The notes below the pieces were generated by a model. That model searched no databases. It was not told the DNA's origin and worked only from the letters and a program-made list of their open reading frames with translations. Made by a program: the position numbers and the translations under genes. Positions 1 through 64,000 of a stretch of DNA of 64,000 bases are shown here, piece after piece. Source of the DNA: Phyllobacterium sp. 21LDTY02-6. GTDB taxonomy: Bacteria; Pseudomonadota; Alphaproteobacteria; Rhizobiales; Rhizobiaceae. The DNA is taken from NCBI RefSeq assembly GCF_023554255.2, contig NZ_JAMJWD020000001.1, forward strand, positions 186,001 through 250,000. The letters are read 5' to 3'. Position 1 is the first letter of the stretch; each line of letters starts with the position of its first letter.

Positions 1-99
1 CCCGAGCATGAGGGTGGCGTCCTGCAATTCCTCGAATGGTACGGCAACATGATGGAAAGCCGTCTCGGCGGCGACGCGAAGCTCAGCAGGGTGGCATGA
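1..99 (+). CDS. C-terminal end of a Rieske-type oxygenase (GbcA-like), partial
   Basis: An open frame enters from the left edge and stops with TGA at 97-99. Only the last 32 residues are visible (beginning PEHEGGVLQFLEWYGNMM), too few for a domain call. The next gene is a flavin/[2Fe-2S] reductase whose ATG at 96 overlaps this stop as ATGA, so the two are translationally coupled. Oxygenase plus such a reductase is the usual GbcA-GbcB (glycine betaine monooxygenase) or related stachydrine demethylase arrangement. The oxygenase identity is therefore an inference from context; the coding frame and its end are seen directly. Confidence 0.6.
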   Translation, partial: PEHEGGVLQFLEWYGNMMESRLGGDAKLSRVA

Positions 100-1199
100 T
101 GAACATGGGCGTTCCCCAGGGCCACGGTTACAAACATCTCGACCAGATGCAGCCGTGGAGCGACAGGCTGCACCTCCTGGAGTGCCTGTCGGTCGTCGAG
201 GAAGCGCCCAACGTCAAGACCTTCACCTTTCGCTCCGACAATCAGAACTGGTTCCGGTATGAGCCGGGCCAGTTCATGACCTTCGAACTCGGGACGCAGC
301 CCGAATCCATCCTGCGGACCTTCACGCTTTCGTCCAGCCCCTCGCGTCCGTTCACGTTCGCCGTGACGGTGAAGGCGCAGGAGGGAAGCATCGGCGCCCG
401 GTGGATGCTGGACAACCTCCTGCCGGGAATGCGGCTGAAGGCTTTCGGGCCGCTGGGGGATTTTTCGATCGCCAGGTATCCGGGCGACAAATATCTCTTC
501 ATCTCCGCGGGCTCGGGTGTCACCCCCATGATGTCCATGACGCGGTGGCTGCAGGATTGCGCGCCGCAGAGCGATGTCAGCTTCGTTGCCTGCGCGCGCC
601 GCCCGAGCGATATAATCTTCCGGCGAGAACTGGAATATCTGACGAGCTCAATGCCCAATCTGAAAGTATCGTTCCTGATCAAGGAACATGAGATGGGGCA
701 ATTATGGACGGGGATCAGAGGCCGCCTCGAGGCTCCGAAACTCCCGCTGCTGGCCCCTGATTTCAAGGATCGCGTCATCTTCTGCTGCGGGCCCGAGGGC
801 TTCATGCGCGATGTGCGGGAAATGCTCGAAGCCTCCGGCTTCGACATGGCGCACTACCACCAGGAGAGCTTCGGGCCCGCCGCGGAGCCGGTGTTGCCGC
901 TCATGGACGATCTGGAACCCGGGGAGCAGCCGGCTGCGACATCCATGGTGACGTTTTCCATGTCCGGCAAGGAAGTGCCTTGCGCCGCCGGCGAAACGAT
1001 CCTCAAGGCCGCGCGCGGGGCCGGTATCCGTATTGCCGCGGCCTGTGAATCCGGCCTCTGCGGCACCTGCAGGATCCTGAAGCTCTCCGGCGAGGTCGCG
1101 ATGGATCACAATGGCGGTATCCTCGATGAGGAAATCGAGGAAGGCTACATTCTCGCCTGTTGTTCCAAGCCGCTCGGCAACGTCGAAGTCGAAGCCTGA
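96..1199 (+). CDS. gbcB: Ferredoxin-NAD(P)H reductase partner of a Rieske oxygenase (GbcB-like)
   Basis: A 367-residue electron-transfer protein that should pass electrons from NAD(P)H through FAD and a [2Fe-2S] cluster to the preceding oxygenase. The N-terminal FAD-binding barrel carries the R-T-F-T-L-S-S motif near residue 75, followed by an NAD-binding domain with SAGSGVTPMMSM and CCGPEGFM. The C-terminal plant-type ferredoxin domain has CESGLCGTC (C-x4-C-x2-C) and a final Cys in ILACCSKP. The frame is open further upstream to 36, but the ATG at 96 overlapping the upstream stop is preferred. Family members include GbcB and hybrid-cluster-protein reductases; the betaine substrate is inferred. 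No sign of damage. Confidence 0.75.
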   Translation: MMNMGVPQGHGYKHLDQMQPWSDRLHLLECLSVVEEAPNVKTFTFRSDNQNWFRYEPGQFMTFELGTQPESILRTFTLSSSPSRPFTFAVTVKAQEGSIGARWMLDNLLPGMRLKAFGPLGDFSIARYPGDKYLFISAGSGVTPMMSMTRWLQDCAPQSDVSFVACARRPSDIIFRRELEYLTSSMPNLKVSFLIKEHEMGQLWTGIRGRLEAPKLPLLAPDFKDRVIFCCGPEGFMRDVREMLEASGFDMAHYHQESFGPAAEPVLPLMDDLEPGEQPAATSMVTFSMSGKEVPCAAGETILKAARGAGIRIAAACESGLCGTCRILKLSGEVAMDHNGGILDEEIEEGYILACCSKPLGNVEVEA

Positions 1200-1556
1200 G
1201 ACGGCTGCCCTGCCTGCAGGCGAACGGCGCTGATGGCTCCTGTCCGCACCACCATGCGTGGCGCGGCAATAATGTAGTCTCCGGCATCTCCAGTTGAACA
1301 GGTCCGCGGTCACTCCGCCCGCCACAGGCGCGAGCCGAAGACGAAATCCGGCTTGACGCTCTCATCATAAAATGGAATAAATATTTCAGTAGCTGGTCGA
1401 TATGGTCTGGATATTCCGTATTGAGCAGCTTCGAGGAAGGCCGCTCCGACGGTCTTCCATTCGACCTCGGGGCTTGGGCAGGAGAATGGGCCGCGGGGTG
1501 GATGAGAGCTGCAACCGGATAAAAGGTGTGGCCGGGCACCATGTGGAGGAACAACA
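1200..1556. promoter_or_regulatory. Intergenic region holding the ibpA promoter and a candidate IolR operator
   Basis: There is no convincing gene in this 357-base stretch. It separates the oxygenase unit from the inositol importer. An AT-rich imperfect palindrome, GGAA-TAAATA-TTTC, lies at 1374-1387. It matches the GGAA-N6-TTCC motif reported for the RpiR-type repressor IolR of Sinorhizobium meliloti with one mismatch. Similar sites occur before iolC (12148-12191) and before the dehydrogenase at 13190 (13121-13134). A role in repressing ibpA-iatAP-iolG without inositol is inferred. Confidence 0.5.
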
Positions 1557-2486
1557 ATGAAAAAGCTTCTTTTGGGGATCGCGGTTTCGGCCCTTATGTC
1601 AGGGTCGGCGATGGCGGCCAATATCGGCGTCAGCATGGCGCAGTTCGATGACAATTTCCTCACGGTCCTGCGCAATGGCATGCAGGAATATGCCAAGACG
1701 CTGGACGGCGTGACGCTGCAGGTCGAGGACGCGCAGAACGACGTCGCCAAGCAGCAGAGCCAGATACAGAATTTCATCGCTTCGAAGGTCGACGCGATCA
1801 TCGTCAACGCGGTCGATACCGATGCAACGGCGGCCATGTCGAAGATCGCCGCCGAGGCGGGCATTCCGCTGGTTTACGTCAATCGCGAGCCTGCCAATGT
1901 CAATGAACTGCCGGAGAAACAGGCTTTCGTCGCTTCCAACGAGGTCGAGTCCGGCACGCTTCAGACCAAGGAAGTCTGCCGCCTGCTCAAGGGGCAGGGC
2001 AAGCTTGTCGTCATGATGGGCGAATTGTCGAACCAGGCGGCCCGCCAGCGCACACAGGATGTGCACGATGTCATCGCCACGGACGAGTGCAAGGGCCTGA
2101 CCATCGTCGAAGAGCAGACCGCGAACTGGCAGCGCACGCAGGGCGTCGATCTCATGACCAACTGGCTGTCCGCCGGCATCGAGTTCGATGCGGTCGTGTC
2201 CAACAATGACGAGATGGCCATCGGGGCGATCCAGGCGCTCAAGGCCGCGGGCCGTTCGATGGACAGCGTCGTCGTCGCGGGTGTCGACGCGACGCAGGAC
2301 GCACTGGCGGCCATGGGTGCCGGCGATCTCGACGTCACGGTGTTCCAGAATGCGGCCGGGCAGGGCCAGGGAGCGGTCGACGCCGCGCTGAAGCTTTCGA
2401 AGGGCGAAAAGGTCGAAAGCAAGGTCTATGTTCCGTTCGAACTCGTGACGCCGGACAATCTGTCGAACTACCAGTCGAAGAACTGA
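1557..2486 (+). CDS. ibpA: Periplasmic inositol-binding protein of an ABC importer
   Basis: A 309-residue sugar-binding protein of the ribose/galactose type (Peripla_BP_4 fold). It starts with a clear Sec signal peptide, a KK-initiated hydrophobic stretch ending SAMA at about residue 20. The mature part begins NIGVSMAQFDDNFLTVLRN, typical of inositol/ribose binders, and contains the NNDEMAIGAIQALKAAG hinge motif. ATPase and permease genes follow at once, then iolG, and the iolCDEB operon lies opposite, so myo-inositol is the likely ligand, as for Caulobacter IbpA. The start has AGGAAC upstream. Substrate is inferred from context. Confidence 0.85.
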   Translation: MKKLLLGIAVSALMSGSAMAANIGVSMAQFDDNFLTVLRNGMQEYAKTLDGVTLQVEDAQNDVAKQQSQIQNFIASKVDAIIVNAVDTDATAAMSKIAAEAGIPLVYVNREPANVNELPEKQAFVASNEVESGTLQTKEVCRLLKGQGKLVVMMGELSNQAARQRTQDVHDVIATDECKGLTIVEEQTANWQRTQGVDLMTNWLSAGIEFDAVVSNNDEMAIGAIQALKAAGRSMDSVVVAGVDATQDALAAMGAGDLDVTVFQNAAGQGQGAVDAALKLSKGEKVESKVYVPFELVTPDNLSNYQSKN

Positions 2487-2542
2487 GGACCGAATGGTCC
2501 GCACTGCCGGAATGAACTGAGCTTCCCGGGGAGGAGATGATC

Positions 2543-4084
2543 ATGGCAATCAGCCCTTCTACCATGGCTGCGGTGCGCGCCAGCGGCGCTGTTCCGCAGG
2601 CGGAATATCTCCTGAACGCCGAGAATATCCGCAAGGAGTTTCCCGGCGTGCTGGCGCTCGACGATGTGAGGTTCCGGCTGAAGCGCGGCACCGTTCATGC
2701 CCTGATGGGCGAGAACGGTGCCGGAAAATCGACGCTTATGAAGATACTCGCCGGAATATACGTTCCGGATCAAGGCGAGGTCTATCTCAAGGGGCTGCCG
2801 ATCCGGCTCAAATCGCCGCTCGATGCGCTCGAAAACGGCATCGCCATGATCCATCAGGAATTGAACCTGATGCCGTTCATGACCGTGGCGGAGAATATCT
2901 GGATCCGGCGCGAGCCGACCAATTCGTTCGGGCTGGTCGACCACGGCAGGATGTATGACATGACGGCGGAGCTGTTCGAGCGGCTCAACATAAGGCTCGA
3001 TCCCGACGCCGAGGTGCGCGATCTCAGCGTTGCCAACCGGCAGATGGTGGAAATCGCGAAGGCGGTCTCCTACGAATCCGACGTGCTTATCATGGATGAG
3101 CCGACATCGGCGCTGACCGAGCGCGAGGTGGAACATCTGTTCGCCATTATCCGCGATCTGCGCGCGCAGGGCATAGGCATCGTCTACATCACCCACAAGA
3201 TGAACGAGCTTTTCGAGATCGCCGACGAGTTTTCGGTATTTCGCGACGGGCGATATATCGCCACCCACGCATCGAGCGACGTCACGCGCGACGACATCAT
3301 CAAGATGATGGTCGGGCGCGAAATCACGCAGATGTTTCCAAAGGAAGAAGTGCCGATCGGCGACGTGGTGCTGTCGGTGAAGGACCTTTCGCTCAGGAAC
3401 GTGTTCAGGGACGTCTCGTTCGAGGTGCGGGCGGGCGAGATCCTGGGCATTGCCGGCCTGGTCGGATCGGGACGCTCCAATGTGGCGGAGACCATATTCG
3501 GCGTCACGCCTGCCACCACCGGGACGATCGCCATCAATGGCAGGACGGTTGCCATCGCTTCGCCGAATGAGGCCATCGGGCATGGCATGGCCTTCCTGAC
3601 GGAGGATCGCAAGGATACGGGATGTCTTCTCATTCTCGATGTCCTCGAAAACATGCAGATCGCGGTCTTGCAGGAGCGCTTCGTGAAATTCGGCTTCGTC
3701 GCCGAGAAGCAGCTCACGGCAGCGTGCCAGGAAATGAGCGACAAGCTCCGGGTCAAGACTCCCGGGCTTGAAGAGAAGATCGAAAACCTGTCCGGCGGCA
3801 ACCAGCAGAAGGTCCTGATCGGGCGCTGGCTGCTGACAAATCCGAAGATACTGATCCTCGACGAACCCACCCGCGGCATCGACGTCGGCGCGAAGGCGGA
3901 AATCCACCGCCTCGTCACGCAGCTGGCGCGGCAGGGCGTGGCGGTCGTCATGATCTCGTCGGAGATGCCCGAAGTGCTGGGGATGAGCGACAGGATCATG
4001 GTGATGCATGAGGGGCGCGTGACCGGCTTTCTCGATCGGAAGGACGCGACGCAGGTCAAGGTCATGGAACTGGCGTCGAAATGA
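2543..4084 (+). CDS. iatA: Inositol ABC importer ATPase with two nucleotide-binding domains
   Basis: A sugar-type ABC ATPase (RbsA/MglA class) of about 513 residues with tandem ATPase domains. The first domain has a full Walker [10 protein letters not shown], near residue 55, signature [14 protein letters not shown] and [11 protein letters not shown]. The second has the usual degenerate P-loop GLVGSGRSN, a canonical signature [14 protein letters not shown], and [16 protein letters not shown]. Asymmetry of this kind is normal in the family. ATG codons at 2537 and 2543 are both possible; 2543 is better spaced from GGGGAGGAG. It lies 56 bases after ibpA and 57 before iatP, forming the importer operon. 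Confidence 0.87.
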
Positions 4085-4141
4085 AGATGAATCGATGCGG
4101 CGGCCGAAATATAGCCGAGGCGATTCACGGGAGGAATTGAT

Positions 4142-5155
4142 ATGACAAGCGAACAGGCCACCATACCTGCCGCGGCCCGGCGGAGCCGCCGGATGCCGCC
4201 GGAGGTGAACATCCTGCTGGTCCTGATAGGGATCGCGCTCGTCTTCGAAATCCTTGGCTGGATACTGGCCGGCCAGAGCTTCCTGGCGAATACGCAGCGG
4301 CTGCGCATCATCATCCTCCAGGTGTCGGTGATCGGCATCATCGCCGTGGGGGTCACACAGGTGATCATCACCGGCGGCGTCGATCTCTCTTCAGGCTCCG
4401 TGGTCGGCATGACGGCAATGGTGGCGGCAAGTTTCGCGCAGACGTCCGCATGGGCCAGGCCGATCTATCCGGGCCTCACCGATCTGCCGTTCATCATCCC
4501 CATCCTTGTCGGACTGGGCATCGGGCTTCTGGCCGGTTTCATCAATGGCTGGCTGATCGCCCGCACCAGGATTCCGCCTTTCATCGCGACGCTCGGCATG
4601 ATGGTCTCGGCCCGAGGCGTCGCCAAATGGTATACGAAAGGCTCGCCTATTTCGGGCCTTTCCGATCAATTCACCTTCATCGGTTCCAGCATCTGGCCGG
4701 TGGTCATCTTCCTTGTCGTGGCGCTGATCTTCCACATTGCGCTGCGCTATACGCGCTACGGCAAATTCACCTATGCGATCGGCGCCAATGCCCAGGCGGC
4801 GCGTGTCTCCGGCATCGATATCGAACGCCACCTGATCAAGGTCTACGCCATTGCCGGCCTGCTGGCGGGGCTTGCCGGCATCGTTACCGCGGCGCGTGCG
4901 CAGACGGCCCAGGCCGGCATGGGCGTCACCTATGAACTCGACGCCATCGCGGCAGCCGTCATCGGTGGTACGTCGCTTGCGGGCGGCGTCGGCCGCATCA
5001 CCGGCACGGTCATCGGTGCGATCATTCTCGGCGTGATGATCTCCGGCTTTACGTTCCTGCGTGTCGATGCCTACTATCAGGAGATCATCAAGGGAGCGAT
5101 CATCGTCGCCGCCGTGGTCGTCGACGTCTACCGCCAGAAAAAGCGCAAGGTATAG
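4142..5155 (+). CDS. iatP: Inositol ABC importer permease
   Basis: A 337-residue inner-membrane permease of the ribose/branched-chain type (BPD_transp_2). Several long hydrophobic segments start near residue 25 (EVNILLVLIGIALVFEIL). The family hallmark GGVDLSSGSVVGMTAM lies near residue 80, and AAAVIGGTSLAGGVGRITGT sits toward the C terminus. It would form the membrane channel for IbpA-delivered inositol, driven by IatA. The start has GGAGG upstream (4132-4136). It is followed 49 bases later by iolG, so import and the first catabolic step are probably co-transcribed. Confidence 0.87.
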   Translation: MTSEQATIPAAARRSRRMPPEVNILLVLIGIALVFEILGWILAGQSFLANTQRLRIIILQVSVIGIIAVGVTQVIITGGVDLSSGSVVGMTAMVAASFAQTSAWARPIYPGLTDLPFIIPILVGLGIGLLAGFINGWLIARTRIPPFIATLGMMVSARGVAKWYTKGSPISGLSDQFTFIGSSIWPVVIFLVVALIFHIALRYTRYGKFTYAIGANAQAARVSGIDIERHLIKVYAIAGLLAGLAGIVTAARAQTAQAGMGVTYELDAIAAAVIGGTSLAGGVGRITGTVIGAIILGVMISGFTFLRVDAYYQEIIKGAIIVAAVVVDVYRQKKRKV

Positions 5156-5204
5156 AGTTGGCAGCGCCGGGATTGCGCCCCGGCTTCGTTCAAGAGGAAA
5201 TGAA

Positions 5205-6194
5205 ATGACAGTACGTTTTGGCCTGCTGGGCGCTGGCCGCATCGGCAAGGTTCATGCCAAGGCTATCGCCGGCAATGCACAGGCGAGGCTGGTGGCCGTT
5301 GCCGATGCCTTCGAACAGGCGGCGAGCAGTCTGGCGGCAGACTATGGCTGCGAGATACGCAGCATCGACGAGATCGAGAAGGCGTCCGACATCGACGCGG
5401 TGGTCATCTGCACGCCGACCGATACGCATGCGGACCTGATCGAGCGCTTCGCACGGGCCGGAAAGGCGATCTTCTGCGAAAAGCCGATCGATCTCGACCT
5501 GTCGCGGGTGAAGGCCTGCCTGAACGTCGTCAGCGAGACGAATGCCGTGCTCATGGTGGGTTTCAACCGCCGGTTCGACCCGCATTTCGCCGCGGTGCGC
5601 AAGGCTGTCGATGACGGCGCGGTCGGCGATGTCGAGATGGTGACGATCATCTCGCGCGATCCGGGCGCGCCGCCGGCGGAATATATCACCCGCTCGGGCG
5701 GCATATTCCGCGACATGACGATCCATGATTTCGACATGGCGCGGTTCCTCCTCGGAGAAGAGCCGGTCGCGGTGACCGCGCACGCCTCCGTGCTGGTCGA
5801 CAGGAAAATCGGCGAACTCGGTGACTATGACAGCGTCAGCGTCATCCTTTCGACAGCATCCGGCAGGCAATGCCTTATCTCGAATTCGCGCCGCGCAACC
5901 TATGGCTATGACCAGAGGATCGAGGTGCATGGTTCGAAGGGGCTGGTCGCGGCGGAGAACCAGCGCGCCGTTTCCATAGAGATCGCCAACGGCCAGGGCT
6001 ATACGCGCCCGCCGCTGCATGATTTCTTCATGACGCGCTATACCGAGGCCTATGCCAACGAGATCGCTGCCTTCATCGAGACCATTGCCAAGGGCACCAG
6101 GGCATCGCCGAGCGGTGAAGATGGTCTCGCGGCGCTCGCCCTTGCCGATGCCGCGCTGCGGTCCGTGAAAGAGGGCAGGACGATCACGCTCTGA
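5205..6194 (+). CDS. iolG: myo-Inositol 2-dehydrogenase
   Basis: A 329-residue Gfo/Idh/MocA oxidoreductase that should oxidise myo-inositol to 2-keto-myo-inositol with NAD+, the first step of the pathway. The N terminus has the Rossmann motif GLLGAGRIGKVHAK. CEKPIDLD supplies the family EKP motif with its Lys, and DMTIHDFDMARFLLG contains the Asp and His expected in the active site. The frame extends upstream to 5061 inside iatP, but the ATG at 5205, after GAGG, begins exactly at the Rossmann fold. It lies in the importer operon and converges on iolB. The substrate is inferred from family and neighbours. Confidence 0.85.
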   Translation: MTVRFGLLGAGRIGKVHAKAIAGNAQARLVAVADAFEQAASSLAADYGCEIRSIDEIEKASDIDAVVICTPTDTHADLIERFARAGKAIFCEKPIDLDLSRVKACLNVVSETNAVLMVGFNRRFDPHFAAVRKAVDDGAVGDVEMVTIISRDPGAPPAEYITRSGGIFRDMTIHDFDMARFLLGEEPVAVTAHASVLVDRKIGELGDYDSVSVILSTASGRQCLISNSRRATYGYDQRIEVHGSKGLVAAENQRAVSIEIANGQGYTRPPLHDFFMTRYTEAYANEIAAFIETIAKGTRASPSGEDGLAALALADAALRSVKEGRTITL

Positions 6195-6205
6195 TCGACA
6201 GGCCG

Positions 6206-6235
6206 GAACGTTGCCGGGGCGTTTGCCCCGGTTCC
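6206..6235. terminator. Bidirectional hairpin between iolG and iolB
   Basis: A GC-rich hairpin has inner stem CCGGGGC/GCCCCGG around a GTTT loop (6214-6231), with outer GGAAC/GTTCC arms. It fills the 42-base gap between the convergent iolG and iolB stops. There is no long T run on either side, so strength is uncertain. Confidence 0.55.
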
Positions 6236-6236
6236 G

Positions 6237-7031
6237 CTATTTCACCAGCCATTCATGTTCAGCGGCATTGTGGAACTTCCATGTGCGCTTCGGTCCGGCC
6301 ATAACGTTGAGGTAATAGAGGTCATAGCCATGGCAGGCGGCGCAGGGATGATAGCCCTTGGGCACGAGAACGACGTCGCCATCCTCGATCGCCATCGCCT
6401 CGTCCAGCGACCGGTCATCGGTATAGACCCGCTGGAAACCGAAGCCCTGCGGCGGGTTCAGGCGATGGTAATAGGTCTCTTCGAGATAGGATTCGGCCGG
6501 TAGATTGTCCTGGTCGTGCTTGTGCGGCGGATAGCTCGACGTATGGCCGCCCGGCGTGATCACCTCGACCACAAGCAGCGAATCCGCAGGCTCGTTCTCG
6601 GGCAGTATGTTGGTGACATAGCGCGTGTTGGTTCCCGCGCCGCGCACTTCCTGTCCAAGATCATCCGGCGCAATGACGCGTACCGGCAGGCCGCCGCCGA
6701 GACCCGGCGCCGAGCACACGGCCAGTTCCACATCCGTCTCCGCCGTCAACGACCATTCGGAACCCTGCGGCAGGTAGACCGACCAGGGTTTGCCGTCGAA
6801 AGGCGACATCCGCTGTCCGAGTAGGCCGAGTTCCGCGCCATTGGCCCTCACTTTGCCCTTGCCGGTGACGAATACGAGGCACAATTCCCGCTCGCCAGCC
6901 GTGCCGCAGACGGATTGGCCGGCTTCCAGGCGGTGAAGGCCAAAGCCGACATAGGACCAGCCGGCGCTTTCGGGCGTAACATCGACCACGTGGCCATTGC
7001 CGGAAATCGCCTTCAGCAAGAGCTTCGACAT
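6237..7031 (-). CDS. iolB: 5-Deoxy-glucuronate isomerase
   Basis: A 264-residue cupin-fold enzyme (KduI/IolB family) that converts 5-deoxy-D-glucuronate to 2-deoxy-5-keto-D-gluconate in inositol breakdown. Metal-binding His residues are visible in SYPPHKHDQDNLP, with the conserved EETYYHRLNPPQGFGFQRVY and VLVPKGYHPCAACHGYDLYY segments. The start at 7031 (MSKLLLKAISG) has AAGGAGT five bases upstream; a longer open frame runs to 7154 but lies inside the preceding gene. It is the last gene of the iolC-D-E-x-B operon, four bases after the small membrane protein. Confidence 0.9.
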   Translation of the reverse strand: MSKLLLKAISGNGHVVDVTPESAGWSYVGFGLHRLEAGQSVCGTAGERELCLVFVTGKGKVRANGAELGLLGQRMSPFDGKPWSVYLPQGSEWSLTAETDVELAVCSAPGLGGGLPVRVIAPDDLGQEVRGAGTNTRYVTNILPENEPADSLLVVEVITPGGHTSSYPPHKHDQDNLPAESYLEETYYHRLNPPQGFGFQRVYTDDRSLDEAMAIEDGDVVLVPKGYHPCAACHGYDLYYLNVMAGPKRTWKFHNAAEHEWLVK

Positions 7032-7035
7032 GAAG

Positions 7036-7275
7036 TTACTCCTTATCGGTGGTATCGGTGGTATCGGCCGTCGCCGGCGCTGCAGGCTCTGACGGATCGT
7101 AGATGACGAAGAATTGCCAGATGCCATAGCCGCCGAAGCCGAGCGCGATGACACCCCAGAACGGCTCGCCGGTGACGAACTCGACGATAGCCCAGATCAG
7201 GCAGGCGGCGACCACGGCGATACGGCGCCAGAGCGGCCGAAAAAACGGGTGGTTCGAGTCCCTCGCCAATGGCAT
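7036..7275 (-). CDS. Small membrane protein within the inositol operon (DUF3329-like)
   Basis: A 79-residue protein with the N-terminal motif HPFFRPLWRR followed by two hydrophobic segments (IAVVAACLIWAIVEFV and FWGVIALGFGGYGIWQFFVIY), then an acidic, Thr-rich tail (TADTTDTTDKE). It looks like DUF3329-type two-helix proteins. It is packed between iolE (5-base gap) and iolB (4-base gap), so it is co-expressed with them. No enzymatic motif is visible. A role in membrane association or transport during inositol growth is only a guess. The Shine-Dalgarno GGAG is unusually close to the ATG, so translation may depend on coupling to iolE. Confidence 0.7.
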   Translation of the reverse strand: MPLARDSNHPFFRPLWRRIAVVAACLIWAIVEFVTGEPFWGVIALGFGGYGIWQFFVIYDPSEPAAPATADTTDTTDKE

Positions 7276-7280
7276 TCTCC

Positions 7281-8165
7281 TTATTTCAGGCCTGCTTCCT
7301 CGATGAAACGGCTCAGATTTGCGTGTCCCAGGCTGGAATAGACCGCCGGATCGGCCTTTTCAGGGTCCTGTTCTGCCTCGACGACGATCCAGCCGCTATA
7401 GCCGCGCAGTTCCTTCAAGACGCGAACATAGTCGATCAACCCGTCGCCAGGAACCGTGTAGACGCCGGCGAGCACGGAGTCGAGGAAAGACCAGTCTTCC
7501 CGGTTGGATCGCCACATCACATCTTCGCGGATGTCCTTGCAGTGGACATGGCCGATGCGCGGCTTGTAATGGCGGGCGATGCGGGCGGGATCTCCGCCGC
7601 CCCAGGTCGCATGGCCGGTATCGAGCAGCAATTGCACCGCTTCGCCGGTGACATCCATGAAACGGTCGATTTCGGCCTCGGATTGCACGACCGTGCCCAT
7701 ATGATGGTGGTAGACCAGTCGAAGACCGTATTGCGCCATGACAAGCTCCGCGAACTTCGTATAGCGCTCACCGAACACGGTCCATGCCGCCTTCTGCAGG
7801 ACAGGGCGCGCCGAAAGCGGTGTTTCCTTCTGCGAATGGATGGCGTTTGAGGTCTCGGCGGCGATCAGCACCGAGCAGCCCATTTCCTTCAGGAGCGTCG
7901 CATGGCCGGCCACGGCCGCAAGTTCCGCTTCCGCATCGCGCAGCAGAAGTTCGGTCGAGTACCAGCCCGACACCAGCTCATGCCCGTATTGCTGCAATAT
8001 GGGACGCAGCTGCGCCGCCTGGCGGGGAAACTTGTTGCCAAGCTCCATGCCGGTGAATCCCGCCGCCCTTGCCTGTTCCAGGCAGGTTTCCAGCGAAATA
8101 TCGCCGCCGATCTCCAGCATGTCGTCATTGGACCAGCCGATTGGGTTTGCCCCTATACGGATCAT
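7281..8165 (-). CDS. iolE: 2-Keto-myo-inositol dehydratase
   Basis: A 294-residue TIM-barrel enzyme of the xylose isomerase-like family (AP_endonuc_2). It dehydrates 2-keto-myo-inositol to 3D-(3,5/4)-trihydroxycyclohexane-1,2-dione. The N terminus IRIGANPIGWSNDDMLEIGG is characteristic of IolE, and metal ligands are suggested by YHHHMGTVVQ, DTGHATWGG and IGHVHCKDIR. It sits between iolD (51-base gap) and the small membrane protein on the minus strand. The ATG at 8165 has GAGG-type bases upstream (GCTGAGGAAATAGAA). Confidence 0.9.
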   Translation of the reverse strand: MIRIGANPIGWSNDDMLEIGGDISLETCLEQARAAGFTGMELGNKFPRQAAQLRPILQQYGHELVSGWYSTELLLRDAEAELAAVAGHATLLKEMGCSVLIAAETSNAIHSQKETPLSARPVLQKAAWTVFGERYTKFAELVMAQYGLRLVYHHHMGTVVQSEAEIDRFMDVTGEAVQLLLDTGHATWGGGDPARIARHYKPRIGHVHCKDIREDVMWRSNREDWSFLDSVLAGVYTVPGDGLIDYVRVLKELRGYSGWIVVEAEQDPEKADPAVYSSLGHANLSRFIEEAGLK

Positions 8166-8216
8166 TTCTATTTCCTCAGCTCGCGATTTGCTTGGTTTCA
8201 GGCTCGGGCGGCGGTG

Positions 8217-10067
8217 TCAGTCTCCGACGCGCTGGCGCTTGATCTGTTGCTCGTAATTCTTTCGTGCCGCCTCCACCTGGGGGCGGGAACTCACCTGCGG
8301 AACCGCGACATCCCACCAATGGCCGCCCTCTTCGGTGGAAGCCAGCGGGTCGGTGTCGATGACGACGACGGTCGTCCTGTCATTCGTCCTGGCGCGCTCC
8401 AGCGCGGTCTCCAGCTCGGCAATGGAAGACACTTTCTCGGCCAGTGCGCCGAGGCTGCGGGCATGGGCGGCAAAGTCGATATCGGGGAGAACCTCGTGGC
8501 GCGCATCCTTCAGGAGATTGTTGAAGCTGGCGCCACCCGTGCTCATCTGCAGCCGGTTGATACAGCCATAGCCCCTGTTGTCGAGCAGCACGATCGTGAG
8601 GCGCTTGCCCAGCATGACCGATGTGGCGATCTCCGAATTGAGCATGAGATACGATCCGTCGCCGACCATCACCACGATCTCGTCGTCAGGGCGAGCCATC
8701 TTGGCGCCAAGGCCGCCGGCTATCTCATATCCCATGCAGGAGAAGCCATATTCGGCGTGATAGGAGCCCGGCTTGCCCGCCTGCCACAATTTGTGCATTT
8801 CGCCCGGCAGGCCGCCGGCCGCGTGGAGCACCGTAGCATCGCTGCCCAGGCTGCGCTGGACGGCGCCGATGACCTGCGCGTCCGAGGGCAGGGGGGCATT
8901 GGTTGCGGCCGTCACCTTCGCGGCGGCCCGTTGCCATTCGCCCTTGCCGGATCTGGCGTTCTCGGTCCAGCCTTGCGGCGCTCTATATTGCGGCAAGGCG
9001 GCCGCAAGCTCGGCAAGTCCTTCCCGCGCATCGGCGACGAGCGGCAGCGCCTTGTGTTTCGCCGCGTCGAAAGGCTGAACGTTCAACCCGACAAAAGTCT
9101 TGCCTTCGCCCTGGAACAATGCCCAGGAACCGGTGGTGAAATCCTGCAGGCGCGTTCCGACGGCGATGATGACATCGGCTTCGCTGGCAAGTCGGTTCGC
9201 AGCCGAGGTGCCGGTCACGCCGATGGCCGCCATGTTGAGCGGATGATCGTCGGGCAGGGAGGACTTGCCGCCCTGCGTCTCGCTGACCGGTATTCCGTGC
9301 GTCTCTGCGAATCTGGCGAGTTCCTCCGAGGCCTGCGAATAGATGACGCCGCCGCCCGCGATGATGAGCGGCTTTCTGGCACCCTTGATCGCCTCGACGG
9401 CGGCCGACAGTTCCTGCCGGTCGGGCCGGGGACGGCGCTGCGTCCAGATGCGTTCCTCGAAGAACGTCTCGGGGTAATCATATGCTTCGGCCTGAACATC
9501 CTGGCAGAGCGCCAGTGTGACGGGACCGCATTCCGCCGGATCGGTCAAAACCGCCATCGCCCGCGCAAGCGCCGGTATGATCTGTTCGGGACGCGTGATG
9601 CGGTCGAAATAGCGCGAAACGGGGCGGAAGCAGTCATTGGCCGAGATGGTGCCATCGGCGAATGATTCCACCTGCTGCAGGACCGGGTCCGGCACGCGAT
9701 TGGCGAACACGTCGCCGGGCAGCAGCAGCAGCGGCAGGCGGTTGACATGGGCAAGCGCCGCGGCCGTCACCATGTTCGTCGCGCCGGGGCCGACCGAACT
9801 CGTCACCGCCATCATGCGCTGGCGAAAGCTCGCCTTGGCAAAAGCGATGGCGGCGTGGGCCATGGCCTGCTCATTATGGGCGCGATAGGTCGGAAGCTCA
9901 TCGCGCACCTGATAGAGCGCCTCGCCCAGCGCGGCCACGTTGCCATGGCCGAATATCGCCCATACGCCGGCGAAGATCGGTGTCTTGCGGCCCTCGAACA
10001 TGGTCATCTGGGCGGCAAGAAAGCGTGTCAGCGCCTGCGCCATAGTCAGGCGGATGGTCTTGGTCAT
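8217..10067 (-). CDS. iolD: 3D-(3,5/4)-trihydroxycyclohexane-1,2-dione hydrolase (ThDP enzyme)
   Basis: A 616-residue thiamine-diphosphate enzyme related to acetolactate synthase that opens the inositol ring to 5-deoxy-glucuronate. Visible features are the N-terminal PYR domain with SSVGPGATNMVTAAALAH, the central domain (KPLIIAGGGVIYSQA), and the C-terminal ThDP-binding motif starting MVGDGSYLMLNSEI and ending LLDNRGYGCIN. The start at 10067 (MTKTIRLTMAQALTRFL) has GGAGGAGA upstream; the open frame runs to 10175, but that extension is non-conserved in character. It lies 79 bases after iolC. Confidence 0.92.
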   Translation of the reverse strand: MTKTIRLTMAQALTRFLAAQMTMFEGRKTPIFAGVWAIFGHGNVAALGEALYQVRDELPTYRAHNEQAMAHAAIAFAKASFRQRMMAVTSSVGPGATNMVTAAALAHVNRLPLLLLPGDVFANRVPDPVLQQVESFADGTISANDCFRPVSRYFDRITRPEQIIPALARAMAVLTDPAECGPVTLALCQDVQAEAYDYPETFFEERIWTQRRPRPDRQELSAAVEAIKGARKPLIIAGGGVIYSQASEELARFAETHGIPVSETQGGKSSLPDDHPLNMAAIGVTGTSAANRLASEADVIIAVGTRLQDFTTGSWALFQGEGKTFVGLNVQPFDAAKHKALPLVADAREGLAELAAALPQYRAPQGWTENARSGKGEWQRAAAKVTAATNAPLPSDAQVIGAVQRSLGSDATVLHAAGGLPGEMHKLWQAGKPGSYHAEYGFSCMGYEIAGGLGAKMARPDDEIVVMVGDGSYLMLNSEIATSVMLGKRLTIVLLDNRGYGCINRLQMSTGGASFNNLLKDARHEVLPDIDFAAHARSLGALAEKVSSIAELETALERARTNDRTTVVVIDTDPLASTEEGGHWWDVAVPQVSSRPQVEAARKNYEQQIKRQRVGD

Positions 10068-10146
10068 ATCGGTCTCCTCCCGGCGTCCCACCCGGCGGCG
10101 CTTGGCGAACAGGCACAAGCTGCCGGAATTGTCGGCGCCATCTATT

Positions 10147-12075
10147 CTATGCTGCGCGGCGGTTGCGGCTGGCAAGCCACGCGGCGGTCAATTTTTCGAA
10201 ACGTTCCGCCATCTGGTCGATGGCCGCTTCGTCACCGATCCTGCCAGCAAGCCAGTTCTCCGCCGCATCCATGAAAATCGTCCGCCCGACGGCAAAACCC
10301 TTCACCACAGGCGTCGCGGCGGAAGCGGTGAAGGCCGCCTCCAGCTCGTCGTGCGGGGCCTCCAGACCGAGGAGCACCACGCCGCGGCACCAGGGGTCGT
10401 TGCGGTCGATCACGGCTTCGATCTTCTGCCACGCCGTTGCCGAAGCCTGCGGCTCCAGCTTCCACCAATCGGGCTTTATGCCCAGCGCGTACAGTTCCTC
10501 CAAGGCACGGGCAATGGTGTCGTCGCCGAGTTCGCCATGCTTGCCGGCGATGATCTCGAGCAGGAGTTCGCGCCCCACCTTGCGCGCGGCTTCGAACAGC
10601 GTGCGCAATTTCTCCTGCTGCTCGCGCTTCAGTTCCGCCGGATCGTCCGGATGGTAGAAGCACAGGCATTTGATGCAGTGGTCCACCGGCCATTCGACCA
10701 GTTGCGAGCCGATATCCTGCGAGAATTCGAACCGCAGCGGGCGCGATCCGGGCAGTTCCACCGGCCGTCCGAGCCAATCGAACGGATGGCGCGCCAATTC
10801 GAACATCGCTTCGCGGCCGAACCTCTCGTCCAGCAGCATGCCATAGCCCGGGCGGCCGTCCGCGACCTTCGCGGCTGCCCTGACGGCCAGTATCTTGAAG
10901 GCGGCAACCCGTTCCAGATCCGCGCCGAGGCGTTTCGCAAGCTCCTCCAGCTGCACGCGATGATCGATCGCAAACGTCATCATCGACGGGATGTCGCGCC
11001 GCCTCGTGGTCGCCCAATGCACATGGTTGATCGCCTCGTCCTTGCGCAGGGCGCGATGCGGGCTGCCATGTTCGAGGAAATGCTGAAGCTCCGCGAAGGT
11101 CGGGATCTCCGGCGCGCATAGCAGGCGCGACACGGCGAAGGCGCCGCAGGCATTGGCCCAGGTCGCCGCCGTGCCCAGCGTTTCTCCGCTCAGCCAGCCG
11201 CGCAGCAGGCCCGACATGAAGGCATCACCGGCACCAAGCACGTTGAAGACCTCGATCGGGAAGCCCTTGCCGACGATGCCGTCCTCCAGATCGTCCGGTA
11301 TGTCGCCGTCATAGACGATGCAGCCCATGGGGCCGCGCTTCAGCACGATTGTTCCACTGGACAGGGACCGAATGGTCCTGAGTGCCGAAAGGAGCTCACT
11401 CTTCCCCGATGCTATCAGCACTTCCTCTTCGGTGCCGACAATGAGATCGCAGTCGGGAAGCACCGTCTTCAGCTGATTGGATACCGCTTCCGAAGCGATA
11501 TAGCGGCTGTCGCCGGCGGCATGGCCGGCGAGACCCCAGAGATTGGGGCGGTAGTCGATGTCGAACACGACCTTGCCGCCGGCCTCCTTCATGAGGCGGA
11601 TGGCCTTGCGCTGGGCCGCATCCGTATTGGGGCGCGAAAAATGCGTGCCCGTCACCACCACGGCGCGGGCGGAGCGGATGAACTCCGGATCGATATCATC
11701 TTCCTCCAGCGCCATATCGGCACAGTTTTCCCGGTAGAAGATGAGCGGAAAGCTCCTGTCGTTCTCGACGGAGAGGATGACCAGCGCCGAAAGGCGGTCG
11801 GGGTCGGTGATGAGCCCGCGCGTGGACACGCCCTCGCGAACCATCTGCTCGCGGATGAACCGGCCCAGCTGCTCGTCGCCGACACGCGACAGCAGCGCCG
11901 ATTTCAGCCCGAGACGGGCCGTTCCGATGGCAATATTCGCGGGGCAGCCGCCGACCGACTTGGCAAATGAGGCAATATCTTCCAGGCGGGAGCCGATCTG
12001 CTGGCCATAGAGATCGACGGAAGACCGGCCAATCGTAATCACGTCAAGCGCCGCGCCGGTAGCAGTCTCGTTCAT
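10147..12075 (-). CDS. iolC: 5-Dehydro-2-deoxygluconokinase fused to a DUF2090 domain
   Basis: A 642-residue two-domain protein. Residues 1 to about 335 form a PfkB-type sugar kinase (DVITIGRSSVDLYGQQIG; catalytic NVLGAGDAFMSGLLRG) that phosphorylates 2-deoxy-5-keto-gluconate. Residues from about 350 onward form the DUF2090 TIM-barrel domain (LGADLERVAAFKILAVRAAAKV), which resembles class II aldolases and may do the following cleavage step; that is inferred. Such fusions are common in rhizobia. ATG at 12075 with GGAGAGGAAG upstream is preferred over the open frame to 12138. It is the first gene of the catabolic operon. Confidence 0.92.
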   Translation of the reverse strand: MNETATGAALDVITIGRSSVDLYGQQIGSRLEDIASFAKSVGGCPANIAIGTARLGLKSALLSRVGDEQLGRFIREQMVREGVSTRGLITDPDRLSALVILSVENDRSFPLIFYRENCADMALEEDDIDPEFIRSARAVVVTGTHFSRPNTDAAQRKAIRLMKEAGGKVVFDIDYRPNLWGLAGHAAGDSRYIASEAVSNQLKTVLPDCDLIVGTEEEVLIASGKSELLSALRTIRSLSSGTIVLKRGPMGCIVYDGDIPDDLEDGIVGKGFPIEVFNVLGAGDAFMSGLLRGWLSGETLGTAATWANACGAFAVSRLLCAPEIPTFAELQHFLEHGSPHRALRKDEAINHVHWATTRRRDIPSMMTFAIDHRVQLEELAKRLGADLERVAAFKILAVRAAAKVADGRPGYGMLLDERFGREAMFELARHPFDWLGRPVELPGSRPLRFEFSQDIGSQLVEWPVDHCIKCLCFYHPDDPAELKREQQEKLRTLFEAARKVGRELLLEIIAGKHGELGDDTIARALEELYALGIKPDWWKLEPQASATAWQKIEAVIDRNDPWCRGVVLLGLEAPHDELEAAFTASAATPVVKGFAVGRTIFMDAAENWLAGRIGDEAAIDQMAERFEKLTAAWLASRNRRAA

Positions 12076-12147
12076 GTCTTCCTCTCCCTGAGCCTGCGTC
12101 TGCGACCGAGGCTGTTCTGCCAATGACGGGGCAGGCATGGGTCATAT

Positions 12148-12191
12148 GAAATAATAATTCTACAGTATCGTCAATATGGAATGTATATTCT
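12148..12191. promoter_or_regulatory. Two candidate IolR operators upstream of iolC
   Basis: Two imperfect palindromes lie in the 155-base gap between iolR and iolC: GAAA-TAATAA-TTCT (12148-12161) and GGAA-TGTATA-TTCT (12178-12191). Both keep the N6 spacing of the reported IolR motif GGAA-N6-TTCC, with two and one mismatches. Their starts are 30 bases apart, about three helical turns, which would put both on the same DNA face. Regulation of iolCDEB is inferred. Confidence 0.55.
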
Positions 12192-12230
12192 TTTTTGACG
12201 CAGGAGGCACGAAATCGATGGGTTTTCGCG

Positions 12231-13064
12231 TCAGCTCCGGCGCCTTTCGGCGACGCTCACGGTCAGCGCCATGGCGAGCGCCATGGTGCCGGAAAGAGAG
12301 CGAAAGCCGGAGAAATCTCCCTCCGCAGCCTCGAACCAGACCTTGGCGGACTGCGCCAGCGGCGAAAAGGCGCTGTCGGTGATGGCAATGACAGGCACCT
12401 CGCGCGCCGCGAGCAGGGCCGCATGTTCGATGGTCGCCGAGGCATAGGGCGAGAAGCTGATGGCGATTGCCGCATCGCGCGGGCCGGCGAAGGACAGGAT
12501 TTCAGGGTCGATGCCGGATGTCGATTCCACCAGCTGGTTGCGCACCTTGAGCTTGCCGAAAGCATAGGCCATGTAGGCGGTGATCGGATAGGACCGGCGG
12601 CGCGCCACGAGGTAGATCGTTTCCGCCTTCGCCAATATATCGACCGCCCGTTCCAGGACGTCTTCCTCCACCTGCCGCGAGATCGTGTCGATGGAATGGC
12701 TCGCCGCGGTGAGGAAGCCATCGAGAATCGCCCGGTTCTTCGAGAGGCCGAGCGTGCCGCCCCGCAATGCCGACAGGCGCTCCTCATAGGAAATCTGGCG
12801 TTCGCGCAGGCGCTCGCGGAAAACGGCCTGAAGGCTGGTGAAGCCGTCGAAGCCCAGATGCTGCGCGAAGCGGATCAGCGTCGAGGGCTGCACATCGGCG
12901 GTCTGGGCGATGCTGGCCGCGGTGCCGAAGGCGATCTCGTCGGGATTGCTCAGCGCATAGGCGGCAACCTGCGCCAGCCGCTTCGGAAACTGCTCGCGCC
13001 GTTCCAGTATCAGCGCCCGCAATGCTTCGAAATCCCGCGGCAAATTTGCGTCATTATCCATCAT
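12231..13064 (-). CDS. iolR: RpiR-family transcriptional repressor of inositol genes
   Basis: A DNA-binding regulator of about 277 residues. The N-terminal HTH_6 domain includes FGTAASIAQTADVQPSTLIR followed by FAQHLGFDGFTSLQ, and a C-terminal SIS sugar-phosphate-binding domain includes YLVARRRSYPITAYMAYAFG and IAISFSPYASATIEHAA. RpiR-type IolR of S. meliloti responds to a phosphorylated pathway intermediate; the same is inferred here. It lies directly upstream of iolC on the same strand and divergent to the dehydrogenase at 13190. The frame is open to an ATG at 13091 with no ribosome site; the ATGATG at 13064 is preceded by GGGAAA and looks better, but the start is uncertain. Confidence 0.82.
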   Translation of the reverse strand: MMDNDANLPRDFEALRALILERREQFPKRLAQVAAYALSNPDEIAFGTAASIAQTADVQPSTLIRFAQHLGFDGFTSLQAVFRERLRERQISYEERLSALRGGTLGLSKNRAILDGFLTAASHSIDTISRQVEEDVLERAVDILAKAETIYLVARRRSYPITAYMAYAFGKLKVRNQLVESTSGIDPEILSFAGPRDAAIAISFSPYASATIEHAALLAAREVPVIAITDSAFSPLAQSAKVWFEAAEGDFSGFRSLSGTMALAMALTVSVAERRRS

Positions 13065-13120
13065 GTTTTCCCGAATCGTCGCCTGCGCCATAGCATAGAA
13101 TAAAATATTTATATCAAAAC

Positions 13121-13134
13121 GGATTACTTATTCC
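13121..13134. promoter_or_regulatory. Candidate IolR operator between iolR and the 13190 dehydrogenase
   Basis: GGAT-TACTTA-TTCC matches the GGAA-N6-TTCC motif with one mismatch. It sits in a very AT-rich stretch (13095-13150) between divergent genes, so it could serve both the repressor gene and the dehydrogenase. Confidence 0.45.
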
Positions 13135-13189
13135 ATTTTTTGTTTTCATCGACTACTTCTTCGATCAACGGTCCATCGGGAGGAACAAC

Positions 13190-14299
13190 ATGATCGGAGT
13201 AGGATTGATCGGCACCGGCTTCATGGGCAAGTGCCACGCGCTGGCATGGAACTCGGTCCGGGCCGTGTTCGGCGATGTGCCTGCCATCCGCCTCGTTCAT
13301 CTTGGCGAAGCAAATATCGATCTGGCCGAGCGCCGTGCTGCCGAATTCGGCTTCGAGAAGGCCTCGGGCGATTGGCGGGCGGTGATCGACGACCCGGACG
13401 TGCAAATCGTGTCGATCACCACGCCCAACCAGTTCCATCCCGAGATGGCGATCGCCGCGCTCGAGGCCGGCAAGCATGTCTGGTGCGAAAAGCCGATGGC
13501 GCCTGCCTTTGCCGATGCCGAGGCGATGGCGGCGGCCGCGGGCAAGGTCGGGCGTGTCGCGGCATTGGGCTATAATTACATCCAGGGCCCGGCAATTCGC
13601 CATATTGGCCGGCTTCTGGCGGAAAATGCCATTGGCGACATCAACCATCTGCGCATCGAGATGGATGAGGATTTCATGGCCGACCCTGCTGCGCCGTTCA
13701 ACTGGAAACACGCCGCCACCTCGGGCTATGGCGCGCTGGACGATTTTGCGGTGCATCCGCTATCGTTGCTGTTCATACTTTTCGGCCGCGTGGCGCGCGT
13801 CATGTGCGACATGTCCAAGCCATACGCCACGCGCCGGACGGAAACGGGGTCGGACCGTGTCGTCGAGACCCATGACAGCGCCAGCGTGCTGATGCACATG
13901 GAGAATGGCGTCGCGGGAACGCTGCAGGTCAATCGTTCCGCCTGGGGCCGCAAGGGGCGGATCGCATTGCAGATATTCGGCTCCGCCGGTTCGATCCTTT
14001 TCGACCAGGAGCGCGCCAATGAATTCCAGCTCTATTCGACATCGGATCGCCCGACCGAACAGGGTTACCGCACCATCCTCACGGCGCCGCATCATGAGCC
14101 GTACGACCGGTTCATTCCGGCGCCCGGTCATGGTCTGGGCTTCAATGATCTGAAGATCATCGAATGCCACGAGCTGATCAAGCGCATCGGGGGCGAGCCG
14201 GCCCGGCTCATCGAGTTCGCGGACGGAATCGAGATAGAGCGCACCGTTCATGCCATGGCCCGCTCGTTCTCCGAACAGCGATGGGTCGAAGTGCGCTAG
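13190..14299 (+). CDS. Gfo/Idh/MocA oxidoreductase, inositol-related dehydrogenase
   Basis: A 369-residue NAD(P)-dependent dehydrogenase. It has an N-terminal Rossmann motif VGLIGTGFMGKCHA, the EKP motif in WCEKPMAPAF, and an active-site-like ALDDFAVHPLSLLFILFG. It differs from iolG in length and in the catalytic segment, so it probably handles another inositol stereoisomer (for example scyllo-inositol) or a derivative. This is inferred from its place next to iolR and from the candidate operator in front of it. The start has GGGAGGAACAAC upstream. It converges on the anti-sigma gene across two palindromic repeats. Confidence 0.78.
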   Translation: MIGVGLIGTGFMGKCHALAWNSVRAVFGDVPAIRLVHLGEANIDLAERRAAEFGFEKASGDWRAVIDDPDVQIVSITTPNQFHPEMAIAALEAGKHVWCEKPMAPAFADAEAMAAAAGKVGRVAALGYNYIQGPAIRHIGRLLAENAIGDINHLRIEMDEDFMADPAAPFNWKHAATSGYGALDDFAVHPLSLLFILFGRVARVMCDMSKPYATRRTETGSDRVVETHDSASVLMHMENGVAGTLQVNRSAWGRKGRIALQIFGSAGSILFDQERANEFQLYSTSDRPTEQGYRTILTAPHHEPYDRFIPAPGHGLGFNDLKIIECHELIKRIGGEPARLIEFADGIEIERTVHAMARSFSEQRWVEVR

Positions 14300-14301
14300 C
14301 A

Positions 14302-14377
14302 CTAGTGACCCGAATCTGAAGTTCACTACATTATTGCAGCAGCGTCAGATGAACTTCAGATTCGATAAGGTCACTAG
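14302..14377. repeat. Palindromic repeat element A (76 bp)
   Basis: Left arm 14302-14325 and right arm 14350-14377 are near-perfect inverted copies. Both ends are CTAGTGACC/GGTCACTAG and the inner parts share GAATCTGAAGTTCA. The right arm carries four extra bases (TTAT after complementing). It begins two bases after a stop codon. The CTAGTG end is shared with element B, which suggests a small mobile palindrome family. It may also terminate the convergent transcripts. Confidence 0.75.
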
Positions 14378-14390
14378 CAACTATATGTTT

Positions 14391-14468
14391 CTAGTGTGGT
14401 TTTCGGCATTGAAATACGCTCCGGCCCCTGCCGCCATAGTCAGGCGTATTTCAATTCCACCACACTAG
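14391..14468. repeat. Palindromic repeat element B (78 bp)
   Basis: Left arm 14391-14419 and right arm 14444-14468 are inverted copies, with ends CTAGTGTGG/CCACACTAG and shared inner core TTGAAATACGC. The left arm has a four-base insertion. It lies 13 bases from element A and has the same CTAGTG terminal bases but an otherwise different sequence. It ends 10 bases before the stop codon of the convergent anti-sigma gene. Confidence 0.75.
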
Positions 14469-14477
14469 CTCTCGCGC

Positions 14478-15119
14478 CTACCAGCGTAGCAGATAGCGCC
14501 CGGCGAGCGCGCCGATCAGTGCCGGACCCATGACGCCGAGCGTGTACCAGATCGCTATGAAGGGCATGCCGCCCTCGGTGCAATGAAAGGAATAGACGAG
14601 GGAGCCGAGGCCACCCGCCGCCAGCCCCGCAGCGGCGCCGGCCAGCGTCAGTCGCGTCGGCGCGAGGCCGCGGAGAATCCAGAACGCCCCGACGAGGAAA
14701 GGCATGGCCAGGGTGGTGATGTAAAGCGTGCAGACGGCGACGGACTTTCCCATCAGCAGCGGCATGTGGCTCTCCGGCGGCATCATCGACAATTGGCCGA
14801 TCGCCAGCGCAACGAGCGCGGTGACCGCCATTGCGATCGCCACCAGATGCGGGCGGATGCGCCCGAGGGGATAGGCGATGCGCTTGACCGCCCATATTCC
14901 GGCAAGGGAGAGCGCGAACGTGTAGCCGAGCTTGACCCAGAACGGCCATGTCCAGACCGCCGACATCATGTCTGGCCGCAGACCGAGCCAGAAATACATC
15001 AGCAGTGACGATACGGCCAGGCTCGCGCCGAAGCCGATGGCGACGCGCCGCCCCACCTGATCGGGCTGGACAGGCTTCAGGTCGCCGGCGAGGCGAGCGA
15101 TCAAATCATCTGTCGCCAT
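14478..15119 (-). CDS. nrsF: Integral-membrane anti-sigma factor (NrsF / DUF1109 family)
   Basis: A 213-residue protein with six predicted hydrophobic segments, the usual NrsF topology. Its N terminus ATDDLIARLAGDLKPVQPDQV matches the cytoplasmic sigma-binding part seen in this family. A Cys in YSFHCTEGG lies near the membrane and may sense metals or oxidants, as proposed for Caulobacter NrsF; that is inferred. The ATG at 15119 has GGGAGATGG upstream and overlaps the end of the sigma gene by 14 bases, so the two are translationally coupled. Confidence 0.82.
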   Translation of the reverse strand: MATDDLIARLAGDLKPVQPDQVGRRVAIGFGASLAVSSLLMYFWLGLRPDMMSAVWTWPFWVKLGYTFALSLAGIWAVKRIAYPLGRIRPHLVAIAMAVTALVALAIGQLSMMPPESHMPLLMGKSVAVCTLYITTLAMPFLVGAFWILRGLAPTRLTLAGAAAGLAAGGLGSLVYSFHCTEGGMPFIAIWYTLGVMGPALIGALAGRYLLRW

Positions 15120-15660
15120 GACCATCTCCCTTCAGCCGGGCGGCAATCGCCTTTAACCCTCTATGGACCGTAACCTTCACCGACGACTCCGAAAGACCAG
15201 TGCTTTGTGCCACTTCTGCTATGGATTGACCCTCGATCCGCGTGCGGTAGATGAGATCGCGTGACTTCTCCGGCGCAATCTGCAGCAGTCTTTCGACGTC
15301 CATCCGGTCCGCGATCCCTTCGCCATCATCGGAGGCGATCAGATCATGCGCATCGTCCAGCGGGACGGTGGCCCGGATCCTGTGCCGCCGGAAATGGTCG
15401 ATCAGCTTGTACCTTGCTATGGCATGCAGCCAGGATGTGAAGGGACGATCCACCTCGTAGGTCGCGCGCCGCGTATGCAAGGCCATCAGCGTATCCTGCA
15501 CCAGATCGTCGGCATCGCCCCTGTGACCGTCCGCGAGGCGGCGCAGGAAATACGACCGCAGATGGCGGGCTACCTCGTCCAGCAGCACGGCATAGCTGCG
15601 TGCATCGCCCGCAAGGCTCGCCAGCATCAATTCCTTCAAGCGCGGTTCGACTGAATTCAC
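15106..15660 (-). CDS. sigF: ECF sigma factor, SigF-like
   Basis: A 184-residue group IV sigma factor. Region 2 includes DADDLVQDTLMALHTRRATY followed by PFTSWLHAIARYKLIDHFRR, and region 4 includes EVAQSTGLSESSVKVTVHRG. It starts with GTG at 15660; an ATG at 15627 has a better-spaced AAGGA, but the longer form keeps the typical N-terminal helix (RLKELMLASLAGDARSY). It is paired with an NrsF-type anti-sigma downstream. A perfect SigF-type promoter, GTAACC-N16-CGAA, lies just upstream on the same strand, indicating autoregulation. The divergent MXKDX/cytochrome/molybdoenzyme operon is the likely target. Confidence 0.85.
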   Translation of the reverse strand: MNSVEPRLKELMLASLAGDARSYAVLLDEVARHLRSYFLRRLADGHRGDADDLVQDTLMALHTRRATYEVDRPFTSWLHAIARYKLIDHFRRHRIRATVPLDDAHDLIASDDGEGIADRMDVERLLQIAPEKSRDLIYRTRIEGQSIAEVAQSTGLSESSVKVTVHRGLKAIAARLKGDGHGDR

Positions 15661-15677
15661 TCCGGTTCTCGATCTTA

Positions 15678-15703
15678 TTCGAAGCAGCGGCGGAAAAGGT
15701 TAC
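15678..15703 (-). promoter_or_regulatory. SigF-type promoter of the sigma/anti-sigma operon
   Basis: On the minus strand GTAACC (15703-15698) is followed by exactly 16 bases and CGAA (15681-15678). This is the -35/-10 pair reported for Caulobacter SigF. A second GTAACC lies 12 bases further upstream (15715-15710) as part of a tandem GTTACACATGG repeat, but has no matching -10. Confidence 0.75.
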
Positions 15704-15810
15704 ACATGGGGTTACACATGGCCCCGAATGCGGTGCAAGGTCAATGCGGCAGCCGCTCCTCATCATCCCAGCCTTTTCTCAGCCTTTCGCATCACCAATG
15801 CGTGATGATT

Positions 15811-15836
15811 GTAACCAACGCCGCCTGCAACGCGTA
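15811..15836 (+). promoter_or_regulatory. SigF-type promoter of the MXKDX operon
   Basis: GTAACC (15811-15816), a 16-base spacer and CGTA (15833-15836) match the SigF pattern with one -10 mismatch. The start point would be about 65 bases before the MXKDX gene. Together with the mirror promoter at 15678-15703 it makes a divergent SigF-controlled pair. Confidence 0.65.
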
Positions 15837-15907
15837 TTGCCAGAGTGACCTGAGCACAGGCGAAGGTTTTAACTGGAAGCCATCGGCTCCAACATAGGAG
15901 AACAGAT

Positions 15908-16201
15908 ATGAATATCCTGGCCAAGAAGATCATCCTGTCGGCATTTGTGGCCGCGGCGGGCCTTTCGGCTGTCAATCTGGCTGCTGCCGAGGACGCCATG
16001 AAGGCGGATCCGATGAAGAAGCATGAGGCGATGAAGACCGATGCCATGAAGACTGATGCGATGAAGCCAGCGAAACCGGATGCGATGAAAAAGGACGCCA
16101 TGAAATCCGATGCCATGAAATCCGACGCCATGAAGGCAGACCCGATGAAGGCGGATGCCATGAAGAAGAAGCCGGATGCAATGGCGCCCGCCAAGCAATA
16201 G
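15908..16201 (+). CDS. Exported pentapeptide MXKDX repeat protein
   Basis: A 97-residue low-complexity protein. A signal peptide (NILAKKIILSAFVAAAGLSA to about residue 26, AAAEDA) is followed by about 14 imperfect five-residue repeats of the D-A-M-K-x type, rich in Met, Lys and Asp. Such MXKDX proteins are known near ECF sigma genes, with no proven function. Dense Met and Asp/Lys suggest a periplasmic metal- or oxidant-buffering peptide; that is inferred. It is preceded by a SigF-type promoter and GGAG, and followed by cytochrome b and molybdoenzyme genes. Confidence 0.85.
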   Translation: MNILAKKIILSAFVAAAGLSAVNLAAAEDAMKADPMKKHEAMKTDAMKTDAMKPAKPDAMKKDAMKSDAMKSDAMKADPMKADAMKKKPDAMAPAKQ

Positions 16202-16266
16202 GATATCCGGCGTGATCGGGCGCTGCGCCTGATCACGCCATGCGGGGCGGGGCCATGGAGATGCCG

Positions 16267-17136
16267 ATGACGCAGGTTGCTACAAGTTCCGACAAGCCGG
16301 CACGGGTGAAGGTCTATCGCCATTCGCTCGCCGTGCGCATCACCCATTGGCTCAATGTGCTTTGCCTGACCTTCCTGTTGATGAGCGGGCTGCAGATATT
16401 CAACGCCCATCCCTACCTCTATTGGGGCGAATATGGTTCCGACGCGCTGCCGGACGCATCCTTTGTCGCCATCGAAGCCTATGCGGATGGCGACAGCATG
16501 AAGGGCGTGACCCGTGTCGGGCCGATAGCGATGACGACGACCGGCGTGCTCGGCGCATCCTACAGCGGCGGCGAACTGACGCCGCGCGCCTTTCCGGCCT
16601 GGCTCACCATCCCGTCTTACCAGGATCTCGGAACCGGGCGGCGCTGGCACTTCTTCTTTGCCTGGTTCTTCGTCATCAATGGCCTCGTCTACCTGGTTTA
16701 TGGCCTGGTTTCGCGTCACTTTCGCCGCGACCTGCTGCCGGCGGCGGAGGAACTGACGCCGCGCCACCTCGGCCACGAAATAGCGCAGCATGCGCGGCTG
16801 AGATTTCCGAGGGGCGAGGCGGCCCGGCGCTATAATTCGCTGCAGAAGCTGGCCTATCTCGGCGTGGGCTTCGTGCTGCTGCCGCTGATGGTGCTGACGG
16901 GATTGACCATGTCGCCGGGCTTCAACGCCATCTTTCCCTGGCTGCTCGACCTGTTCGGCGGCCGCCAGTCGGCGCGGACGCTGCATTTCATCGTTGCTGC
17001 GCTCACCGTCGGCTTCGTTGTCATTCATCTGGCGATGGTGCTGCTGTCGGGCGTCTGGAACAATCTGCGCTCGATGATAACCGGTTATTACACGCTGCAT
17101 CTTGACGGCGGCAGGAGGACTGGCGATGAGCATTGA
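16267..17136 (+). CDS. Membrane cytochrome b561-type electron-transfer subunit
   Basis: A protein of about 289 residues with four to five transmembrane helices (bacterial cytochrome b561/Ni-hydrogenase b family). Likely haem-ligating His residues are in YRHSLAVRITHWLNVL (helix 1), in the central HFFFAWFFVINGLVYLV and in LHFIVAALTVGFVVIHLAMV. A periplasmic loop of about 100 residues separates helices 1 and 2. It should pass quinol electrons to the molybdoenzyme encoded next. The stop overlaps the next start by 11 bases. ATG at 16267 is six bases after GGAG; ATGs at 16255 and 16240 are alternatives. Confidence 0.78.
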   Translation: MTQVATSSDKPARVKVYRHSLAVRITHWLNVLCLTFLLMSGLQIFNAHPYLYWGEYGSDALPDASFVAIEAYADGDSMKGVTRVGPIAMTTTGVLGASYSGGELTPRAFPAWLTIPSYQDLGTGRRWHFFFAWFFVINGLVYLVYGLVSRHFRRDLLPAAEELTPRHLGHEIAQHARLRFPRGEAARRYNSLQKLAYLGVGFVLLPLMVLTGLTMSPGFNAIFPWLLDLFGGRQSARTLHFIVAALTVGFVVIHLAMVLLSGVWNNLRSMITGYYTLHLDGGRRTGDEH

Positions 17137-17899
17137 TCTGACACGGCGCCGCTTTCTCATCGGCGGCACTCTGGCTTCCACCAGTCTCCTGGCGGGCTGC
17201 GATGCGCTGGTCGAGAACAAGTCGATCGACAATGTGTTGCAGGCCGGCGAGTGGCTGTCGTTGAAGGCCCAGCGCCTGCTATTGTCCGGCCAGCAACTGG
17301 CGCGGGAATATACGGAGGCGGACCTTTCGCCCGTCTTCAAAGCCAATGGCACGCAATTGCCGGAGACGGACGAGTATAAGCGGCTGATGGACGGGCAATT
17401 CGCCGATTGGCGGCTGATCGTCGACGGCCGGGTGCGCACCCCCCTCAGCCTGTCGCTGGCCGACCTCAAAGCCATGCCTGCCCGCACGCAGATTACCCGC
17501 CATGATTGCGTCGAGGGATGGAGCGCAATCGGCAAATGGACGGGCGTGCAGCTTGGCGCCGTACTTGAGAAGGCCGGTCTTGCTCCCGGCGCGCGCTATG
17601 CCGTATTCCATTGCGCCGACGATTACGAACAATCGCTCGACGGCAGCGGGCGCTACTATGAAAGCATCGATCTCGTGGATGCCTGGCATCCGCAGACCAT
17701 CCTCTCCTACAGCATGAACGGCAGGGATCTCGAAATTGCCCATGGCGCGCCCCTGCGCCTGCGGGTCGAGCGCCAGCTCGGCTACAAGCACGCGAAATAT
17801 CTCATGCGGATCGAACTGGTGGATTCTTTCGCCCATATCGGTTCTGGCCGCGGCGGATTCTGGGAAGATCGCGGCTATCAATGGTATGCGGGCATATAG
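17126..17899 (+). CDS. Tat-exported molybdopterin oxidoreductase (sulfite oxidase/MsrP-like)
   Basis: A 257-residue protein with a twin-arginine signal (TRRRFLIGG) that ends in LLAGC, a possible lipobox, so it may be a Tat-exported lipoprotein. The Moco-binding core includes ITRHDCVEGWSAIGKWTGVQ, whose Cys fits the molybdenum ligand of the sulfite oxidase family, and GAPLRLRVERQLGYKHAKYL. With the cytochrome b partner it parallels the MsrPQ periplasmic methionine sulfoxide repair pair, but the partner is b561-type, so the substrate is open. AGGAGG precedes ATG 17126. The SigF context suggests a stress-repair role. Confidence 0.8.
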   Translation: MSIDLTRRRFLIGGTLASTSLLAGCDALVENKSIDNVLQAGEWLSLKAQRLLLSGQQLAREYTEADLSPVFKANGTQLPETDEYKRLMDGQFADWRLIVDGRVRTPLSLSLADLKAMPARTQITRHDCVEGWSAIGKWTGVQLGAVLEKAGLAPGARYAVFHCADDYEQSLDGSGRYYESIDLVDAWHPQTILSYSMNGRDLEIAHGAPLRLRVERQLGYKHAKYLMRIELVDSFAHIGSGRGGFWEDRGYQWYAGI

Positions 17900-17914
17900 G
17901 GGTATGCGGGCATA
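17883..17914. repeat. Short tandem duplication at a gene end
   Basis: GGTATGCGGGCATA occurs at 17883-17896 and 17901-17914 (18-base period), the first copy encoding the last residues before the TAG. It looks like a small slippage duplication. Confidence 0.6.
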
Positions 17915-18003
17915 CGGGCCCGGTACGCACAAGGTGTCACGATAGGTCTTTGTCCGGCTGCTATCCTCTGCCATAAGAAGGCAGAACTGGCAGGAGAGAT
18001 AAA

Positions 18004-18663
18004 TTGGCTTCGATACAAGGCAAGACCTATGCGGGCTTTCTGTTCGACATGGACGGAACATTGATGAACTCGACGGCGGCCGCCGAACGGGTGTGGGGGC
18101 GGTGGGCCGAGGCGCATGGGCTCGACGCCAGGACCTTCCTGCCGACGATGCATGGCGTGCGCGCCGTCGATACGATCCGCAGGCTCGGCCTCGATGTCGA
18201 TCCGCAGGCGGAGGCAGACAAGATCACGAGGGCGGAGATAGACGATGTCGAAGGTATCGTGGCCTTGCCCGGCGCCCTCGAATTTCTTGCCGGCCTGCCC
18301 CGGGACAAATGGGCGATCGTGACGTCCTCGCCGCTCGAACTTGCGAAGCGCCGCCTTGCCGCCGCGGGCATTCCCGTGCCGGACGTGCTGGTGACGGCCG
18401 AAGACGTCGAGGTCGGCAAGCCCAATCCCGATTGCTATCTCATCGGCGCCGCCCGGCTTGGCGTGCCCGCAAGCCGCTGCCTCGTCTTCGAGGATGCCGT
18501 GCCGGGAATCCTCGCCGGCGATGCCGCGGGCGCCGACGTGCTGGTCATCACCGCAACCCATCAACATCCGATCGAGACGGCGCACCCGACCATTCGGGAT
18601 TATGAGGGGGTGCGGGCCGAGACCGGCGAAGATGGTGCGCTTTCCGTGCTCGAATTCGCCTGA
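18004..18663 (+). CDS. HAD-family sugar phosphatase
   Basis: A 219-residue haloacid dehalogenase-type hydrolase. Motif I is FLFDMDGTLMNS (nucleophile and acid Asp), motif II is VTSSPLELAKRRL, the Lys is in VEVGKPNPDCY, and motif IV is VFEDAVPGILAG. The helical cap inserted after motif I is typical of beta-phosphoglucomutase or sugar-phosphatase subfamilies. It probably dephosphorylates a small sugar phosphate; the substrate is unknown. The start is TTG at 18004 with AGGAGAG upstream at good spacing. It stands alone between the molybdoenzyme operon and the Tim44-like gene. Confidence 0.82.
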   Translation: MASIQGKTYAGFLFDMDGTLMNSTAAAERVWGRWAEAHGLDARTFLPTMHGVRAVDTIRRLGLDVDPQAEADKITRAEIDDVEGIVALPGALEFLAGLPRDKWAIVTSSPLELAKRRLAAAGIPVPDVLVTAEDVEVGKPNPDCYLIGAARLGVPASRCLVFEDAVPGILAGDAAGADVLVITATHQHPIETAHPTIRDYEGVRAETGEDGALSVLEFA

Positions 18664-18758
18664 GCGAGGTTTCCGGCAGGAAATAAATCGAGATATTTCT
18701 TTTAATCCGCCAGCGCTTTTCCCATATGCAAGGGGAATTCTACGCACAGGAGCATTGC

Positions 18759-19790
18759 ATGCCGTTCATTTTTTCCGCCTTGAGCCGAATTTCCGCCGTT
18801 GTCCTCATCGGATTGGCGGTGACGTTCAGCGCAGTCTACGAGGCCGACGCCCGTCGCGGCGGTGGTGGCTTTGGCAGCCGAGGCACCCGGACCTTCCAGG
18901 CGCCGGCACCGACGCGCACCGCGCCGAACAATGCTGCTCCTATCGAGCGCAGCATGTCGCCGCGTCCGCAGAACCAGCAGACGACGGCACAGCCACAGGC
19001 CGCGCAGCAGCGTCCGGGCCTGTTCGGCGGCATGGGCCGCTCGCTGCTCGGCGGTCTTCTCGTCGGCGGCCTGATCGGCGCCATGCTCGGCCATGGATTT
19101 GGCGGTATCGCCGGCCTGTTCGGCATGCTGATCCAGATCGCGCTGATTGCCGGCCTCGCAATGCTCGCCTTGCGCTTCTTCCGCTCGCGCCAGCCGGCAA
19201 CGGCAACAGCCGGCGGTCAGGGCTTTGGCCGTGACGGCTTCGCCCGGCGCGATATGGCTGGCGACACCAACAACCAGGCTTCGCCGCTGCGCGTACCGAC
19301 AATCGGTTCCGGCCAGCCCCAGAGTGGGCAGAAGCCCGGCTTCGCCGGCGGTCAGTCAGCAGCACCGTCCCAGGGCGGCGATGAAATCGGCCTGACGCAG
19401 GCCGATCTCGACCGTTTCGAGCAGTTGCTCACCGAAGTGCAGACGGCCTATGGCAAGGAGGATTATGCGACATTGCGGCGGCTGACGACGCCGGAAGCCA
19501 TGTCCTATCTCGCCGAGGAGCTCGGCCAGAACGCCACGGACGGGCTGCGCAACAGCGTGTCCGACGTCAAGCTGCTGCAGGCGGATATCGCCGAAGCCTG
19601 GGCGGAAGGCGCACAGGAATATGCGACGACCGCGATGCGCTATTCCAGCATCGATGCCATGCTCGACCGTACGACCGGCCGCGTCGTGCAGGGCGATGAG
19701 GGCGAGCCGTCGCAGACCACCGAAGTCTGGACCTTCGTCCGCGAAAACGGCTCGGAGTGGAAACTCGCGGCCATCCAGGACGCAGCCTGA
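18759..19790 (+). CDS. Membrane protein with a C-terminal Tim44-like domain
   Basis: A 343-residue protein. It has an N-terminal signal-anchor (FSALSRISAVVLIGLAVTFS), a Gly/Arg and Gln/Pro-rich linker (ARRGGGGFGSRGTR), a second Gly-rich hydrophobic hairpin (LLGGLLVGGLIGAMLGHGFG, continuing to about residue 150), a low-complexity Gln/Gly region, and a Tim44-like domain from about residue 210 (DLDRFEQLLTEVQTAYGKED to VWTFVRENGSEWKLAAIQ). The domain in mitochondria acts in protein import; bacterial members are unexplained and may bind membranes. AGGAGCATTGC precedes ATG 18759. No operon partner. Confidence 0.8.
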   Translation: MPFIFSALSRISAVVLIGLAVTFSAVYEADARRGGGGFGSRGTRTFQAPAPTRTAPNNAAPIERSMSPRPQNQQTTAQPQAAQQRPGLFGGMGRSLLGGLLVGGLIGAMLGHGFGGIAGLFGMLIQIALIAGLAMLALRFFRSRQPATATAGGQGFGRDGFARRDMAGDTNNQASPLRVPTIGSGQPQSGQKPGFAGGQSAAPSQGGDEIGLTQADLDRFEQLLTEVQTAYGKEDYATLRRLTTPEAMSYLAEELGQNATDGLRNSVSDVKLLQADIAEAWAEGAQEYATTAMRYSSIDAMLDRTTGRVVQGDEGEPSQTTEVWTFVRENGSEWKLAAIQDAA

Positions 19791-19801
19791 CCAGCATGAG
19801 A

Positions 19802-19831
19802 GGCGCCGCCGGACCTGGTTCCGGCGTCGCC
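19802..19831. terminator. Hairpin between convergent genes
   Basis: GGCG-x2-GCCGGA (19802-19813) pairs with TCCGGC-x2-CGCC (19820-19831) around a six-base loop. It lies between the Tim44-like stop and the sterol-desaturase-like stop. There is no strong T tract, so it is a modest terminator candidate. Confidence 0.45.
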
Positions 19832-19853
19832 CCGGCCTCAGGCCTTTTCGGCC

Positions 19854-20834
19854 TTACATCTGGGCCGCCTGATCCTCGACCGGCGCCGCAGCCTGCGTCA
19901 CTGGTGGCAGCGGCGCTGGTTTGCGTCCCATCAGTTCCTGCCGCCCGCGCCGGGAAAATGGCTGCAATAGCTGGCCGAGGAAACCGGGCGCGACCCTGCC
20001 ATTGATGCCGATATCGACGGGCGATGGCCTGTCCGGATTATGGTAGCTGCCGAAGACCTGGTCCCACAGCACGATATTCTCGCAATAATTGGTATTGCCC
20101 TCGCGTCTGTTGCGCGAATGATGCCAGCGGTGCAGCCGCGGCGTCACGAATATATAGTCCAGGAGCCCGGTGCGCATGGCGATATTGCAATGGGTCAGCA
20201 GGCCGGCGATCGCCGTGATGGCCGCGACCCAGAGAAAGACCGGCAGCGGCGCGCCGAGGAGATAGAGCGGTATCTGGCTGAGCGCGATCTTGAACAGCGA
20301 ATCGAAGAGATGAAACCGCCCGGTATTGATCACCCAAAGCCGCGTCACGCTGTGGTGGAGCGCGTGGAAGCGCCAGAAATAAAGGCGCTCATGGGCGATC
20401 CTGTGCGCCGCATAGAGCCCGAGTTCGGCGATGATCAAGGCCAGCACGACCTGGACGGGCAAAGGCAGGAAATCCGGCCATAGAGTGCTGAAACGCGCGG
20501 AAATCGGCTGCACATGGGCGGCGATCAACATCGGGCCGGATGCTGCGAGACTTGCGGCGACCTGAACCAGTCCCTTCGTCAGCAGCGTATGGGCCAGATT
20601 GTTGAAGGTCTCGCCATCCGGCTCGAGCCAGCTGGTCTCATAGGGCAGCAAGCGTTCGAAAAGCGCGATGATCGCCACCGTCGTCAGATAGACCACATTG
20701 AACCAGAACACGGGATGCGCGGCCTCGAAAGCCATGCCAGCGGCGGTGAGGCCGCCAAAGAAGATGGCCGGCCACAACAGGTATTGCAGGACCCGGATCG
20801 CATTGGAATCGCTTGACTGGCTCAAGGGCGGCAC
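19854..20834 (-). CDS. Sterol desaturase / fatty acid hydroxylase family membrane protein
   Basis: A 326-residue integral-membrane di-iron enzyme. Several hydrophobic helices precede the conserved His clusters: HRIAHE (HxxxH), FHALHHS (HxxHH), HCN, and LHRWHHSRNRREGNTNY (HxxHH with the NTNYG-like tail). It should hydroxylate or desaturate a lipid; the substrate cannot be read from the sequence. The ATG at 20834 begins MPPLSQSSDSN and is taken as the start. It converges on the Tim44-like gene and has no obvious operon partner. Confidence 0.82.
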   Translation of the reverse strand: MPPLSQSSDSNAIRVLQYLLWPAIFFGGLTAAGMAFEAAHPVFWFNVVYLTTVAIIALFERLLPYETSWLEPDGETFNNLAHTLLTKGLVQVAASLAASGPMLIAAHVQPISARFSTLWPDFLPLPVQVVLALIIAELGLYAAHRIAHERLYFWRFHALHHSVTRLWVINTGRFHLFDSLFKIALSQIPLYLLGAPLPVFLWVAAITAIAGLLTHCNIAMRTGLLDYIFVTPRLHRWHHSRNRREGNTNYCENIVLWDQVFGSYHNPDRPSPVDIGINGRVAPGFLGQLLQPFSRRGRQELMGRKPAPLPPVTQAAAPVEDQAAQM

Positions 20835-20966
20835 TCTCTCTTGCAGCGGGATGCGCCGGCCTGTGGCAATGGATATTGCGGCCGCATCTTCGGGAGGCTC
20901 GACATATCACCCACTTGCCGCTGCGAGCGCAAATCAATTCTGTCTTGCGGTCCGGTGTGGGCGGCT

Positions 20967-21037
20967 CCAGTCGGGGCGGCCCAGACATGCGCCCCAGACG
21001 GGTGGGTCCCAGTAGGTGCGGCCCCAGTCGGTGCTGC
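20967..21037. repeat. Three imperfect 14-bp GC-rich repeats
   Basis: Related units CCAGTCGGGGCGGC (20967-20980), CCAGTAGGTGCGGC (21009-21022) and CCAGTCGGTGCTGC (21024-21037) lie in the 223-base gap between the hydroxylase start and the small lipoprotein stop. No function is visible. Confidence 0.55.
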
Positions 21038-21057
21038 GTCGGATGCGCGTGCGAAAG

Positions 21058-21207
21058 CTAGTTCCGGTCGTGGCAGTCAAGCATGCCATTGGTGCAGGAC
21101 GGTCTGGTCGATTGCTGCTGTTTCTCGTCGGGCGTCCAGTTATTGTAGGTTCCGCAAGCCGACAGGCTCAAGGTGACAAGGACGAACCCCAGAATACGTC
21201 TTTTCAT
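21058..21207 (-). CDS. Very small lipoprotein, 49 residues
   Basis: Translation from the ATG at 21207 gives a start of MKRRILGFVLVTLSLSACGT, a classical lipoprotein signal with lipobox LSAC at residues 15-18. A 31-residue polar mature part follows with NNWTPDEKQQQ and two more Cys (RPSCTNGMLDCHDRN). The stop TAG is at 21060-21058. The lipid-anchor signal, the length and the clean stop support a real gene. I do not recognise the family. The two Cys after the lipobox could form a disulfide. Confidence 0.65.
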   Translation of the reverse strand: MKRRILGFVLVTLSLSACGTYNNWTPDEKQQQSTRPSCTNGMLDCHDRN

Positions 21208-21347
21208 TTATCCAGCCTCATGATCGATTCCCGCGCCGCTCCACTAACCGGAACGCCAGCGCGGCCGATTGTAGTTTGACTTCGAGATTCGGAAAAGACG
21301 AGATTGCAGGCGAGGCGTGTTCCGTGAAGCCCCGCGCGGCGGCCTGA

Positions 21348-21524
21348 CTATGTGAATGCAATGATTGCCAGGAAAATCGCCAGCATTAAAACAATGATCG
21401 ATAGATTGAATACTTTGGACTCGACGGCGCCTAGTTCTTCTTCAAGGCGCTTCATTTTCCCCGATTTGCTCGACTTTTCCTTGTCTTCCGTAGGGGTAGA
21501 GTAACCCTGCTCATAGTCGTTCAT
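21348..21524 (-). CDS. Small single-span membrane protein, 58 residues
   Basis: The frame from ATG 21524 reads MNDYEQGYSTPTEDKEKSSK, a basic linker with KMKRLEEELGAVESKVFN, then a C-terminal hydrophobic helix (LSIIVLMLAIFLAIIAFT) up to the TAG. The layout is that of a small tail-anchored protein with a short amphipathic or coiled segment. No good ribosome site is seen, so it is a moderate call. It lies on the same strand as the small lipoprotein, 140 bases upstream of it. Function unknown. Confidence 0.5.
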   Translation of the reverse strand: MNDYEQGYSTPTEDKEKSSKSGKMKRLEEELGAVESKVFNLSIIVLMLAIFLAIIAFT

Positions 21525-22257
21525 GATTTTGCTCTGGTGAAATTGAGAAAGGCCCGCCTCCGCACAGAGAGCCGCGAAGATTTGCCAACGAAGATGGTTA
21601 TCAGCAAGTTATGGCCGCGCCTAGATGTATTTCAGAAATATTTCAAAACTTGAATCAATTGAATGTTGCAAAATATTGCGGAGGTCGGCTGGGCATGAAT
21701 TTCCCTGCGTGTCGGGCCTGAAGAGCTAAGCGGGGGCACCCGCCAGGCCAACGCGAACTTGGGGATCGGCTGAAGCTGCTCTCCTGTGGCTGGTGAGCTT
21801 TCACAGGAAAACCAAAAAAGACGCGCTGCGGACCGTCGGTCGGGCGCTGCGGGATGGTCAGCTGGAGAGAAAGTATGGCACGGAGGGACGTCATCCCCTC
21901 ACAGGTCCGGCGAACCGTCCTGGTGAAACCTGGCTCGCACCACAGCCCATTATGGTGCATAACAATTCCTATTGCAACATGAGGTGAACGCGGGAGGCGG
22001 AGGACCATTCAGAAGCTTGCGGTGAGTTCGGAGGGGCCTCAATTATCGAGCTATAAAAGGCCTTCAAACGCTCTTCAAAGTCCGCTCAAGATCAAAGCGT
22101 AAATTCTAAAACCTGGTGGCAAAAAATCAAAACCCCGCGTCCAGCTACATCCATATCATCAAAATGCAGGAATTCTCATGAAACTGACAGCAGACATGCC
22201 GCGTCAGGGAGCCGTGAGAGGCCCGAAGCGCTGCAAAGATCAGACTGACAAGAAAAA
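21525..22257. other. 733-base intergenic region without a recognised gene
   Basis: Both strands hold only short open frames of poor character. The first part (21600-21680) is AT-rich. The middle (21700-21990) is GC-rich with several small self-complementary stretches. The last part (22080-22200) is A-rich. A structured or regulatory RNA is possible, but nothing is recognisable by eye. Confidence 0.3.
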
Positions 22258-22334
22258 TGGTAGCGAAGGAGGGATTCGAACCCCCGACACAAGGATTATG
22301 ATTCCTCTGCTCTAACCTACTGAGCTACTTCGCC
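22258..22334 (-). tRNA. tRNA-Met (CAT), elongator type
   Basis: Read on the minus strand, a full cloverleaf with encoded CCA can be folded: acceptor GGCGAAG/CTTCGCT, D arm GCTC/GAGC, anticodon stem GAGGA/TCCTT with loop ATCATAA (anticodon CAT), and T arm GGGGG-TTCGAAT-CCCTC. The 5-prime G1-U72 pair and the AGCTCAGTAGGTTAGAGCA body resemble bacterial elongator tRNA-Met rather than initiator. A lysidine-modified tRNA-Ile(CAT) is less likely but not excluded. Confidence 0.92.
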
Positions 22335-22614
22335 CCACATGCGCGCCCGGTGTGCCTGCGAAAAGTCAGGCCGGAACGCGGCGCCATTTGCCAATTGCAA
22401 CTGGGACGTGGCGGGGTATAGGTGCATGACAGGAAGCTGTCAAGCAATCTTCTGGGCATAAAGCGGCCAATCAATGCCTCTTTTTGGCGGCGGGGCCATG
22501 CTGCGAAGCCCGGGTTGCGGCGGGCGTTTGCGGCACCTGCCCGTGCGGGGGAATTACCAAAAGGTCAACGCGAACTCTTGTGTTCGTTTCGCCGTCCAGA
22601 TATTGCATGCGACC

Positions 22615-23595
22615 ATGAGCACAGCTGAAAAGATGCCTCCGCGAATTGCAGTCTTGGGTTGCGGTTACTGGGGCAGCAATCACATTCGCACATTGAAGAG
22701 CCTCGGCGCGCTTTATGCCGTGTCGGACCAGAACAGCGATCGCGCTGCCGGCTTCGCGGCCGATCAGGGCGTCGAAGCCATTGCCGTCGATGATCTTTTC
22801 ACCCGTCCGGATGTCGATGCCATCGTCATGGCCCTGCCGCCGCAGTTCCATGCGCAATCCGCCATTCGGGCGGTGAGCAACGGCAAGGACGTGCTCGTCG
22901 AAAAGCCGATCGCGCTGACGGTTCCCGATGCCGAGGCTGCGGTCAAGGCTGCCCATGATCATGGCCGCATCTTCATGGTCGGGCATGTGCTGCGCTTTCA
23001 TCCGGCCTTCGAGAAGCTGCTTGAACTGATCAAGGCCGGCGATCTCGGCGATGTCAGCTATATCCATTCGCACCGGCTCGGGCTCGGCAAGTTTCATACG
23101 GAGAACGATGCGCTGTGGGATCTTGCGCCGCATGACCTGTCGATGATCCTCGCCATCACCGGCACGGAACCGCTCGAAGTGCGCGGCGAGGGGGCGGCGG
23201 TGCTCGACCATCTCAGCGATTTCGCCCATCTGCATCTGCGCTTCCCCAATAATGTGCGCGGGCATCTTTTCGCCTCACGCCTCAATCCCTATCGCGAGCG
23301 CCGGCTGACGGTCGTCGGCAACAAGGCCATGGCGGTCTTCGACGACATGGAGCAATGGGACCGGAAACTTGCCGTCTACAAGCATTCGATCTGGCAGGAT
23401 GAAGGCCAATGGGCATCGACGACCGAGGAGCCCAGCTATGTGAAGGTTGCGCATGGCATGCCTCTCACGCGCGAATTGCAGAACTTCATCGATTGCATCG
23501 GCTCGCGCAACGAGCCGCGCACGGATGGCGAGGAGGCGATCCGCGTCCTGCGCATCCTGACCGCCGGTACGGTCGTGCATAACAAGGTGAAGTGA
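22615..23595 (+). CDS. Gfo/Idh/MocA sugar dehydrogenase, WbpB-like
   Basis: A 326-residue NAD(P)-dependent oxidoreductase with the Rossmann motif IAVLGCGYWGSNHIRTL, LVEKPIALTV (EKP motif) and a catalytic-type WDLAPHDLSMILAITG. This set is typical of WbpB-type enzymes that oxidise C3 of UDP-GlcNAc(A) derivatives before amination. The next gene is a DegT-type aminotransferase, the WbpE-like partner, so the pair likely makes a 3-amino sugar nucleotide. The open frame extends to 22474, but ATG 22615 (MSTAEKMPPRIAVLG) fits the family. Pathway assignment is inferred. Confidence 0.75.
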   Translation: MSTAEKMPPRIAVLGCGYWGSNHIRTLKSLGALYAVSDQNSDRAAGFAADQGVEAIAVDDLFTRPDVDAIVMALPPQFHAQSAIRAVSNGKDVLVEKPIALTVPDAEAAVKAAHDHGRIFMVGHVLRFHPAFEKLLELIKAGDLGDVSYIHSHRLGLGKFHTENDALWDLAPHDLSMILAITGTEPLEVRGEGAAVLDHLSDFAHLHLRFPNNVRGHLFASRLNPYRERRLTVVGNKAMAVFDDMEQWDRKLAVYKHSIWQDEGQWASTTEEPSYVKVAHGMPLTRELQNFIDCIGSRNEPRTDGEEAIRVLRILTAGTVVHNKVK

Positions 23596-23753
23596 TCGCT
23601 CTTGCCCCGGCTCTTCTGTTGCCCTCGGCTTCAAGCGTTGTTACAAGGCCGGACAAACTTTGAACGGCAGCATCTGGCGGCATTTCCTCCGCCCTTCTAA
23701 GTGTTGCCTTGACGCCTCGCGGTATTCGCGGGGGCTTTGATTACGGAGCAATG

Positions 23754-24869
23754 ATGCAGTTCATCGATCTCGGCGCACAGCGTGAACGGATTAGCGACAA
23801 ACTCGACGCGGCAATCGCCAAGGTCGTGCGCGAGGGCAAATATATCCTCGGGCCGGAAGTCACCGAGTTCGAAAAGCGGCTGGCCGAATATGCCGGCGTC
23901 GAACATGTGGTGGCCTGCGCCAATGGCACGGATGCGCTGCTCATTCCGCTGATGGCCAAGAACATCGGGCCGGGCGATGCGGTCTTCGTGCCGAGCTTCA
24001 CCTTTGCGGCCACGGCCGAGGTCGTCGCGCTGGTCGGCGCCGAGCCGGTATTCGTCGATGTCGATCCGGTCACCTACAATATCGACGTGGAGCAGCTGAA
24101 GTCGGCTGTGAAGGCCGTGCGCGCCGAGGGCCGGTTGCAGCCGAAGGCGATCATCCCGGTCGACCTGTTCGGCCTGGCGGCCGATTACACCTCCATCGGC
24201 AGCATCGCGGCGCAGGAAGGGCTGTTCGTCATCGAGGATGCGGCGCAGTCGATCGGCGGCAAGCGCGACAATGCGATGTGCGGCGCCTTTGGCGATGTCG
24301 CCGGCACCAGCTTCTACCCGGCCAAGCCGCTCGGCTGCTATGGCGATGGCGGCGCGATGTTCACCAATAATGGCGAGCTGGCGGAAATTCTGCGCTCGGT
24401 CCTGTTCCACGGCAAGGGCGCCACGCAATATGACAATGTGCGCATCGGCCTGAATTCACGCCTCGATACGATCCAGGCGGCGATCCTCATCGAAAAACTC
24501 GCCATTCTCGAGGATGAGATGGAGGCGCGCCAGGTCGTCGCCAGGCGCTATGCCGAGGGTCTGAGCGACGTGGTGAAGGTTGCGACTATCCCCGACGGGC
24601 ATCGCTCGGCCTGGGCGCAATATGCCATCCAGACGGAACGGCGCGACGAATTGAAGGCGCATCTGCAGGAAAACGGCATTCCATCGGTGATTTATTATGT
24701 GAAGCCGCTGCATCTGCAGGATGCCTACAAGCATTACATGCGCGCGCCGGGCGGCCTGCCGGTGTCCGAGGCGCTGCCGAAGGATATTCTGTGCCTGCCG
24801 ATGCACGCCTATCTCGGCAAGGACGACCAGGACCGCATCGTCGATACGATCCGCAACTTCCTGGCCTGA
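23754..24869 (+). CDS. DegT/DnrJ/EryC1/StrS aminotransferase, WbpE-like
   Basis: A 371-residue PLP-dependent sugar aminotransferase. The N terminus MQFIDLGAQRERISDKL matches sugar aminotransferases, CANGTDALLIPLMA contributes the phosphate-binding turn, VIEDAAQSIGG follows, and the PLP Lys is in TSFYPAKPLGCYGDGGAM. It should transfer an amino group from glutamate to the 3-keto sugar nucleotide made by the preceding dehydrogenase. ATGs at 23751 and 23754 both follow GGAG; 23754 has the better spacing. It lies 158 bases after its partner and converges on mnmA. Confidence 0.82.
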   Translation: MQFIDLGAQRERISDKLDAAIAKVVREGKYILGPEVTEFEKRLAEYAGVEHVVACANGTDALLIPLMAKNIGPGDAVFVPSFTFAATAEVVALVGAEPVFVDVDPVTYNIDVEQLKSAVKAVRAEGRLQPKAIIPVDLFGLAADYTSIGSIAAQEGLFVIEDAAQSIGGKRDNAMCGAFGDVAGTSFYPAKPLGCYGDGGAMFTNNGELAEILRSVLFHGKGATQYDNVRIGLNSRLDTIQAAILIEKLAILEDEMEARQVVARRYAEGLSDVVKVATIPDGHRSAWAQYAIQTERRDELKAHLQENGIPSVIYYVKPLHLQDAYKHYMRAPGGLPVSEALPKDILCLPMHAYLGKDDQDRIVDTIRNFLA

Positions 24870-24879
24870 CAGCCCATCC

Positions 24880-24906
24880 TTGACTGAGTGGTGCTTTGAC
24901 TGAGTG
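24880..24906. repeat. Short tandem repeat between convergent genes
   Basis: TTGACTGAGTG is present twice (24880-24890 and 24896-24906), a 16-base period in the 51-base gap between the aminotransferase and mnmA. It is probably a slippage duplication. Confidence 0.6.
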
Positions 24907-24920
24907 CCGGGGGCGGTGGT

Positions 24921-26111
24921 TCAGGCCGCCGCGTGGCCCTGCTTGGCGAGGCGCTTCAACATGGCTTCCGCCTGTGGTGCGCGCTCCGAACGGCCGATGA
25001 AGCCGCCACCGAAGACACGTGCCGTATTGCTGTCGTCGGAATAGAGCACGCAGGCCTGGCCCGGCGCTATGCCGCTTTCGCCATCGGCCAGTTCCACCCA
25101 TGTCTCGCCATCTTCGTGATGAAGCGTCGCCGGGCGAGGCGGCCGTGTCGAGCGGACCTTGGCATAGACTTCGACGCCGCCTTCCGGCAGCTCTGCCAGT
25201 GCCTGGTCGCCCAGCCAGTTGATATCGCGCAGGAAGACCTTCCGCGTTTCGAGCGCTTCACGCGGGCCGACGACGACGCGCGCATTGCCGGCATCGAGAT
25301 GCACGACATAGAGCGGATCGCCGGTGGCGACGCCGATGCCGCGCCGCTGGCCGATCGTATAATGCACGATGCCCTCATGCCGGCCGAGAATGCGCCCGTC
25401 TATATGGACGATATCGCCGGGATTGGCCGCTTCAGGCTTCAATTTCGATATGATGTCCGAATATTTGCCCTGCGGCACGAAGCAGATGTCCTGGCTGTCC
25501 TGCTTGGTGGCGACCGAAAGCCCGAGCTCCTCGGCGATGGCGCGCGTCTCGGCCTTGGTCATTCCGCCGAGCGGGAAGCGCAGATAGTCGATCTGCTCCT
25601 GCGTCGTCGCAAAGAGGAAATAGCTCTGGTCCTTGTCCGTATCGACCGGGCGATAAAGCGCACGATGCGCGCCATTGGCGCGGCTGCGAATATAATGGCC
25701 CGTCGCCAGGGCGTCCGCGCCGAGATCGCGCGCCGTTTGCAGCAGATCGGCAAACTTCACCGTCTGATTGCAGGAAACGCAGGGGATCGGCGTCTCGCCG
25801 CTGACATAGCTCGCGGCGAACGGATCGATGACGGCCTCGCGGAAGCGGGCTTCGTAATCGAGGACATAATGCGGAATGCCGAGGCGCTCGGAGACGCGGC
25901 GGGCATCCTCGATGTCCTGTCCGGCACAGCAGGAACCGGCGCGGTGGGTGGAGGCGCCATGGTCGTAAAGCTGCAGCGTTACGCCAACGACATCATAGCC
26001 TTGCTGCTTCAGAATGCCCGCGACGACGGAGGAATCCACGCCGCCCGACATGGCGACGACGATGCGGGTCTCTTCCGGCCGGGCCGGCAGATCGAGGCTG
26101 TTGAGTGTCAT
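24921..26111 (-). CDS. mnmA: tRNA-specific 2-thiouridylase
   Basis: A 396-residue enzyme that inserts sulfur at C2 of U34 in tRNAs for Lys, Glu and Gln. The N-terminal PP-loop ATPase motif is [20 protein letters not shown]. The two catalytic Cys lie in [18 protein letters not shown] and [13 protein letters not shown], and the middle domain holds [20 protein letters not shown]. It is slightly longer than the usual 360-370 residues because of N- and C-terminal extensions. ATG at 26111 is the assumed start. It stands alone; expected to be housekeeping. Confidence 0.95.
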
Positions 26112-26403
26112 TTGCTATATCCGTTTGACCAGCGACATAAGGGCGCATGGCTGTCTTTCGACCTATATAGGTCAAATTGGCCGTCCTTGCCAACAGGAAC
26201 TCGGCCGAAGCCGGTTATTTTGATCCCGGGGCGGCTGGCGCGGGGTTTTTGGCATCAGCGCGATAAAGCGATTAAGTTTAATAAAATCAACGCGGAAGAA
26301 TTAACCGAAGTTACCAGAGAATGACCGGGCGCTTAGGCAATTATTAAAGCCCTGCATGTAACGTCAGCGACGATAGGTCTTGAAGTTTAGTATAGAGAGT
26401 ACA
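26112..26403. promoter_or_regulatory. Divergent intergenic region between mnmA and sciP
   Basis: A 292-base AT-rich region with no gene. Several TTAA tetramers occur around 26270-26305, which could be CtrA half-sites because sciP is a known CtrA-regulon gene in Caulobacter, but no full TTAA-N7-TTAA is visible. Promoters for both genes must lie here. Confidence 0.35.
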
Positions 26404-26679
26404 ATGACCGATCTTGTTCGACCGAGAGTAAAATACGTTATCGGCCCGGATGGCAGCCCGCTGACCATCGCCGATCTTCCACCCGCAAATACGCGGCGCT
26501 GGGTAATTCGCCGCAAGGCTGAGGTGGTCGCCGCTGTTCGCGGTGGTCTTCTTAGCCTTGAGGAGGCTTGCCATCGCTATACATTGACGGTGGAAGAGTT
26601 CCTTTCCTGGCAGTCCTCGATCTCCGATCATGGGCTTGCAGGTCTCAGAACGACCCGGATACAGCAATATCGTCATTAG
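26404..26679 (+). CDS. sciP: Small CtrA inhibitory protein SciP (DUF1153)
   Basis: A 91-residue helix-turn-helix protein, nearly identical in character to alphaproteobacterial SciP: TDLVRPRVKYVIGPDGSPLT, RRWVIRRKAEVVAAVRGGLL, SLEEACHRYTLTVEEFLSWQ and HGLAGLRTTRIQQYR. In Caulobacter SciP binds CtrA and/or target DNA and blocks CtrA-activated promoters during the early cell cycle. The ATG at 26404 gives the canonical MTDLVRP start; the open frame to 26380 is a short extension. It lies 1.5 kb from ctrA on the same strand. Confidence 0.93.
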   Translation: MTDLVRPRVKYVIGPDGSPLTIADLPPANTRRWVIRRKAEVVAAVRGGLLSLEEACHRYTLTVEEFLSWQSSISDHGLAGLRTTRIQQYRH

Positions 26680-26838
26680 ATGATGGTGCCGTGAATGGCG
26701 AAAGGCTGGTCGAAAGACCGGCCTTTTCCTTTTCCGGCGGCGAATGGAAGTTTCGTCCCTGGCCGGAAGCTGATCTATTGGGCAAATCACAGCGACCGAG
26801 TCACAGCGGGCCAATCAGCGACAGGGAAATCGAAGCCG

Positions 26839-27135
26839 ATGAACGACAATATCAAGATCACCAAGCAGGAAGACGCGAAGGGCGGCCGTTATTCCGCGCT
26901 GGCCGATGGACATGAGGCCGAGATGACGTTCTCGCGCACCAGCCCGCGGCTCGTCATCGTCGACCATACGGCCGTGCCGGAGGCGTTGCGCGGCAAGGGC
27001 GTCGGCCAGGCGCTGGCGCTGCATGCGGTGGAGGATGCGCGCCAGGGCGGATGGAAGATCATCCCGCTTTGCCCCTTCATGCGGGCGCAATCGCTGCGGC
27101 ATGAGGATTGGGCGGATGTGATCCAGCAGCGCTGA
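26839..27135 (+). CDS. Small GNAT-type N-acetyltransferase (YjdJ-like)
   Basis: A 98-residue single-domain protein of the short acetyltransferase class. GGRYSALADGHEAEMTFSRT is followed by the strand IVDHTAVPEALRGKGVGQAL, whose R-G-K-G-V-G is the acetyl-CoA pyrophosphate loop, and IIPLCPFMRAQSLRHEDWAD at the C terminus. Such minimal GNATs often have a Cys nucleophile, here possibly the Cys in PLCPF. The target is unknown. The frame is open to 26695, but MNDNIKITKQ at 26839 is the natural start. It lies between sciP and fliJ with no clear operon link. Confidence 0.78.
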   Translation: MNDNIKITKQEDAKGGRYSALADGHEAEMTFSRTSPRLVIVDHTAVPEALRGKGVGQALALHAVEDARQGGWKIIPLCPFMRAQSLRHEDWADVIQQR

Positions 27136-27258
27136 AAGGGCATGTCCCAGGGGTACCCGCCACTCGGGGGTACCTTCCACGGGGAACACCTGCCACGAAG
27201 AGCGCCCGGTTGAGCCGGGCGATTGAAATGCGTCGCGGAGCCGATGGACTCCGTAGCG

Positions 27259-27645
27259 TCAGCCGATCATGGCGCGGCGGTCGAAGGCCGGTGCCTCGTC
27301 CGCATCGCGCGGCTTGCCGTCGCGCTGTTCCAGCGCTTCCGCCTTTGCAAGTTCGGCTTCGGATTCCGCCAGCGCGGTCTCGGCCTCGTCCTTCTGGCTC
27401 TTCAGGTCGCGGATCGAAACGAAGAGATTGTCGCGACGCTGGCGTGCCGCCTTGGCAAAGGTCGGATAGGCGAAATGCGTGACGTCGGTGATGCCGGCCT
27501 TGGTTTCCTCGGACACGATCTGTGCATCGAGCTCGGCGGCCATGCGTTCGAATTCGCCCATCATCAAATCAAGCTGTCCGAGCTGGCGGCGCTTTTCCTT
27601 GACTTGGAACAGCTTCAACCGGACCAAACCTTCATGCGACTTCAT
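27259..27645 (-). CDS. fliJ: Flagellar export chaperone FliJ
   Basis: A 128-residue, almost entirely alpha-helical protein with heptad-like spacing (LVRLKLFQVKEKRRQLGQLD; DLKSQKDEAETALAESEAEL), the two-stranded coiled coil expected for FliJ. FliJ links the FliI ATPase to the export gate of the flagellar type III apparatus. Its position next to ctrA on the opposite strand is the usual rhizobial order. No other flagellar gene is in the window. The name is based on architecture and context, so it is somewhat less certain than for the motif-rich proteins. Confidence 0.75.
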   Translation of the reverse strand: MKSHEGLVRLKLFQVKEKRRQLGQLDLMMGEFERMAAELDAQIVSEETKAGITDVTHFAYPTFAKAARQRRDNLFVSIRDLKSQKDEAETALAESEAELAKAEALEQRDGKPRDADEAPAFDRRAMIG

Positions 27646-28129
27646 TGCTCACAACCCCCTTCACGCTGCACAAAACCGGTACGCTGGGCGCGTTTTCCCG
27701 GGAGAAAAGCGTCCATCCGGCGCGTCTCACCCCCGAATCACTTCGGGAAAATGAAACAAAAACTTAAGGACAGGCCCTGTTGGTAACCTTTCCTTTACGT
27801 TCAGCATTAATCATACGCCTTAAGACTTAAAGCTCGGTAAATTGTGGCGGCAAGTTTTGCGGTCATGGATTTAATGAGTCGAATGAATCGCTTACGGCGA
27901 AATCCTGAGGCGAAAGCTGATGATTTTTAAGGGCGAGTTCATGTTTTGAATCAAGGTGGTGCCTGCGACTTTTAAGGCAAGAGTCAAAGGCACTTGCAAA
28001 GCGGAATCAGATTTTGTTAACCATTCGGTGGCAATCTTAACGTTATGGAAACGGCTTGTTTCGCGGCCTGGCTTCGGGATTGCCGACAGGGTGGGCAACC
28101 CGATCGAGCGGCGGGAAAAGGGGAATGAT
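27646..28129. promoter_or_regulatory. fliJ-ctrA regulatory region with clustered GANTC sites
   Basis: This 484-base divergent region has GANTC at 27735, 27876, 27885, 27948, 27981 and 28004 (first base given). Five lie within 133 bases, against roughly 0.5 expected by chance. GANTC is the CcrM methylation site that times ctrA transcription in Caulobacter and relatives. TTAA tetramers at 27807, 27820, 27827, 27871, 28017 and 28037 could be CtrA half-sites for autoregulation, but none forms TTAA-N7-TTAA. Confidence 0.65.
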
Positions 28130-28831
28130 ATGCGGGTTCTTTTAATCGAAGACGACAGCGCGACGGCACAGAGCATCGAACTGATGCTGAAATCCGAAAG
28201 CTTCAATGTCTATACGACTGATCTGGGCGAAGAGGGTGTCGATCTCGGCAAGCTCTACGACTACGACATTATTCTCCTCGACCTCAATCTCCCGGACATG
28301 TCGGGCTATGAAGTGCTGAGGACATTGCGCCTGTCGAAGGTCAAGACGCCGATCCTCATCCTTTCCGGCATGGCCGGCATCGAGGACAAGGTGCGCGGCC
28401 TCGGCTTCGGCGCCGACGACTACATGACGAAGCCCTTCCACAAGGACGAGCTGGTGGCGCGCATCCATGCGATCGTCCGCCGCTCCAAGGGTCACGCCCA
28501 GTCGGTCATCACCACGGGCGACCTCATCGTCAATCTCGATGCCAAGACCGTCGAAGTCAGCGGCCAGCGGGTTCATCTGACGGGCAAGGAATACCAGATG
28601 CTCGAGCTGCTCTCGCTGCGCAAGGGCACGACGCTGACCAAGGAAATGTTCCTCAACCATCTCTATGGCGGCATGGACGAGCCCGAGCTCAAGATCATCG
28701 ACGTGTTCATCTGCAAGCTGCGCAAGAAGCTCGACAATGCTTCGGGCGGCATCAATTACATCGAGACGGTTTGGGGCCGCGGCTATGTGCTGCGCGAGCC
28801 GGACGCGACGGATCTTCGCGAAATCGCCTGA
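28130..28831 (+). CDS. ctrA: Cell-cycle response regulator CtrA
   Basis: A 233-residue OmpR-type response regulator. The receiver domain starts [20 protein letters not shown], with phospho-acceptor Asp51 in [18 protein letters not shown], and Lys in [17 protein letters not shown]. The C-terminal winged helix includes [19 protein letters not shown] and [20 protein letters not shown]. It is the master regulator of division, DNA replication control and motility in alphaproteobacteria. ATG at 28130 follows AAGGGG; the open frame to 27956 is upstream region. ChpT, its phosphodonor, and SciP, its inhibitor, are both in the window. A Rho-independent terminator follows. Confidence 0.97.
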
Positions 28832-28855
28832 GCGATCCCGCTTCCGTCGATCATC

Positions 28856-28879
28856 GGCCCCGCTCGCGCGGGGCCTTTT
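28856..28879 (+). terminator. Rho-independent terminator of ctrA
   Basis: GGCCCCGC and GCGGGGCC form a perfect eight-base stem around a TCGC loop, followed by TTTT. It starts 24 bases after the ctrA stop. Confidence 0.85.
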
Positions 28880-28888
28880 CGTTTCGGG

Positions 28889-29272
28889 TCATATCCAAAG
28901 ATCGTTCCGGGCGGTGCGCTCATTCTGCTCCTCGCCGGTGTTCAACACCCCGCGCGGCTCGATCAGCATCAGTTTCACCTCTTCCGCCGCGAAGGGCTTG
29001 TGCTCGACCCCCTTGGGCACGACGAACATCTCGCCAGCCGCGATCGTCACCGCGCCATCGCGAAAATCGATGCGCAGCGTACCGTCGAGGACGATGAAGG
29101 CTTCATCCGTATCGGCGTGGTGGTGCCAGACGAAATCGCCTTCGATGCGAACGATCTTGAACTGATAGTCATTGAGTTCCGCGATGACGCGCGGCGCCCA
29201 CCGGTCGTCGAACAGCTGGTATTTCTCGGCGAAGTTGATCGGGCGATAGGTTTGCGGATTGGTGTCGGACAT
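28889..29272 (-). CDS. Single-domain cupin protein
   Basis: A 127-residue small beta-barrel protein. Metal ligands of the cupin motif are visible in DFVWHHHADTDEAFIVLDG (two His and a Glu) and FVVPKGVEHKPFAAEEV (His). The first part, TYRPINFAEKYQLFDDRWAP, is common in small cupins of unknown substrate. ATG 29272 follows AGAAGGAGAAG. It lies 43 bases after an AraC-type regulator on the same strand and is probably co-transcribed with it. It may act as an isomerase or sensing protein; function is not known. Confidence 0.8.
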   Translation of the reverse strand: MSDTNPQTYRPINFAEKYQLFDDRWAPRVIAELNDYQFKIVRIEGDFVWHHHADTDEAFIVLDGTLRIDFRDGAVTIAAGEMFVVPKGVEHKPFAAEEVKLMLIEPRGVLNTGEEQNERTARNDLWI

Positions 29273-29315
29273 CGGCTTCTCCTTCTGTATGCGGGGCTTG
29301 CATGCGAGAAGGAAG

Positions 29316-30218
29316 CTAACGACCAATGGCCGCCGAAGTATTGTACGATTGTGCGCGGCCCGCCGCCTGCAATGTCGCAAGCCAGCGGCCGGGGGAAATG
29401 CCGAAGGTCTTCTTGAAGTGGCGCGTCATGTGGCTCTGGTCGGTAAAGCCGGCATCGATTGCCGCAGCCGCAAGCGAATGCCCGCAGCGCAGCGATTGCC
29501 GCACCCGCGCCAGCCGCCGCATCACCAGATAGCGATGCGGGCTGGTGCCGTAGAGGCGGCGGAAATCCCGCGACAGGGCCCAGCGATCCTTGCCCGCCGC
29601 AAGCTCCAGTTCTTCGAGGCTCACATTGGTCGCCGGACAGGCATCGAGCCATTGGCGGGCCCGTTCGCAGGCGGTGTAATCGATGAAACGCCGCCGATGC
29701 TCCGGCGATGCCGCCGCGCCGGCCGTGGCCAGAGCCTGCGCCAGGTCGAAAATGCCGTCCTCATATTCGAGGCGTTCAATCCGGTCGCCGGTGTCGGGCA
29801 GGAGGGCGCTGGTGGCGGCGCGCAGGCGCGGATCGGCGCTTATCCCGCCGTCGATGAAGGGCAGGGGCCGGCCGCGCAGCACATCCTGGATGGCGGAAGG
29901 CTCGACATAGATCATCCGGTAGTGAAATCCGTCCTCCGCGCCGGCCTGGCCGTCATGCGGCTCGTCCGGATGCAGCACCATGGTGCCATTGCCCGGCAGG
30001 CTGGTGCGGAGCGCGCCGCGATAGTGAAAGCTCTGCGCGCCATTGAGCGTGATGCCGATGGCATAGGTGTCGTGGCGGTGGGTTTCGTAGCCGCGGGCGG
30101 TGAAGAAGGCTTCCATCCGCTCGAACGGACCGGTGTCGCTGGCCATCCTTATCCAGTCGCCGCCGTCCGTCCGGCGCCGGATGGCCCCATGGCCCGCGCT
30201 GCCTGCACCCTGTGTCAT
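29316..30218 (-). CDS. AraC-family transcriptional regulator
   Basis: A 300-residue regulator. The N-terminal AraC-binding cupin-like domain (residues about 30-150) holds GYETHRHDTYAIGITLNGAQ and MVLHPDEPHDGQAG, and the C-terminal double HTH includes LAAAAIDAGFTDQSHMTRHF and the second-helix FKKTFGISPGRW. The effector is unknown. It is followed by a small cupin gene on the same strand, the likely target or partner. No clear ribosome site singles out the start; ATG 30218 is taken, with a Met at residue 25 as an alternative. Confidence 0.82.
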   Translation of the reverse strand: MTQGAGSAGHGAIRRRTDGGDWIRMASDTGPFERMEAFFTARGYETHRHDTYAIGITLNGAQSFHYRGALRTSLPGNGTMVLHPDEPHDGQAGAEDGFHYRMIYVEPSAIQDVLRGRPLPFIDGGISADPRLRAATSALLPDTGDRIERLEYEDGIFDLAQALATAGAAASPEHRRRFIDYTACERARQWLDACPATNVSLEELELAAGKDRWALSRDFRRLYGTSPHRYLVMRRLARVRQSLRCGHSLAAAAIDAGFTDQSHMTRHFKKTFGISPGRWLATLQAAGRAQSYNTSAAIGR

Positions 30219-30277
30219 GGACGAGAGATAGGGCAGCGCGTGGCGAATTGCCAGCCGCTTCAGGCCGGTGCGAAGGC

Positions 30278-30907
30278 TCAGGCCGCGGTGAAGACGACCT
30301 CTTCCGGCGTGGCGTGGACCGTGATGGTCATGCCGGATTCCTGTGCGAGCAGCAGCGTATAATAGGGTTGCACGGCGTGGGCGTCGATGGCCTCTTCCGG
30401 CGCCTGGCCGCTGTGCAGTTCGAGGAATTTCGGCGGTACGCGCAGCATCGGTCCGCGCGCCGTGACGACGAAGCGCGGTTCCGTCTCCGGCGTCTCCAGC
30501 GCAACCGCCAGCGTGCCGCCGCGCGGCAGCGTCGCATTGCCGATCAGCACGAGGTTCAGCAGCAGCTTCACCTTGTTCTTCGGCAGGAGCACGCGCGTAC
30601 CCTGCCAGCTCAGTTCGGCCTTCTCGCCCTTCATATATTGCTCGGCGACATTGAGCGCATCGCCCGTGTCGATCTGGACGCCGGCGGAACCGGCCGCGCC
30701 GAAGGCGATGCGGGCGAATTGCAGCCTGGCCGAGGCGCTGCGCGCGCTGGACTTGATGAGGTTCATCGCGTCTTCGTCGGCGCCGCCTTCCTCGAGCAGT
30801 TCGAGGCCATTGTTGATCGCGCCGACGGGGGAAATGATGTCGTGGCAGATTCGGCTCGAAAGGAGCGCTCCAAGGTCAGCTGCCGAAAGAATGACGGGCA
30901 ATGTCAT
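30278..30907 (-). CDS. chpT: Histidine phosphotransferase ChpT
   Basis: A 209-residue two-domain phosphotransferase. The dimerisation helix carries the phospho-acceptor His22 in SSRICHDIISPVGAINNGLE, and the remainder is a degenerate GHKL-like fold (LLPKNKVKLLLNLVLIGNAT) lacking ATP-binding boxes. It relays phosphate from CckA to CtrA and CpdR. ATG 30907 follows GGGAGACCCC; an open extension runs to 30955. It sits 1.4 kb from ctrA and next to eipA, as in Brucella. GANTC sites lie just upstream of its start. Confidence 0.92.
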   Translation of the reverse strand: MTLPVILSAADLGALLSSRICHDIISPVGAINNGLELLEEGGADEDAMNLIKSSARSASARLQFARIAFGAAGSAGVQIDTGDALNVAEQYMKGEKAELSWQGTRVLLPKNKVKLLLNLVLIGNATLPRGGTLAVALETPETEPRFVVTARGPMLRVPPKFLELHSGQAPEEAIDAHAVQPYYTLLLAQESGMTITVHATPEEVVFTAA

Positions 30908-31222
30908 TGGGGTCTCCCTGAAGAAATCAGGGCGGTGTCGCCCTGTGTTGGTCAATGAAGCGCTCGCGAATCAACGCTGCGAATCACTTCGTCTGGATGC
31001 CCTTTTGGATATAGAGACGGACGCGCCTCGGCAAGAAGCCGCTGGCGGCGGCGCGAGGGCATTGAAAATGCGTGTATTTTGCCGCTGCGCCGCAAGCCAT
31101 TGAAATGCCAAGATCGATTCATAAACTTTTATCAATGTTTCCAGTTTTAAATATGCGCACAAAGCAGACGCAGATCTGCGACACAGGGCGTCAAGCGAAG
31201 AGGCGAACAGCCAAAAGGAATT
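30908..31222. promoter_or_regulatory. chpT-eipA divergent promoter region with GANTC sites
   Basis: A 315-base region with no gene. GANTC occurs at 30968, 30981 and 31116 (first base), pointing to CcrM methylation control. In Brucella abortus the eipA promoter is a direct CtrA target. Only a single TTAA (near 31146) is visible here, so a canonical CtrA box is not evident. Confidence 0.45.
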
Positions 31223-31807
31223 ATGATGGCGTCTCTACTCTTGTCTTTGAACCGTAGCTTTCTTCTCATCGTCAGTATCGTCTGTCTCGCCCTGCTGCAG
31301 GTGCAGTCGGCGCATGCCCAGCAACAGACCTATTCGATGGAAGAGATCGTAAATTCCGGTCAGAGATTTTTCGGTTCGACTTCGGGCGGACTGGCAACGG
31401 CAGTCGAAAAAGTATTCCAGAGCTACGGTCTTCCCAATGGCTACGTTCTTGGCGAAGAAGGTTCGGGTGCGATCATCGGTGGCCTGACCTATGGAGAGGG
31501 CTCGCTCTACACCAAGAATGCCGGCGATCACAAGACTTTCTGGCAGGGGCCTTCGATCGGATGGGACTTCGGCGGCCAGGGCTCCAGGGTCATGATGCTG
31601 GTCTATAATCTCGACGACGTGCAGAACCTCTATGGCCGTTTCGTCGGCGTGGCCGGTTCCGCCTATCTCTTCGCGGGCGTCGGATTCAACGTCCTGAAGC
31701 GCAACCAGGTTCTCATCGTGCCGATCAGGACCGGTGTCGGCGCGCGGCTGGGCGTCAATGTGGGCTATCTCAAGCTGACGACATCCCCGACCTGGAATCC
31801 TTTCTGA
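31223..31807 (+). CDS. eipA: Envelope integrity protein EipA (DUF1134)
   Basis: A 194-residue periplasmic protein. The signal peptide (SFLLIVSIVCLALLQVQSAHA) ends near residue 32, followed by the DUF1134 small beta-barrel: EIVNSGQRFFGSTSGGLATA, GEEGSGAIIGGLTYGEGSLY, GPSIGWDFGGQGSRVMMLVY and VGARLGVNVGYLKLT. In Brucella abortus EipA supports envelope stress resistance and virulence and is CtrA-regulated. AAGGAATT precedes the ATGs at 31223 and 31226. It lies divergent from chpT, the order known from Brucella. Confidence 0.92.
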   Translation: MMASLLLSLNRSFLLIVSIVCLALLQVQSAHAQQQTYSMEEIVNSGQRFFGSTSGGLATAVEKVFQSYGLPNGYVLGEEGSGAIIGGLTYGEGSLYTKNAGDHKTFWQGPSIGWDFGGQGSRVMMLVYNLDDVQNLYGRFVGVAGSAYLFAGVGFNVLKRNQVLIVPIRTGVGARLGVNVGYLKLTTSPTWNPF

Positions 31808-31932
31808 TCGATCGGGCTGAAGCCGATCGAATCGCGGTTCCCTGGACGCGAACGTGAATGTTCGCGTCTTTGTATATTCTGCGCTCGCTGGTAATAGAGT
31901 TGGTGCCGCATGTTTTGTAACAGGACCCGAGT

Positions 31933-32973
31933 GTGATCCAGTCTGCGCTATATTTTGCCCTGGGATTTCTGGCCGCCACGCTTCTGGTGCTGCTGATAGC
32001 ACCGCCGGTATGGCGGCGTGCCGCCTATCTGACGCGCAAGCGGGTGGAAGCCGAGACGCCGCTTACCCTCAACGAGATCCAGGCGCAGCGCGACGGTCTT
32101 CGCGCCGAACATGCGATGGCCGAACGGCGTCTCGAACTGGATATCGATCGTCAGAAGCAGAAGCTGGCGCAGCAGCTTGCCGGTCTCAGCGACAAGGAGC
32201 GCGAACTGGAGCGGCTTGCCGGCGACATCGAAGCGCGCGACAGGACGATAGAAGAGTTGCAGGGGCAGCTCGCGACGCTCAACGAGCGCATCGAGAAATC
32301 CTCCGCCACCAATAATGGCCATGAGCGGCTGCTGGAACAGCGGGCCTCCGAGCTCGAACTTCTGCACCGGCGCCTGGCGAGCGTCGCCACCAATGCCGAC
32401 GGGCTCAAGATCGAGGTCGTCGCGCAATCGGCGCGCATCGACAATCTCACCGACGACCTGAAGACGGCCCGGCAGGAAAGGCGCAACAGCGAGGAGGCGC
32501 GGCGAAAGGCCGAAGCCGAACTCGCCGCGCTCAAGCACCAGCTCGACCAGGAGACGAAGCGAAGCGCCGAAGCCGGGCAGCAATCCAGCGAGTTGTTGCG
32601 AAAGCTCACCGACGCCGAAGCGCGGCTGGCGCGCCGGGAGAAGGATCTCGAGCGGACCAATGAAAGGCTGCGCAAGGTGCTCGCCGATGCGCGCAAGGCG
32701 GGAGGCAATGCGGAACAGCCGGCGCGCGGGCGCGCTGCGATGGCCAAGGCGGAAGAAAACGAATTGCTGCGCGAGCAGATGAACACGCTGGCCTCGCAGG
32801 TGGTGGCGATGGTGGCTGCGCTCGAAGGGCCGCAGTCGCAGATCAACGCCTTGCTGGCGGCGGGCAATGGCGCCGACGGCGCTGGCGATGCCGCGGCGGG
32901 TCCAAGCCTTGCCGACCGCATACGCGCGCTGCAGGAGGCGGCGTCAAAGGCGGGAAAAACGGCCAAGCCTTGA
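31933..32973 (+). CDS. Membrane-anchored long coiled-coil protein
   Basis: A 346-residue protein starting at GTG 31933. One N-terminal transmembrane helix (SALYFALGFLAATLLVLLIA) is followed by basic residues (PVWRRAAYLTRKRVE), so the rest is probably cytoplasmic. Residues about 50 to 280 form a near-continuous coiled coil rich in Glu, Arg, Leu and Ala (DKERELERLAGDIEARDRTI). The C terminus has an Ala/Gly-rich linker and a short helix. The family is not recognised; the layout suggests a scaffold or tether near the envelope. It follows eipA by 125 bases. Its end overlaps the convergent methyltransferase gene by 30 bases. Confidence 0.75.
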   Translation: MIQSALYFALGFLAATLLVLLIAPPVWRRAAYLTRKRVEAETPLTLNEIQAQRDGLRAEHAMAERRLELDIDRQKQKLAQQLAGLSDKERELERLAGDIEARDRTIEELQGQLATLNERIEKSSATNNGHERLLEQRASELELLHRRLASVATNADGLKIEVVAQSARIDNLTDDLKTARQERRNSEEARRKAEAELAALKHQLDQETKRSAEAGQQSSELLRKLTDAEARLARREKDLERTNERLRKVLADARKAGGNAEQPARGRAAMAKAEENELLREQMNTLASQVVAMVAALEGPQSQINALLAAGNGADGAGDAAAGPSLADRIRALQEAASKAGKTAKP

Positions 32974-33762
32974 CAGCGCGATACCGGAAGCGGTCGCGAC
33001 GTTCAGGCTGTCGAAGCCGTCCGACATCGGAATGCGGACGGTATGGAGCTTCTCCATCAGCGCCTTCGGCAGGCCGGCGCCCTCGGTGCCGAGCAGCAGC
33101 GCCGTTCGCCGTTGCGGCTCAACGGCGTTGATGCTCGCCGTACCCGATGGGCTGAGCGCATATATGCCGAAGCCGGCCGCCTGCATCGCAGCGATGATCG
33201 CATCGATGGAGCCTTCGCGCGCGAATGGCACCTTGAGCGCCGCGCCCACCGAAACGCGGATGGCCTTGCGGTAGAGCGGATCGCAGCTGGTTTCGTCCAT
33301 GGCGACGAAATCCGCCTCGAAGGCGGCGGAGTTGCGAAAGATGGAGCCCATATTGTCATGGTTGGAAATGCCGCAGAGAATGACGGCGAGGGCGCTTTCG
33401 CCGCAGTTTTCCAGCAGGGTCTGCAGCGAGGGCGGGGCGCGTCTCGATCCCACCGCCAATATGCCGCGATGGATGGGAAAACCCGCGACCGCGTCCATCA
33501 CGGCGCGCGTCACGCAGTAGACCGGCACATCGGGCGGGCACAGGCCGATCTGCTCGTCGAGCCCGGCAAGCCTGTTTTCCAGTATCAGCAGCGATTCCAC
33601 CGAGAAGGCGCGGCTGGCAAGCAGTACGTTCAGGACGACCTTGCCTTCGGCTATGAAACGCTTGTCGCGGCCGACGAGGTCGCGCTCGCGCACGGCCCTG
33701 TAGGGTGCAAGCCGCTCGTCCTGCGGATCATCGATGCGAATGATGCGGTCGGAGCCGTTCAA
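32944..33762 (-). CDS. SpoU/TrmH-family RNA 2-prime-O-methyltransferase
   Basis: A 272-residue SPOUT methyltransferase. Visible are the N-terminal substrate-binding part (FIAEGKVVLNVLLAS), motif I (LAVILCGISNHDNMGSIFRN), motif II (TALLLGTEGAGLP) and motif III (IPMSDGFDSLNVATASGIAL), which form the trefoil-knot SAM site. It should methylate a ribose in tRNA or rRNA; the target is not readable. Its stop overlaps the coiled-coil gene on the other strand, and its start overlaps the end of the HugZ-like gene by four bases (ATGA type), so the two minus-strand genes form an operon. Confidence 0.87.
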   Translation of the reverse strand: MNGSDRIIRIDDPQDERLAPYRAVRERDLVGRDKRFIAEGKVVLNVLLASRAFSVESLLILENRLAGLDEQIGLCPPDVPVYCVTRAVMDAVAGFPIHRGILAVGSRRAPPSLQTLLENCGESALAVILCGISNHDNMGSIFRNSAAFEADFVAMDETSCDPLYRKAIRVSVGAALKVPFAREGSIDAIIAAMQAAGFGIYALSPSGTASINAVEPQRRTALLLGTEGAGLPKALMEKLHTVRIPMSDGFDSLNVATASGIALSRLGRFSRL

Positions 33763-34508
33763 GATGCCGGCTTGGCCATGTTGAGGCCCTCGCGGGCTTC
33801 CCCCGCCATGCGGACCAGCGTGAGGTGCATGTCCTTGGCCGATGCGAGCGGTTCGCCGAAGAATATCCGCAGCACCTCATCGCCGTCGGCGAGATCGAAA
33901 CCATCGGAATCTATGCCGGTGATGCGCCAGTTGCCGTCGCGGGCCTGGGCGAAATAGCGGGCGTAGAGGGCGATCGCGTCGGCATGATCCTCGTTCATGT
34001 GGGTCACCGCATTCTTTTCCGCCGCCGCCAGTTCGTCGTTGACGGGGCTGAGGCTCAGCCAGTCCCCGGCGTCGAGCTGGTAGGCACGGCCAAAACCGCC
34101 ATTGAGCTTGGTGATGCCGGGCTCCAGCCGGAAAAAGCGGAAATCGCTCAGGCCGGAATAGAGCTTCGCCTTGGGCAGGTGCGAGAGATAGCGCCATTCG
34201 ATGCGCGCATGTTCGGCGCTGTCCCTGGCGATTTCGCGCGCACGGGCGCTGATGGTCATTCGCGGATGGGCCAGCGGATCGCCCTTGCCCAGTTCGCCGA
34301 CGAGGATGGAGCAGCGGGGATCGGCGCGAAGCGCGGGCGTATGCGCCGCCAGCGCCGAGACGAGGGTGACGGGCGTGCCGTCATGATCGGTGGATATGCC
34401 GATGCGCGTGGCGATGGGATTGCCCGTGCCGGGCTCGAGCGTGGCGATGACCGCGTGGCGGGCGCTCCGCATCAGGCGGCGCACCAGGCGGATGGCGCTG
34501 TCATCCAT
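33759..34508 (-). CDS. HugZ-like haem-utilisation / pyridoxamine 5-phosphate oxidase-fold protein
   Basis: A protein of about 249 residues with a split-barrel flavin-fold domain (LMRSARHAVIATLEPGTGNP; SILVGELGKGDPLAHPRMTI) and a C-terminal DUF2470 domain (NAVTHMNEDHADAIALYARY). This combination is typical of HugZ/HutZ haem-degradation proteins and plant chloroplast relatives. Haem binding is inferred. The start is uncertain: ATG 34508 has no clear ribosome site and TTG 34538 is an alternative. It is co-transcribed with the methyltransferase. Confidence 0.75.
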   Translation of the reverse strand: MDDSAIRLVRRLMRSARHAVIATLEPGTGNPIATRIGISTDHDGTPVTLVSALAAHTPALRADPRCSILVGELGKGDPLAHPRMTISARAREIARDSAEHARIEWRYLSHLPKAKLYSGLSDFRFFRLEPGITKLNGGFGRAYQLDAGDWLSLSPVNDELAAAEKNAVTHMNEDHADAIALYARYFAQARDGNWRITGIDSDGFDLADGDEVLRIFFGEPLASAKDMHLTLVRMAGEAREGLNMAKPAS

Positions 34509-34632
34509 ATCGCGCAGAACATCGTTTTTGTCGGTCAAGCCCTTGAACCCCGCGGCACTCTGTCGATGATTGATAGAGCCTCGGCAGCGGCTGAACAAGG
34601 CCTCAGGGAAGGAGAGTTGTCTGCGGCGCCCG

Positions 34633-34827
34633 TCAGGCGGCGATCGCCGGGGTCTCGTTGAGCCCGACATCGTCCATGCAGACCGCGAGAAGGTCGAGAT
34701 CGACGGGGCCGAATGTGCAAAGGACCGGCGCAACATCCTCGGCGGGGACTTCGAGTGCCATGAGCTCACGCAGCGCCTGCATGAGTGATTCGCGGGTGTC
34801 GTAACGCTGGTTTTGCATGCGCATCAC
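34633..34827 (-). CDS. Small conserved-looking acidic protein, 64 residues
   Basis: A short acidic protein from GTG 34827 (ATGs at 34824 and 34818 are alternatives; GAGGG lies upstream). It reads RYDTRESLMQALRELMALEV, then PAEDVAPVLCTFGPVDLDLL, and ends NETPAIAA. The helical pattern, the two Cys and the lack of low-complexity sequence favour a real gene over a chance frame. The competing frame (upstream extension of the HugZ-like gene) is Arg/Ser-rich and looks non-coding. Family unknown. Confidence 0.55.
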   Translation of the reverse strand: MMRMQNQRYDTRESLMQALRELMALEVPAEDVAPVLCTFGPVDLDLLAVCMDDVGLNETPAIAA

Positions 34828-35064
34828 TGCCGCCCTCGCAGCTCGTTGAATTGCAGCCGAATTTAACCAATAAGGGTAAACAAATCCTTAATTACGCCAT
34901 GATTGGAAAATTTCGGCGGTTGCAAGGGCGGAAATAAAGCCTTAATTTCAACCAGATATGTGTGGCTGTCTTAAAGTGTGATCATCTTGCCATTGTTTGG
35001 CCCCAAATCACACCATTCTGTGTTCAACTTCACCAGCAGGAAAAACAGCGATGAGAATTGCTTC
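34828..35064. promoter_or_regulatory. Divergent AT-rich region upstream of the cell-wall hydrolase
   Basis: An AT-rich region with TTAA tetramers near 34863, 34890 and 34942 and no gene. It must hold the promoters of the small protein and of the SleB-type hydrolase. Nothing more specific is visible. Confidence 0.35.
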
Positions 35065-36012
35065 GTGATCGGCGGTAAGTGGAAAATCCACTCTGTTGCA
35101 GGAATTATGGCGGCGGCGGCCCTCGTCAGCGGCTGCACCACGCAGAACGCGCAGAATGGCGGCAAGCCGGGTACGAGCGTCGCGTCCACCAGCACAAGAT
35201 CTTCGACCTATGCCTATACGCCGAGGGACAAGGAATGCCTTGAGCGGGCAATGTTCTTCGAGTCCAACCGTTCGAGCAAGGACGGCCTGATCGCCGTCGG
35301 CACGGTTGTGATGAACCGGCTCGATTCGGGCAAATGGGGCAATACGATCTGCGGCGTCGTCGGCCAGAAGGGCCAGTTCGCGCCCGGCGTGCTGACCCGC
35401 AAGATGAAGTCGTCCGCATTGCCGGATGTGCAGGCAGCGGCTGATGCGGTTCTCAAGGGGCAGCGCAATCCCAAGGTCAAGAACGCCATGTTCTTCCATA
35501 CTGCGGGCCTGCGCTTTCCCTACAAGAACATGCACTACACCGTTGTCGCCGGCGGCAATGCCTTCTACGAGAAGCGCAGCCGCAACCACAGCGCCGTGAT
35601 CGCATCACGCGAGGCGAGCCGGGCCGTGGCCAATGCCTATATTGCCAGCCTGAGGATGCGCGGCCAGCAGAACGTCCAGGTGGCGAGCGCCGACACGGGA
35701 CCGATAGCGACGCCGACAGGCGCAAGGGTCGTCCAGCAACAGCAGCAACAGCCCGTGCAGGTCGCCTCGGCCGAGATCGATCCGCGTCCGATGGCTTTCA
35801 CCACCGAGAGGCCCGCCGCACAGGGCGCGGCCGAAGCCAATACGCTGCAGGCACAGGGCCAGGCAGTCCAGGCCAATCAGTCGCAAGCTGGCCAGGAGAA
35901 CATCCAGACCGCATCGGCGCCGGCAGGAATGCTCGCCTATGAGGCCCCAACCAGCGAAAGCGTCGATGCGATAGGACAGATGCTGCTGGCGCAGGATCGG
36001 CCGGCGCTTTAG
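35065..36012 (+). CDS. SleB-type cell-wall hydrolase lipoprotein
   Basis: A protein of about 315 residues. From GTG 35065 a lipoprotein signal is seen (KWKIHSVAGIMAAAALVSGC, lipobox VSGC). The SleB/Hydrolase_2 lytic domain follows (RDKECLERAMFFESNRSSKD with catalytic-type Glu; VVMNRLDSGKWGNTICGVVG; FHTAGLRFPYKNMHYTVVAG), to about residue 180. The C-terminal 120 residues are a Gln/Ala-rich, low-complexity tail with a Q run (VVQQQQQQP). It should cleave peptidoglycan glycan strands in remodelling. An upstream start at 34978 is possible but less natural. A strong terminator follows. Confidence 0.83.
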   Translation: MIGGKWKIHSVAGIMAAAALVSGCTTQNAQNGGKPGTSVASTSTRSSTYAYTPRDKECLERAMFFESNRSSKDGLIAVGTVVMNRLDSGKWGNTICGVVGQKGQFAPGVLTRKMKSSALPDVQAAADAVLKGQRNPKVKNAMFFHTAGLRFPYKNMHYTVVAGGNAFYEKRSRNHSAVIASREASRAVANAYIASLRMRGQQNVQVASADTGPIATPTGARVVQQQQQQPVQVASAEIDPRPMAFTTERPAAQGAAEANTLQAQGQAVQANQSQAGQENIQTASAPAGMLAYEAPTSESVDAIGQMLLAQDRPAL

Positions 36013-36030
36013 GCCCGACTATCGATATGA

Positions 36031-36058
36031 AAAATGGCCCGGACTTCCGGGCCATTTT
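36031..36058. terminator. Bidirectional Rho-independent terminator
   Basis: AAAATGGCCCGG and CCGGGCCATTTT form a 12-base perfect stem with a four-base loop (ACTT). A and T tracts flank it on both sides. It lies between the hydrolase and the convergent DUF930 gene. Confidence 0.88.
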
Positions 36059-36091
36059 CGTTTGGCAGCAGATTTTCACGACATCAGATTT

Positions 36092-36478
36092 TCAGGGCAC
36101 CAGATAATGGTGCTGCCATTCGTCATGCGGCACGACGGACCCGATCGAATACTGGAACGACAGGATCGTCATGTGGTCCGGCGAGGTGGCGCAGTTATAG
36201 GAGAGGTGGTACCACTCGCCCTTGCTGCGGAACGCTGCGCCGGGAGAACGGATCTTGTCGCCCTTGATCTTCGGTTCCTCGAAAGCGTAGGCGACGAGTT
36301 CGTCCGGCACGAGCCTGGCCGGGTCCTTGTGGATGCGCTCCATCGCCTCCAGGTCGCAGCGTTGCTCAAGCCGCGTCTGCGGATCGAGCTTCTGCAATTG
36401 CTGCGCGGCGGCATTGTCCATGGCGAAAGCCGGTCCCGTCAGGACGAGGCAGAGAATTGCAGTGCTTGCGAACTTCAT
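36092..36478 (-). CDS. Exported DUF930 protein
   Basis: A 128-residue secreted protein. Signal peptide KFASTAILCLVLTGPAFA (cleavage near residue 19), then LDPQTRLEQRCDLEAMERIH and SKGEWYHLSYNCATSPDHMT, the two Cys-containing blocks typical of DUF930. The paired Cys probably make a disulfide in the periplasm. Function is unknown. ATG 36478 is preferred over the open frame to 36553. It stands alone between a terminator and a lipoprotein gene on the same strand. Confidence 0.72.
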   Translation of the reverse strand: MKFASTAILCLVLTGPAFAMDNAAAQQLQKLDPQTRLEQRCDLEAMERIHKDPARLVPDELVAYAFEEPKIKGDKIRSPGAAFRSKGEWYHLSYNCATSPDHMTILSFQYSIGSVVPHDEWQHHYLVP

Positions 36479-36610
36479 TCCGTCACTTCCGCTCTGTTTC
36501 AGGTGCCGTATTTCAGGATGGGGCGAGCCGCTCGCCGGATGTCGACGGCACATGTTGCTTCAATTTGGACCAAATGATGGAAGGTCGGCATAATCCCGTG
36601 CTCCCGCCGC

Positions 36611-37285
36611 TCAGGAGCCGGCCGATTTGCGGCCCTTGTCGCCATTGGCGGCGATGTAGGCGTAAATATAGGAGAAGGATGGCTGCGCGGTGTTTGCCGG
36701 CTCGACCAGTCCGGCGACGCTGCCGAGCGAGGCGGCGTAATTGTTGCAGTTGAAGCCGAACATGCGCCACAGCGGCGGCCTGGCCATGTTCGCGCGGACC
36801 TTCGCCAGCAATTGCTGGTACTGGTTCTCGGTCAGCGACACGCGATAGGCCGCGCCGGGGGTGAAATGACAATCGGCATAGCTCGGCTTCAATTCGGCGG
36901 GCATGGGCACGATGGCGCCGCCATAAAGGCCGATCAGGCTGCCTTTCGGGAACAGGCCATTATACTGGCGCGTCACCGGATTTCCCTTTTCGTCCAGCCG
37001 CCCGAACACGACGTAGAGATGGCCGCTGGGGATGCCCGGCGACAGTCTCTGGCGGAACTCGATATAGGCCGGGTCGCCGGGGTTGGTACGATTGGCGGTG
37101 AGCTTCGCCGCCCCGCCATTCGGATTGCCGTGCGGCGCGCAGGTGAGGTCCGGCATCTCCGGCGCATAGGCGTTCATCGCTGCCGTCTGCGGCGGCTGCG
37201 CGGTGGACTGGCAGGCGGCGAGTGACAGGGAGAGCAGCGCGATGGCGATCGGGCTGCGAGCGGCACGGATGGATGAACTGAACAC
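36611..37285 (-). CDS. Lipoprotein of unknown function
   Basis: A 224-residue lipoprotein from GTG 37285: ARSPIAIALLSLSLAACQST with lipobox LAAC at about residue 22-25. The mature protein contains CAPHGNPNGGAAKLTANRTN, GHLYVVFGRLDEKGNPVTRQ, PSYADCHFTPGAAYRVSLTE and FGFNCNNYAASLGSVAGL. The last segment, a Cys-Asn-Asn next to a small-residue helix, is reminiscent of NlpC/P60-like or LRAT-like hydrolases (Cys nucleophile with His in GHLYVV), but this is speculation. A ribosome site is weak. Confidence 0.72.
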   Translation of the reverse strand: MFSSSIRAARSPIAIALLSLSLAACQSTAQPPQTAAMNAYAPEMPDLTCAPHGNPNGGAAKLTANRTNPGDPAYIEFRQRLSPGIPSGHLYVVFGRLDEKGNPVTRQYNGLFPKGSLIGLYGGAIVPMPAELKPSYADCHFTPGAAYRVSLTENQYQQLLAKVRANMARPPLWRMFGFNCNNYAASLGSVAGLVEPANTAQPSFSYIYAYIAANGDKGRKSAGS

Positions 37286-37309
37286 TTTGACCGTCTTTCC
37301 GTCTTCGAC

Positions 37310-37900
37310 TCAGTAAATATAGGGCAGGACGCGCCAGGTGCGGGCACGATAACGCGTATATTCGTCCGCGAAGGCTTCCTGCATCATTGTTTCTTCGGGC
37401 CCGATCCGGGCGAAGAACAGATAACCGAAACCCACGATGCCTGCAAACCCGGCAATGTAATTGGGCAGCAGCAGCGCCTGCGTCAATGCCAGCATCCAGA
37501 ATGCCGTATACATCGGGTGGCGCACATATCGGTAGATGCCGGTGGTGATCAGCTTGTGGTCCTGCTTCAGCTGCAGCGAAACCGACCACATGCGGCCGAG
37601 CGCCTTGTGCGTGAGGCGGAACAGGACGAGGGCGGCGATGCCCGTCGCCGCGCCAAGGACGAGCGCCACGGGGCTGGGCTGGTAGGAGGCGGCGGCGGGA
37701 AATCCGCTGAAGGCATAGATCGCCGGGATGATGCCAAGTCCGGTCAGCGAGACCGCAAGGCGCAGCGTGTCGGCGCCCTTGCGGCGATCGACCTGGAGCC
37801 TCGACTTGCGCGCGCGCCGGTCGAATGGCCACCGCAACACATACCAGCCGACGACGAAAAGCACCCAGAGGGTCTTTCCGGCAAGTGCAAGCGAAATCAT
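37310..37900 (-). CDS. Isoprenylcysteine carboxyl methyltransferase-like membrane protein
   Basis: A 196-residue membrane protein with about five hydrophobic segments. The C-terminal catalytic part matches the ICMT/PEMT class: LITTGIYRYVRHPMYTAFWM (the R-x-R/HP SAM-binding motif) and EETMMQEAFADEYTRYRART (E..F...Y..Y). It should methylate a lipid or small molecule; bacteria lack prenylated Cys proteins of the usual type, so the substrate is open. ATG 37900 overlaps the stop of the preceding lipase-like gene as ATGA, so the two are coupled. There is no own ribosome site. Confidence 0.8.
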   Translation of the reverse strand: MISLALAGKTLWVLFVVGWYVLRWPFDRRARKSRLQVDRRKGADTLRLAVSLTGLGIIPAIYAFSGFPAAASYQPSPVALVLGAATGIAALVLFRLTHKALGRMWSVSLQLKQDHKLITTGIYRYVRHPMYTAFWMLALTQALLLPNYIAGFAGIVGFGYLFFARIGPEETMMQEAFADEYTRYRARTWRVLPYIY

Positions 37901-39087
37901 GTGGCGGCAGTTCTCGCGATTTCCATCTCGGGTTCGGCCCGGACCTGGCTGTCGCAGGGCAGGCCGCCGCAAGCCGCGATTTCGGCGAAGGGCTGCGGGC
38001 CGCAAAGGATCGCATGCCAGGAATAGCGCGTGCGCTTGTCGACGCCGAAGACGAACTGGCGGTGGACGCGGAAGAAATTGCGGCGAATGGTGCGGTAGGA
38101 TTCTTCCCGCAGCTGGTTGCGGAACCGCACCATGACGCGCACCGGCGATTTTCCGCTCGACAGAGCGAGGTTTCGTATCGGGTCGGATTTATAGAAGTTC
38201 ATCGGGTCGGTGAGGGACTGGGCGTCGATCCATGCGGACTTGCTGCAGGCAACGGCGGCAACCGCCGCGCGCAGCTTCGACGCGGCGGGATGGAGAGCGA
38301 CCTTCAGCAGGCTTGAGCCGACGGTAAGCAGGCCATAGCGCCGCCGGGGATCCCTTGCCAGCGCCGTCGCCAGGATCGGAAGCGCGCAGATGGCGCCGAG
38401 ACTATGGGCGGCGACGATGATCTCCGTCTCCGGCGAGGCGCTGCTGATGCGCGCGGCGGCATCGGAAATGACCTTGTCCATCTTCGCCATGACCTGCGGC
38501 CGCTTGCCGCGCGCCATGTCCCGCGCGAAAGTCCAGTCATCCATCAGGAGGAGGAGGTGCATGTGGCGGGCCGCATGGCGGAACAGCAATATTGCGAGCA
38601 GCGGCGCCAGTATCCAGCCAAGCAGGCTGCCGGTGACGACGGTGCCCGCATAGGCCAGCGACAGGCTGATCGCCAGGATGCAGGCGATCGTCAGGATCGG
38701 ATAGAGAAAGAACAGGGCATAGCGCCAGCTCGTGGCGACGAAGCGGAAGAAGGTGCCGGTGACGATGAAGTCGATGAGGGCGAACAGGCCGCTGAACAGG
38801 CGGACCGCCGGGTTGCGCGAGGCGTAGAACAGCGTGATGTCGCCAAGGCCGTAGAGCAGGAAATCGGTCTCGACGGCCCAGTTTTCGCCGGAGGCCCGGA
38901 ACTGGAAGTCGCCGACCGCGACGCCATCCTCATCCGTGGCAACGGAGAGCGGGGCGGTTTCCTTCAGGTTCATGTCATATACGGGGGCGGTCTTCGCTGC
39001 CTCACGAATGAAGCGGCGATAATGAGCCACCACCGGCATATGTTCGAAGCCTGGCAAGAGTACCACCAGGCGTTTGACCGTCGACAT
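37897..39087 (-). CDS. Membrane-inserted alpha/beta-hydrolase-like protein
   Basis: A 396-residue protein. The N terminus VKRLVVLLPGFEHMPVVAHY is like the first strand and oxyanion region of lipases, the nucleophile elbow is probably AAHSLGAICALP (A-H-S-L-G), and between them lie two long transmembrane helices (about residues 105-165, FFRFVATSWRYALFFLYPIL onward). The C terminus is Cys-containing and polar. A membrane-embedded lipase or acyl hydrolase is the best reading. It is translationally coupled to the methyltransferase-like gene. ATG 39087 is the assumed start. Confidence 0.68.
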   Translation of the reverse strand: MSTVKRLVVLLPGFEHMPVVAHYRRFIREAAKTAPVYDMNLKETAPLSVATDEDGVAVGDFQFRASGENWAVETDFLLYGLGDITLFYASRNPAVRLFSGLFALIDFIVTGTFFRFVATSWRYALFFLYPILTIACILAISLSLAYAGTVVTGSLLGWILAPLLAILLFRHAARHMHLLLLMDDWTFARDMARGKRPQVMAKMDKVISDAAARISSASPETEIIVAAHSLGAICALPILATALARDPRRRYGLLTVGSSLLKVALHPAASKLRAAVAAVACSKSAWIDAQSLTDPMNFYKSDPIRNLALSSGKSPVRVMVRFRNQLREESYRTIRRNFFRVHRQFVFGVDKRTRYSWHAILCGPQPFAEIAACGGLPCDSQVRAEPEMEIARTAAT

Positions 39088-39903
39088 CCGATCCCTTCCG
39101 TAGTTCCAGGCGACGTTGAGGTCCTATCCAATCCCTTATAGAGGATTTTAGTGGAACTGGGTTAATAGAAAACTCCAACGCCATCAAGATTTCCCGCCAC
39201 TCCTACCCCAAAGAGCGCGTGACCTGCAAATTCCGGAGCTGGGAGGTAGTTCTGCGAGGTTTCAAATTTCAGCGCCCTCGTTTTTTGCAATCAATCCAAT
39301 TCCCTCATCCTGAGCCTGTCGAAGGGCGCAGCAACGTTTGTGCAGTCTCTTTTATGGTTGCATCAACATAGTGCGTGCTTCGACAGGCTCAGCATGAGGG
39401 AGGTGGGAGCTCAGCATGAGGGAGGTGTCGTGCAATCCCTTGTGCAGATGCTGGATACGGAAAATCCGCACCACGCCCGCTTGATTGCGTCTGGTCATTG
39501 GAATGGGGGGAGACGGGCGGTCTTCAGCGCGTCAGTAGGTATCAGGGTCGAGGTCCGAAGACCGCCCGCGACGTCTTTGCCTGCTGTTGTCACGCTTGTC
39601 AGACGCAACAACCCGGAAAACGAAGCGCTACCTCCGTTTCCTTCTGCAGTTTGCTTGATGGTCGGGGTTGTCACTTCCGACTATCCGGCAACGCCACCCT
39701 TTCCCAGCTTGTCGAAACAGCACCGGAAGCTGCTCCCCCACTGGAAAGGACCTGCACAGAATAACCCGGTTTCAAACAGGGGGGATAAGTTTTTTTGCGT
39801 GCCGGAAGGAAGAATGAGCGAAATCAGCAGCTTGCAAGGCAAAATATTTTTTTAGGCCGAGAATCTATCCCACCAGCAGGGCCATGAGAGGGAGGCGCGC
39901 CAA
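39088..39903. other. 816-base intergenic region with repeats and an inverted repeat
   Basis: No convincing gene. It holds a REP-like inverted pair (39302-39400), a direct repeat (39387-39427) and, further on, a perfect 12-base inverted repeat, CGGGCGGTCTTC at 39514-39525 against 39557-39568, with a 31-base loop and outer AGAC/GTCT pairing. The T7 run at 39790-39796 could end a transcript. An open frame from 39340 to 39855 looks non-coding. Confidence 0.45.
39302..39427. repeat. REP-like palindrome pair with a tandem duplication
   Basis: Arms at 39302-39324 and 39378-39400 are inverted copies, sharing CTTCGACAGGCTCAG and ATGAGGG with one mismatch. This CCTGAGCCTGTCGAAG type of extragenic repeat is widespread in alphaproteobacterial genomes. 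The right arm is then partly duplicated: GCTCAGCATGAGGGAGGTG occurs at 39387-39405 and 39409-39427. Confidence 0.75.
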
Positions 39904-40665
39904 TCACTTCGGGGCCATGCGGATGGCGCCGTCGAGCCGGATGGTTTCGCCATTGAGCATCGGGTTGTCGATGATGTGCAGCGCCAGCGCCGCATATTCC
40001 TCGGGCTTGCCGAGCCGCGAAGGGAAGGGGATCGAGGCGGCGAGGGAGTCCTGCACCTCCTGCGGCATGGCGAGCAGCATCGGCGTGCCGAATATGCCCG
40101 GCGCGATGGCCATCACCCTGATGCCGAAACGGGCGAGTTCGCGCGCCGCCGGGAGCGTCAGCCCGGCGATGCCGGCCTTCGAGGAGGCATAGGCGGCCTG
40201 GCCGATCTGGCCGTCGAAAGCGGCAACGGAGGCGGTGGAAATGATCACGCCGCGCTCGCCGCCTTCCAGCGGATCGAGCTTGGCCGCCCCGTCGGCGACG
40301 AGCCGCATCATGTTGAACGAACCGATCAGATTGACCTCGATCACGCGGCGGTAAAGCTCGAGGTCGTGCGGGCCGTCGCGGCCGACAATGCGGCCGGCAT
40401 TGGCGATCCCGGCGCAATTCACCAGCACGCGCGGCGTGCCGAGCTCGGCGCCGATCCGGGCAATGGCCGCCTCGGCCTCGGAGGCGCTGGCGACGTTGCA
40501 CGCGACGGCGATGCCGCCGATCTCCTGCGCCAGCGCCGTCGCCGCCTCGATGTTGATATCGACGATCGCGGTTCGCGCACCCGCCGCCGCCAGCGCCCGC
40601 GCCGTCGCTGCACCAAGGCCCGAGCCGCCGCCCGTCACAATTGCCGTCTGTCCGTCAAGCTTCAC
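39904..40665 (-). CDS. SDR-family 3-hydroxyacyl-CoA dehydrogenase-like oxidoreductase
   Basis: A 253-residue short-chain dehydrogenase. The cofactor motif is TGGGSGLG (TGxxxGxG), with Asp in AIVDINIEA indicating NAD+ preference, [10 protein letters not shown] as the NNAG equivalent, catalytic Ser in [12 protein letters not shown] and YASSK as the YxxxK motif. The spacing and the C-terminal [19 protein letters not shown] resemble type II (HSD10-like) 3-hydroxyacyl-CoA dehydrogenases. Start is GTG 40665 with AGGAG upstream; a short open extension runs to 40695. It stands alone. Confidence 0.85.
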
Positions 40666-41022
40666 CTGGGCTCTCCTGTCATTTGCGGGCCGCATTCATG
40701 GATTTCGACTAGCACGAACGGAGTGGATTGGACAAACGCCCGGCTTGGCGCCCACAGCTCGGCTTTGCGCTCCGGTTTTGCGCTCAGGCGGGGCAAAATG
40801 CCCCCGATCGGCACGGGAGCGACGGTGGATTGGACGGAGATTTAGTGGAATCCACTGTTTTTCGATTTTCCAAGGGGCATTTTCCCAGAATTCCACATTA
40901 TGATTATTGGTGTGGGTTGACTGCGAAGGAATCTGCTTGCATTGCGACATGGCAAAGGCTTCCATGCACGCTCGATTGCGGGCATGGGGGCCTGCAACAA
41001 AAAACCTCTGAAGGTGGACACC
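40666..41022. promoter_or_regulatory. Upstream region of the dpp operon
   Basis: 357 bases between the SDR start and dppA. An AT-rich part (40840-40920) probably carries the dpp promoter. TAGTGGAATCCACTG at 40843-40857 contains an imperfect palindrome (AGTGGA/TCCACT) that could be an operator. No gene is seen. Confidence 0.4.
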
Positions 41023-42630
41023 ATGAATACCTACAAGAAACTCATTGCGGCCACGGCGCTTGCAGTGCTCGCCGGCGGTATGACGATGGGCGCGGCCTCG
41101 GCCAAGACCTTTGTCTATTGCTCCGAAGCATCGCCGGAAGGTTTCGATCCGGGCCTCTATACGGGCGGCAATACGTTCGACGCCTCCGCCCATACGGTCT
41201 ATAACCGCCTGCTGGAATTCAAGCCCGGCACCACCGAGCCGATCCCCGGCCTGGCGGAAAGCTGGGAGATTTCCGACGACGGTCTCCAATATACGTTCAA
41301 GCTGCGCAAGGGCGTCAAGTTCCAGACCACGGATTTCTTCACGCCGACCCGCGACCTCAACGCGGACGATGTGATCTTCTCCTATGAGCGCCAGTGGAAG
41401 GCCGATCATCCCTGGAACAAATATGTCACCGGCACGTCGTGGGAGTATTTCGCGGGCATGGGCCTGCCGGAACTGCTGCAGTCGATCGAAAAGGTCGATG
41501 ACATGACGGTGAAATTCACCCTCAAGCGCCGCGAAGCTCCGTTCCTCGCCAATGTCGCAATGCCTTTCGCCTCTATCATGTCGAAGGAATATGCCGACAA
41601 GCTCCAGGCCGACGGCGCCATGAACCAGCTGAACCAGAAGCCGCTCGGCACCGGGCCGTTCGCCTTCGTCGGCTACCAGCAGGATGCCGTCATCCGCTAC
41701 AAGGCCAATCCGGATTACTGGGGCGGCAAGCAGAAGATCGACGATCTGGTCTTCGCGATCACGACCGACGCTTCGGTGCGTTACCAGAAGCTGAAGGCCG
41801 GCGAATGCCACCTGATGCCCTATCCGAACCCGAGCGACGTCGCCTCGATGAAGGCCGATCCGAACCTCAAGGTTGCGGAACAGGAAGGCCTGAACGTTGC
41901 CTATTTCGCCTACAACACCACGCAGGCCCCCTTCGACAAGGTGGAAGTGCGCAAGGCGCTGAACATGGCGATCAACAAGCAGGCCATCGTCGATGGCGTG
42001 TTCCAGGGCCTGGCAACGCCTGCCAAGAACCCGATCCCGCCGACGATGTGGTCCTATGACGAGGCGACGGTCGACGACAAGTACGATCCGGAAGCCGCCA
42101 AGAAGATGCTCGAAGAAGCAGGCGTCAAGGACCTGACGCTCAAGGTCTGGGCAATGCCGGTCGCGCGCCCGTACATGGTCAATGCACGCCGTGCCGCCGA
42201 GCTGATCCAGTCCGACTTCCAGAAGGTCGGCGTCAAGGTCGAGATCGTGTCCTATGAATGGGCCGAATATCTCGACAAGTCGAAGGACAAGAACCGCGAT
42301 GGCGCCGTCATCCTCGGCTGGACCGGCGACAATGGCGATCCGGACAACTTCCTTGACACGCTCCTCGGTTGCGATGCCGTTGGCGGTAACAACCGTGCAC
42401 AATGGTGCAACAAGGAATTCGACGAGCTGGTGACGAAGGCCAAGGAAACGACTGACGTGGCAGAGCGTACCGCTCTCTACAAGCAGGCCCAGGCTGTCTT
42501 CAAGAAGGAAGCACCGTGGGCGACGCTCGATCACTCGCTGTCGGTCGTGCCGATGCGCAAGGGCGTCGAGGGCTTCCATCAGAGCCCGCTCGGCGACTTT
42601 GCCTTCGACGGTGTCGACATCGTCGAATAA
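41023..42630 (+). CDS. dppA: Dipeptide-binding periplasmic protein
   Basis: A 535-residue SBP_bac_5 family protein. The signal peptide (KKLIAATALAVLAGGMTMGA, cleavage at SAKT near residue 28) is followed by FVYCSEASPEGFDPGLYTGG, typical of DppA. RDLNADDVIFSYERQW, GTGPFAFVGYQQDAVIRYKA and a late WTGDNGDPDNFLDTLLGCDA contain the conserved peptide-binding residues. Four ABC subunit genes follow after a hairpin. Dipeptide (possibly also haem or delta-aminolevulinate) is the expected ligand. AAGGTGG precedes ATG 41023. Confidence 0.92.
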   Translation: MNTYKKLIAATALAVLAGGMTMGAASAKTFVYCSEASPEGFDPGLYTGGNTFDASAHTVYNRLLEFKPGTTEPIPGLAESWEISDDGLQYTFKLRKGVKFQTTDFFTPTRDLNADDVIFSYERQWKADHPWNKYVTGTSWEYFAGMGLPELLQSIEKVDDMTVKFTLKRREAPFLANVAMPFASIMSKEYADKLQADGAMNQLNQKPLGTGPFAFVGYQQDAVIRYKANPDYWGGKQKIDDLVFAITTDASVRYQKLKAGECHLMPYPNPSDVASMKADPNLKVAEQEGLNVAYFAYNTTQAPFDKVEVRKALNMAINKQAIVDGVFQGLATPAKNPIPPTMWSYDEATVDDKYDPEAAKKMLEEAGVKDLTLKVWAMPVARPYMVNARRAAELIQSDFQKVGVKVEIVSYEWAEYLDKSKDKNRDGAVILGWTGDNGDPDNFLDTLLGCDAVGGNNRAQWCNKEFDELVTKAKETTDVAERTALYKQAQAVFKKEAPWATLDHSLSVVPMRKGVEGFHQSPLGDFAFDGVDIVE

Positions 42631-42650
42631 AAAGGGTTACAACAATCTGA

Positions 42651-42681
42651 GGGATGCCCGGTTGCCGGGCATCCCTTCTTT
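42651..42681 (+). terminator. Intraoperon terminator-like hairpin after dppA
   Basis: GGGATGCCCGG and CCGGGCATCCC form an 11-base stem with a TTG loop, followed by TTCTTT. It probably stops most transcripts after dppA so that the binding protein is made in excess over the permease and ATPases. Confidence 0.8.
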
Positions 42682-42751
42682 GCTTCCCGCGCAGAAAAAA
42701 CAAAAGGCGAAGGGCAAGCAGCGCCGCACGTCAGCGGCTAGAGGGTAGACA

Positions 42752-43756
42752 ATGCTAAAATTTTTCGTGGGGCGCGTGGCCGTCATGTTCCTGACCTTCG
42801 TCGGGGTGTCGATCATCGCCTTTTCCTTCATCCGCCTGTTGCCGGGCGATCCGGTAGCGCTGCTTTCGGGCGAGCGCGTCATGTCGCCGGAACGCCATGC
42901 GGCGCTGATGCACGATCTTGGCTTCGACCGGCCCATCGTCATCCAGTATTTCGACTATCTCTGGGGCGTCCTGCGCGGTGATTTCGGCACCTCCATCGTC
43001 ACCAAGCAGCCGGTCCTCGACCAGTTCTTCCAGCTCTTCCCCGCGACGCTGGAACTGTCTGTCTGCGCCATCCTCTTCGCGGTGATCATCGGCATTCCGG
43101 CCGGCGTCTTCGCGGCCATCAAGCGCGGCTCCTTCTTCGATCAGGCGATCATGGGTACGGCGCTCATCGGCTTTTCGATGCCGATCTTCTGGTGGGGCCT
43201 GCTGCTCATCATGCTGGTGTCGAACACGCTGCAATGGACGCCGGTCTCGGGCCGCATCTCGCTCATGTTCTTCTTCCCGCCGGTCACCGGCTTCATGCTG
43301 ATCGACTCGCTGCTTTCCGGCGAGACCGGCGCGTTCAAGTCCGCCGTCAGCCATCTGATCCTGCCGACCATCGTCCTCGGCACCATTCCGCTTGCCGTCA
43401 TCGCGCGCCAGACGCGCTCGGCAATGCTCGAGGTGCTTTCGGAGGATTATGTGCGCACCGCCCGGGCCAAGGGCCTCGGGCCGCTGCGCGTCATCGGCGT
43501 CCATGCGCTGCGCAATGCGATGATACCGGTCGTCACCACCATCGGCCTGCAGGTCGGCGTGATGCTTGCCGGTGCGATCCTGACCGAGACGATCTTCTCC
43601 TGGCCCGGCATCGGCAAATGGATGGTCGATTCCGTCAGCCGCCGCGACTATGCGGTCATCCAGGGAGCGCTTCTCATCATCGCGGCGACCATCATGATCG
43701 TCAATCTGGTGGTGGATCTGCTCTACGGTCTCATCAACCCACGCATTCGCCACTGA
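42752..43756 (+). CDS. dppB: Dipeptide ABC importer permease DppB
   Basis: A 334-residue inner-membrane permease (BPD_transp_1) with six hydrophobic segments, the first being FVGRVAVMFLTFVGVSIIAF. The cytoplasmic EAA loop reads VRTARAKGLGPLRVIGVHAL, and the conserved N-terminal RLLPGDPVALL is typical of DppB/OppB. It pairs with DppC to form the channel. It starts 121 bases after dppA, past the hairpin, and is followed 12 bases later by dppC. Confidence 0.93.
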   Translation: MLKFFVGRVAVMFLTFVGVSIIAFSFIRLLPGDPVALLSGERVMSPERHAALMHDLGFDRPIVIQYFDYLWGVLRGDFGTSIVTKQPVLDQFFQLFPATLELSVCAILFAVIIGIPAGVFAAIKRGSFFDQAIMGTALIGFSMPIFWWGLLLIMLVSNTLQWTPVSGRISLMFFFPPVTGFMLIDSLLSGETGAFKSAVSHLILPTIVLGTIPLAVIARQTRSAMLEVLSEDYVRTARAKGLGPLRVIGVHALRNAMIPVVTTIGLQVGVMLAGAILTETIFSWPGIGKWMVDSVSRRDYAVIQGALLIIAATIMIVNLVVDLLYGLINPRIRH

Positions 43757-43768
43757 AAGGAGACGGTC

Positions 43769-44680
43769 ATGTCAGAAACAACCGTTCATGGTGGCGTGTC
43801 CACCGATTCCTCGCTCCGACGCCGGCTCGCCGAATTCTGGTACTACTTCTCCGAGAATCGCGGCGCCGTCATCGGCCTCGTCTTCTTCCTGCTGCTCGTC
43901 CTCGTCGCCATCCTCGCGCCGTGGATCGCGCCGCACGGCCCCGCCGATCAATATCGCGACGCGGTGCTGCTTCCGCCGGTCTGGCAGGAACGCGGCAACG
44001 CATCCTATCTTCTCGGCACCGATGCGGTCGGCCGCGATATCCTGTCCCGCCTCATCTATGGCGCACGCTATTCGCTGTTCATCGGCGTCATCGTGACCTC
44101 GATCGCGCTGGTCGGCGGCATCGTCATCGGCGTCGTCGCCGGTTATTTCCGCGGCTGGGTCGATACGCTGATCATGCGGCTGATGGATATCATCCTCGCC
44201 TTCCCGTCGCTGCTGCTGGCGCTGGTGCTGGTCGCCGTGCTCGGACCGGGCCTGATCAACGCGATGATCGCCATCGCGCTGGTGTTCCAGCCGCATTTCG
44301 TGCGGTTGACCCGCGCGGCGGTGATGTCCGAAAAGACCAGGGATTATGTCATCGCCTCCAAGGTGGCGGGAGCCAGCCATTTGCGGCTCATGTTCAAGAC
44401 CATCCTGCCGAACTGCACGGCGCCGCTCATCGTCCAGGCGACCCTGTCGTTCTCGAACGCCATCCTCGATGCAGCGGCCCTCGGCTTCCTCGGCTACGGC
44501 GCGCAGCCGCCCACGCCCGAATGGGGCACGATGCTTGCCGATGCCCGTGAATTCATCTCCAGCGGCCAGTGGTGGGTCGTGACGCTCCCGGGCGTTGCCA
44601 TCCTCGTCACCGTGCTTGCGATCAACCTCGTCGGCGACGGTCTGCGCGATGCCCTCGACCCCAAACTGAAGAGGAGCTGA
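43769..44680 (+). CDS. dppC: Dipeptide ABC importer permease DppC
   Basis: A 303-residue permease with the OppC/DppC N-terminal cytoplasmic segment (RRRLAEFWYYFSENRGAVIG), six membrane helices, HGPADQYRDAVLLPPVW and LLGTDAVGRDILSRLIYGAR in the first periplasmic part, and the EAA motif YVIASKVAGASHLRLMFKTI. It partners DppB. AGGAG precedes the start. It ends one base before the dppD start codon. Confidence 0.93.
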   Translation: MSETTVHGGVSTDSSLRRRLAEFWYYFSENRGAVIGLVFFLLLVLVAILAPWIAPHGPADQYRDAVLLPPVWQERGNASYLLGTDAVGRDILSRLIYGARYSLFIGVIVTSIALVGGIVIGVVAGYFRGWVDTLIMRLMDIILAFPSLLLALVLVAVLGPGLINAMIAIALVFQPHFVRLTRAAVMSEKTRDYVIASKVAGASHLRLMFKTILPNCTAPLIVQATLSFSNAILDAAALGFLGYGAQPPTPEWGTMLADAREFISSGQWWVVTLPGVAILVTVLAINLVGDGLRDALDPKLKRS

Positions 44681-44681
44681 C

Positions 44682-45539
44682 ATGCCAAAGCTGCTCGAAA
44701 TAAAGAACCTCTCGGTAGGTTTCGAAACGAGTTCAGGCCAGTTCATGGCGGTGCAGGGCATCGACCTTTCGGTCGACGCGCGCGAAGTGCTCGCCATTGT
44801 CGGCGAGTCCGGTTCCGGCAAGTCCGTGGCCATGCTCGCGGTGATGGGCCTGCTGCCGAAGACGGCGACGGTGACCGCGGACAGCATGAGCTTCGACGGC
44901 CATGACATGCTCGCCATGAACGGCAGGCAGCGCCGCGAGATCATCGGCCGCGACGTCGCCATGATCTTCCAGGAGCCGATAGCCAGCCTCAATCCATGTT
45001 TCACCGTCGGCTTCCAGCTCGAGGAAGTGCTGCGCGTGCACATGAAGATGGACAAGAAGGCGCGGCGCGCCCGCGCCATCGAACTGTTCAAGCTGGTCGG
45101 CATTCCTTCGCCGGAAGAAAGGCTGAACTCGTTCCCGCACCAGATGTCGGGCGGTCAATGCCAGCGCGTCATGATCGCGATCGCCATTGCCTGCAACCCG
45201 AAGCTGCTGATTGCGGATGAACCGACAACCGCTCTCGACGTCACCATCCAGAAGCAGATCCTCGACCTGCTGGTCGGGCTGCAGGCAAAGCATGGCATGG
45301 GGCTGATCATGATCACCCATGACATGGGCGTCGTCGCCGAAACTGCCGACCGGGTGATCGTTCAATATAAGGGGCGCAAGATGGAGGAGGCCGACGTGCT
45401 TTCGCTGTTCGAATCGCCGAAACATCCCTATACGCGCGCGCTTCTTTCGGCATTGCCGGAAAATGCCACGGGAGACCGGCTGTCGACGGTGGCCGACTTC
45501 ATGAAGCACGAGGCCGAAAGCGCAGGAGCTGCATCATGA
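44682..45539 (+). CDS. dppD: Dipeptide ABC importer ATPase DppD
   Basis: A 285-residue ABC ATPase: Walker [11 protein letters not shown]-loop [16 protein letters not shown], signature [15 protein letters not shown] and Walker [15 protein letters not shown], followed by H-loop [13 protein letters not shown]. The signature has Cys in place of the usual Gln-x position (GGQCQR), a mild variation. It is somewhat shorter than the enterobacterial 327 residues and lacks the full C-terminal Fe-S-like extension. It overlaps dppF by four bases. Confidence 0.92.
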
Positions 45540-46369
45540 GCGAGATCGTACTCGAGGGACGCAATATCGTCCGCGACTATCACGTCGGCGGCGGGCTGTT
45601 CAGCGCGGCCAAGACGGTGCACGCCGTCAAGGGCGTCAGCTTCAAGCTCGAAAAGGGCAAGACGCTGGCCATCGTCGGCGAAAGCGGCTGCGGCAAGTCC
45701 ACGCTCGGCCGCATTCTGACGCTGATTGACCCGCAGACCTCCGGCGAACTCCTGATCGACGGCAAGGCGATCAACATCGCCCGCGACCGGGTGACGTCCG
45801 AGATGCGCCGCAAGGTGCAGATCATCTTCCAGAACCCCTATGGCTCGCTCAATCCGCGCCAGAAGATCGGCGAGGTGCTCGGGGAGCCGCTGCTGCTCAA
45901 CACCAACAAGACTGCTGCCGAGCGGCGCGAACTCGCCATGCAGATGCTGGTCAAGGTCGGCCTCGGCCCGGAGCATTACAATCGCTATCCGCACATGTTT
46001 TCCGGCGGGCAGCGGCAGCGCATCGCCATCGCGCGGGCACTGATGCTCAGCCCCAGCCTGCTGGTGCTCGACGAGCCGGTTTCGGCCCTCGATCTATCGG
46101 TGCAGGCGCAGGTGCTCAACCTGCTGGCCGATCTGCAGGACGAGTTCAACCTCACCTATGTGTTCATCAGCCACGACCTTTCGGTGGTGCGCTACATCGC
46201 CGACGAGGTGATGGTGATGTATTACGGCGAGGTCGTGGAATATGGCACGCGGGACGAGGTTTTCTCCAACCCGCAGCACGCCTATACCAAGACGCTGTTC
46301 GCGGCGACGCCGAAGTCCGACGTCGACAGCATCCGCGCGCGCATCGCCGCAAAGAAAGCTGCCGCTTGA
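45536..46369 (+). CDS. dppF: Dipeptide ABC importer ATPase DppF
   Basis: A 277-residue ABC ATPase: Walker A GESGCGKST, Q-loop IFQNPYGSLNPRQKIG, signature FSGGQRQRIAIARA, Walker B LLVLDEPVSALDLSVQAQ and H-loop ISHDLSVVRYIAD. The start ATG overlaps the dppD stop (ATGA), so the two ATPases are coupled to equal amounts. It is shorter than enterobacterial DppF (about 330) at the C terminus, which is usual for rhizobial relatives. Confidence 0.92.
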   Translation: MSEIVLEGRNIVRDYHVGGGLFSAAKTVHAVKGVSFKLEKGKTLAIVGESGCGKSTLGRILTLIDPQTSGELLIDGKAINIARDRVTSEMRRKVQIIFQNPYGSLNPRQKIGEVLGEPLLLNTNKTAAERRELAMQMLVKVGLGPEHYNRYPHMFSGGQRQRIAIARALMLSPSLLVLDEPVSALDLSVQAQVLNLLADLQDEFNLTYVFISHDLSVVRYIADEVMVMYYGEVVEYGTRDEVFSNPQHAYTKTLFAATPKSDVDSIRARIAAKKAAA

Positions 46370-46395
46370 TTTAGCGCGCGGTTTATCCTTCACTT

Positions 46396-46428
46396 CTGGC
46401 GCCGGGCCTCGCAAGGGCCGGGCGCCAG
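46396..46428 (+). terminator. Hairpin after dppF
   Basis: CTGGCGCC-GGGCC pairs with GGGCC-GGGCGCCAG (imperfect) around a short loop. It lies between dppF and the small protein gene. It has no T tract, so it may be an attenuator or a weak terminator. Confidence 0.45.
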
Positions 46429-46446
46429 ACAAGCAGGAGGAAACGC

Positions 46447-46728
46447 ATGACCGACCGTCAGCCGATATCGACCGCACCCACGGATGGCTCCAAGATCCAG
46501 ATTTTCTGGACCGACGAGGATGGCCAGGAAAACCAGTCGATCGGGCAGTACCGCTCGCTGGAGCGCCTGAAGGCCGGCGGCGGCCAATGGGACGAGACGG
46601 ATGCGGGCTGGTGGGTGTTCACCGATTCCAGCACGCAGAAGAAGGTATCGCCCACGAGCTGGCAACCCGCCGGCAAGTCCGACGAGGAGGCTGGCGATGG
46701 GGCTGGCGAGGAGGCCGAGGATCAGTGA
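46447..46728 (+). CDS. Small hypothetical acidic protein, 93 residues
   Basis: From ATG 46447, after a strong AGGAGGAAACGC, the protein reads TDRQPISTAPTDGSKIQIFW with further aromatic residues (AGWWVFTDSSTQKKVSPTSW) and a very acidic Gly/Glu tail (SDEEAGDGAGEEAEDQ). The compact Trp-rich middle and the good ribosome site support a real gene. The N-terminal PI-STAP-DG pattern resembles small DUF551-like proteins of phages and rhizobia, a weak resemblance only. It is probably read from the dpp operon. Confidence 0.68.
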   Translation: MTDRQPISTAPTDGSKIQIFWTDEDGQENQSIGQYRSLERLKAGGGQWDETDAGWWVFTDSSTQKKVSPTSWQPAGKSDEEAGDGAGEEAEDQ

Positions 46729-46731
46729 TCC

Positions 46732-47772
46732 TCAGTTCTTCTGGTGCTTCAGCAGGCCGCGCACGATGTCGTCGGCCGAGATCATCCCGAGAATAGCGCC
46801 GTTGTGAACCACGCCGACATCGCCGCTGTTCCTGGCGATCGCCTGCATGATGTCGCGGATCGGCGTCTCTGGCCGGGCCGTCGCCGCAAAGGGCCGCCCG
46901 GCGCGGCTGCGGTCGAGCTCGACCATCACGTCGGCGGCGGTCAGCACGCCCAGCGGGTTCATGTTGGCGACGAAGTCCGCCACATATTCATTGGCCGGGC
47001 GCATCAATATATCCTGCGCGGTGCCGCACTGGATGATGCGGCCGCCCTCCATGATGGCGATGCGATTGCCGATCTTCATCGCCTCGTCGAGATCGTGGCT
47101 GACGAAGACGATGGTCTTCCTGAGACGCTCCTGCAGGCTCAAAAGTTCGTCCTGGAGCCGGGTGCGGATGAGCGGGTCCAGCGCCGAGAACGGCTCGTCC
47201 ATGAGAAGGATCGGCGCGCCCGTGGCAAAGGCGCGGGCAAGGCCGACGCGCTGCTGCATCCCGCCTGAAAGCTCGCCGACCTTGCGGTCCGCCCAATCCT
47301 TCAGATTGACGAGTTCAAGCTGCTGGCGGACGGCCTCGGCGCGTTCGGCACGGGAAACGCCCGACAGTTCGAGCCCGAAACCGACATTTTCCTCGACGGT
47401 CCGCCATGGCAAAAGCCCGAACTGCTGGAACACCATCGACACCAGACGCTTGCGCAGGTCGCGCAATGTCGGCTTGTCGGCCTTGCCGACATCGATGGAC
47501 CGGCCATTATTGTGCACGACGACGGAACCGCGCGAAATCGGATTGAGGCGGTTGATCGCCCGCAGCAAGGTGGATTTGCCGGAGCCGGACAGGCCCATCA
47601 ACACCAGTATTTCGCCCTCGGCAATGGTCAGCGAGCAATCATGGACGCCGAGCACATGGCCGGTTTCCGCCTGTATCTCGGTCCGGCTCCTGCCCTGGTC
47701 GGCCAGGGCGAGCGAAGCCTCCGTGCGCTTGCCGAAGACGATGGAGACGTTGTCGAGCGTTATCGCGGTCAT
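46732..47772 (-). CDS. choV: Choline ABC importer ATPase
   Basis: A 346-residue ATPase of the glycine betaine/choline (ProV) class: Walker A LMGLSGSGKSTLLRAINRL, Q-loop MVFQQFGLLPWRTV, signature ELSGGMQQRVGLARAF, Walker B ILLMDEPFSALDP and FVSHDLDEAMKIG. A C-terminal CBS-like part (TPIRDIMQAIARNSGDVGVV) may sense ionic strength as in OpuA. ATG 47772 overlaps the choW stop by four bases (ATGA). An open frame further upstream on the same strand is out-of-frame sequence inside choW. Confidence 0.9.
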   Translation of the reverse strand: MTAITLDNVSIVFGKRTEASLALADQGRSRTEIQAETGHVLGVHDCSLTIAEGEILVLMGLSGSGKSTLLRAINRLNPISRGSVVVHNNGRSIDVGKADKPTLRDLRKRLVSMVFQQFGLLPWRTVEENVGFGLELSGVSRAERAEAVRQQLELVNLKDWADRKVGELSGGMQQRVGLARAFATGAPILLMDEPFSALDPLIRTRLQDELLSLQERLRKTIVFVSHDLDEAMKIGNRIAIMEGGRIIQCGTAQDILMRPANEYVADFVANMNPLGVLTAADVMVELDRSRAGRPFAATARPETPIRDIMQAIARNSGDVGVVHNGAILGMISADDIVRGLLKHQKN

Positions 47773-48611
47773 TGGTCGTGCTCCTTGCCGGGGCGGAATA
47801 TCCGGTCGAGCACGATCGCCACCACGACGATGACGAGGCCCGCCTCGAAGCCGAGCGCGGTGTTGACCGAGTTGAGCGCCCGCACCACCGGGACGCCGAG
47901 GCCGTCGGCGCCGACGAGGGCGGCGATCACCACCATGGAGAGCGAGAGCATGATGGTCTGCGTCAGCCCGGCGAGAATCTGCGGCATGGCGTAGGGCAGT
48001 TCGATCTTCCACAGCAATTGGCTGGACGAGGCGCCGAAGGCCTCGCCGGCTTCGACGAGATGGATCGGCGTCGAGGAAACGCCGAGATGGGTGAGGCGGA
48101 TCGGCGCCGGCAGCACGAATATCGCCGTTGCCAGCAGCCCCGGCACCATGCCGATGCCGAAGAAGACGATGGCCGGGATGAGATAGACGAAAGTCGGCAA
48201 TGTCTGCATCAGGTCGAGAATGGGACGGATCGCGGCGTAGAATTTTGGCCGGTGCGCGGCGAGGATGCCGATCGGCACGCCGATGCCCATGCACAGGATG
48301 CAGGAGGAGAGCACAAGGGTCAGCGTCTCCATGGTCTCGCTCCAGTAGCCTTGGTTGAGGATGAAGAGGAAGCCGAGGATCGTCAGCAGCGAAACGGCGA
48401 TGGAGCGTCGCAGGGCATAGGCGATCGCGGCGAAGATGGCGATCATGATCAACGGGTGCGGGTATTTCAGCACGAACATCAGCGCGTCGATGAAACCCTG
48501 CATGACGAGCGCGAGCCCGTCGAAAAAGCCCGCGAAATTGGTGGTGAGCCAATCAACAAGCGCCTTCGCCGTCTTCCCGACGGGTATCTTGTCTTCCGTC
48601 AACCAGTCCAA
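47769..48611 (-). CDS. choW: Choline ABC importer permease
   Basis: A 280-residue membrane permease of the ProW/OpuAB type with an N-terminal cytoplasmic amphipathic segment (VDWLTTNFAGFFDGLALVMQ), about six membrane helices and the EAA-like LVEAGEAFGASSSQLLWKIE. AALVGADGLGVPVVRALNSV is the conserved C-terminal stretch of the family. The start codon appears to be TTG at 48611, with AGGGGGA upstream at slightly long spacing. It lies between choX and choV. Confidence 0.9.
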   Translation of the reverse strand: MDWLTEDKIPVGKTAKALVDWLTTNFAGFFDGLALVMQGFIDALMFVLKYPHPLIMIAIFAAIAYALRRSIAVSLLTILGFLFILNQGYWSETMETLTLVLSSCILCMGIGVPIGILAAHRPKFYAAIRPILDLMQTLPTFVYLIPAIVFFGIGMVPGLLATAIFVLPAPIRLTHLGVSSTPIHLVEAGEAFGASSSQLLWKIELPYAMPQILAGLTQTIMLSLSMVVIAALVGADGLGVPVVRALNSVNTALGFEAGLVIVVVAIVLDRIFRPGKEHDQ

Positions 48612-48690
48612 GCCGAATTGTCCCCCTGCATGATAGGATCAAAAGGCCACCCCGCGGGGCGGCCCATGACAAGTTTGAATGCTCCGGCGG

Positions 48691-49635
48691 TTAGAGGCCG
48701 AGAGCTTCCTTGGCGGCGGGAAGGGCTTCCTTGCCGTCATAGGTGGTAACGCCGGCCAGCCATTGATCGAGGATCGCCGGATTGTCCTTGAGCCAGTCGG
48801 TGGCAGCGTCCGCCGCATCCTCGCCATCGTCGAGGATCTTGCCCATGATCTCGTTTTCCATCTGCAGATTGAATTTGAGATTGGTCAGGAACTTGCCGAG
48901 ATTGGCACATTCGGCCGTGAAGCCGGCGCGCACATTGGTGTGGATGATGGCGCCGCCGAAATCCGGGCCGAAGACGTCATCGCCGCCCGAAAGATAGGCG
49001 AGCTTGAAGTTGGAGTTCATCGGATGGGGTTCCCAGCCGAGGAAGACGATCGGCTTCTCGCTCTTGGTATCCTTGGCGACCTGCGCGAGCATGCCCTGTT
49101 CGGACGATTCGGCCAGCTGGAAGTCCTTCAGCCCGAACTGGTCCTTGGCGATCATGTCGAGGATGAGCCGGTTTCCGTCATTGCCGGGCTCGATGCCGTA
49201 GATCTTGCCGCCGAGCTCATCCTTGAACTTGGCGATGTCCTTGAAATCCTTCAGGCCCTTGTCGTGGAGATATTGCGGCACGGCAAGCGTGTATTTCGCG
49301 CCGGTCAGGTTCGGGCCGAGGTCCTCGACGGTCTTGTTGTCCAGATAGGGCTTGATGTCGGCCGACTGGGTCGGCATCCAGTTGCCGAGAAAGACGTCGA
49401 TGTCCTTCTTGCCAAGCGAGGCGTAGGTGACGGGCACGGAGAGCACCTTGATATCGGTCGAATAACCGAGCGCCTTCAGCACTTCGGTCGTTGCCGCGGT
49501 CGTCGCCGTGACGTCGGTCCAGCCGACATCGGCAAAGCGCACCGTCTTGCACGATTCCGGTTCCGCCGCGAGGGCCGCCGGGCTCGCGGCCAGGAGCGCC
49601 GCCAGGGCGACTGTCGTTTTGAACGTGATTTTCAT
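48691..49635 (-). CDS. choX: Choline-binding periplasmic protein
   Basis: A 314-residue OpuAC-type binding protein with a signal peptide (TTVALAALLAASPAALAAEP). The mature part has CKTVRFADVGWTDVTATTAA, DVFLGNWMPTQSADIKPYLD, YGIEPGNDGNRLILDMIAKD and PIVFLGWEPHPMNSNFKLAY. These contain the Trp/Tyr residues that make the quaternary-amine cage in S. meliloti ChoX. Choline import feeds betaine synthesis, and the betaine-type oxygenase at the window start could use the product. GGGGAG precedes the ATG. Confidence 0.92.
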   Translation of the reverse strand: MKITFKTTVALAALLAASPAALAAEPESCKTVRFADVGWTDVTATTAATTEVLKALGYSTDIKVLSVPVTYASLGKKDIDVFLGNWMPTQSADIKPYLDNKTVEDLGPNLTGAKYTLAVPQYLHDKGLKDFKDIAKFKDELGGKIYGIEPGNDGNRLILDMIAKDQFGLKDFQLAESSEQGMLAQVAKDTKSEKPIVFLGWEPHPMNSNFKLAYLSGGDDVFGPDFGGAIIHTNVRAGFTAECANLGKFLTNLKFNLQMENEIMGKILDDGEDAADAATDWLKDNPAILDQWLAGVTTYDGKEALPAAKEALGL

Positions 49636-49823
49636 CTGGTTCTCCCCTTCCGGCGTTTTCCGGATTTTTCAATTGTCAGAACCAAGCATCAATCGGCCGG
49701 GTGTTCAAGCATAGGCGCGCATAAAACGCGTCAAATCGCGACAGTTGTTGATATTCTGACAAAAGCTGTTGGCGACGGTTGACGCGAGGTTCAAGCTGCG
49801 CGGCAAGTCTGGTTAAAGCGGGC

Positions 49824-50411
49824 ATGGCAAAACTCTATTTCAGCTATTCGGCAATGAATGCCGGCAAATCGACACTGCTGCTTCAGGCCTCCTACAACTA
49901 TCAGGAGCGCGGCATGAGGACGATGTTGTTCACCGCCGCGCATTATGCGGTGGACGGCGTCGGCAAGATCGTCTCGCGGCTCGGCGTCAGCGCCCCGGCG
50001 GAACTCTACCGCGAGGAAGACGATCTGTTCGCAAGGATCGAGGCAGCGAACGCCGCGGCGCCGCTGAGCTGCGTCTTCATCGACGAGGCGCAGTTCCTGT
50101 CGCGGCAGCAGGTATGGCAATTGGGACGCGTGGCGGACCGGTTGAACATCCCGGTCATGTGCTTCGGCCTGCGCACCGATTTCCAGGGCAAGCTCTTTCC
50201 GGGATCGTCGGAATTGCTGGCCATCGCCGATACGCTGCGGGAAATCCGCACGATCTGCCATTGCGGCGCCAAGGCGACGATGGTCGTGCGGCGCGACCAG
50301 CAAGGCAAGGCGCTGACCGAGGGGGCGCAGGTGGCAATCGAGAAGTCGGTCTATGTCTCGCTCTGCCGCAGGCATTGGGAAGACGAGACCGGGCGCATGA
50401 CAGCGCCCTGA
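49824..50411 (+). CDS. tdk: Thymidine kinase
   Basis: A 195-residue type II thymidine kinase. P-loop FSYSAMNAGKSTLLLQASYN, catalytic region VFIDEAQFLSRQQV, lasso CHCGAKATMVVRRD and C-terminal Cys/His (SLCRRHWED) for the structural zinc site. It salvages thymidine to dTMP. ATG 49824 is preferred over the open frame to 49779. It is followed after 110 bases by the AAA+ cassette on the same strand, with no sign of a link beyond position. Confidence 0.93.
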   Translation: MAKLYFSYSAMNAGKSTLLLQASYNYQERGMRTMLFTAAHYAVDGVGKIVSRLGVSAPAELYREEDDLFARIEAANAAAPLSCVFIDEAQFLSRQQVWQLGRVADRLNIPVMCFGLRTDFQGKLFPGSSELLAIADTLREIRTICHCGAKATMVVRRDQQGKALTEGAQVAIEKSVYVSLCRRHWEDETGRMTAP

Positions 50412-50521
50412 TTCGGGTCGCCCAGCCAAATTATAATTGTATTTCTTTTCGCGCGGCAGCGGCGCAGCCTATATGCAATTGACGCGCCTATTGATAGTTT
50501 GTGGCGAAAAGGGAGACATGT

Positions 50522-51610
50522 ATGGCGAGTTTGCAGAATTTCGATTCGGAAATCGAGAAAACCTCACAAATGGTCAAGGAGATGCGGACGAAGATCGACC
50601 AGTCCAGCGTCGTGCTCGATCAATTCGCCAAGACCGACGCCCGCATCGGCGCGCCGGATTTCGACATCGAGAACGCCCGCATCGAGGACGTCCTGCGCCA
50701 GCAGAAGGTGATGGAAGGCAATATCGCCGACCTCATCATCGGCCTCGAGGACGCCACGAACGTGTTCGGCGCCGAGTTCGAAAGCATGAAGGGCTATTCC
50801 GGCTGGGAAAAATTCGTCGGCATCTTCTCGAAGTCGAAGCAGCAGCGGCTGCGCTCGGACCGGGTGCGCAATATGTCGCTCGCCGGAAACCTGCAGGAGC
50901 TCCTGTCGAAATCCGACCGTATCGTCGGCATCCTGCGCGAACAGAAGAACGTTCTCGACGAGCGCTACAAGACCTCGGAAACCAGCCTCTCTGCCGTGAT
51001 CGAGCGCCGCAAGGCGACGATCGCCGAGCTCGAGGCGACACAGAAGCGGATCGAGGAACTCAATCCGCAGCTTCTCGACATCGAAAACCGCATCGCCTCG
51101 TCGACGGACCAGGGCGCGCGAACCGAGCTGGAGGGCGAGCGGTCCAAGCTCGCGACCGAATATAATGAGAGGCAGGCCAAGGAGCAGGAGCTTCTGGCCG
51201 AAAGCCAGACGCTGGAGCGCTACACGTCGATGTTCCAGACTTTCGTCGATTCGCTCAACAACCAGATCGCGGCGCAGAGCACGCTGATCAACAAGCTGAC
51301 CATCGATACGGAACAGCGCATCGTGCTCTACAAGGCGCTGGAGGATTCGCTGAAGACGGCGGCGCAGCAGGATGTCGCCCACAAGATCAATACGCTTGGC
51401 AGCCAGGTCGACACGGCGGCCGAGGAGACCATGGCCGGTGTCGGCGCCGCGGCGCAGAAGCATATCGGCGATCTCCTCGAGATGCATGAAAAGAACATGG
51501 TCGGCTCGCAGGACATCCAGCGCCGCAAGAAGCTGGCCGACGACGCCTTTTCGCGGCGTTTTGCCGAAGTGTTGAAAAAGCACAATTCAGCGGACTACGT
51601 GCAGAGCTGA
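50522..51610 (+). CDS. Coiled-coil protein, first gene of an AAA+ cassette
   Basis: A 362-residue, mostly helical, soluble protein with no signal peptide. Residues 1-90 are helical with IEKTSQMVKEMRTKIDQSSV. The middle holds GYSGWEKFVGIFSKSKQQRL. A long Glu/Lys-rich coiled coil covers about residues 145-255 (KATIAELEATQKRIEELNPQ), then helices SLNNQIAAQSTLINKLTIDT and ETMAGVGAAAQKHIGDLLEM. The order of helical segments is loosely like the TelA (toxic anion resistance) family, which I cannot verify. ATG 50522 follows GGGAGACATG; the gene starts only three bases before the next. Likely a structural partner of the ATPase. Confidence 0.78.
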   Translation: MASLQNFDSEIEKTSQMVKEMRTKIDQSSVVLDQFAKTDARIGAPDFDIENARIEDVLRQQKVMEGNIADLIIGLEDATNVFGAEFESMKGYSGWEKFVGIFSKSKQQRLRSDRVRNMSLAGNLQELLSKSDRIVGILREQKNVLDERYKTSETSLSAVIERRKATIAELEATQKRIEELNPQLLDIENRIASSTDQGARTELEGERSKLATEYNERQAKEQELLAESQTLERYTSMFQTFVDSLNNQIAAQSTLINKLTIDTEQRIVLYKALEDSLKTAAQQDVAHKINTLGSQVDTAAEETMAGVGAAAQKHIGDLLEMHEKNMVGSQDIQRRKKLADDAFSRRFAEVLKKHNSADYVQS

Positions 51611-51613
51611 TCC

Positions 51614-52762
51614 ATGGCTCAGTCTGCTGAACTGACGGCTGCGGAGCGCTATTTCGATGCTATCCGCGCCGCGCTGGAAGGGTTGTCGGTGTTCCTGAAC
51701 AATCGGGAATCCCCGCTCAACAAGCATGATCTCGTGGCGCAGACGGTCGCCGAATATCTGCAGCGGCTGACCGCTTCGTTCGAGTGCTGGCGCAATCGCA
51801 TCGGCTTCACCGAACGCTTCCGCATCTCGCGGTCGGATAGCGGGTTTCCGGTGTTCCAGAATGTGCTCGAACTCGAGAACGACAAGAAGGGCGCGGCCGG
51901 GCGGCTGGCCTCGATCCCTGACGCCGACAGCCTGCGGGCCGAGATGGCGGATTTCATCCTGCGCCACCGGGCGTTTCCGGCCGAGCTGCAGAAGTCGATG
52001 GCCGAGCGGGTCTATCTCGAGACGGTGCAGCAGGGCGAGGTGTTCTCGCCCTTCCTGCTGCCGGTCACCATCCGGGTCGCGGTCAATCCGAAGACGGGCC
52101 GGCCCTATTATGTCGTGCATTGGGGCGCGTTCGACGGCACGTCAAACCTGCCGCTGGTCTACATGGCCGTGGTCGAGGATTCGTCCGGCGACATGGTCGA
52201 TACGCTGGTGCGCGACGGCAAGCTCAATACGGACGTCAGGATACCCTTGCCGGTCGGCGGGCTGCTCAACCCGGAACTGGCGCGGCGCTTCGACGATTTC
52301 GCCGCCAGGAACTCCGCCTATTCGCTGTCGCCCGTCACCATCGCCACCAGCCTCGACAAGGACTTTCCGGAGCTGCACCCGAAGCAGTTGCGGCGCATCG
52401 TGCTCGGGCCGTTCTATACGGCCGGGATCACCGAACATAATCAGCGCGTGGCGGAAGTATTGGCGAAGGTGCGCAGGCCGGAGGATGCCTGGCTCCTCAC
52501 CTGGACCTTGCAGGAAGTGTTCTCCACCGCCGAAAAGCCCGGCCGCCGCGGGCTGTGGTCGTCCGAACCCTCGCAGGAGGTGTTCCACATCAATACCGAC
52601 GATCTCGAAGCGGCGCGGCAGGGCGTCAGCCATTATGAGCAACATGCACTGGTGCCGCACGAGGCCTATCAGGCGCTCTACGCATCCGGTGAAGCATCGA
52701 CCATTTTCACCGGTTTCCAGACGCATATATTGTCGAATGGCCAGGTAATCAGCGGGGTATGA
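51614..52762 (+). CDS. Unknown protein, second gene of the AAA+ cassette
   Basis: A 382-residue soluble protein that I do not recognise. It has no signal peptide or membrane segment. The first 130 residues are helical (LVAQTVAEYLQRLTASFECW), followed by an alpha/beta part with VTIRVAVNPKTGRPYYVVHW, IPLPVGGLLNPELARRFDDF and LHPKQLRRIVLGPFYTAGIT, and a tail with PGRRGLWSSEPSQEVFHINT. It starts three bases after the previous stop and ends one base before the AAA+ start, so it is translated with both. It may be a substrate adaptor. Confidence 0.78.
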   Translation: MAQSAELTAAERYFDAIRAALEGLSVFLNNRESPLNKHDLVAQTVAEYLQRLTASFECWRNRIGFTERFRISRSDSGFPVFQNVLELENDKKGAAGRLASIPDADSLRAEMADFILRHRAFPAELQKSMAERVYLETVQQGEVFSPFLLPVTIRVAVNPKTGRPYYVVHWGAFDGTSNLPLVYMAVVEDSSGDMVDTLVRDGKLNTDVRIPLPVGGLLNPELARRFDDFAARNSAYSLSPVTIATSLDKDFPELHPKQLRRIVLGPFYTAGITEHNQRVAEVLAKVRRPEDAWLLTWTLQEVFSTAEKPGRRGLWSSEPSQEVFHINTDDLEAARQGVSHYEQHALVPHEAYQALYASGEASTIFTGFQTHILSNGQVISGV

Positions 52763-52763
52763 C

Positions 52764-54674
52764 ATGGATATCGGCCTGACCACGATCGACGAGAAGGACA
52801 TCGCCAGGCATCTCGCCACCGCCCAATCGATCGTGACGCGCTTCGTGGCCGTCGAGACGGGCGAAGGCCGGGGCCCGGCCGAGATCGCCGGGACGGGCCG
52901 GCGCTTCGTATCGACGGTTTCGACCGGCGGCCTGCGCAAGACGCGCGAGGTGGAACTGGCGCGGACGATCCAGTCGGTGCGGCCCGACGACCAGATGCTG
53001 TCGATCACGCAGCACACGCTGCTCTTCCGCGCCCGCCGGGGCGTCGCCATTGCGCTTGCGGTGGCCGACATCTTCGCGCGGCAGAGCGATTTCGAAAGCC
53101 TGCGGGCGCGCAATGCCTCCGCGCCGCTGCAAGGCGAGGACGCGGCCCATTTCAAGCGGCTTCTCTCGGCGGCATCCTATATCGCCGCCTTCACGCTCGC
53201 GGCCTATCTGGCGCAGTTCATCGAGGCGGATGGCGAGCCCGCCAATGACATCGCCGAGCCGGAATTCACCTTCGACACGGCGCAGGACGCGCTGAAATCC
53301 GTGATCGCCGGGCTCGACCGCGCCATAGCGGGCACGGCGGACGAGGCCGGCATGCTGCTCCACGCCAAGGGCTTTGCCGCGCGGGCGATCGAGGCGCTGT
53401 TGCAGCGCAAGGGGCGGTTCGAGGGGCTCGGCGTGTTCGAATCCATACATCTTCGTCTCGACAGCGACGATTTCACCCTGGACGGCTTCGACGTCGCGCC
53501 GTCGAAGAAGCGCACGCCGCTGGTCATGACCTTCCGCAAGCCGGAAGAGGTCGTCGGCAATCACATCGCCAAATACCAGTCGCTCAAGCTCGCCAAGATG
53601 CTGATGGCCTATGATTTCGACCGGCAGCTTAATCCTTTCGTCGAACTCGGCGGCTTCCTCTTCACCTTCATCGGCGATGGCGCGCCCGGCACCGGCAAGA
53701 CGACGCTGATCCAGATGATCGCCGGGCTGCTCAACGATTACTGCCAGGTGGCGGGCTATGCCTTCCACTACGAGAATTTCGGCGTCGACCAGATTTCCTC
53801 CTATCAGGGCAAATCCGGCCAGAATTGCCGGCAGTTCATCACCAATGTGCTCAATCCGCGCATCATCGGCTTCGGCACCATCGACGACATCGACCAGGTG
53901 GCGGCAAAGCGCTCGGACGACCGCGCCTCGTCGGGCCAGCAGGAGATCACCGGCGTGCTGATGGATGCCTTCGCCGGCGCCTCGACCGTCGTGCGCGGCA
54001 ATTGCAGCTTCGGCATGTTTTCCAACTATCCCGAGAATGTCGACGATGCGCTGCGCCAGCGGGCAGGAGCGCGCTGGCTGGTTGACGGGCCGCAGACGCG
54101 CGACGATTACATCGACATATTCGCGCTGCTCGCCGGCAAGAACCACAAGATCCCGCTGGGCGAGCACCAGCTCTTCGAGGCGCAGCAGATCCAGCGCGCG
54201 GTGCAGACGGCCTATGAAACCCTGTCGAAGCCGCAGGAGGAGGGCATGCGGCTGGTCTATGAACGGTTCATCGCCGAACATGGCGAGCCGGAGACCATCG
54301 CCGATATCGGCACATATCTGCACATGATCAAGGAGCGCGAGCCCCGCTTCACCGGCCGGGCGATCAAGAACGTGACGGATGCGATCAAGATGCGGGCAAT
54401 GGATATCGAACTGCCGGACGAATGGTTCGAACGGCCGGAAACCTTCATGCGCAAATCCTATGATGAGAAGAAGGCGATGATCGAGGAACTGCGCCAGCCC
54501 TTCACGATGGAAATGGTGCTTCAGGAAACCAATCGCTATGCGGATTCCGAATTCCGCTATTCCGATCGTTCGGACGATGCGGCGGTGGAAAAGATGATCC
54601 GCGATGCCCGCCTGCGCGAGCGGGCGGTGAAGCAGATCGAAACGCTGAAGACCGAGGGGCGGTGGGACGCCTGA
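52764..54674 (+). CDS. AAA+ ATPase with a novel N-terminal region
   Basis: A 636-residue protein. Residues 1 to about 280 match nothing I recognise. The C-terminal AAA+ module has Walker A GDGAPGTGKTTLIQMIAGLL at about 304-314, a Walker B-like IIGFGTIDDIDQVAAKRSDD near 367-385, a possible sensor segment STVVRGNCSFGMFSNYPENV and an Arg-rich DDALRQRAGARWLVDG near 430, the place of an arginine finger. The domain order is unlike MoxR, ClpX or FtsH. It probably remodels a protein complex made with the two preceding products and the following one. Its stop overlaps the next ATG (TGATG). Confidence 0.85.
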   Translation: MDIGLTTIDEKDIARHLATAQSIVTRFVAVETGEGRGPAEIAGTGRRFVSTVSTGGLRKTREVELARTIQSVRPDDQMLSITQHTLLFRARRGVAIALAVADIFARQSDFESLRARNASAPLQGEDAAHFKRLLSAASYIAAFTLAAYLAQFIEADGEPANDIAEPEFTFDTAQDALKSVIAGLDRAIAGTADEAGMLLHAKGFAARAIEALLQRKGRFEGLGVFESIHLRLDSDDFTLDGFDVAPSKKRTPLVMTFRKPEEVVGNHIAKYQSLKLAKMLMAYDFDRQLNPFVELGGFLFTFIGDGAPGTGKTTLIQMIAGLLNDYCQVAGYAFHYENFGVDQISSYQGKSGQNCRQFITNVLNPRIIGFGTIDDIDQVAAKRSDDRASSGQQEITGVLMDAFAGASTVVRGNCSFGMFSNYPENVDDALRQRAGARWLVDGPQTRDDYIDIFALLAGKNHKIPLGEHQLFEAQQIQRAVQTAYETLSKPQEEGMRLVYERFIAEHGEPETIADIGTYLHMIKEREPRFTGRAIKNVTDAIKMRAMDIELPDEWFERPETFMRKSYDEKKAMIEELRQPFTMEMVLQETNRYADSEFRYSDRSDDAAVEKMIRDARLRERAVKQIETLKTEGRWDA

Positions 54675-55960
54675 TGGACCTGCTTTACGAAAACGAGCTG
54701 ATTTATGGCCGGCTGCTGCGGGTGGACCAGCCGCATCTGGTCGAGCGCTACAACAGGGCGCTGGCGTCCTTCGGCCTGCCGGCGACGAAGCTCGAAGCCT
54801 TCGATATCGACAGGACCGGCTTTTCGCCGCAGGTGGCGGCGGAACTGAAGGACCCGTCCTATCTCGACCCCAACGGCGTCAACCGGCGCTTCATCATCCT
54901 GACGCCCGCGCAGGCATCGCTCCCGGTCGTGCACACGCAGTTCTCCAATACGTCGCAGCTGATGTACGAGTTCTTCACCAGCAATGCGCGCGCCATCAAT
55001 GCCCTGACGATCAAGGACGTCATCTATGGCGAGATCGAGGACAGCGTCTCGATCGTCAACGATATCGAGGACCTGCTTTCGATCAACCAGGTCGAATTCC
55101 GCGTCCTTTCCGCCCAGAACGTCATGGGGCAGGCGGCGGAGCTGCGCCTTCTGGTCGACAGGCTCAAGGACGAGCCGGACGCATGGCGCGACGATGCGAT
55201 GCTGGAGCGCATGGTCGAACTCGCCAAAGTGGCCGGGGATATCCGCGAGAATTCGCTGGTGCCGGACAAGGTGCTGTTTCGCCATTCGGCCTATTGGACC
55301 AGCCATTTCGGCGGGCTCTACGTCTTTGTGGACGACAACAGGACGACCGTCATCGGCGATCCGTCGGCGCCGGGGTTTCGCCGTTCGCGGCCCTGGCAGG
55401 TGGACTACATTTCCATCAAGGATGCCGAGCAGGTGTTCCAGTTCCTGGCGGTGACGTCGCGCATCGAACTGCCGCGCGCGTCCTGGATCGAGCAATCCGG
55501 CTATCTGGAAAACCGGGGCGAGATGGTCATCCGCCATCTCATCCATGCGCTGGAACCGGAGCGCGACCTGGGCAGGATCGACCGCATCTGGCTGCAGACC
55601 TGGATCCATGCCAATGCCAGCCTGATCAATCATGACGGAACATGGCCCTTCCTCAATGCAGCCAAACGCGACCTCGCGCAGAACGGGCGCATCGACATGA
55701 ACGAGGTCGATCCGCTGCGGCGCTTCCTGCTGATCAGGGCCTTGCCGCGCCATCCGGACGCCTGGCTGGTCAACCAGCTGATCAGCGATTTCGTGCCCTG
55801 GGACTTCCTCTCGCGCTACGTGTTCAACAAGCCGGGCTTCTATTCCGACTATCGAAACTGGAGCCCGAACTACCAGCACCATGTCGTCGACATGCTGAAG
55901 ACGATGTATTTGAAGGACAAGGATGGGCTGCGGAAGAAGCTCTATGGCCTCGCTTCCTAG
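54674..55960 (+). CDS. Unknown protein, fourth gene of the AAA+ cassette
   Basis: A 428-residue soluble protein, unrecognised. The N terminus MDLLYENELIYGRLLRVDQP is followed by an alpha/beta region (FIILTPAQASLPVVHTQFSN) and a large helical part with QVEFRVLSAQNVMGQAAELR, RPWQVDYISIKDAEQVFQFL, and near the C terminus LVNQLISDFVPWDFLSRYVF. The sequence is rich in Trp, Tyr and Phe and has no low-complexity parts. The start at 54674 shares bases with the ATPase stop, so expression is coupled. An upstream GTG at 54662 is less likely. Confidence 0.8.
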   Translation: MDLLYENELIYGRLLRVDQPHLVERYNRALASFGLPATKLEAFDIDRTGFSPQVAAELKDPSYLDPNGVNRRFIILTPAQASLPVVHTQFSNTSQLMYEFFTSNARAINALTIKDVIYGEIEDSVSIVNDIEDLLSINQVEFRVLSAQNVMGQAAELRLLVDRLKDEPDAWRDDAMLERMVELAKVAGDIRENSLVPDKVLFRHSAYWTSHFGGLYVFVDDNRTTVIGDPSAPGFRRSRPWQVDYISIKDAEQVFQFLAVTSRIELPRASWIEQSGYLENRGEMVIRHLIHALEPERDLGRIDRIWLQTWIHANASLINHDGTWPFLNAAKRDLAQNGRIDMNEVDPLRRFLLIRALPRHPDAWLVNQLISDFVPWDFLSRYVFNKPGFYSDYRNWSPNYQHHVVDMLKTMYLKDKDGLRKKLYGLAS

Positions 55961-56075
55961 GGCGCTGCGTCTAAAGCCGCCCAAAGTCGTTGTCGATGGT
56001 TTCAAAACATCCTATTTGAGATTGCAGAAGAGGCCGACATAGCGGCCTTATGGACTTGGCCAGTGAGGAACCAGC

Positions 56076-57206
56076 ATGCTCGAGCCCATCGTGAACTTTT
56101 TCAGCCGGATTTTCTCCCTTCTGGGCCGGGGGATCGGCTTCGTCATTGGTCTCCTGCTCTGGCCGTTTCTGTGGCTGGGCAGCTGGTACGGCCAGCGCGG
56201 CATCATCGCCAAGGCCGTGGTCGGGCTGGCGCTCATCGTCTGGCTGGGGCTCTATGGCTATTTCTTCTATGCCAGCCAGCTGTGGTCGAATTTCAACCCG
56301 GACTATGTCGCCGCCTATAATTTCAAGGAGAAGAACGTGCCGGCGGGCGAGCCGCTGACCGATCCGGCGCAGGCGGCTGGCACGCCGGCCAAGGCCTGCG
56401 CGCGCTCGGCCATCGTCGAGGTCACCGCCGACCTGACCGATTTCAACGTCAACCAGAATGCCTGGATATCGTCGATGCTGCTCTACAAGCTCGGCTTCTT
56501 CGGCATGGACTGGGACAGGACGCCGTTCCTCGACAACAAGGCATCGTTCCAGCGCGGCATCAATTCGGCCGTCCGGCGCACGGCGGTCGAACTCGTCGAT
56601 ACGCTCGGCCGCGTTCGCGGCACCTCGCAGATCGACGCCGATCTGCAGCGGGCGCGCGGCAATCTCCAGTTCACCGAGGATGCCTGGTATTTCGGCCTCA
56701 ATCCCTTCGGCCCGAAGACGCCGACGCCGACCTATTACCGCACCGCCGTCAACGATCTGCGCACCTTCAACGGCAAGCTCGAAAACTGCAACGCGATCTT
56801 CGACGCCCGCGCCGACAATCTGATCCAGTTCATCGACCGCATCGCCAACGATATCGGCGCCACCTCCGCCATCCTCAAGGACCGGTCGGAGAATTTCAAC
56901 AATGGCTGGTTCGACACCCGCGCCGACGACCGCTTCTGGTTCGCCTATGGCCAGCTCTATGCCTATTACGGCCTGATGAACGCCGCCCAGGTGGATTTCA
57001 ACCAGGTGCTGACCGAAAAGCACCTCACTTCGCTGTGGGACGGCATGGACGGCCAGCTGCGCTCGGCCCTCGGCATCCAGCCCTGGATCATCGCCAATGG
57101 CAGCGAAGGCGGCTGGCTCCTGCCGAACCACCTGACCACGATGGGCTTCTACATCCTGCGCGTCCGCTCGAACCTGATCGACATCAAGCAGGTTCTCCAG
57201 CAGTAG
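56076..57206 (+). CDS. DUF2333 membrane protein
   Basis: A 376-residue protein. The N terminus has two hydrophobic stretches (about residues 15-35 and IIAKAVVGLALIVWLGLYGYFFYAS, written from about residue 45), after which the large C-terminal part should be periplasmic. Family-like segments are CARSAIVEVTADLTDFNVNQ, WISSMLLYKLGFFGMDWDRT, FTEDAWYFGLNPFGPKTPTP and YYGLMNAAQVDFNQVLTEKH. Two Cys (ACARS, ENCNA) could form a disulfide. Function is unknown. It lies 115 bases after the AAA+ cassette on the same strand and may act with it at the membrane. Confidence 0.82.
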   Translation: MLEPIVNFFSRIFSLLGRGIGFVIGLLLWPFLWLGSWYGQRGIIAKAVVGLALIVWLGLYGYFFYASQLWSNFNPDYVAAYNFKEKNVPAGEPLTDPAQAAGTPAKACARSAIVEVTADLTDFNVNQNAWISSMLLYKLGFFGMDWDRTPFLDNKASFQRGINSAVRRTAVELVDTLGRVRGTSQIDADLQRARGNLQFTEDAWYFGLNPFGPKTPTPTYYRTAVNDLRTFNGKLENCNAIFDARADNLIQFIDRIANDIGATSAILKDRSENFNNGWFDTRADDRFWFAYGQLYAYYGLMNAAQVDFNQVLTEKHLTSLWDGMDGQLRSALGIQPWIIANGSEGGWLLPNHLTTMGFYILRVRSNLIDIKQVLQQ

Positions 57207-57264
57207 CAGGCGTTCTGCGAGGGGCCGGACCGGGTGCCGGCCTCCTTGTTCAGGCAGGGTGAGG

Positions 57265-57726
57265 TCAGACGGGAAGCGACGAGCTTTCCTTGACCTCTTC
57301 CATGACCGCATAGGTGTGGGTCTCGCGCACGCCCGGCAGCGAAAGCAGCGCGTCGGAGAGGAAGCGGCGGTAATGTTCCATGTCGGCGACGCGCGCCTTG
57401 ACGAGATAGTCGAAGCCGCCCGCCACCATGTGGCACTCCATCACGTCGGGATTGCGCCGCGTGGCGGCGGCGAATGTCGCGAAGACGTCGGGTGTGGTAC
57501 GATCGAGCTTGATCTCGACGAAGACCAGCATTGCGCGATCGAGCTTTTTCGGCGAAAGTTTGGCTGTATATCCAAGGATATAGCCATCGCGGGACAGGCG
57601 CTTGACCCGCTCGTTCGTCGCCGTCTGCGACAGGCTGATGCGCTCGGACAGTTCGGTATTCGAAAGCCGCCCGTCCTTTTGCAATTCGCGCAGGATGCGC
57701 CGATCGAGACTATCCAGATTCTTCAT
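57265..57726 (-). CDS. putR: Lrp/AsnC-family regulator of proline catabolism
   Basis: A 153-residue feast/famine regulator. N-terminal HTH (LDRRILRELQKDGRLSNTEL; SLSQTATNERVKRLSRDGYI) and C-terminal RAM ligand domain (MLVFVEIKLDRTTPDVFATF; MVAGGFDYLVKARVADMEHY). It is divergent from putA with a 110-base AT-rich gap, the standard PutR-putA order of rhizobia and agrobacteria, where PutR activates putA in response to proline. The PutA here has no DNA-binding domain of its own, which fits. Confidence 0.9.
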   Translation of the reverse strand: MKNLDSLDRRILRELQKDGRLSNTELSERISLSQTATNERVKRLSRDGYILGYTAKLSPKKLDRAMLVFVEIKLDRTTPDVFATFAAATRRNPDVMECHMVAGGFDYLVKARVADMEHYRRFLSDALLSLPGVRETHTYAVMEEVKESSSLPV

Positions 57727-57836
57727 CGCTAAAATGCACCCCGTTTTTAGTGTTTTAACCCGATAATCTCTCGTTCATTGGTGAGAATAACCAAGTAAGA
57801 TAGATTATATGGGAAAAATCAATCAGGAAAAGCTCG

Positions 57837-60800
57837 ATGACCGAACAATTTAATGCCGACCGCAGTTTTTCAGCTCCCTATGCGCCCGACGACCAGAAAC
57901 TGGTGGAGGATCTGCTGAATTCGATTGCGCTGCCGGAGGAAACCAACCGCCGGATCGACACGCGCGCGAGCAAATATATCGCCACCATCCGCAAGGAAGC
58001 GAGCGGCATTGGCGGCGTCGAGGATTTCCTGCGCGAATATGGTCTTTCGACCCGCGAAGGCCTTGCCCTGATGGTGCTTGCCGAGGCGCTGCTGCGCGTG
58101 CCGGATGCGGCGACGCAGGACAAGCTGATCGAGGACAAGCTGAAGCAGGGCCACTGGTCCGAGCACGAGCCGAGCGGCGATACCTGGTTCGTGTCCGCGT
58201 CCGCCTGGGCGCTCGGCCTGTCGGCCAAGGTGATCAAGCCGGGCGAAACGCCGGAAGGCGTGGTTTCCTCGCTCGTCAAGCGGATCGGGCTGCCGACGGT
58301 GCGCACCGCGACGAAGCAGGCCATGCGCTATCTCGGCCAGCATTTCGTGCTCGGCGAGACGATCAAGGATGCGCTCAAGCGCGCCGCCACCAACGAGGCC
58401 AAGGGCTATCGCCATTCCTTCGACATGCTGGGCGAGGGCGCGCGCACCCGCAAGGATGCCGCCAGCTACTTCAAATCCTATTCCGACGCCATCGATGCCA
58501 TCGGCCGCGTCACCGGCAACAAGAAGCTGCCCGACCGGATGGGCATCTCGGTGAAGCTCTCCGCCCTGCATCCGCGCTATCTCGCCACGCATCATGCGCA
58601 GGTCATGGCGGAACTCGTGCCGGACCTGCTGGCGCTGGCCCAGAAGGCGAAATCCTACGATCTCAATTTCACCGTCGATGCCGAGGAGGCCGACCGGCTG
58701 GAACTGTCGCTCGACGTGATCGACCGCGTTTTCGCCGATCCCTCGCTCGATGGCTGGGATGGGTTCGGCCTCGCCATCCAGGCCTACCAGAAGCGCGCGC
58801 TGCAGGTGATCGAGCATGTGGACCGGCTGTGCGGCCGTCTTGGCCGCCGCATGATGGTCCGCCTGGTCAAGGGCGCCTATTGGGATACGGAGGTGAAGCG
58901 CGCGCAGGAGCGCGGCCTTGCCGATTATCCTGTCTTCACCCGCAAGCCGGCGACGGATGCGTCCTATCTTGCCTGCGCCCGCCGCCTGCTGGAGGCAAGG
59001 CCGCGGCTGTTTCCGCAATTCGCGACGCATAATGCGCTGACGGTGGCGATGATCCTCGAAATGGCCGGGGCGGACAAGAGCGGCTTCGAGTTCCAGCGCC
59101 TGCATGGCATGGGCGAAAGCCTCTACAAGCAGATCACCGAGCGGGACGACAGGATCGCCTGCCGCATCTATGCGCCGGTGGGCGGCTATCGCGATCTCCT
59201 GGCCTATCTCGTGCGCCGGCTCCTGGAAAACGGCGCGAATTCCTCCTTCGTCTCCGTGGTGGGCGATAGCGGCGTGCCCATCGCCGACCTGCTGGTCCGC
59301 CCGGCGGAAAAGCTCAATGATGGCCGCGGCTACCGCCATCCGGATATTCCGCTGCCGCTGAAGCTCTATGGCAAGCGCGTGAATTCCGCCGGTGTCGAAC
59401 TCGGCGACAGGAAGGAACTCGCGGCACTTTTGCATGGCATCGAGAAGGCCTCCCGCCCGGTCGGGGCTTTGCCGCTCGTTCCGAAGCTGCGGGCAGGCGG
59501 GGCCAGGCAGGACGTGGTTTCCCCGGTCGATGGTTCGCTCGTCGGCACGGTGGTCCCGGCCACCGCCGAAGAGGCGGCAATGGCCGTCGATGTCGGCCGT
59601 GCCGGCTTCGCCAGCTGGTCCCGGCTTCCGGTGGATACGCGTTCCAGGGCGCTGGAGCGGGCGGCGGAGCTGCTCGAGGAGCGGCGCGATCTCTTCCTCG
59701 ACCTGCTCTCGCGCGAGGCCGGCAAGACGCTGGACGACGGCATTGCCGAGATACGCGAGGCGGTGGATTTCTGCCGCTATTATGCCGCCGAGGCGCGGCG
59801 CAAGTTCGGTTCGGACAAGACCATGCCGGGGCCGACGGGCGAGGAGAACAAGCTGCGTCATCGCGGGCGTGGCACCTTCGTCTGCATCAGCCCGTGGAAC
59901 TTCCCGCTGGCGATCTTCCTCGGCCAGGTGAGCGCGGCGCTCGCAGCCGGAAACACGGTCGTCGCCAAGCCGGCCGAACAGACGCCGCTCGTCGCCTTCG
60001 AGGCGGTCCGCCTGCTGCATGAGGCCGGCGTTCCTGCCGATGCGCTGCTCTATGTGCCGGGCGATGGCGCCGTCGGCGCCGCGCTGACCTCCCATCCGGC
60101 AATCGCCGGCGTCGCCTTCACCGGTTCGACGGATACGGCCTGGGCCATAAATCGCGCCCTCGCCGCCAAGAAGGGGCCCATCGTTCCGCTGATCGCCGAG
60201 ACCGGCGGCCTCAATGCCATGATCGTCGATGCGACGGCGCTGTCCGAGCAGGTGACGGACGATGTCGTCATGTCCGCCTTCCGCTCGGCCGGCCAGCGCT
60301 GCTCGGCGCTGCGCATCCTCTACCTGCAGGACGATATCGCCGACAACATGCTGGCGATGATCGAAGGCGCGGCGCGGGAACTGGTGCTTGGCGATCCGTC
60401 GCTGCCCTCCACCGATGTCGGGCCCATCATCGACCAGGACCAGCACGACATGCTGTCCGTCCATATCGCCGAGATGCGCAAGACGCAGAAGGTGCGCTTT
60501 GCCGGCGATGCGCCGGAGGGCGGGCTGTTCTTCGGGCCGCATATCGTCGAGCTCGACGGGCCGCAGGCGCTGACGCGGGAGGTGTTCGGCCCCGTGCTGC
60601 ATGTGGTGCGCTGGAAGGCCAGGGACCTCGACAAGGTGCTCGACCAGATCGCCTCGACCGGCTACGGGCTGACCTTCGGCCTGCATACGCGCATCGAAGC
60701 GACGGTGGCCAAGGTCGTCGATCGCCTCGATGTCGGCAATGTCTACGTCAACCGCAACACGATCGGCGCGGTGGTCGGCACCCAGCCCTTCGGCGGCTCC

Positions 60801-60929
60801 GGCCTTTCCGGCACCGGCCCGAAGGCGGGCGGTCCGTCCTATCTCGGCCGCTTTGCCCTCGAACAGGTCGTTTCGGTCAATACGGCGGCGGCAGGGGGCA
60901 ATGCCAGCCTGATCGCCATCGGCGAATAA
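57837..60929 (+). CDS. putA: Bifunctional proline dehydrogenase / P5C dehydrogenase
   Basis: A 1030-residue enzyme that oxidises proline to glutamate in two steps. An N-terminal arm region is followed by the FAD-dependent proline dehydrogenase barrel ([60 protein letters not shown]). The aldehyde dehydrogenase half runs from about residue 550, with [20 protein letters not shown], catalytic Glu in [13 protein letters not shown] and catalytic Cys in [12 protein letters not shown]. The first 50 residues show no ribbon-helix-helix, so this is a non-regulatory type A PutA. AGGAAAAG precedes ATG 57837. Confidence 0.95.
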
Positions 60930-60934
60930 CCCTC

Positions 60935-60968
60935 GTTTGGGGATAGTTATCGCGCGCTATCCCCAAAC
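60935..60968. terminator. Hairpin between putA and fhs
   Basis: GTTTGGGGATA (60935-60945) and TATCCCCAAAC (60958-60968) form a perfect 11-base stem around a 12-base loop. There is no following T run. It could terminate putA weakly or protect the transcript 3-prime end; it starts five bases after the putA stop. Confidence 0.6.
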
Positions 60969-61008
60969 CGTCCCGGCGATGCTATGCAGGCACAAGGGAG
61001 AAACGCCC

Positions 61009-62685
61009 ATGGCCAGTGTCAAATCCGATATCGAAATCGCCCGTTCCGCCAGCAAGAAGCCGATCGTCGAGGTCGGCGCCCGGATCGGCATACCGCCGGA
61101 ACATCTCGTTCCCTATGGTCACGACAAGGCCAAGGTTTCAGCCAGCTTCATCAAGGGCAGGCAGGGCGCCAATGGCAAGCTCATCCTCGTCACCGCCGTC
61201 AGCCCGACGCCCGCCGGCGAGGGCAAGACGACGACGACGGTCGGCCTCGGCGACGGTCTGAACCGGATCGGCGAAAAGGCCATCGTCTGCATCCGCGAAG
61301 CCTCGCTCGGCCCCTGTTTCGGCACCAAGGGCGGCGCGGCAGGCGGCGGCTATGCGCAGGTCATTCCGATGGAGGACATCAACCTTCACTTCACCGGCGA
61401 TTTCCATGCGATCACCGCGGCGCACAATCTGCTGGCGGCGATGATCGACAATCACATCTACTGGGGAAACACGCTCAATCTCGATACGCGCCGCATCACA
61501 TGGCGGCGGGTGATGGACATGAACGACCGCGCCCTGCGCGGCATCGCCTCGGCGCTCGGCGGCGTTTCCAACGGTTTCCCGCGCGAATCAGGCTTCGACA
61601 TCACCGTCGCCTCGGAGGTCATGGCGATCCTGTGCCTCGCGACCGATCTCGAGGATCTCGAGCGCCGGCTCGGCGAGATCATCGTCGGCTACCGCTTCGA
61701 CAGGACGCCGGTCTATGCGCGCGACCTCGGGGCGGACAGGGCGATGGCGGTGCTCCTGAAGGATGCGATGCAGCCCAATCTGGTGCAGACGCTGGAGAAC
61801 AATCCGGCCTTCGTCCATGGCGGTCCCTTCGCCAATATCGCCCATGGCTGCAATTCCGTCGTCGCGACGAAGACGGCGCTGAAACTGGCGGATTTCGTCG
61901 TGACCGAGGCGGGCTTCGGGGCCGACCTCGGCGCCGAGAAATTCTTCGACATCAAATGCCGCAAGGCCGGGCTGATGCCGGCGGCGGCGGTGATCGTCGC
62001 GACGGTGCGGGCCATGAAGATGCACGGCGGCATCGCCAAGGCCGATCTCGGCGCCGAGAACACGGCGGCGGTGAAGGCAGGCTGCGCCAATCTCGGCCGC
62101 CACATGGAAAACGTCCGCCAGTTCGGCGTTCCGGTCATCGTTGCCATCAATCATTTCACCGCCGATACCGATGCCGAGATCGAGACGCTCAAGGCCTTCG
62201 TCGCCGCGCATGGCGCGGAAGCGGTGGTCTGCAAGCACTGGGCGCACGGCTCGGCGGGCATCGAGGAACTGGCGCACAAGGTCGCGGCGCTCGCGAGGAG
62301 CGGCAGCGCGCAGTTTTCGCCGCTCTACGAGGACGAGATGCCGCTGTTCGACAAGATCGACACGATCGTCAAGCGCATCTATCGCGGCGCGGAGGCGGCC
62401 GCCGATGCCAGCGTGCTGGAACAGCTGCGCCGCTGGGAGGAGGCCGGCTATGGCCATCTGCCGGTCTGCATGGCGAAGACGCAATATTCGTTCTCAACCG
62501 ATCCCGAACTGCGCGGCGCTCCGGTCAATCATGTGGTGCATGTGCGCGAGGTGCGCCTGTCGGCGGGCGCGGGTTTCGTCGTCGCCATCTGCGGCGAGAT
62601 CATGACCATGCCCGGCCTGCCGAAATCGCCCGCGGCGGAGCGGATATTCCTCAATGAGGAAGGGCTGGTGGAAGGGCTGTTCTGA
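61009..62685 (+). CDS. fhs: Formate-tetrahydrofolate ligase
   Basis: A 558-residue ATP-dependent enzyme that makes 10-formyl-tetrahydrofolate from formate. P-loop [20 protein letters not shown], then [60 protein letters not shown] and [17 protein letters not shown], all strongly conserved in the family. It may process formate from methyl-group oxidation (betaine or methylamine use), which fits the demethylase-type genes at the window start; that link is inferred. ATG 61009 follows AAGGGAG; the open frame to 60937 is spurious. Confidence 0.95.
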
Positions 62686-62736
62686 GGCGCCCGGCGCCGC
62701 GACGGCACTTCTGGGCCGGTGCTTCCAAATTTCCTG

Positions 62737-62765
62737 TTGCAAGCGGCGCCGGCTGGGGCTAACAA
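62737..62765 (+). promoter_or_regulatory. Promoter of the trpL-trpE(G) transcript
   Basis: TTGCAA (62737-62742), a 17-base spacer and TAACAA (62760-62765) resemble a housekeeping sigma-70 promoter. Start of transcription would fall at about 62772-62774, on or next to the leader ATG, so the leader peptide would be read from a leaderless mRNA as in S. meliloti. Confidence 0.6.
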
Positions 62766-62773
62766 TCGCGGCC

Positions 62774-62833
62774 ATGAATACTGTCTGCATCATCTCGAAT
62801 GGTTGGTGGTGGGTCGCGTCAAGCGGCCGCTAA
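62774..62833 (+). CDS. trpL: trp leader peptide (WWW)
   Basis: A 19-residue frame, MNTVCIISNGWWWVASSGR, with three consecutive Trp codons and a TAA stop. Ribosome stalling at these codons when charged tRNA-Trp is scarce would favour the antiterminator and allow trpE(G) transcription. No ribosome-binding site precedes it; the promoter position suggests a leaderless start. In S. meliloti the terminated leader also acts as the small RNA rnTrpL. Confidence 0.92.
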   Translation: MNTVCIISNGWWWVASSGR

Positions 62834-62893
62834 AGCCTTTTGCATGCAGGTAAAAGGGACAGGGCCGCAACGGGTAATCCGGGCGGCCTTTTT
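62823..62893 (+). promoter_or_regulatory. trp attenuator (antiterminator and terminator)
   Basis: GGCCGC (62863-62868) plus CGG pairs with CCG plus GCGGCC (62883-62888) around a GTAAT loop and is followed by TTTTT (62889-62893), a Rho-independent terminator. The alternative partner GCGGCC at 62823-62828, overlapping the end of trpL, can pair with the same GGCCGC and form the antiterminator. Choice depends on ribosome stalling at the Trp codons. Confidence 0.85.
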
Positions 62894-62943
62894 GTTTGAC
62901 CCCGTCCGGAATGCCCGAAAGCCAATGCAACAAGGAACGGAAC

Positions 62944-64000
62944 ATGCATAGAATTGAGGGTGACGTCGAGATTTTCGACACCAAGGGCGGGGTGACGATC
63001 ACGCGGTCGCGGGCAGCGACGGATTACGCCACCGCCATCGACGGCTATGTGGATGCGCTGGATGAGCGGCGCGGCGCGGTCTTCTCGTCGAACTACGAAT
63101 ATCCGGGCCGTTATACGCGCTGGGATACGGCGATCGTCGATCCGCCGCTGGTCATAACGTCCAATGGCCGCCACATGACGATCGAAGCGCTCAATGGCCG
63201 CGGCGAGGTGCTGCTGGTGCCGATCCGCCAGGTGGTGAGCGATCTCGACGACGTGACGGTTTCGAACGCCGACGCCGTGAAGCTCGATCTGGAGATCGCC
63301 CTGCCATCGCGGCCGTTCACCGAGGAGGAGCGTTCGCGCATTCCTTCGGTTTTCACCGTGCTTCGGGCCATCGTGGCGCTGTTCTTCACCGAGGACGATG
63401 CAAATCTCGGGCTTTATGGCGCATTCGGCTATGATCTGGCCTTCCAGTTCGATCCGATCGAATACAAGCTGAAGCGCCCCGACGACCAGCGCGACATCGT
63501 GCTCTACCTGCCGGACGAGATACTCGTCGTCGATCACCATGCGGCGAAGGCATGGCTCGACCGCTACGATTATGCCTATGGGGGCCGATCGACGGAGGGG
63601 CTGCCGAGGACGACCGAAACCCGGCCATTCCAGCCGACCTACGCCATTCCGGGGCGCGGCGACCATAATCCCGGCGATTATGCCGAACTCGTCAAGAAGG
63701 CGAAGGAAAGCTTCATGCGCGGCGATCTTTTCGAGGTCGTGCCGGGCCAGACCTTCCATGAGCGTTGCGAGACGTCGCCCTCGGTCATCTCGCGCCGCCT
63801 CAAGGCGATCAACCCGTCGCCCTATTCCTTCTATATCAATCTCGGCGACAATGAATATCTGGTCGGCGCATCGCCGGAAATGTTCGTGCGCGTCGTCGGG
63901 CGGCGCATCGAGACCTGCCCGATCTCGGGAACGATCAAGCGCGGCGAGGACGCCATCGCCGATGCGGAGCAGATCATAAAGCTGCTGAATTCGAAGAAGG
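62944..64000 (+). CDS. trpE(G): Anthranilate synthase TrpE(G), N-terminal part (runs off window)
   Basis: An open frame from ATG 62944 continues past the right edge with no stop, giving at least 352 residues. It begins [20 protein letters not shown] and contains [80 protein letters not shown] and [20 protein letters not shown], all of the chorismate-binding component I. In rhizobia this gene is fused to the glutamine amidotransferase TrpG; the fusion lies beyond the window and is inferred. ACAAGGAACGGAAC precedes the start. Confidence 0.93.

Follow-up and report, generated by a model that had tools for sequence, protein, structure and literature searches.

Four adjacent genes in the window, by which we mean the whole 64,000-nucleotide stretch of Phyllobacterium sp. 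21LDTY02-6 DNA that was analysed, are a real, widely conserved and apparently unstudied bacterial set (P1 to P4), and the core comes with either of two membrane proteins, which belong to different families. The unit probably encodes a machine at the inner membrane that uses ATP to act on a coiled-coil protein. Our preferred reading, to which we assign a probability of about 0.4, is a membrane-associated AAA remodelling module, in which the ATPase P3, with P2 and P4 as adaptors, would act on a membrane-tied scaffold of P1; an ATPase with two partners and a coiled-coil protein, encoded beside a membrane protein, fits the ATP-driven remodelling of a membrane-tied assembly.

Gene layout and coding evidence

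All five genes of the locus lie on the plus strand. P1 (50522-51610) encodes 362 residues, judged from the sequence to be helical and coiled-coil-like; P2 (51614-52762) encodes 382 residues; P3 (52764-54674) encodes 636 residues, comprising an N region of ∼250 residues and a classical AAA ATPase (PF00004); P4 (54674-55960) encodes 428 residues of the DUF6638 family (PF20343); and P5, downstream (56076-57206), encodes a 376-residue membrane protein of the DUF2333 family (PF10095). As an earlier note on this DNA had described, the four coding frames are tightly joined, with (i) 3 bases between P1 and P2, (ii) 1 base between P2 and P3, and (iii) a 1-base overlap, TGATG, between P3 and P4, while 115 bases separate P4 from P5. 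Upstream of P1 lies a thymidine kinase gene (49824-50411; PF00265), and the minus strand upstream carries genes resembling the choline ABC transporter that is annotated in the corresponding position of Sinorhizobium meliloti.

Within the genus, P1-P4 are under purifying selection (dN 0.052-0.126 against dS of at least 0.84 where computable, in comparisons with four relatives), which argues that these frames are not chance; P1 has the lowest dN among the five genes against each of the four relatives. The proposed absence of export signals agrees with the hydropathy profiles, in which none of P1-P4 contains a transmembrane-like stretch (highest 19-residue means of 0.91, 0.95, 1.41, and 0.94, respectively). 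Promoter-like and terminator-like sites were no more frequent in a scan of the locus than in shuffles.

Conservation of the gene order

The four genes occur in the same order and on the same strand in 20/20 loci fetched around DUF6638 or P3 matches. Our P3 scan of a species-level genome collection returned at least 534 related stretches (stretches, not genomes), and among the best 80 of these the order P1-P2-P3-P4 was found in 74. Four of the six misses are cut at contig ends (L113, L119, L128, and L153), a fifth (L131) is interrupted by Ns at P1, and the last (L104) is a lone P3. The best 80 matches come mostly from Rhodobacteraceae, but also from Roseibium, Labrenzia, Stappia, Aestuariispira, and two Halomonas. 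The order also held in 20/20 additional Rhizobiaceae-like genera, which were selected among 117 matches because their contigs left enough room and which carry DUF2333 as the fifth gene, and all four genes are present in two distant alphaproteobacterial loci, L052 and L053 (the latter and L099 being one stretch from one genome, and some other loci possibly coming from the same species). Throughout, "Rhizobiaceae-like" (f1) and "Rhodobacteraceae-like" (f27) denote families inferred from named relatives. The genes are thus kept together as the conserved unit that had been supposed, and they do not each fall into a characterised family. The further argument from tight packing to a fixed-ratio complex is not supported: the order is conserved but the packing is not, with intergenic gaps reaching 1-3 kb in some relatives, and packing that varies so widely is no argument for a fixed ratio.

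Within the window's genus, P3 was found in 18/18 genomes and, in the same sample, in none of 12 genomes belonging to other families in the order, and the window's own genome holds one P3 match at E 0.01. Among 199 Rhizobiaceae-like genomes, P1 has a match in 121 (a single one in each) and P4 in 117; 116 of the 122 genomes with either gene have both. P1 stands without P4 in G072, G136, G822, G799, and G741 (68% complete), and P4 without P1 in G774 (83% complete). The distribution of DUF6638 is patchy, at 117/199 Rhizobiaceae-like genomes, 90/198 Rhodobacteraceae-like genomes, and 18/249 and 8/385 genomes of two further samples (7 of those 8 over the cut-off), and P3 was detected in 1/274 Gammaproteobacteria sampled (E 1e-40). 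In 11/11 Rhizobiaceae-like loci, the window included, the thymidine kinase gene upstream of the block is the same.

Three loci showed individual peculiarities. In one Rhizobiaceae-like genome a Fic/DOC gene (PF02661; L042 6303-7133) sits between P2 and P3, and in S. meliloti Ak57 genes for a DUF559 endonuclease and an ISRm16-type transposase lie between P3 and P4 (L180 9100-10845). The lone P3 (L104 9980-11914), from a metagenome bin without P1, P2, and P4, adjoins a phenylalanyl-tRNA synthetase beta gene and is either a solo gene or a mis-assembly.

Two alternative membrane partners

P5 matches DUF2333 at 82.1 bits (Pfam cut-off 22; E 4.7e-23), and DUF2333 is the fifth gene in 10/10 and 20/20 Rhizobiaceae-like loci, as well as in the window, S. 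meliloti, and Shinella. Loci outside this family carry DUF1523 (PF07509) instead (10/10 and 76/80), and in most of them (10/10 and 71/80) an 88-residue membrane protein of no credible family lies between P4 and DUF1523 (for example, L035 10273-10539). DUF2333 and DUF1523 were together in no surveyed locus. The "four-gene cassette" of the earlier note stands as regards the four genes, which do form a unit, but a fifth, membrane-protein gene (DUF2333 here, DUF1523 elsewhere) had been missed. The membrane link is not universal, since two Vibrio loci and one Rhizobium leguminosarum plasmid copy contain none of the DUF2333, DUF1523, and 88-residue genes in the fetched stretch.

Copies on megaplasmids and a phage contig

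P3 matches at 40% identity are found on three Vibrio parahaemolyticus megaplasmids and one V. vulnificus megaplasmid (882-939 kb), and the two that we read carry P1-P2-P3-DUF6638. On these two replicons of ∼0.9 Mb, mfd directly follows the cassette (L179 12277-15738 and L182 12277-15738).

No P3 match was obtained among INPHARED phage records. A 359-kb IMG/VR contig (IMGVR_UViG_3300035698_035310; L185 733-8217) carries DUF2333-P1-P2-P3-P4, with a P3 of 44% identity and DUF2333 (7.7e-91, 304.9 bits) directly before P1. Its neighbouring genes encode a DNA polymerase exonuclease, an Rz-like spanin (1.2e-4), ClpA-like, DnaJ, and ClpX zinc-finger proteins, and Apyc1; deformylase and class I tRNA synthetase genes are also nearby. 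We call the contig phage because of the spanin, its PHROG matches, its size, and its IMG/VR classing; the one terminase model searched, PF03237, had no match. It seems, then, that a giant phage carries its own copy of the unit. Viral scans with P1 and P2 returned only this contig and one prophage edge. In L189 (8001-9068), an IMG/VR contig ends within ∼20 bases of a P1 gene and may represent a prophage edge next to a cassette.

The patchy distribution of DUF6638, along with carriage of the unit by Vibrio megaplasmids and a single phage contig, would suit a stress or anti-phage defence system. We nevertheless consider this improbable: P3 is present in all 18 genomes of the window's genus, the thymidine kinase gene upstream is the same in every Rhizobiaceae-like locus compared, and P1 is confined to one match per genome. 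Moreover, PADLOC returned only weak AAA-domain matches, of P3 to IetA and TRIP13 at 4.1e-4 to 4.3e-3, and none for P1, P2, P4, and P5.

P3 is a classical AAA protein with an altered Walker B motif

P3 matches PF00004 over residues 306-436 (45.8 bits, cut-off 21.2, E 1e-11), which bears out the claim that the AAA module occupies only the C-terminal half of the protein. The Walker A motif, GDGAPGTGKT, spans residues 304-313 (53673-53702, plus strand); the Walker B motif, TIDDID, spans residues 372-377 (53877-53894, plus strand) and has an aspartate at the usual catalytic glutamate position; and residues 429-438, ALRQRAGARW (54048-54077, plus strand), are, by eye, the second region of homology, whose arginines are candidate fingers. 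Across 102 P3 sequences, some of them from the same species, the Walker A pattern and the pattern ALRQR...R[FWY] are each present in 102/102.

Classical AAA proteins usually carry a catalytic glutamate in Walker B, and an aspartate at this position occurs in some active AAA proteins. All 102 P3 sequences have Asp-Asp here (FGT[IV]DDID in 101 and VLFDDVD in the phage copy), and none has DEID or DEVD. This substitution could mean weak or no hydrolysis, or it may mark a slow or switch-like ATPase; because an aspartate is found there in some active AAA proteins, it bears on the rate and not on the family.

With regard to family, the earlier note had set the ATPase apart from MoxR, ClpX, FtsH, and Lon, and indeed none of these is among the P3 matches in Pfam and NCBIfam at E up to 0.1. 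The nearest solved relatives, matched in their ATPase domains, are an i-AAA protease and proteasomal ATPases (1.6e-4 and weaker), and Pfam found no peptidase domain in P3. In NCBIfam, PADLOC, and PHROGs, P3 matches AAA domains at scores that either miss the cut-off or have none to be judged by; a PHROG of unknown function ranks first among them (8.5e-7). The window P3 ranks CDC48 first in NCBIfam, below the cut-off, whereas the phage P3 leans to SpoVK (1.8e-7), CbbX (4.8e-6), proteasome-activating nucleotidase (7.2e-5), and EccA (1.2e-4), all far below the cut-off.

A match of P3 to the clamp-loader PHROG phrog_168 (5.3e-6 over residues 270-586) raises the idea that the unit is a factor for nucleic acids or the chromosome, P3 resembling a clamp loader and P1 a coiled-coil chromosome protein. 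We regard this as very improbable: the P3 motifs, by eye, agree with those of the classical AAA clade, Pfam gives the window's P1-P4 no DNA-binding domain, and it is membrane proteins that recur as neighbours.

Genomes that keep P1 without the ATPase

P1 has no credible Pfam or NCBIfam family. Among the 199 Rhizobiaceae-like genomes, 155 contain DUF2333, 39 of them without a DUF6638 match. We read 35 of these 39 loci (leaving out G703, G713, G741, and G818), four of them chosen for an already known weak P1 match. In eight of the 35, a P1 relative immediately precedes DUF2333 and the stretch contains no P2, P3, or P4; the other 27 have no P1 relative at E 1e-4, which indicates that DUF2333 also has a function independent of P1.

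In all eight reduced P1 proteins, the match to a profile of AAA-associated P1 stops at position 269-280 of 358, and each has lost 13-22 residues within the interval corresponding to residues 273-314 of the window P1 (51338-51463, plus strand). The deletions differ by genus: (i) 273-294 in three members of one genus; (ii) 302-314 in L214; (iii) 285-306 or 285-304 in L222, L236, and L235; and (iv) 285-290 plus 307-314 in L217. The reduced proteins sit on very long branches, so that the alignment there is unsure, and they may have one or several origins. By comparison, four distant AAA-bearing P1 proteins (from Vibrio, the phage, Aestuariispira, and Shimia) have no gap in 255-310. When AAA-bearing P1 proteins of six distant sources are compared, conservation peaks in the 40-residue segment 254-293; the deletions overlap only its second half, plus the residues after it. 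The reduced proteins are still constrained, as pairwise dN/dS among three of them is ∼0.19, 0.31, and 0.31 (0.100/0.54, 0.367/1.19, and 0.367/1.19). On our reading of these sequences, residues 273-314 would serve the ATPase complex, while the rest of P1 would serve the DUF2333 side. The coiled-coil partner, as the earlier note proposed, is the likely client of the ATPase.

Two candidate families for P1 were tried and rejected. PspA/ESCRT-III (PF04012) gave an hhalign probability of 0.2, equal to that of the reversed control, and TelA (PF05816) gave 0.1-0.2, as did its reversed controls, in comparisons run without a positive control; neither is among the 25 of 43 Pfam families listed for 15 P1 members. 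By analogy, TelA is comparable to P1 in being helical, cytosolic, and associated with a membrane protein. Some of the same genomes (G080, G084, G096, and G100) also carry genuine TelA genes at other locations.

P2 and P4 have confident predicted folds

P2 matched no Pfam family and so remains unrecognised, as the earlier note had it. The same description proved wrong for the 428-residue P4, which matches DUF6638 (PF20343) at 241.3 bits (cut-off 27; E 2.5e-71). Searched against solved-structure sequences, the P1, P2, and P4 profiles returned nothing below E 0.06.

The AlphaFold2 model of P2 (pLDDT 87.7, pTM 0.85; 47 aligned sequences, thinned from 78 loci and the window) predicts a helical first part followed by a beta-rich part, and that of P4 (49 sequences, thinned from 77 loci and the window) has a pLDDT of 90.3 and a pTM of 0.86. 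Foldseek, the sole basis for this comparison, found no like fold among 350,542 PDB chains for either model (best E 0.11 for P2 and 1.6 for P4). The P2 hit at E 0.11, a urate oxidase, has a TM-score of 0.15 and was rejected; likewise, a leviviral maturation protein in BFVD, with the best E of 3.9e-4, has a TM-score of 0.12 and was set aside as chance.

Large, conserved partners whose folds Foldseek could not match would suit specific client handling, as in an assembly or activation factor in the style of CbbX or MoxR, where P3 with P2 and P4 would conform or activate a membrane or metabolic complex and P1 would be a structural cofactor, not the client. The leaning of the phage P3 to SpoVK and CbbX, weak as those scores are, points the same way, as do the ClpA-like, DnaJ, and ClpX zinc-finger genes on the phage contig. 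However, in the loci read, whose flanks were compared unsystematically, only membrane proteins were seen to recur as linked genes, and it is P1, not P2 or P4, that persists beside DUF2333 without the AAA protein. We therefore hold this alternative to be possible but rather unlikely.

A proposed mechanism and its relation to known systems

In the membrane-associated remodelling module that we prefer, P1 would be a scaffold, coiled-coil and cytosolic, acting together with a protein of the inner membrane, which is DUF2333 in this locus and DUF1523 in Rhodobacteraceae and other groups. P3, as a classical AAA protein, would be expected to form a hexamer and would dock on the conserved part of P1 around residues 254-314, assisted by P2 and P4 as dedicated adaptors. 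We infer that these proteins form a complex at the membrane, where P3 would spend ATP on pulling apart or recycling the P1 assembly.

Vps4/ESCRT-III, NSF/SNAP, and CbbX-type activases offer analogies for this style of ATP-driven remodelling, and the MIT-interacting motif of ESCRT-III is an analogy for a short AAA-contact element. ESCRT-III/Vps4 and the bacterial PspA/Snf7 proteins with classical AAA ATPases, described in an excerpt of PMC11237479, are the closest comparison system, in that a coiled-coil protein and a classical AAA protein are encoded together. A further likeness to ESCRT-III is that the proposed AAA contact would be a short stretch towards the C-terminus of P1. In contrast, P1 has no profile similarity to PspA, no MIT domain is among the Pfam matches of P3, and the large extra partners P2 and P4 have no known ESCRT counterpart. 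A bolder version of our reading would make the unit an ESCRT-III/Vps4-like machine built from unrelated parts, in which P1 would polymerise on the inner membrane via DUF2333 or DUF1523, P3, guided by P2 and P4, would strip P1 by gripping residues 254-314, and a jumbo phage would have taken over the whole five-gene machine; we think this doubtful.

The AAA proteins of the CbxX/CfxQ type (CbbX, SpoVK, and EccA) have a single AAA module that acts on a partner, and they supply the nearest curated models for the phage P3. P3 differs from them in that the matches fall far below the cut-offs, CDC48 ranks first for the window P3, Walker B is Asp-Asp, and the operon is another one. P4, P5, and the Rhodobacteraceae membrane gene belong to PF20343, PF10095, and PF07509, respectively, and membership in these families of unknown function explains nothing about mechanism.

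DUF6638 was named in no open-licence PubMed Central paper found, and a combined query on the system returned nothing in open-licence full text. The one such paper found for DUF2333, PMC5256989, just names it beside an hcp gene, and DUF1523 also occurs in this literature. A Sinorhizobium ChvI-binding fragment in SMc02733, from an excerpt of PMC3687685, could not be tied to the locus and was not used.

In summary, a compact system with relatives of P3 in at least 534 stretches of a species-level collection, yet with two of its four proteins in no family, has no dedicated paper that we found in open-licence full text, and its P2 and P4 have confident predicted folds to which Foldseek finds no solved neighbour. 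The genomes that keep P1 without the ATPase are a natural experiment: their deletions fall in one interval of P1 and thereby name a candidate contact for the ATPase.
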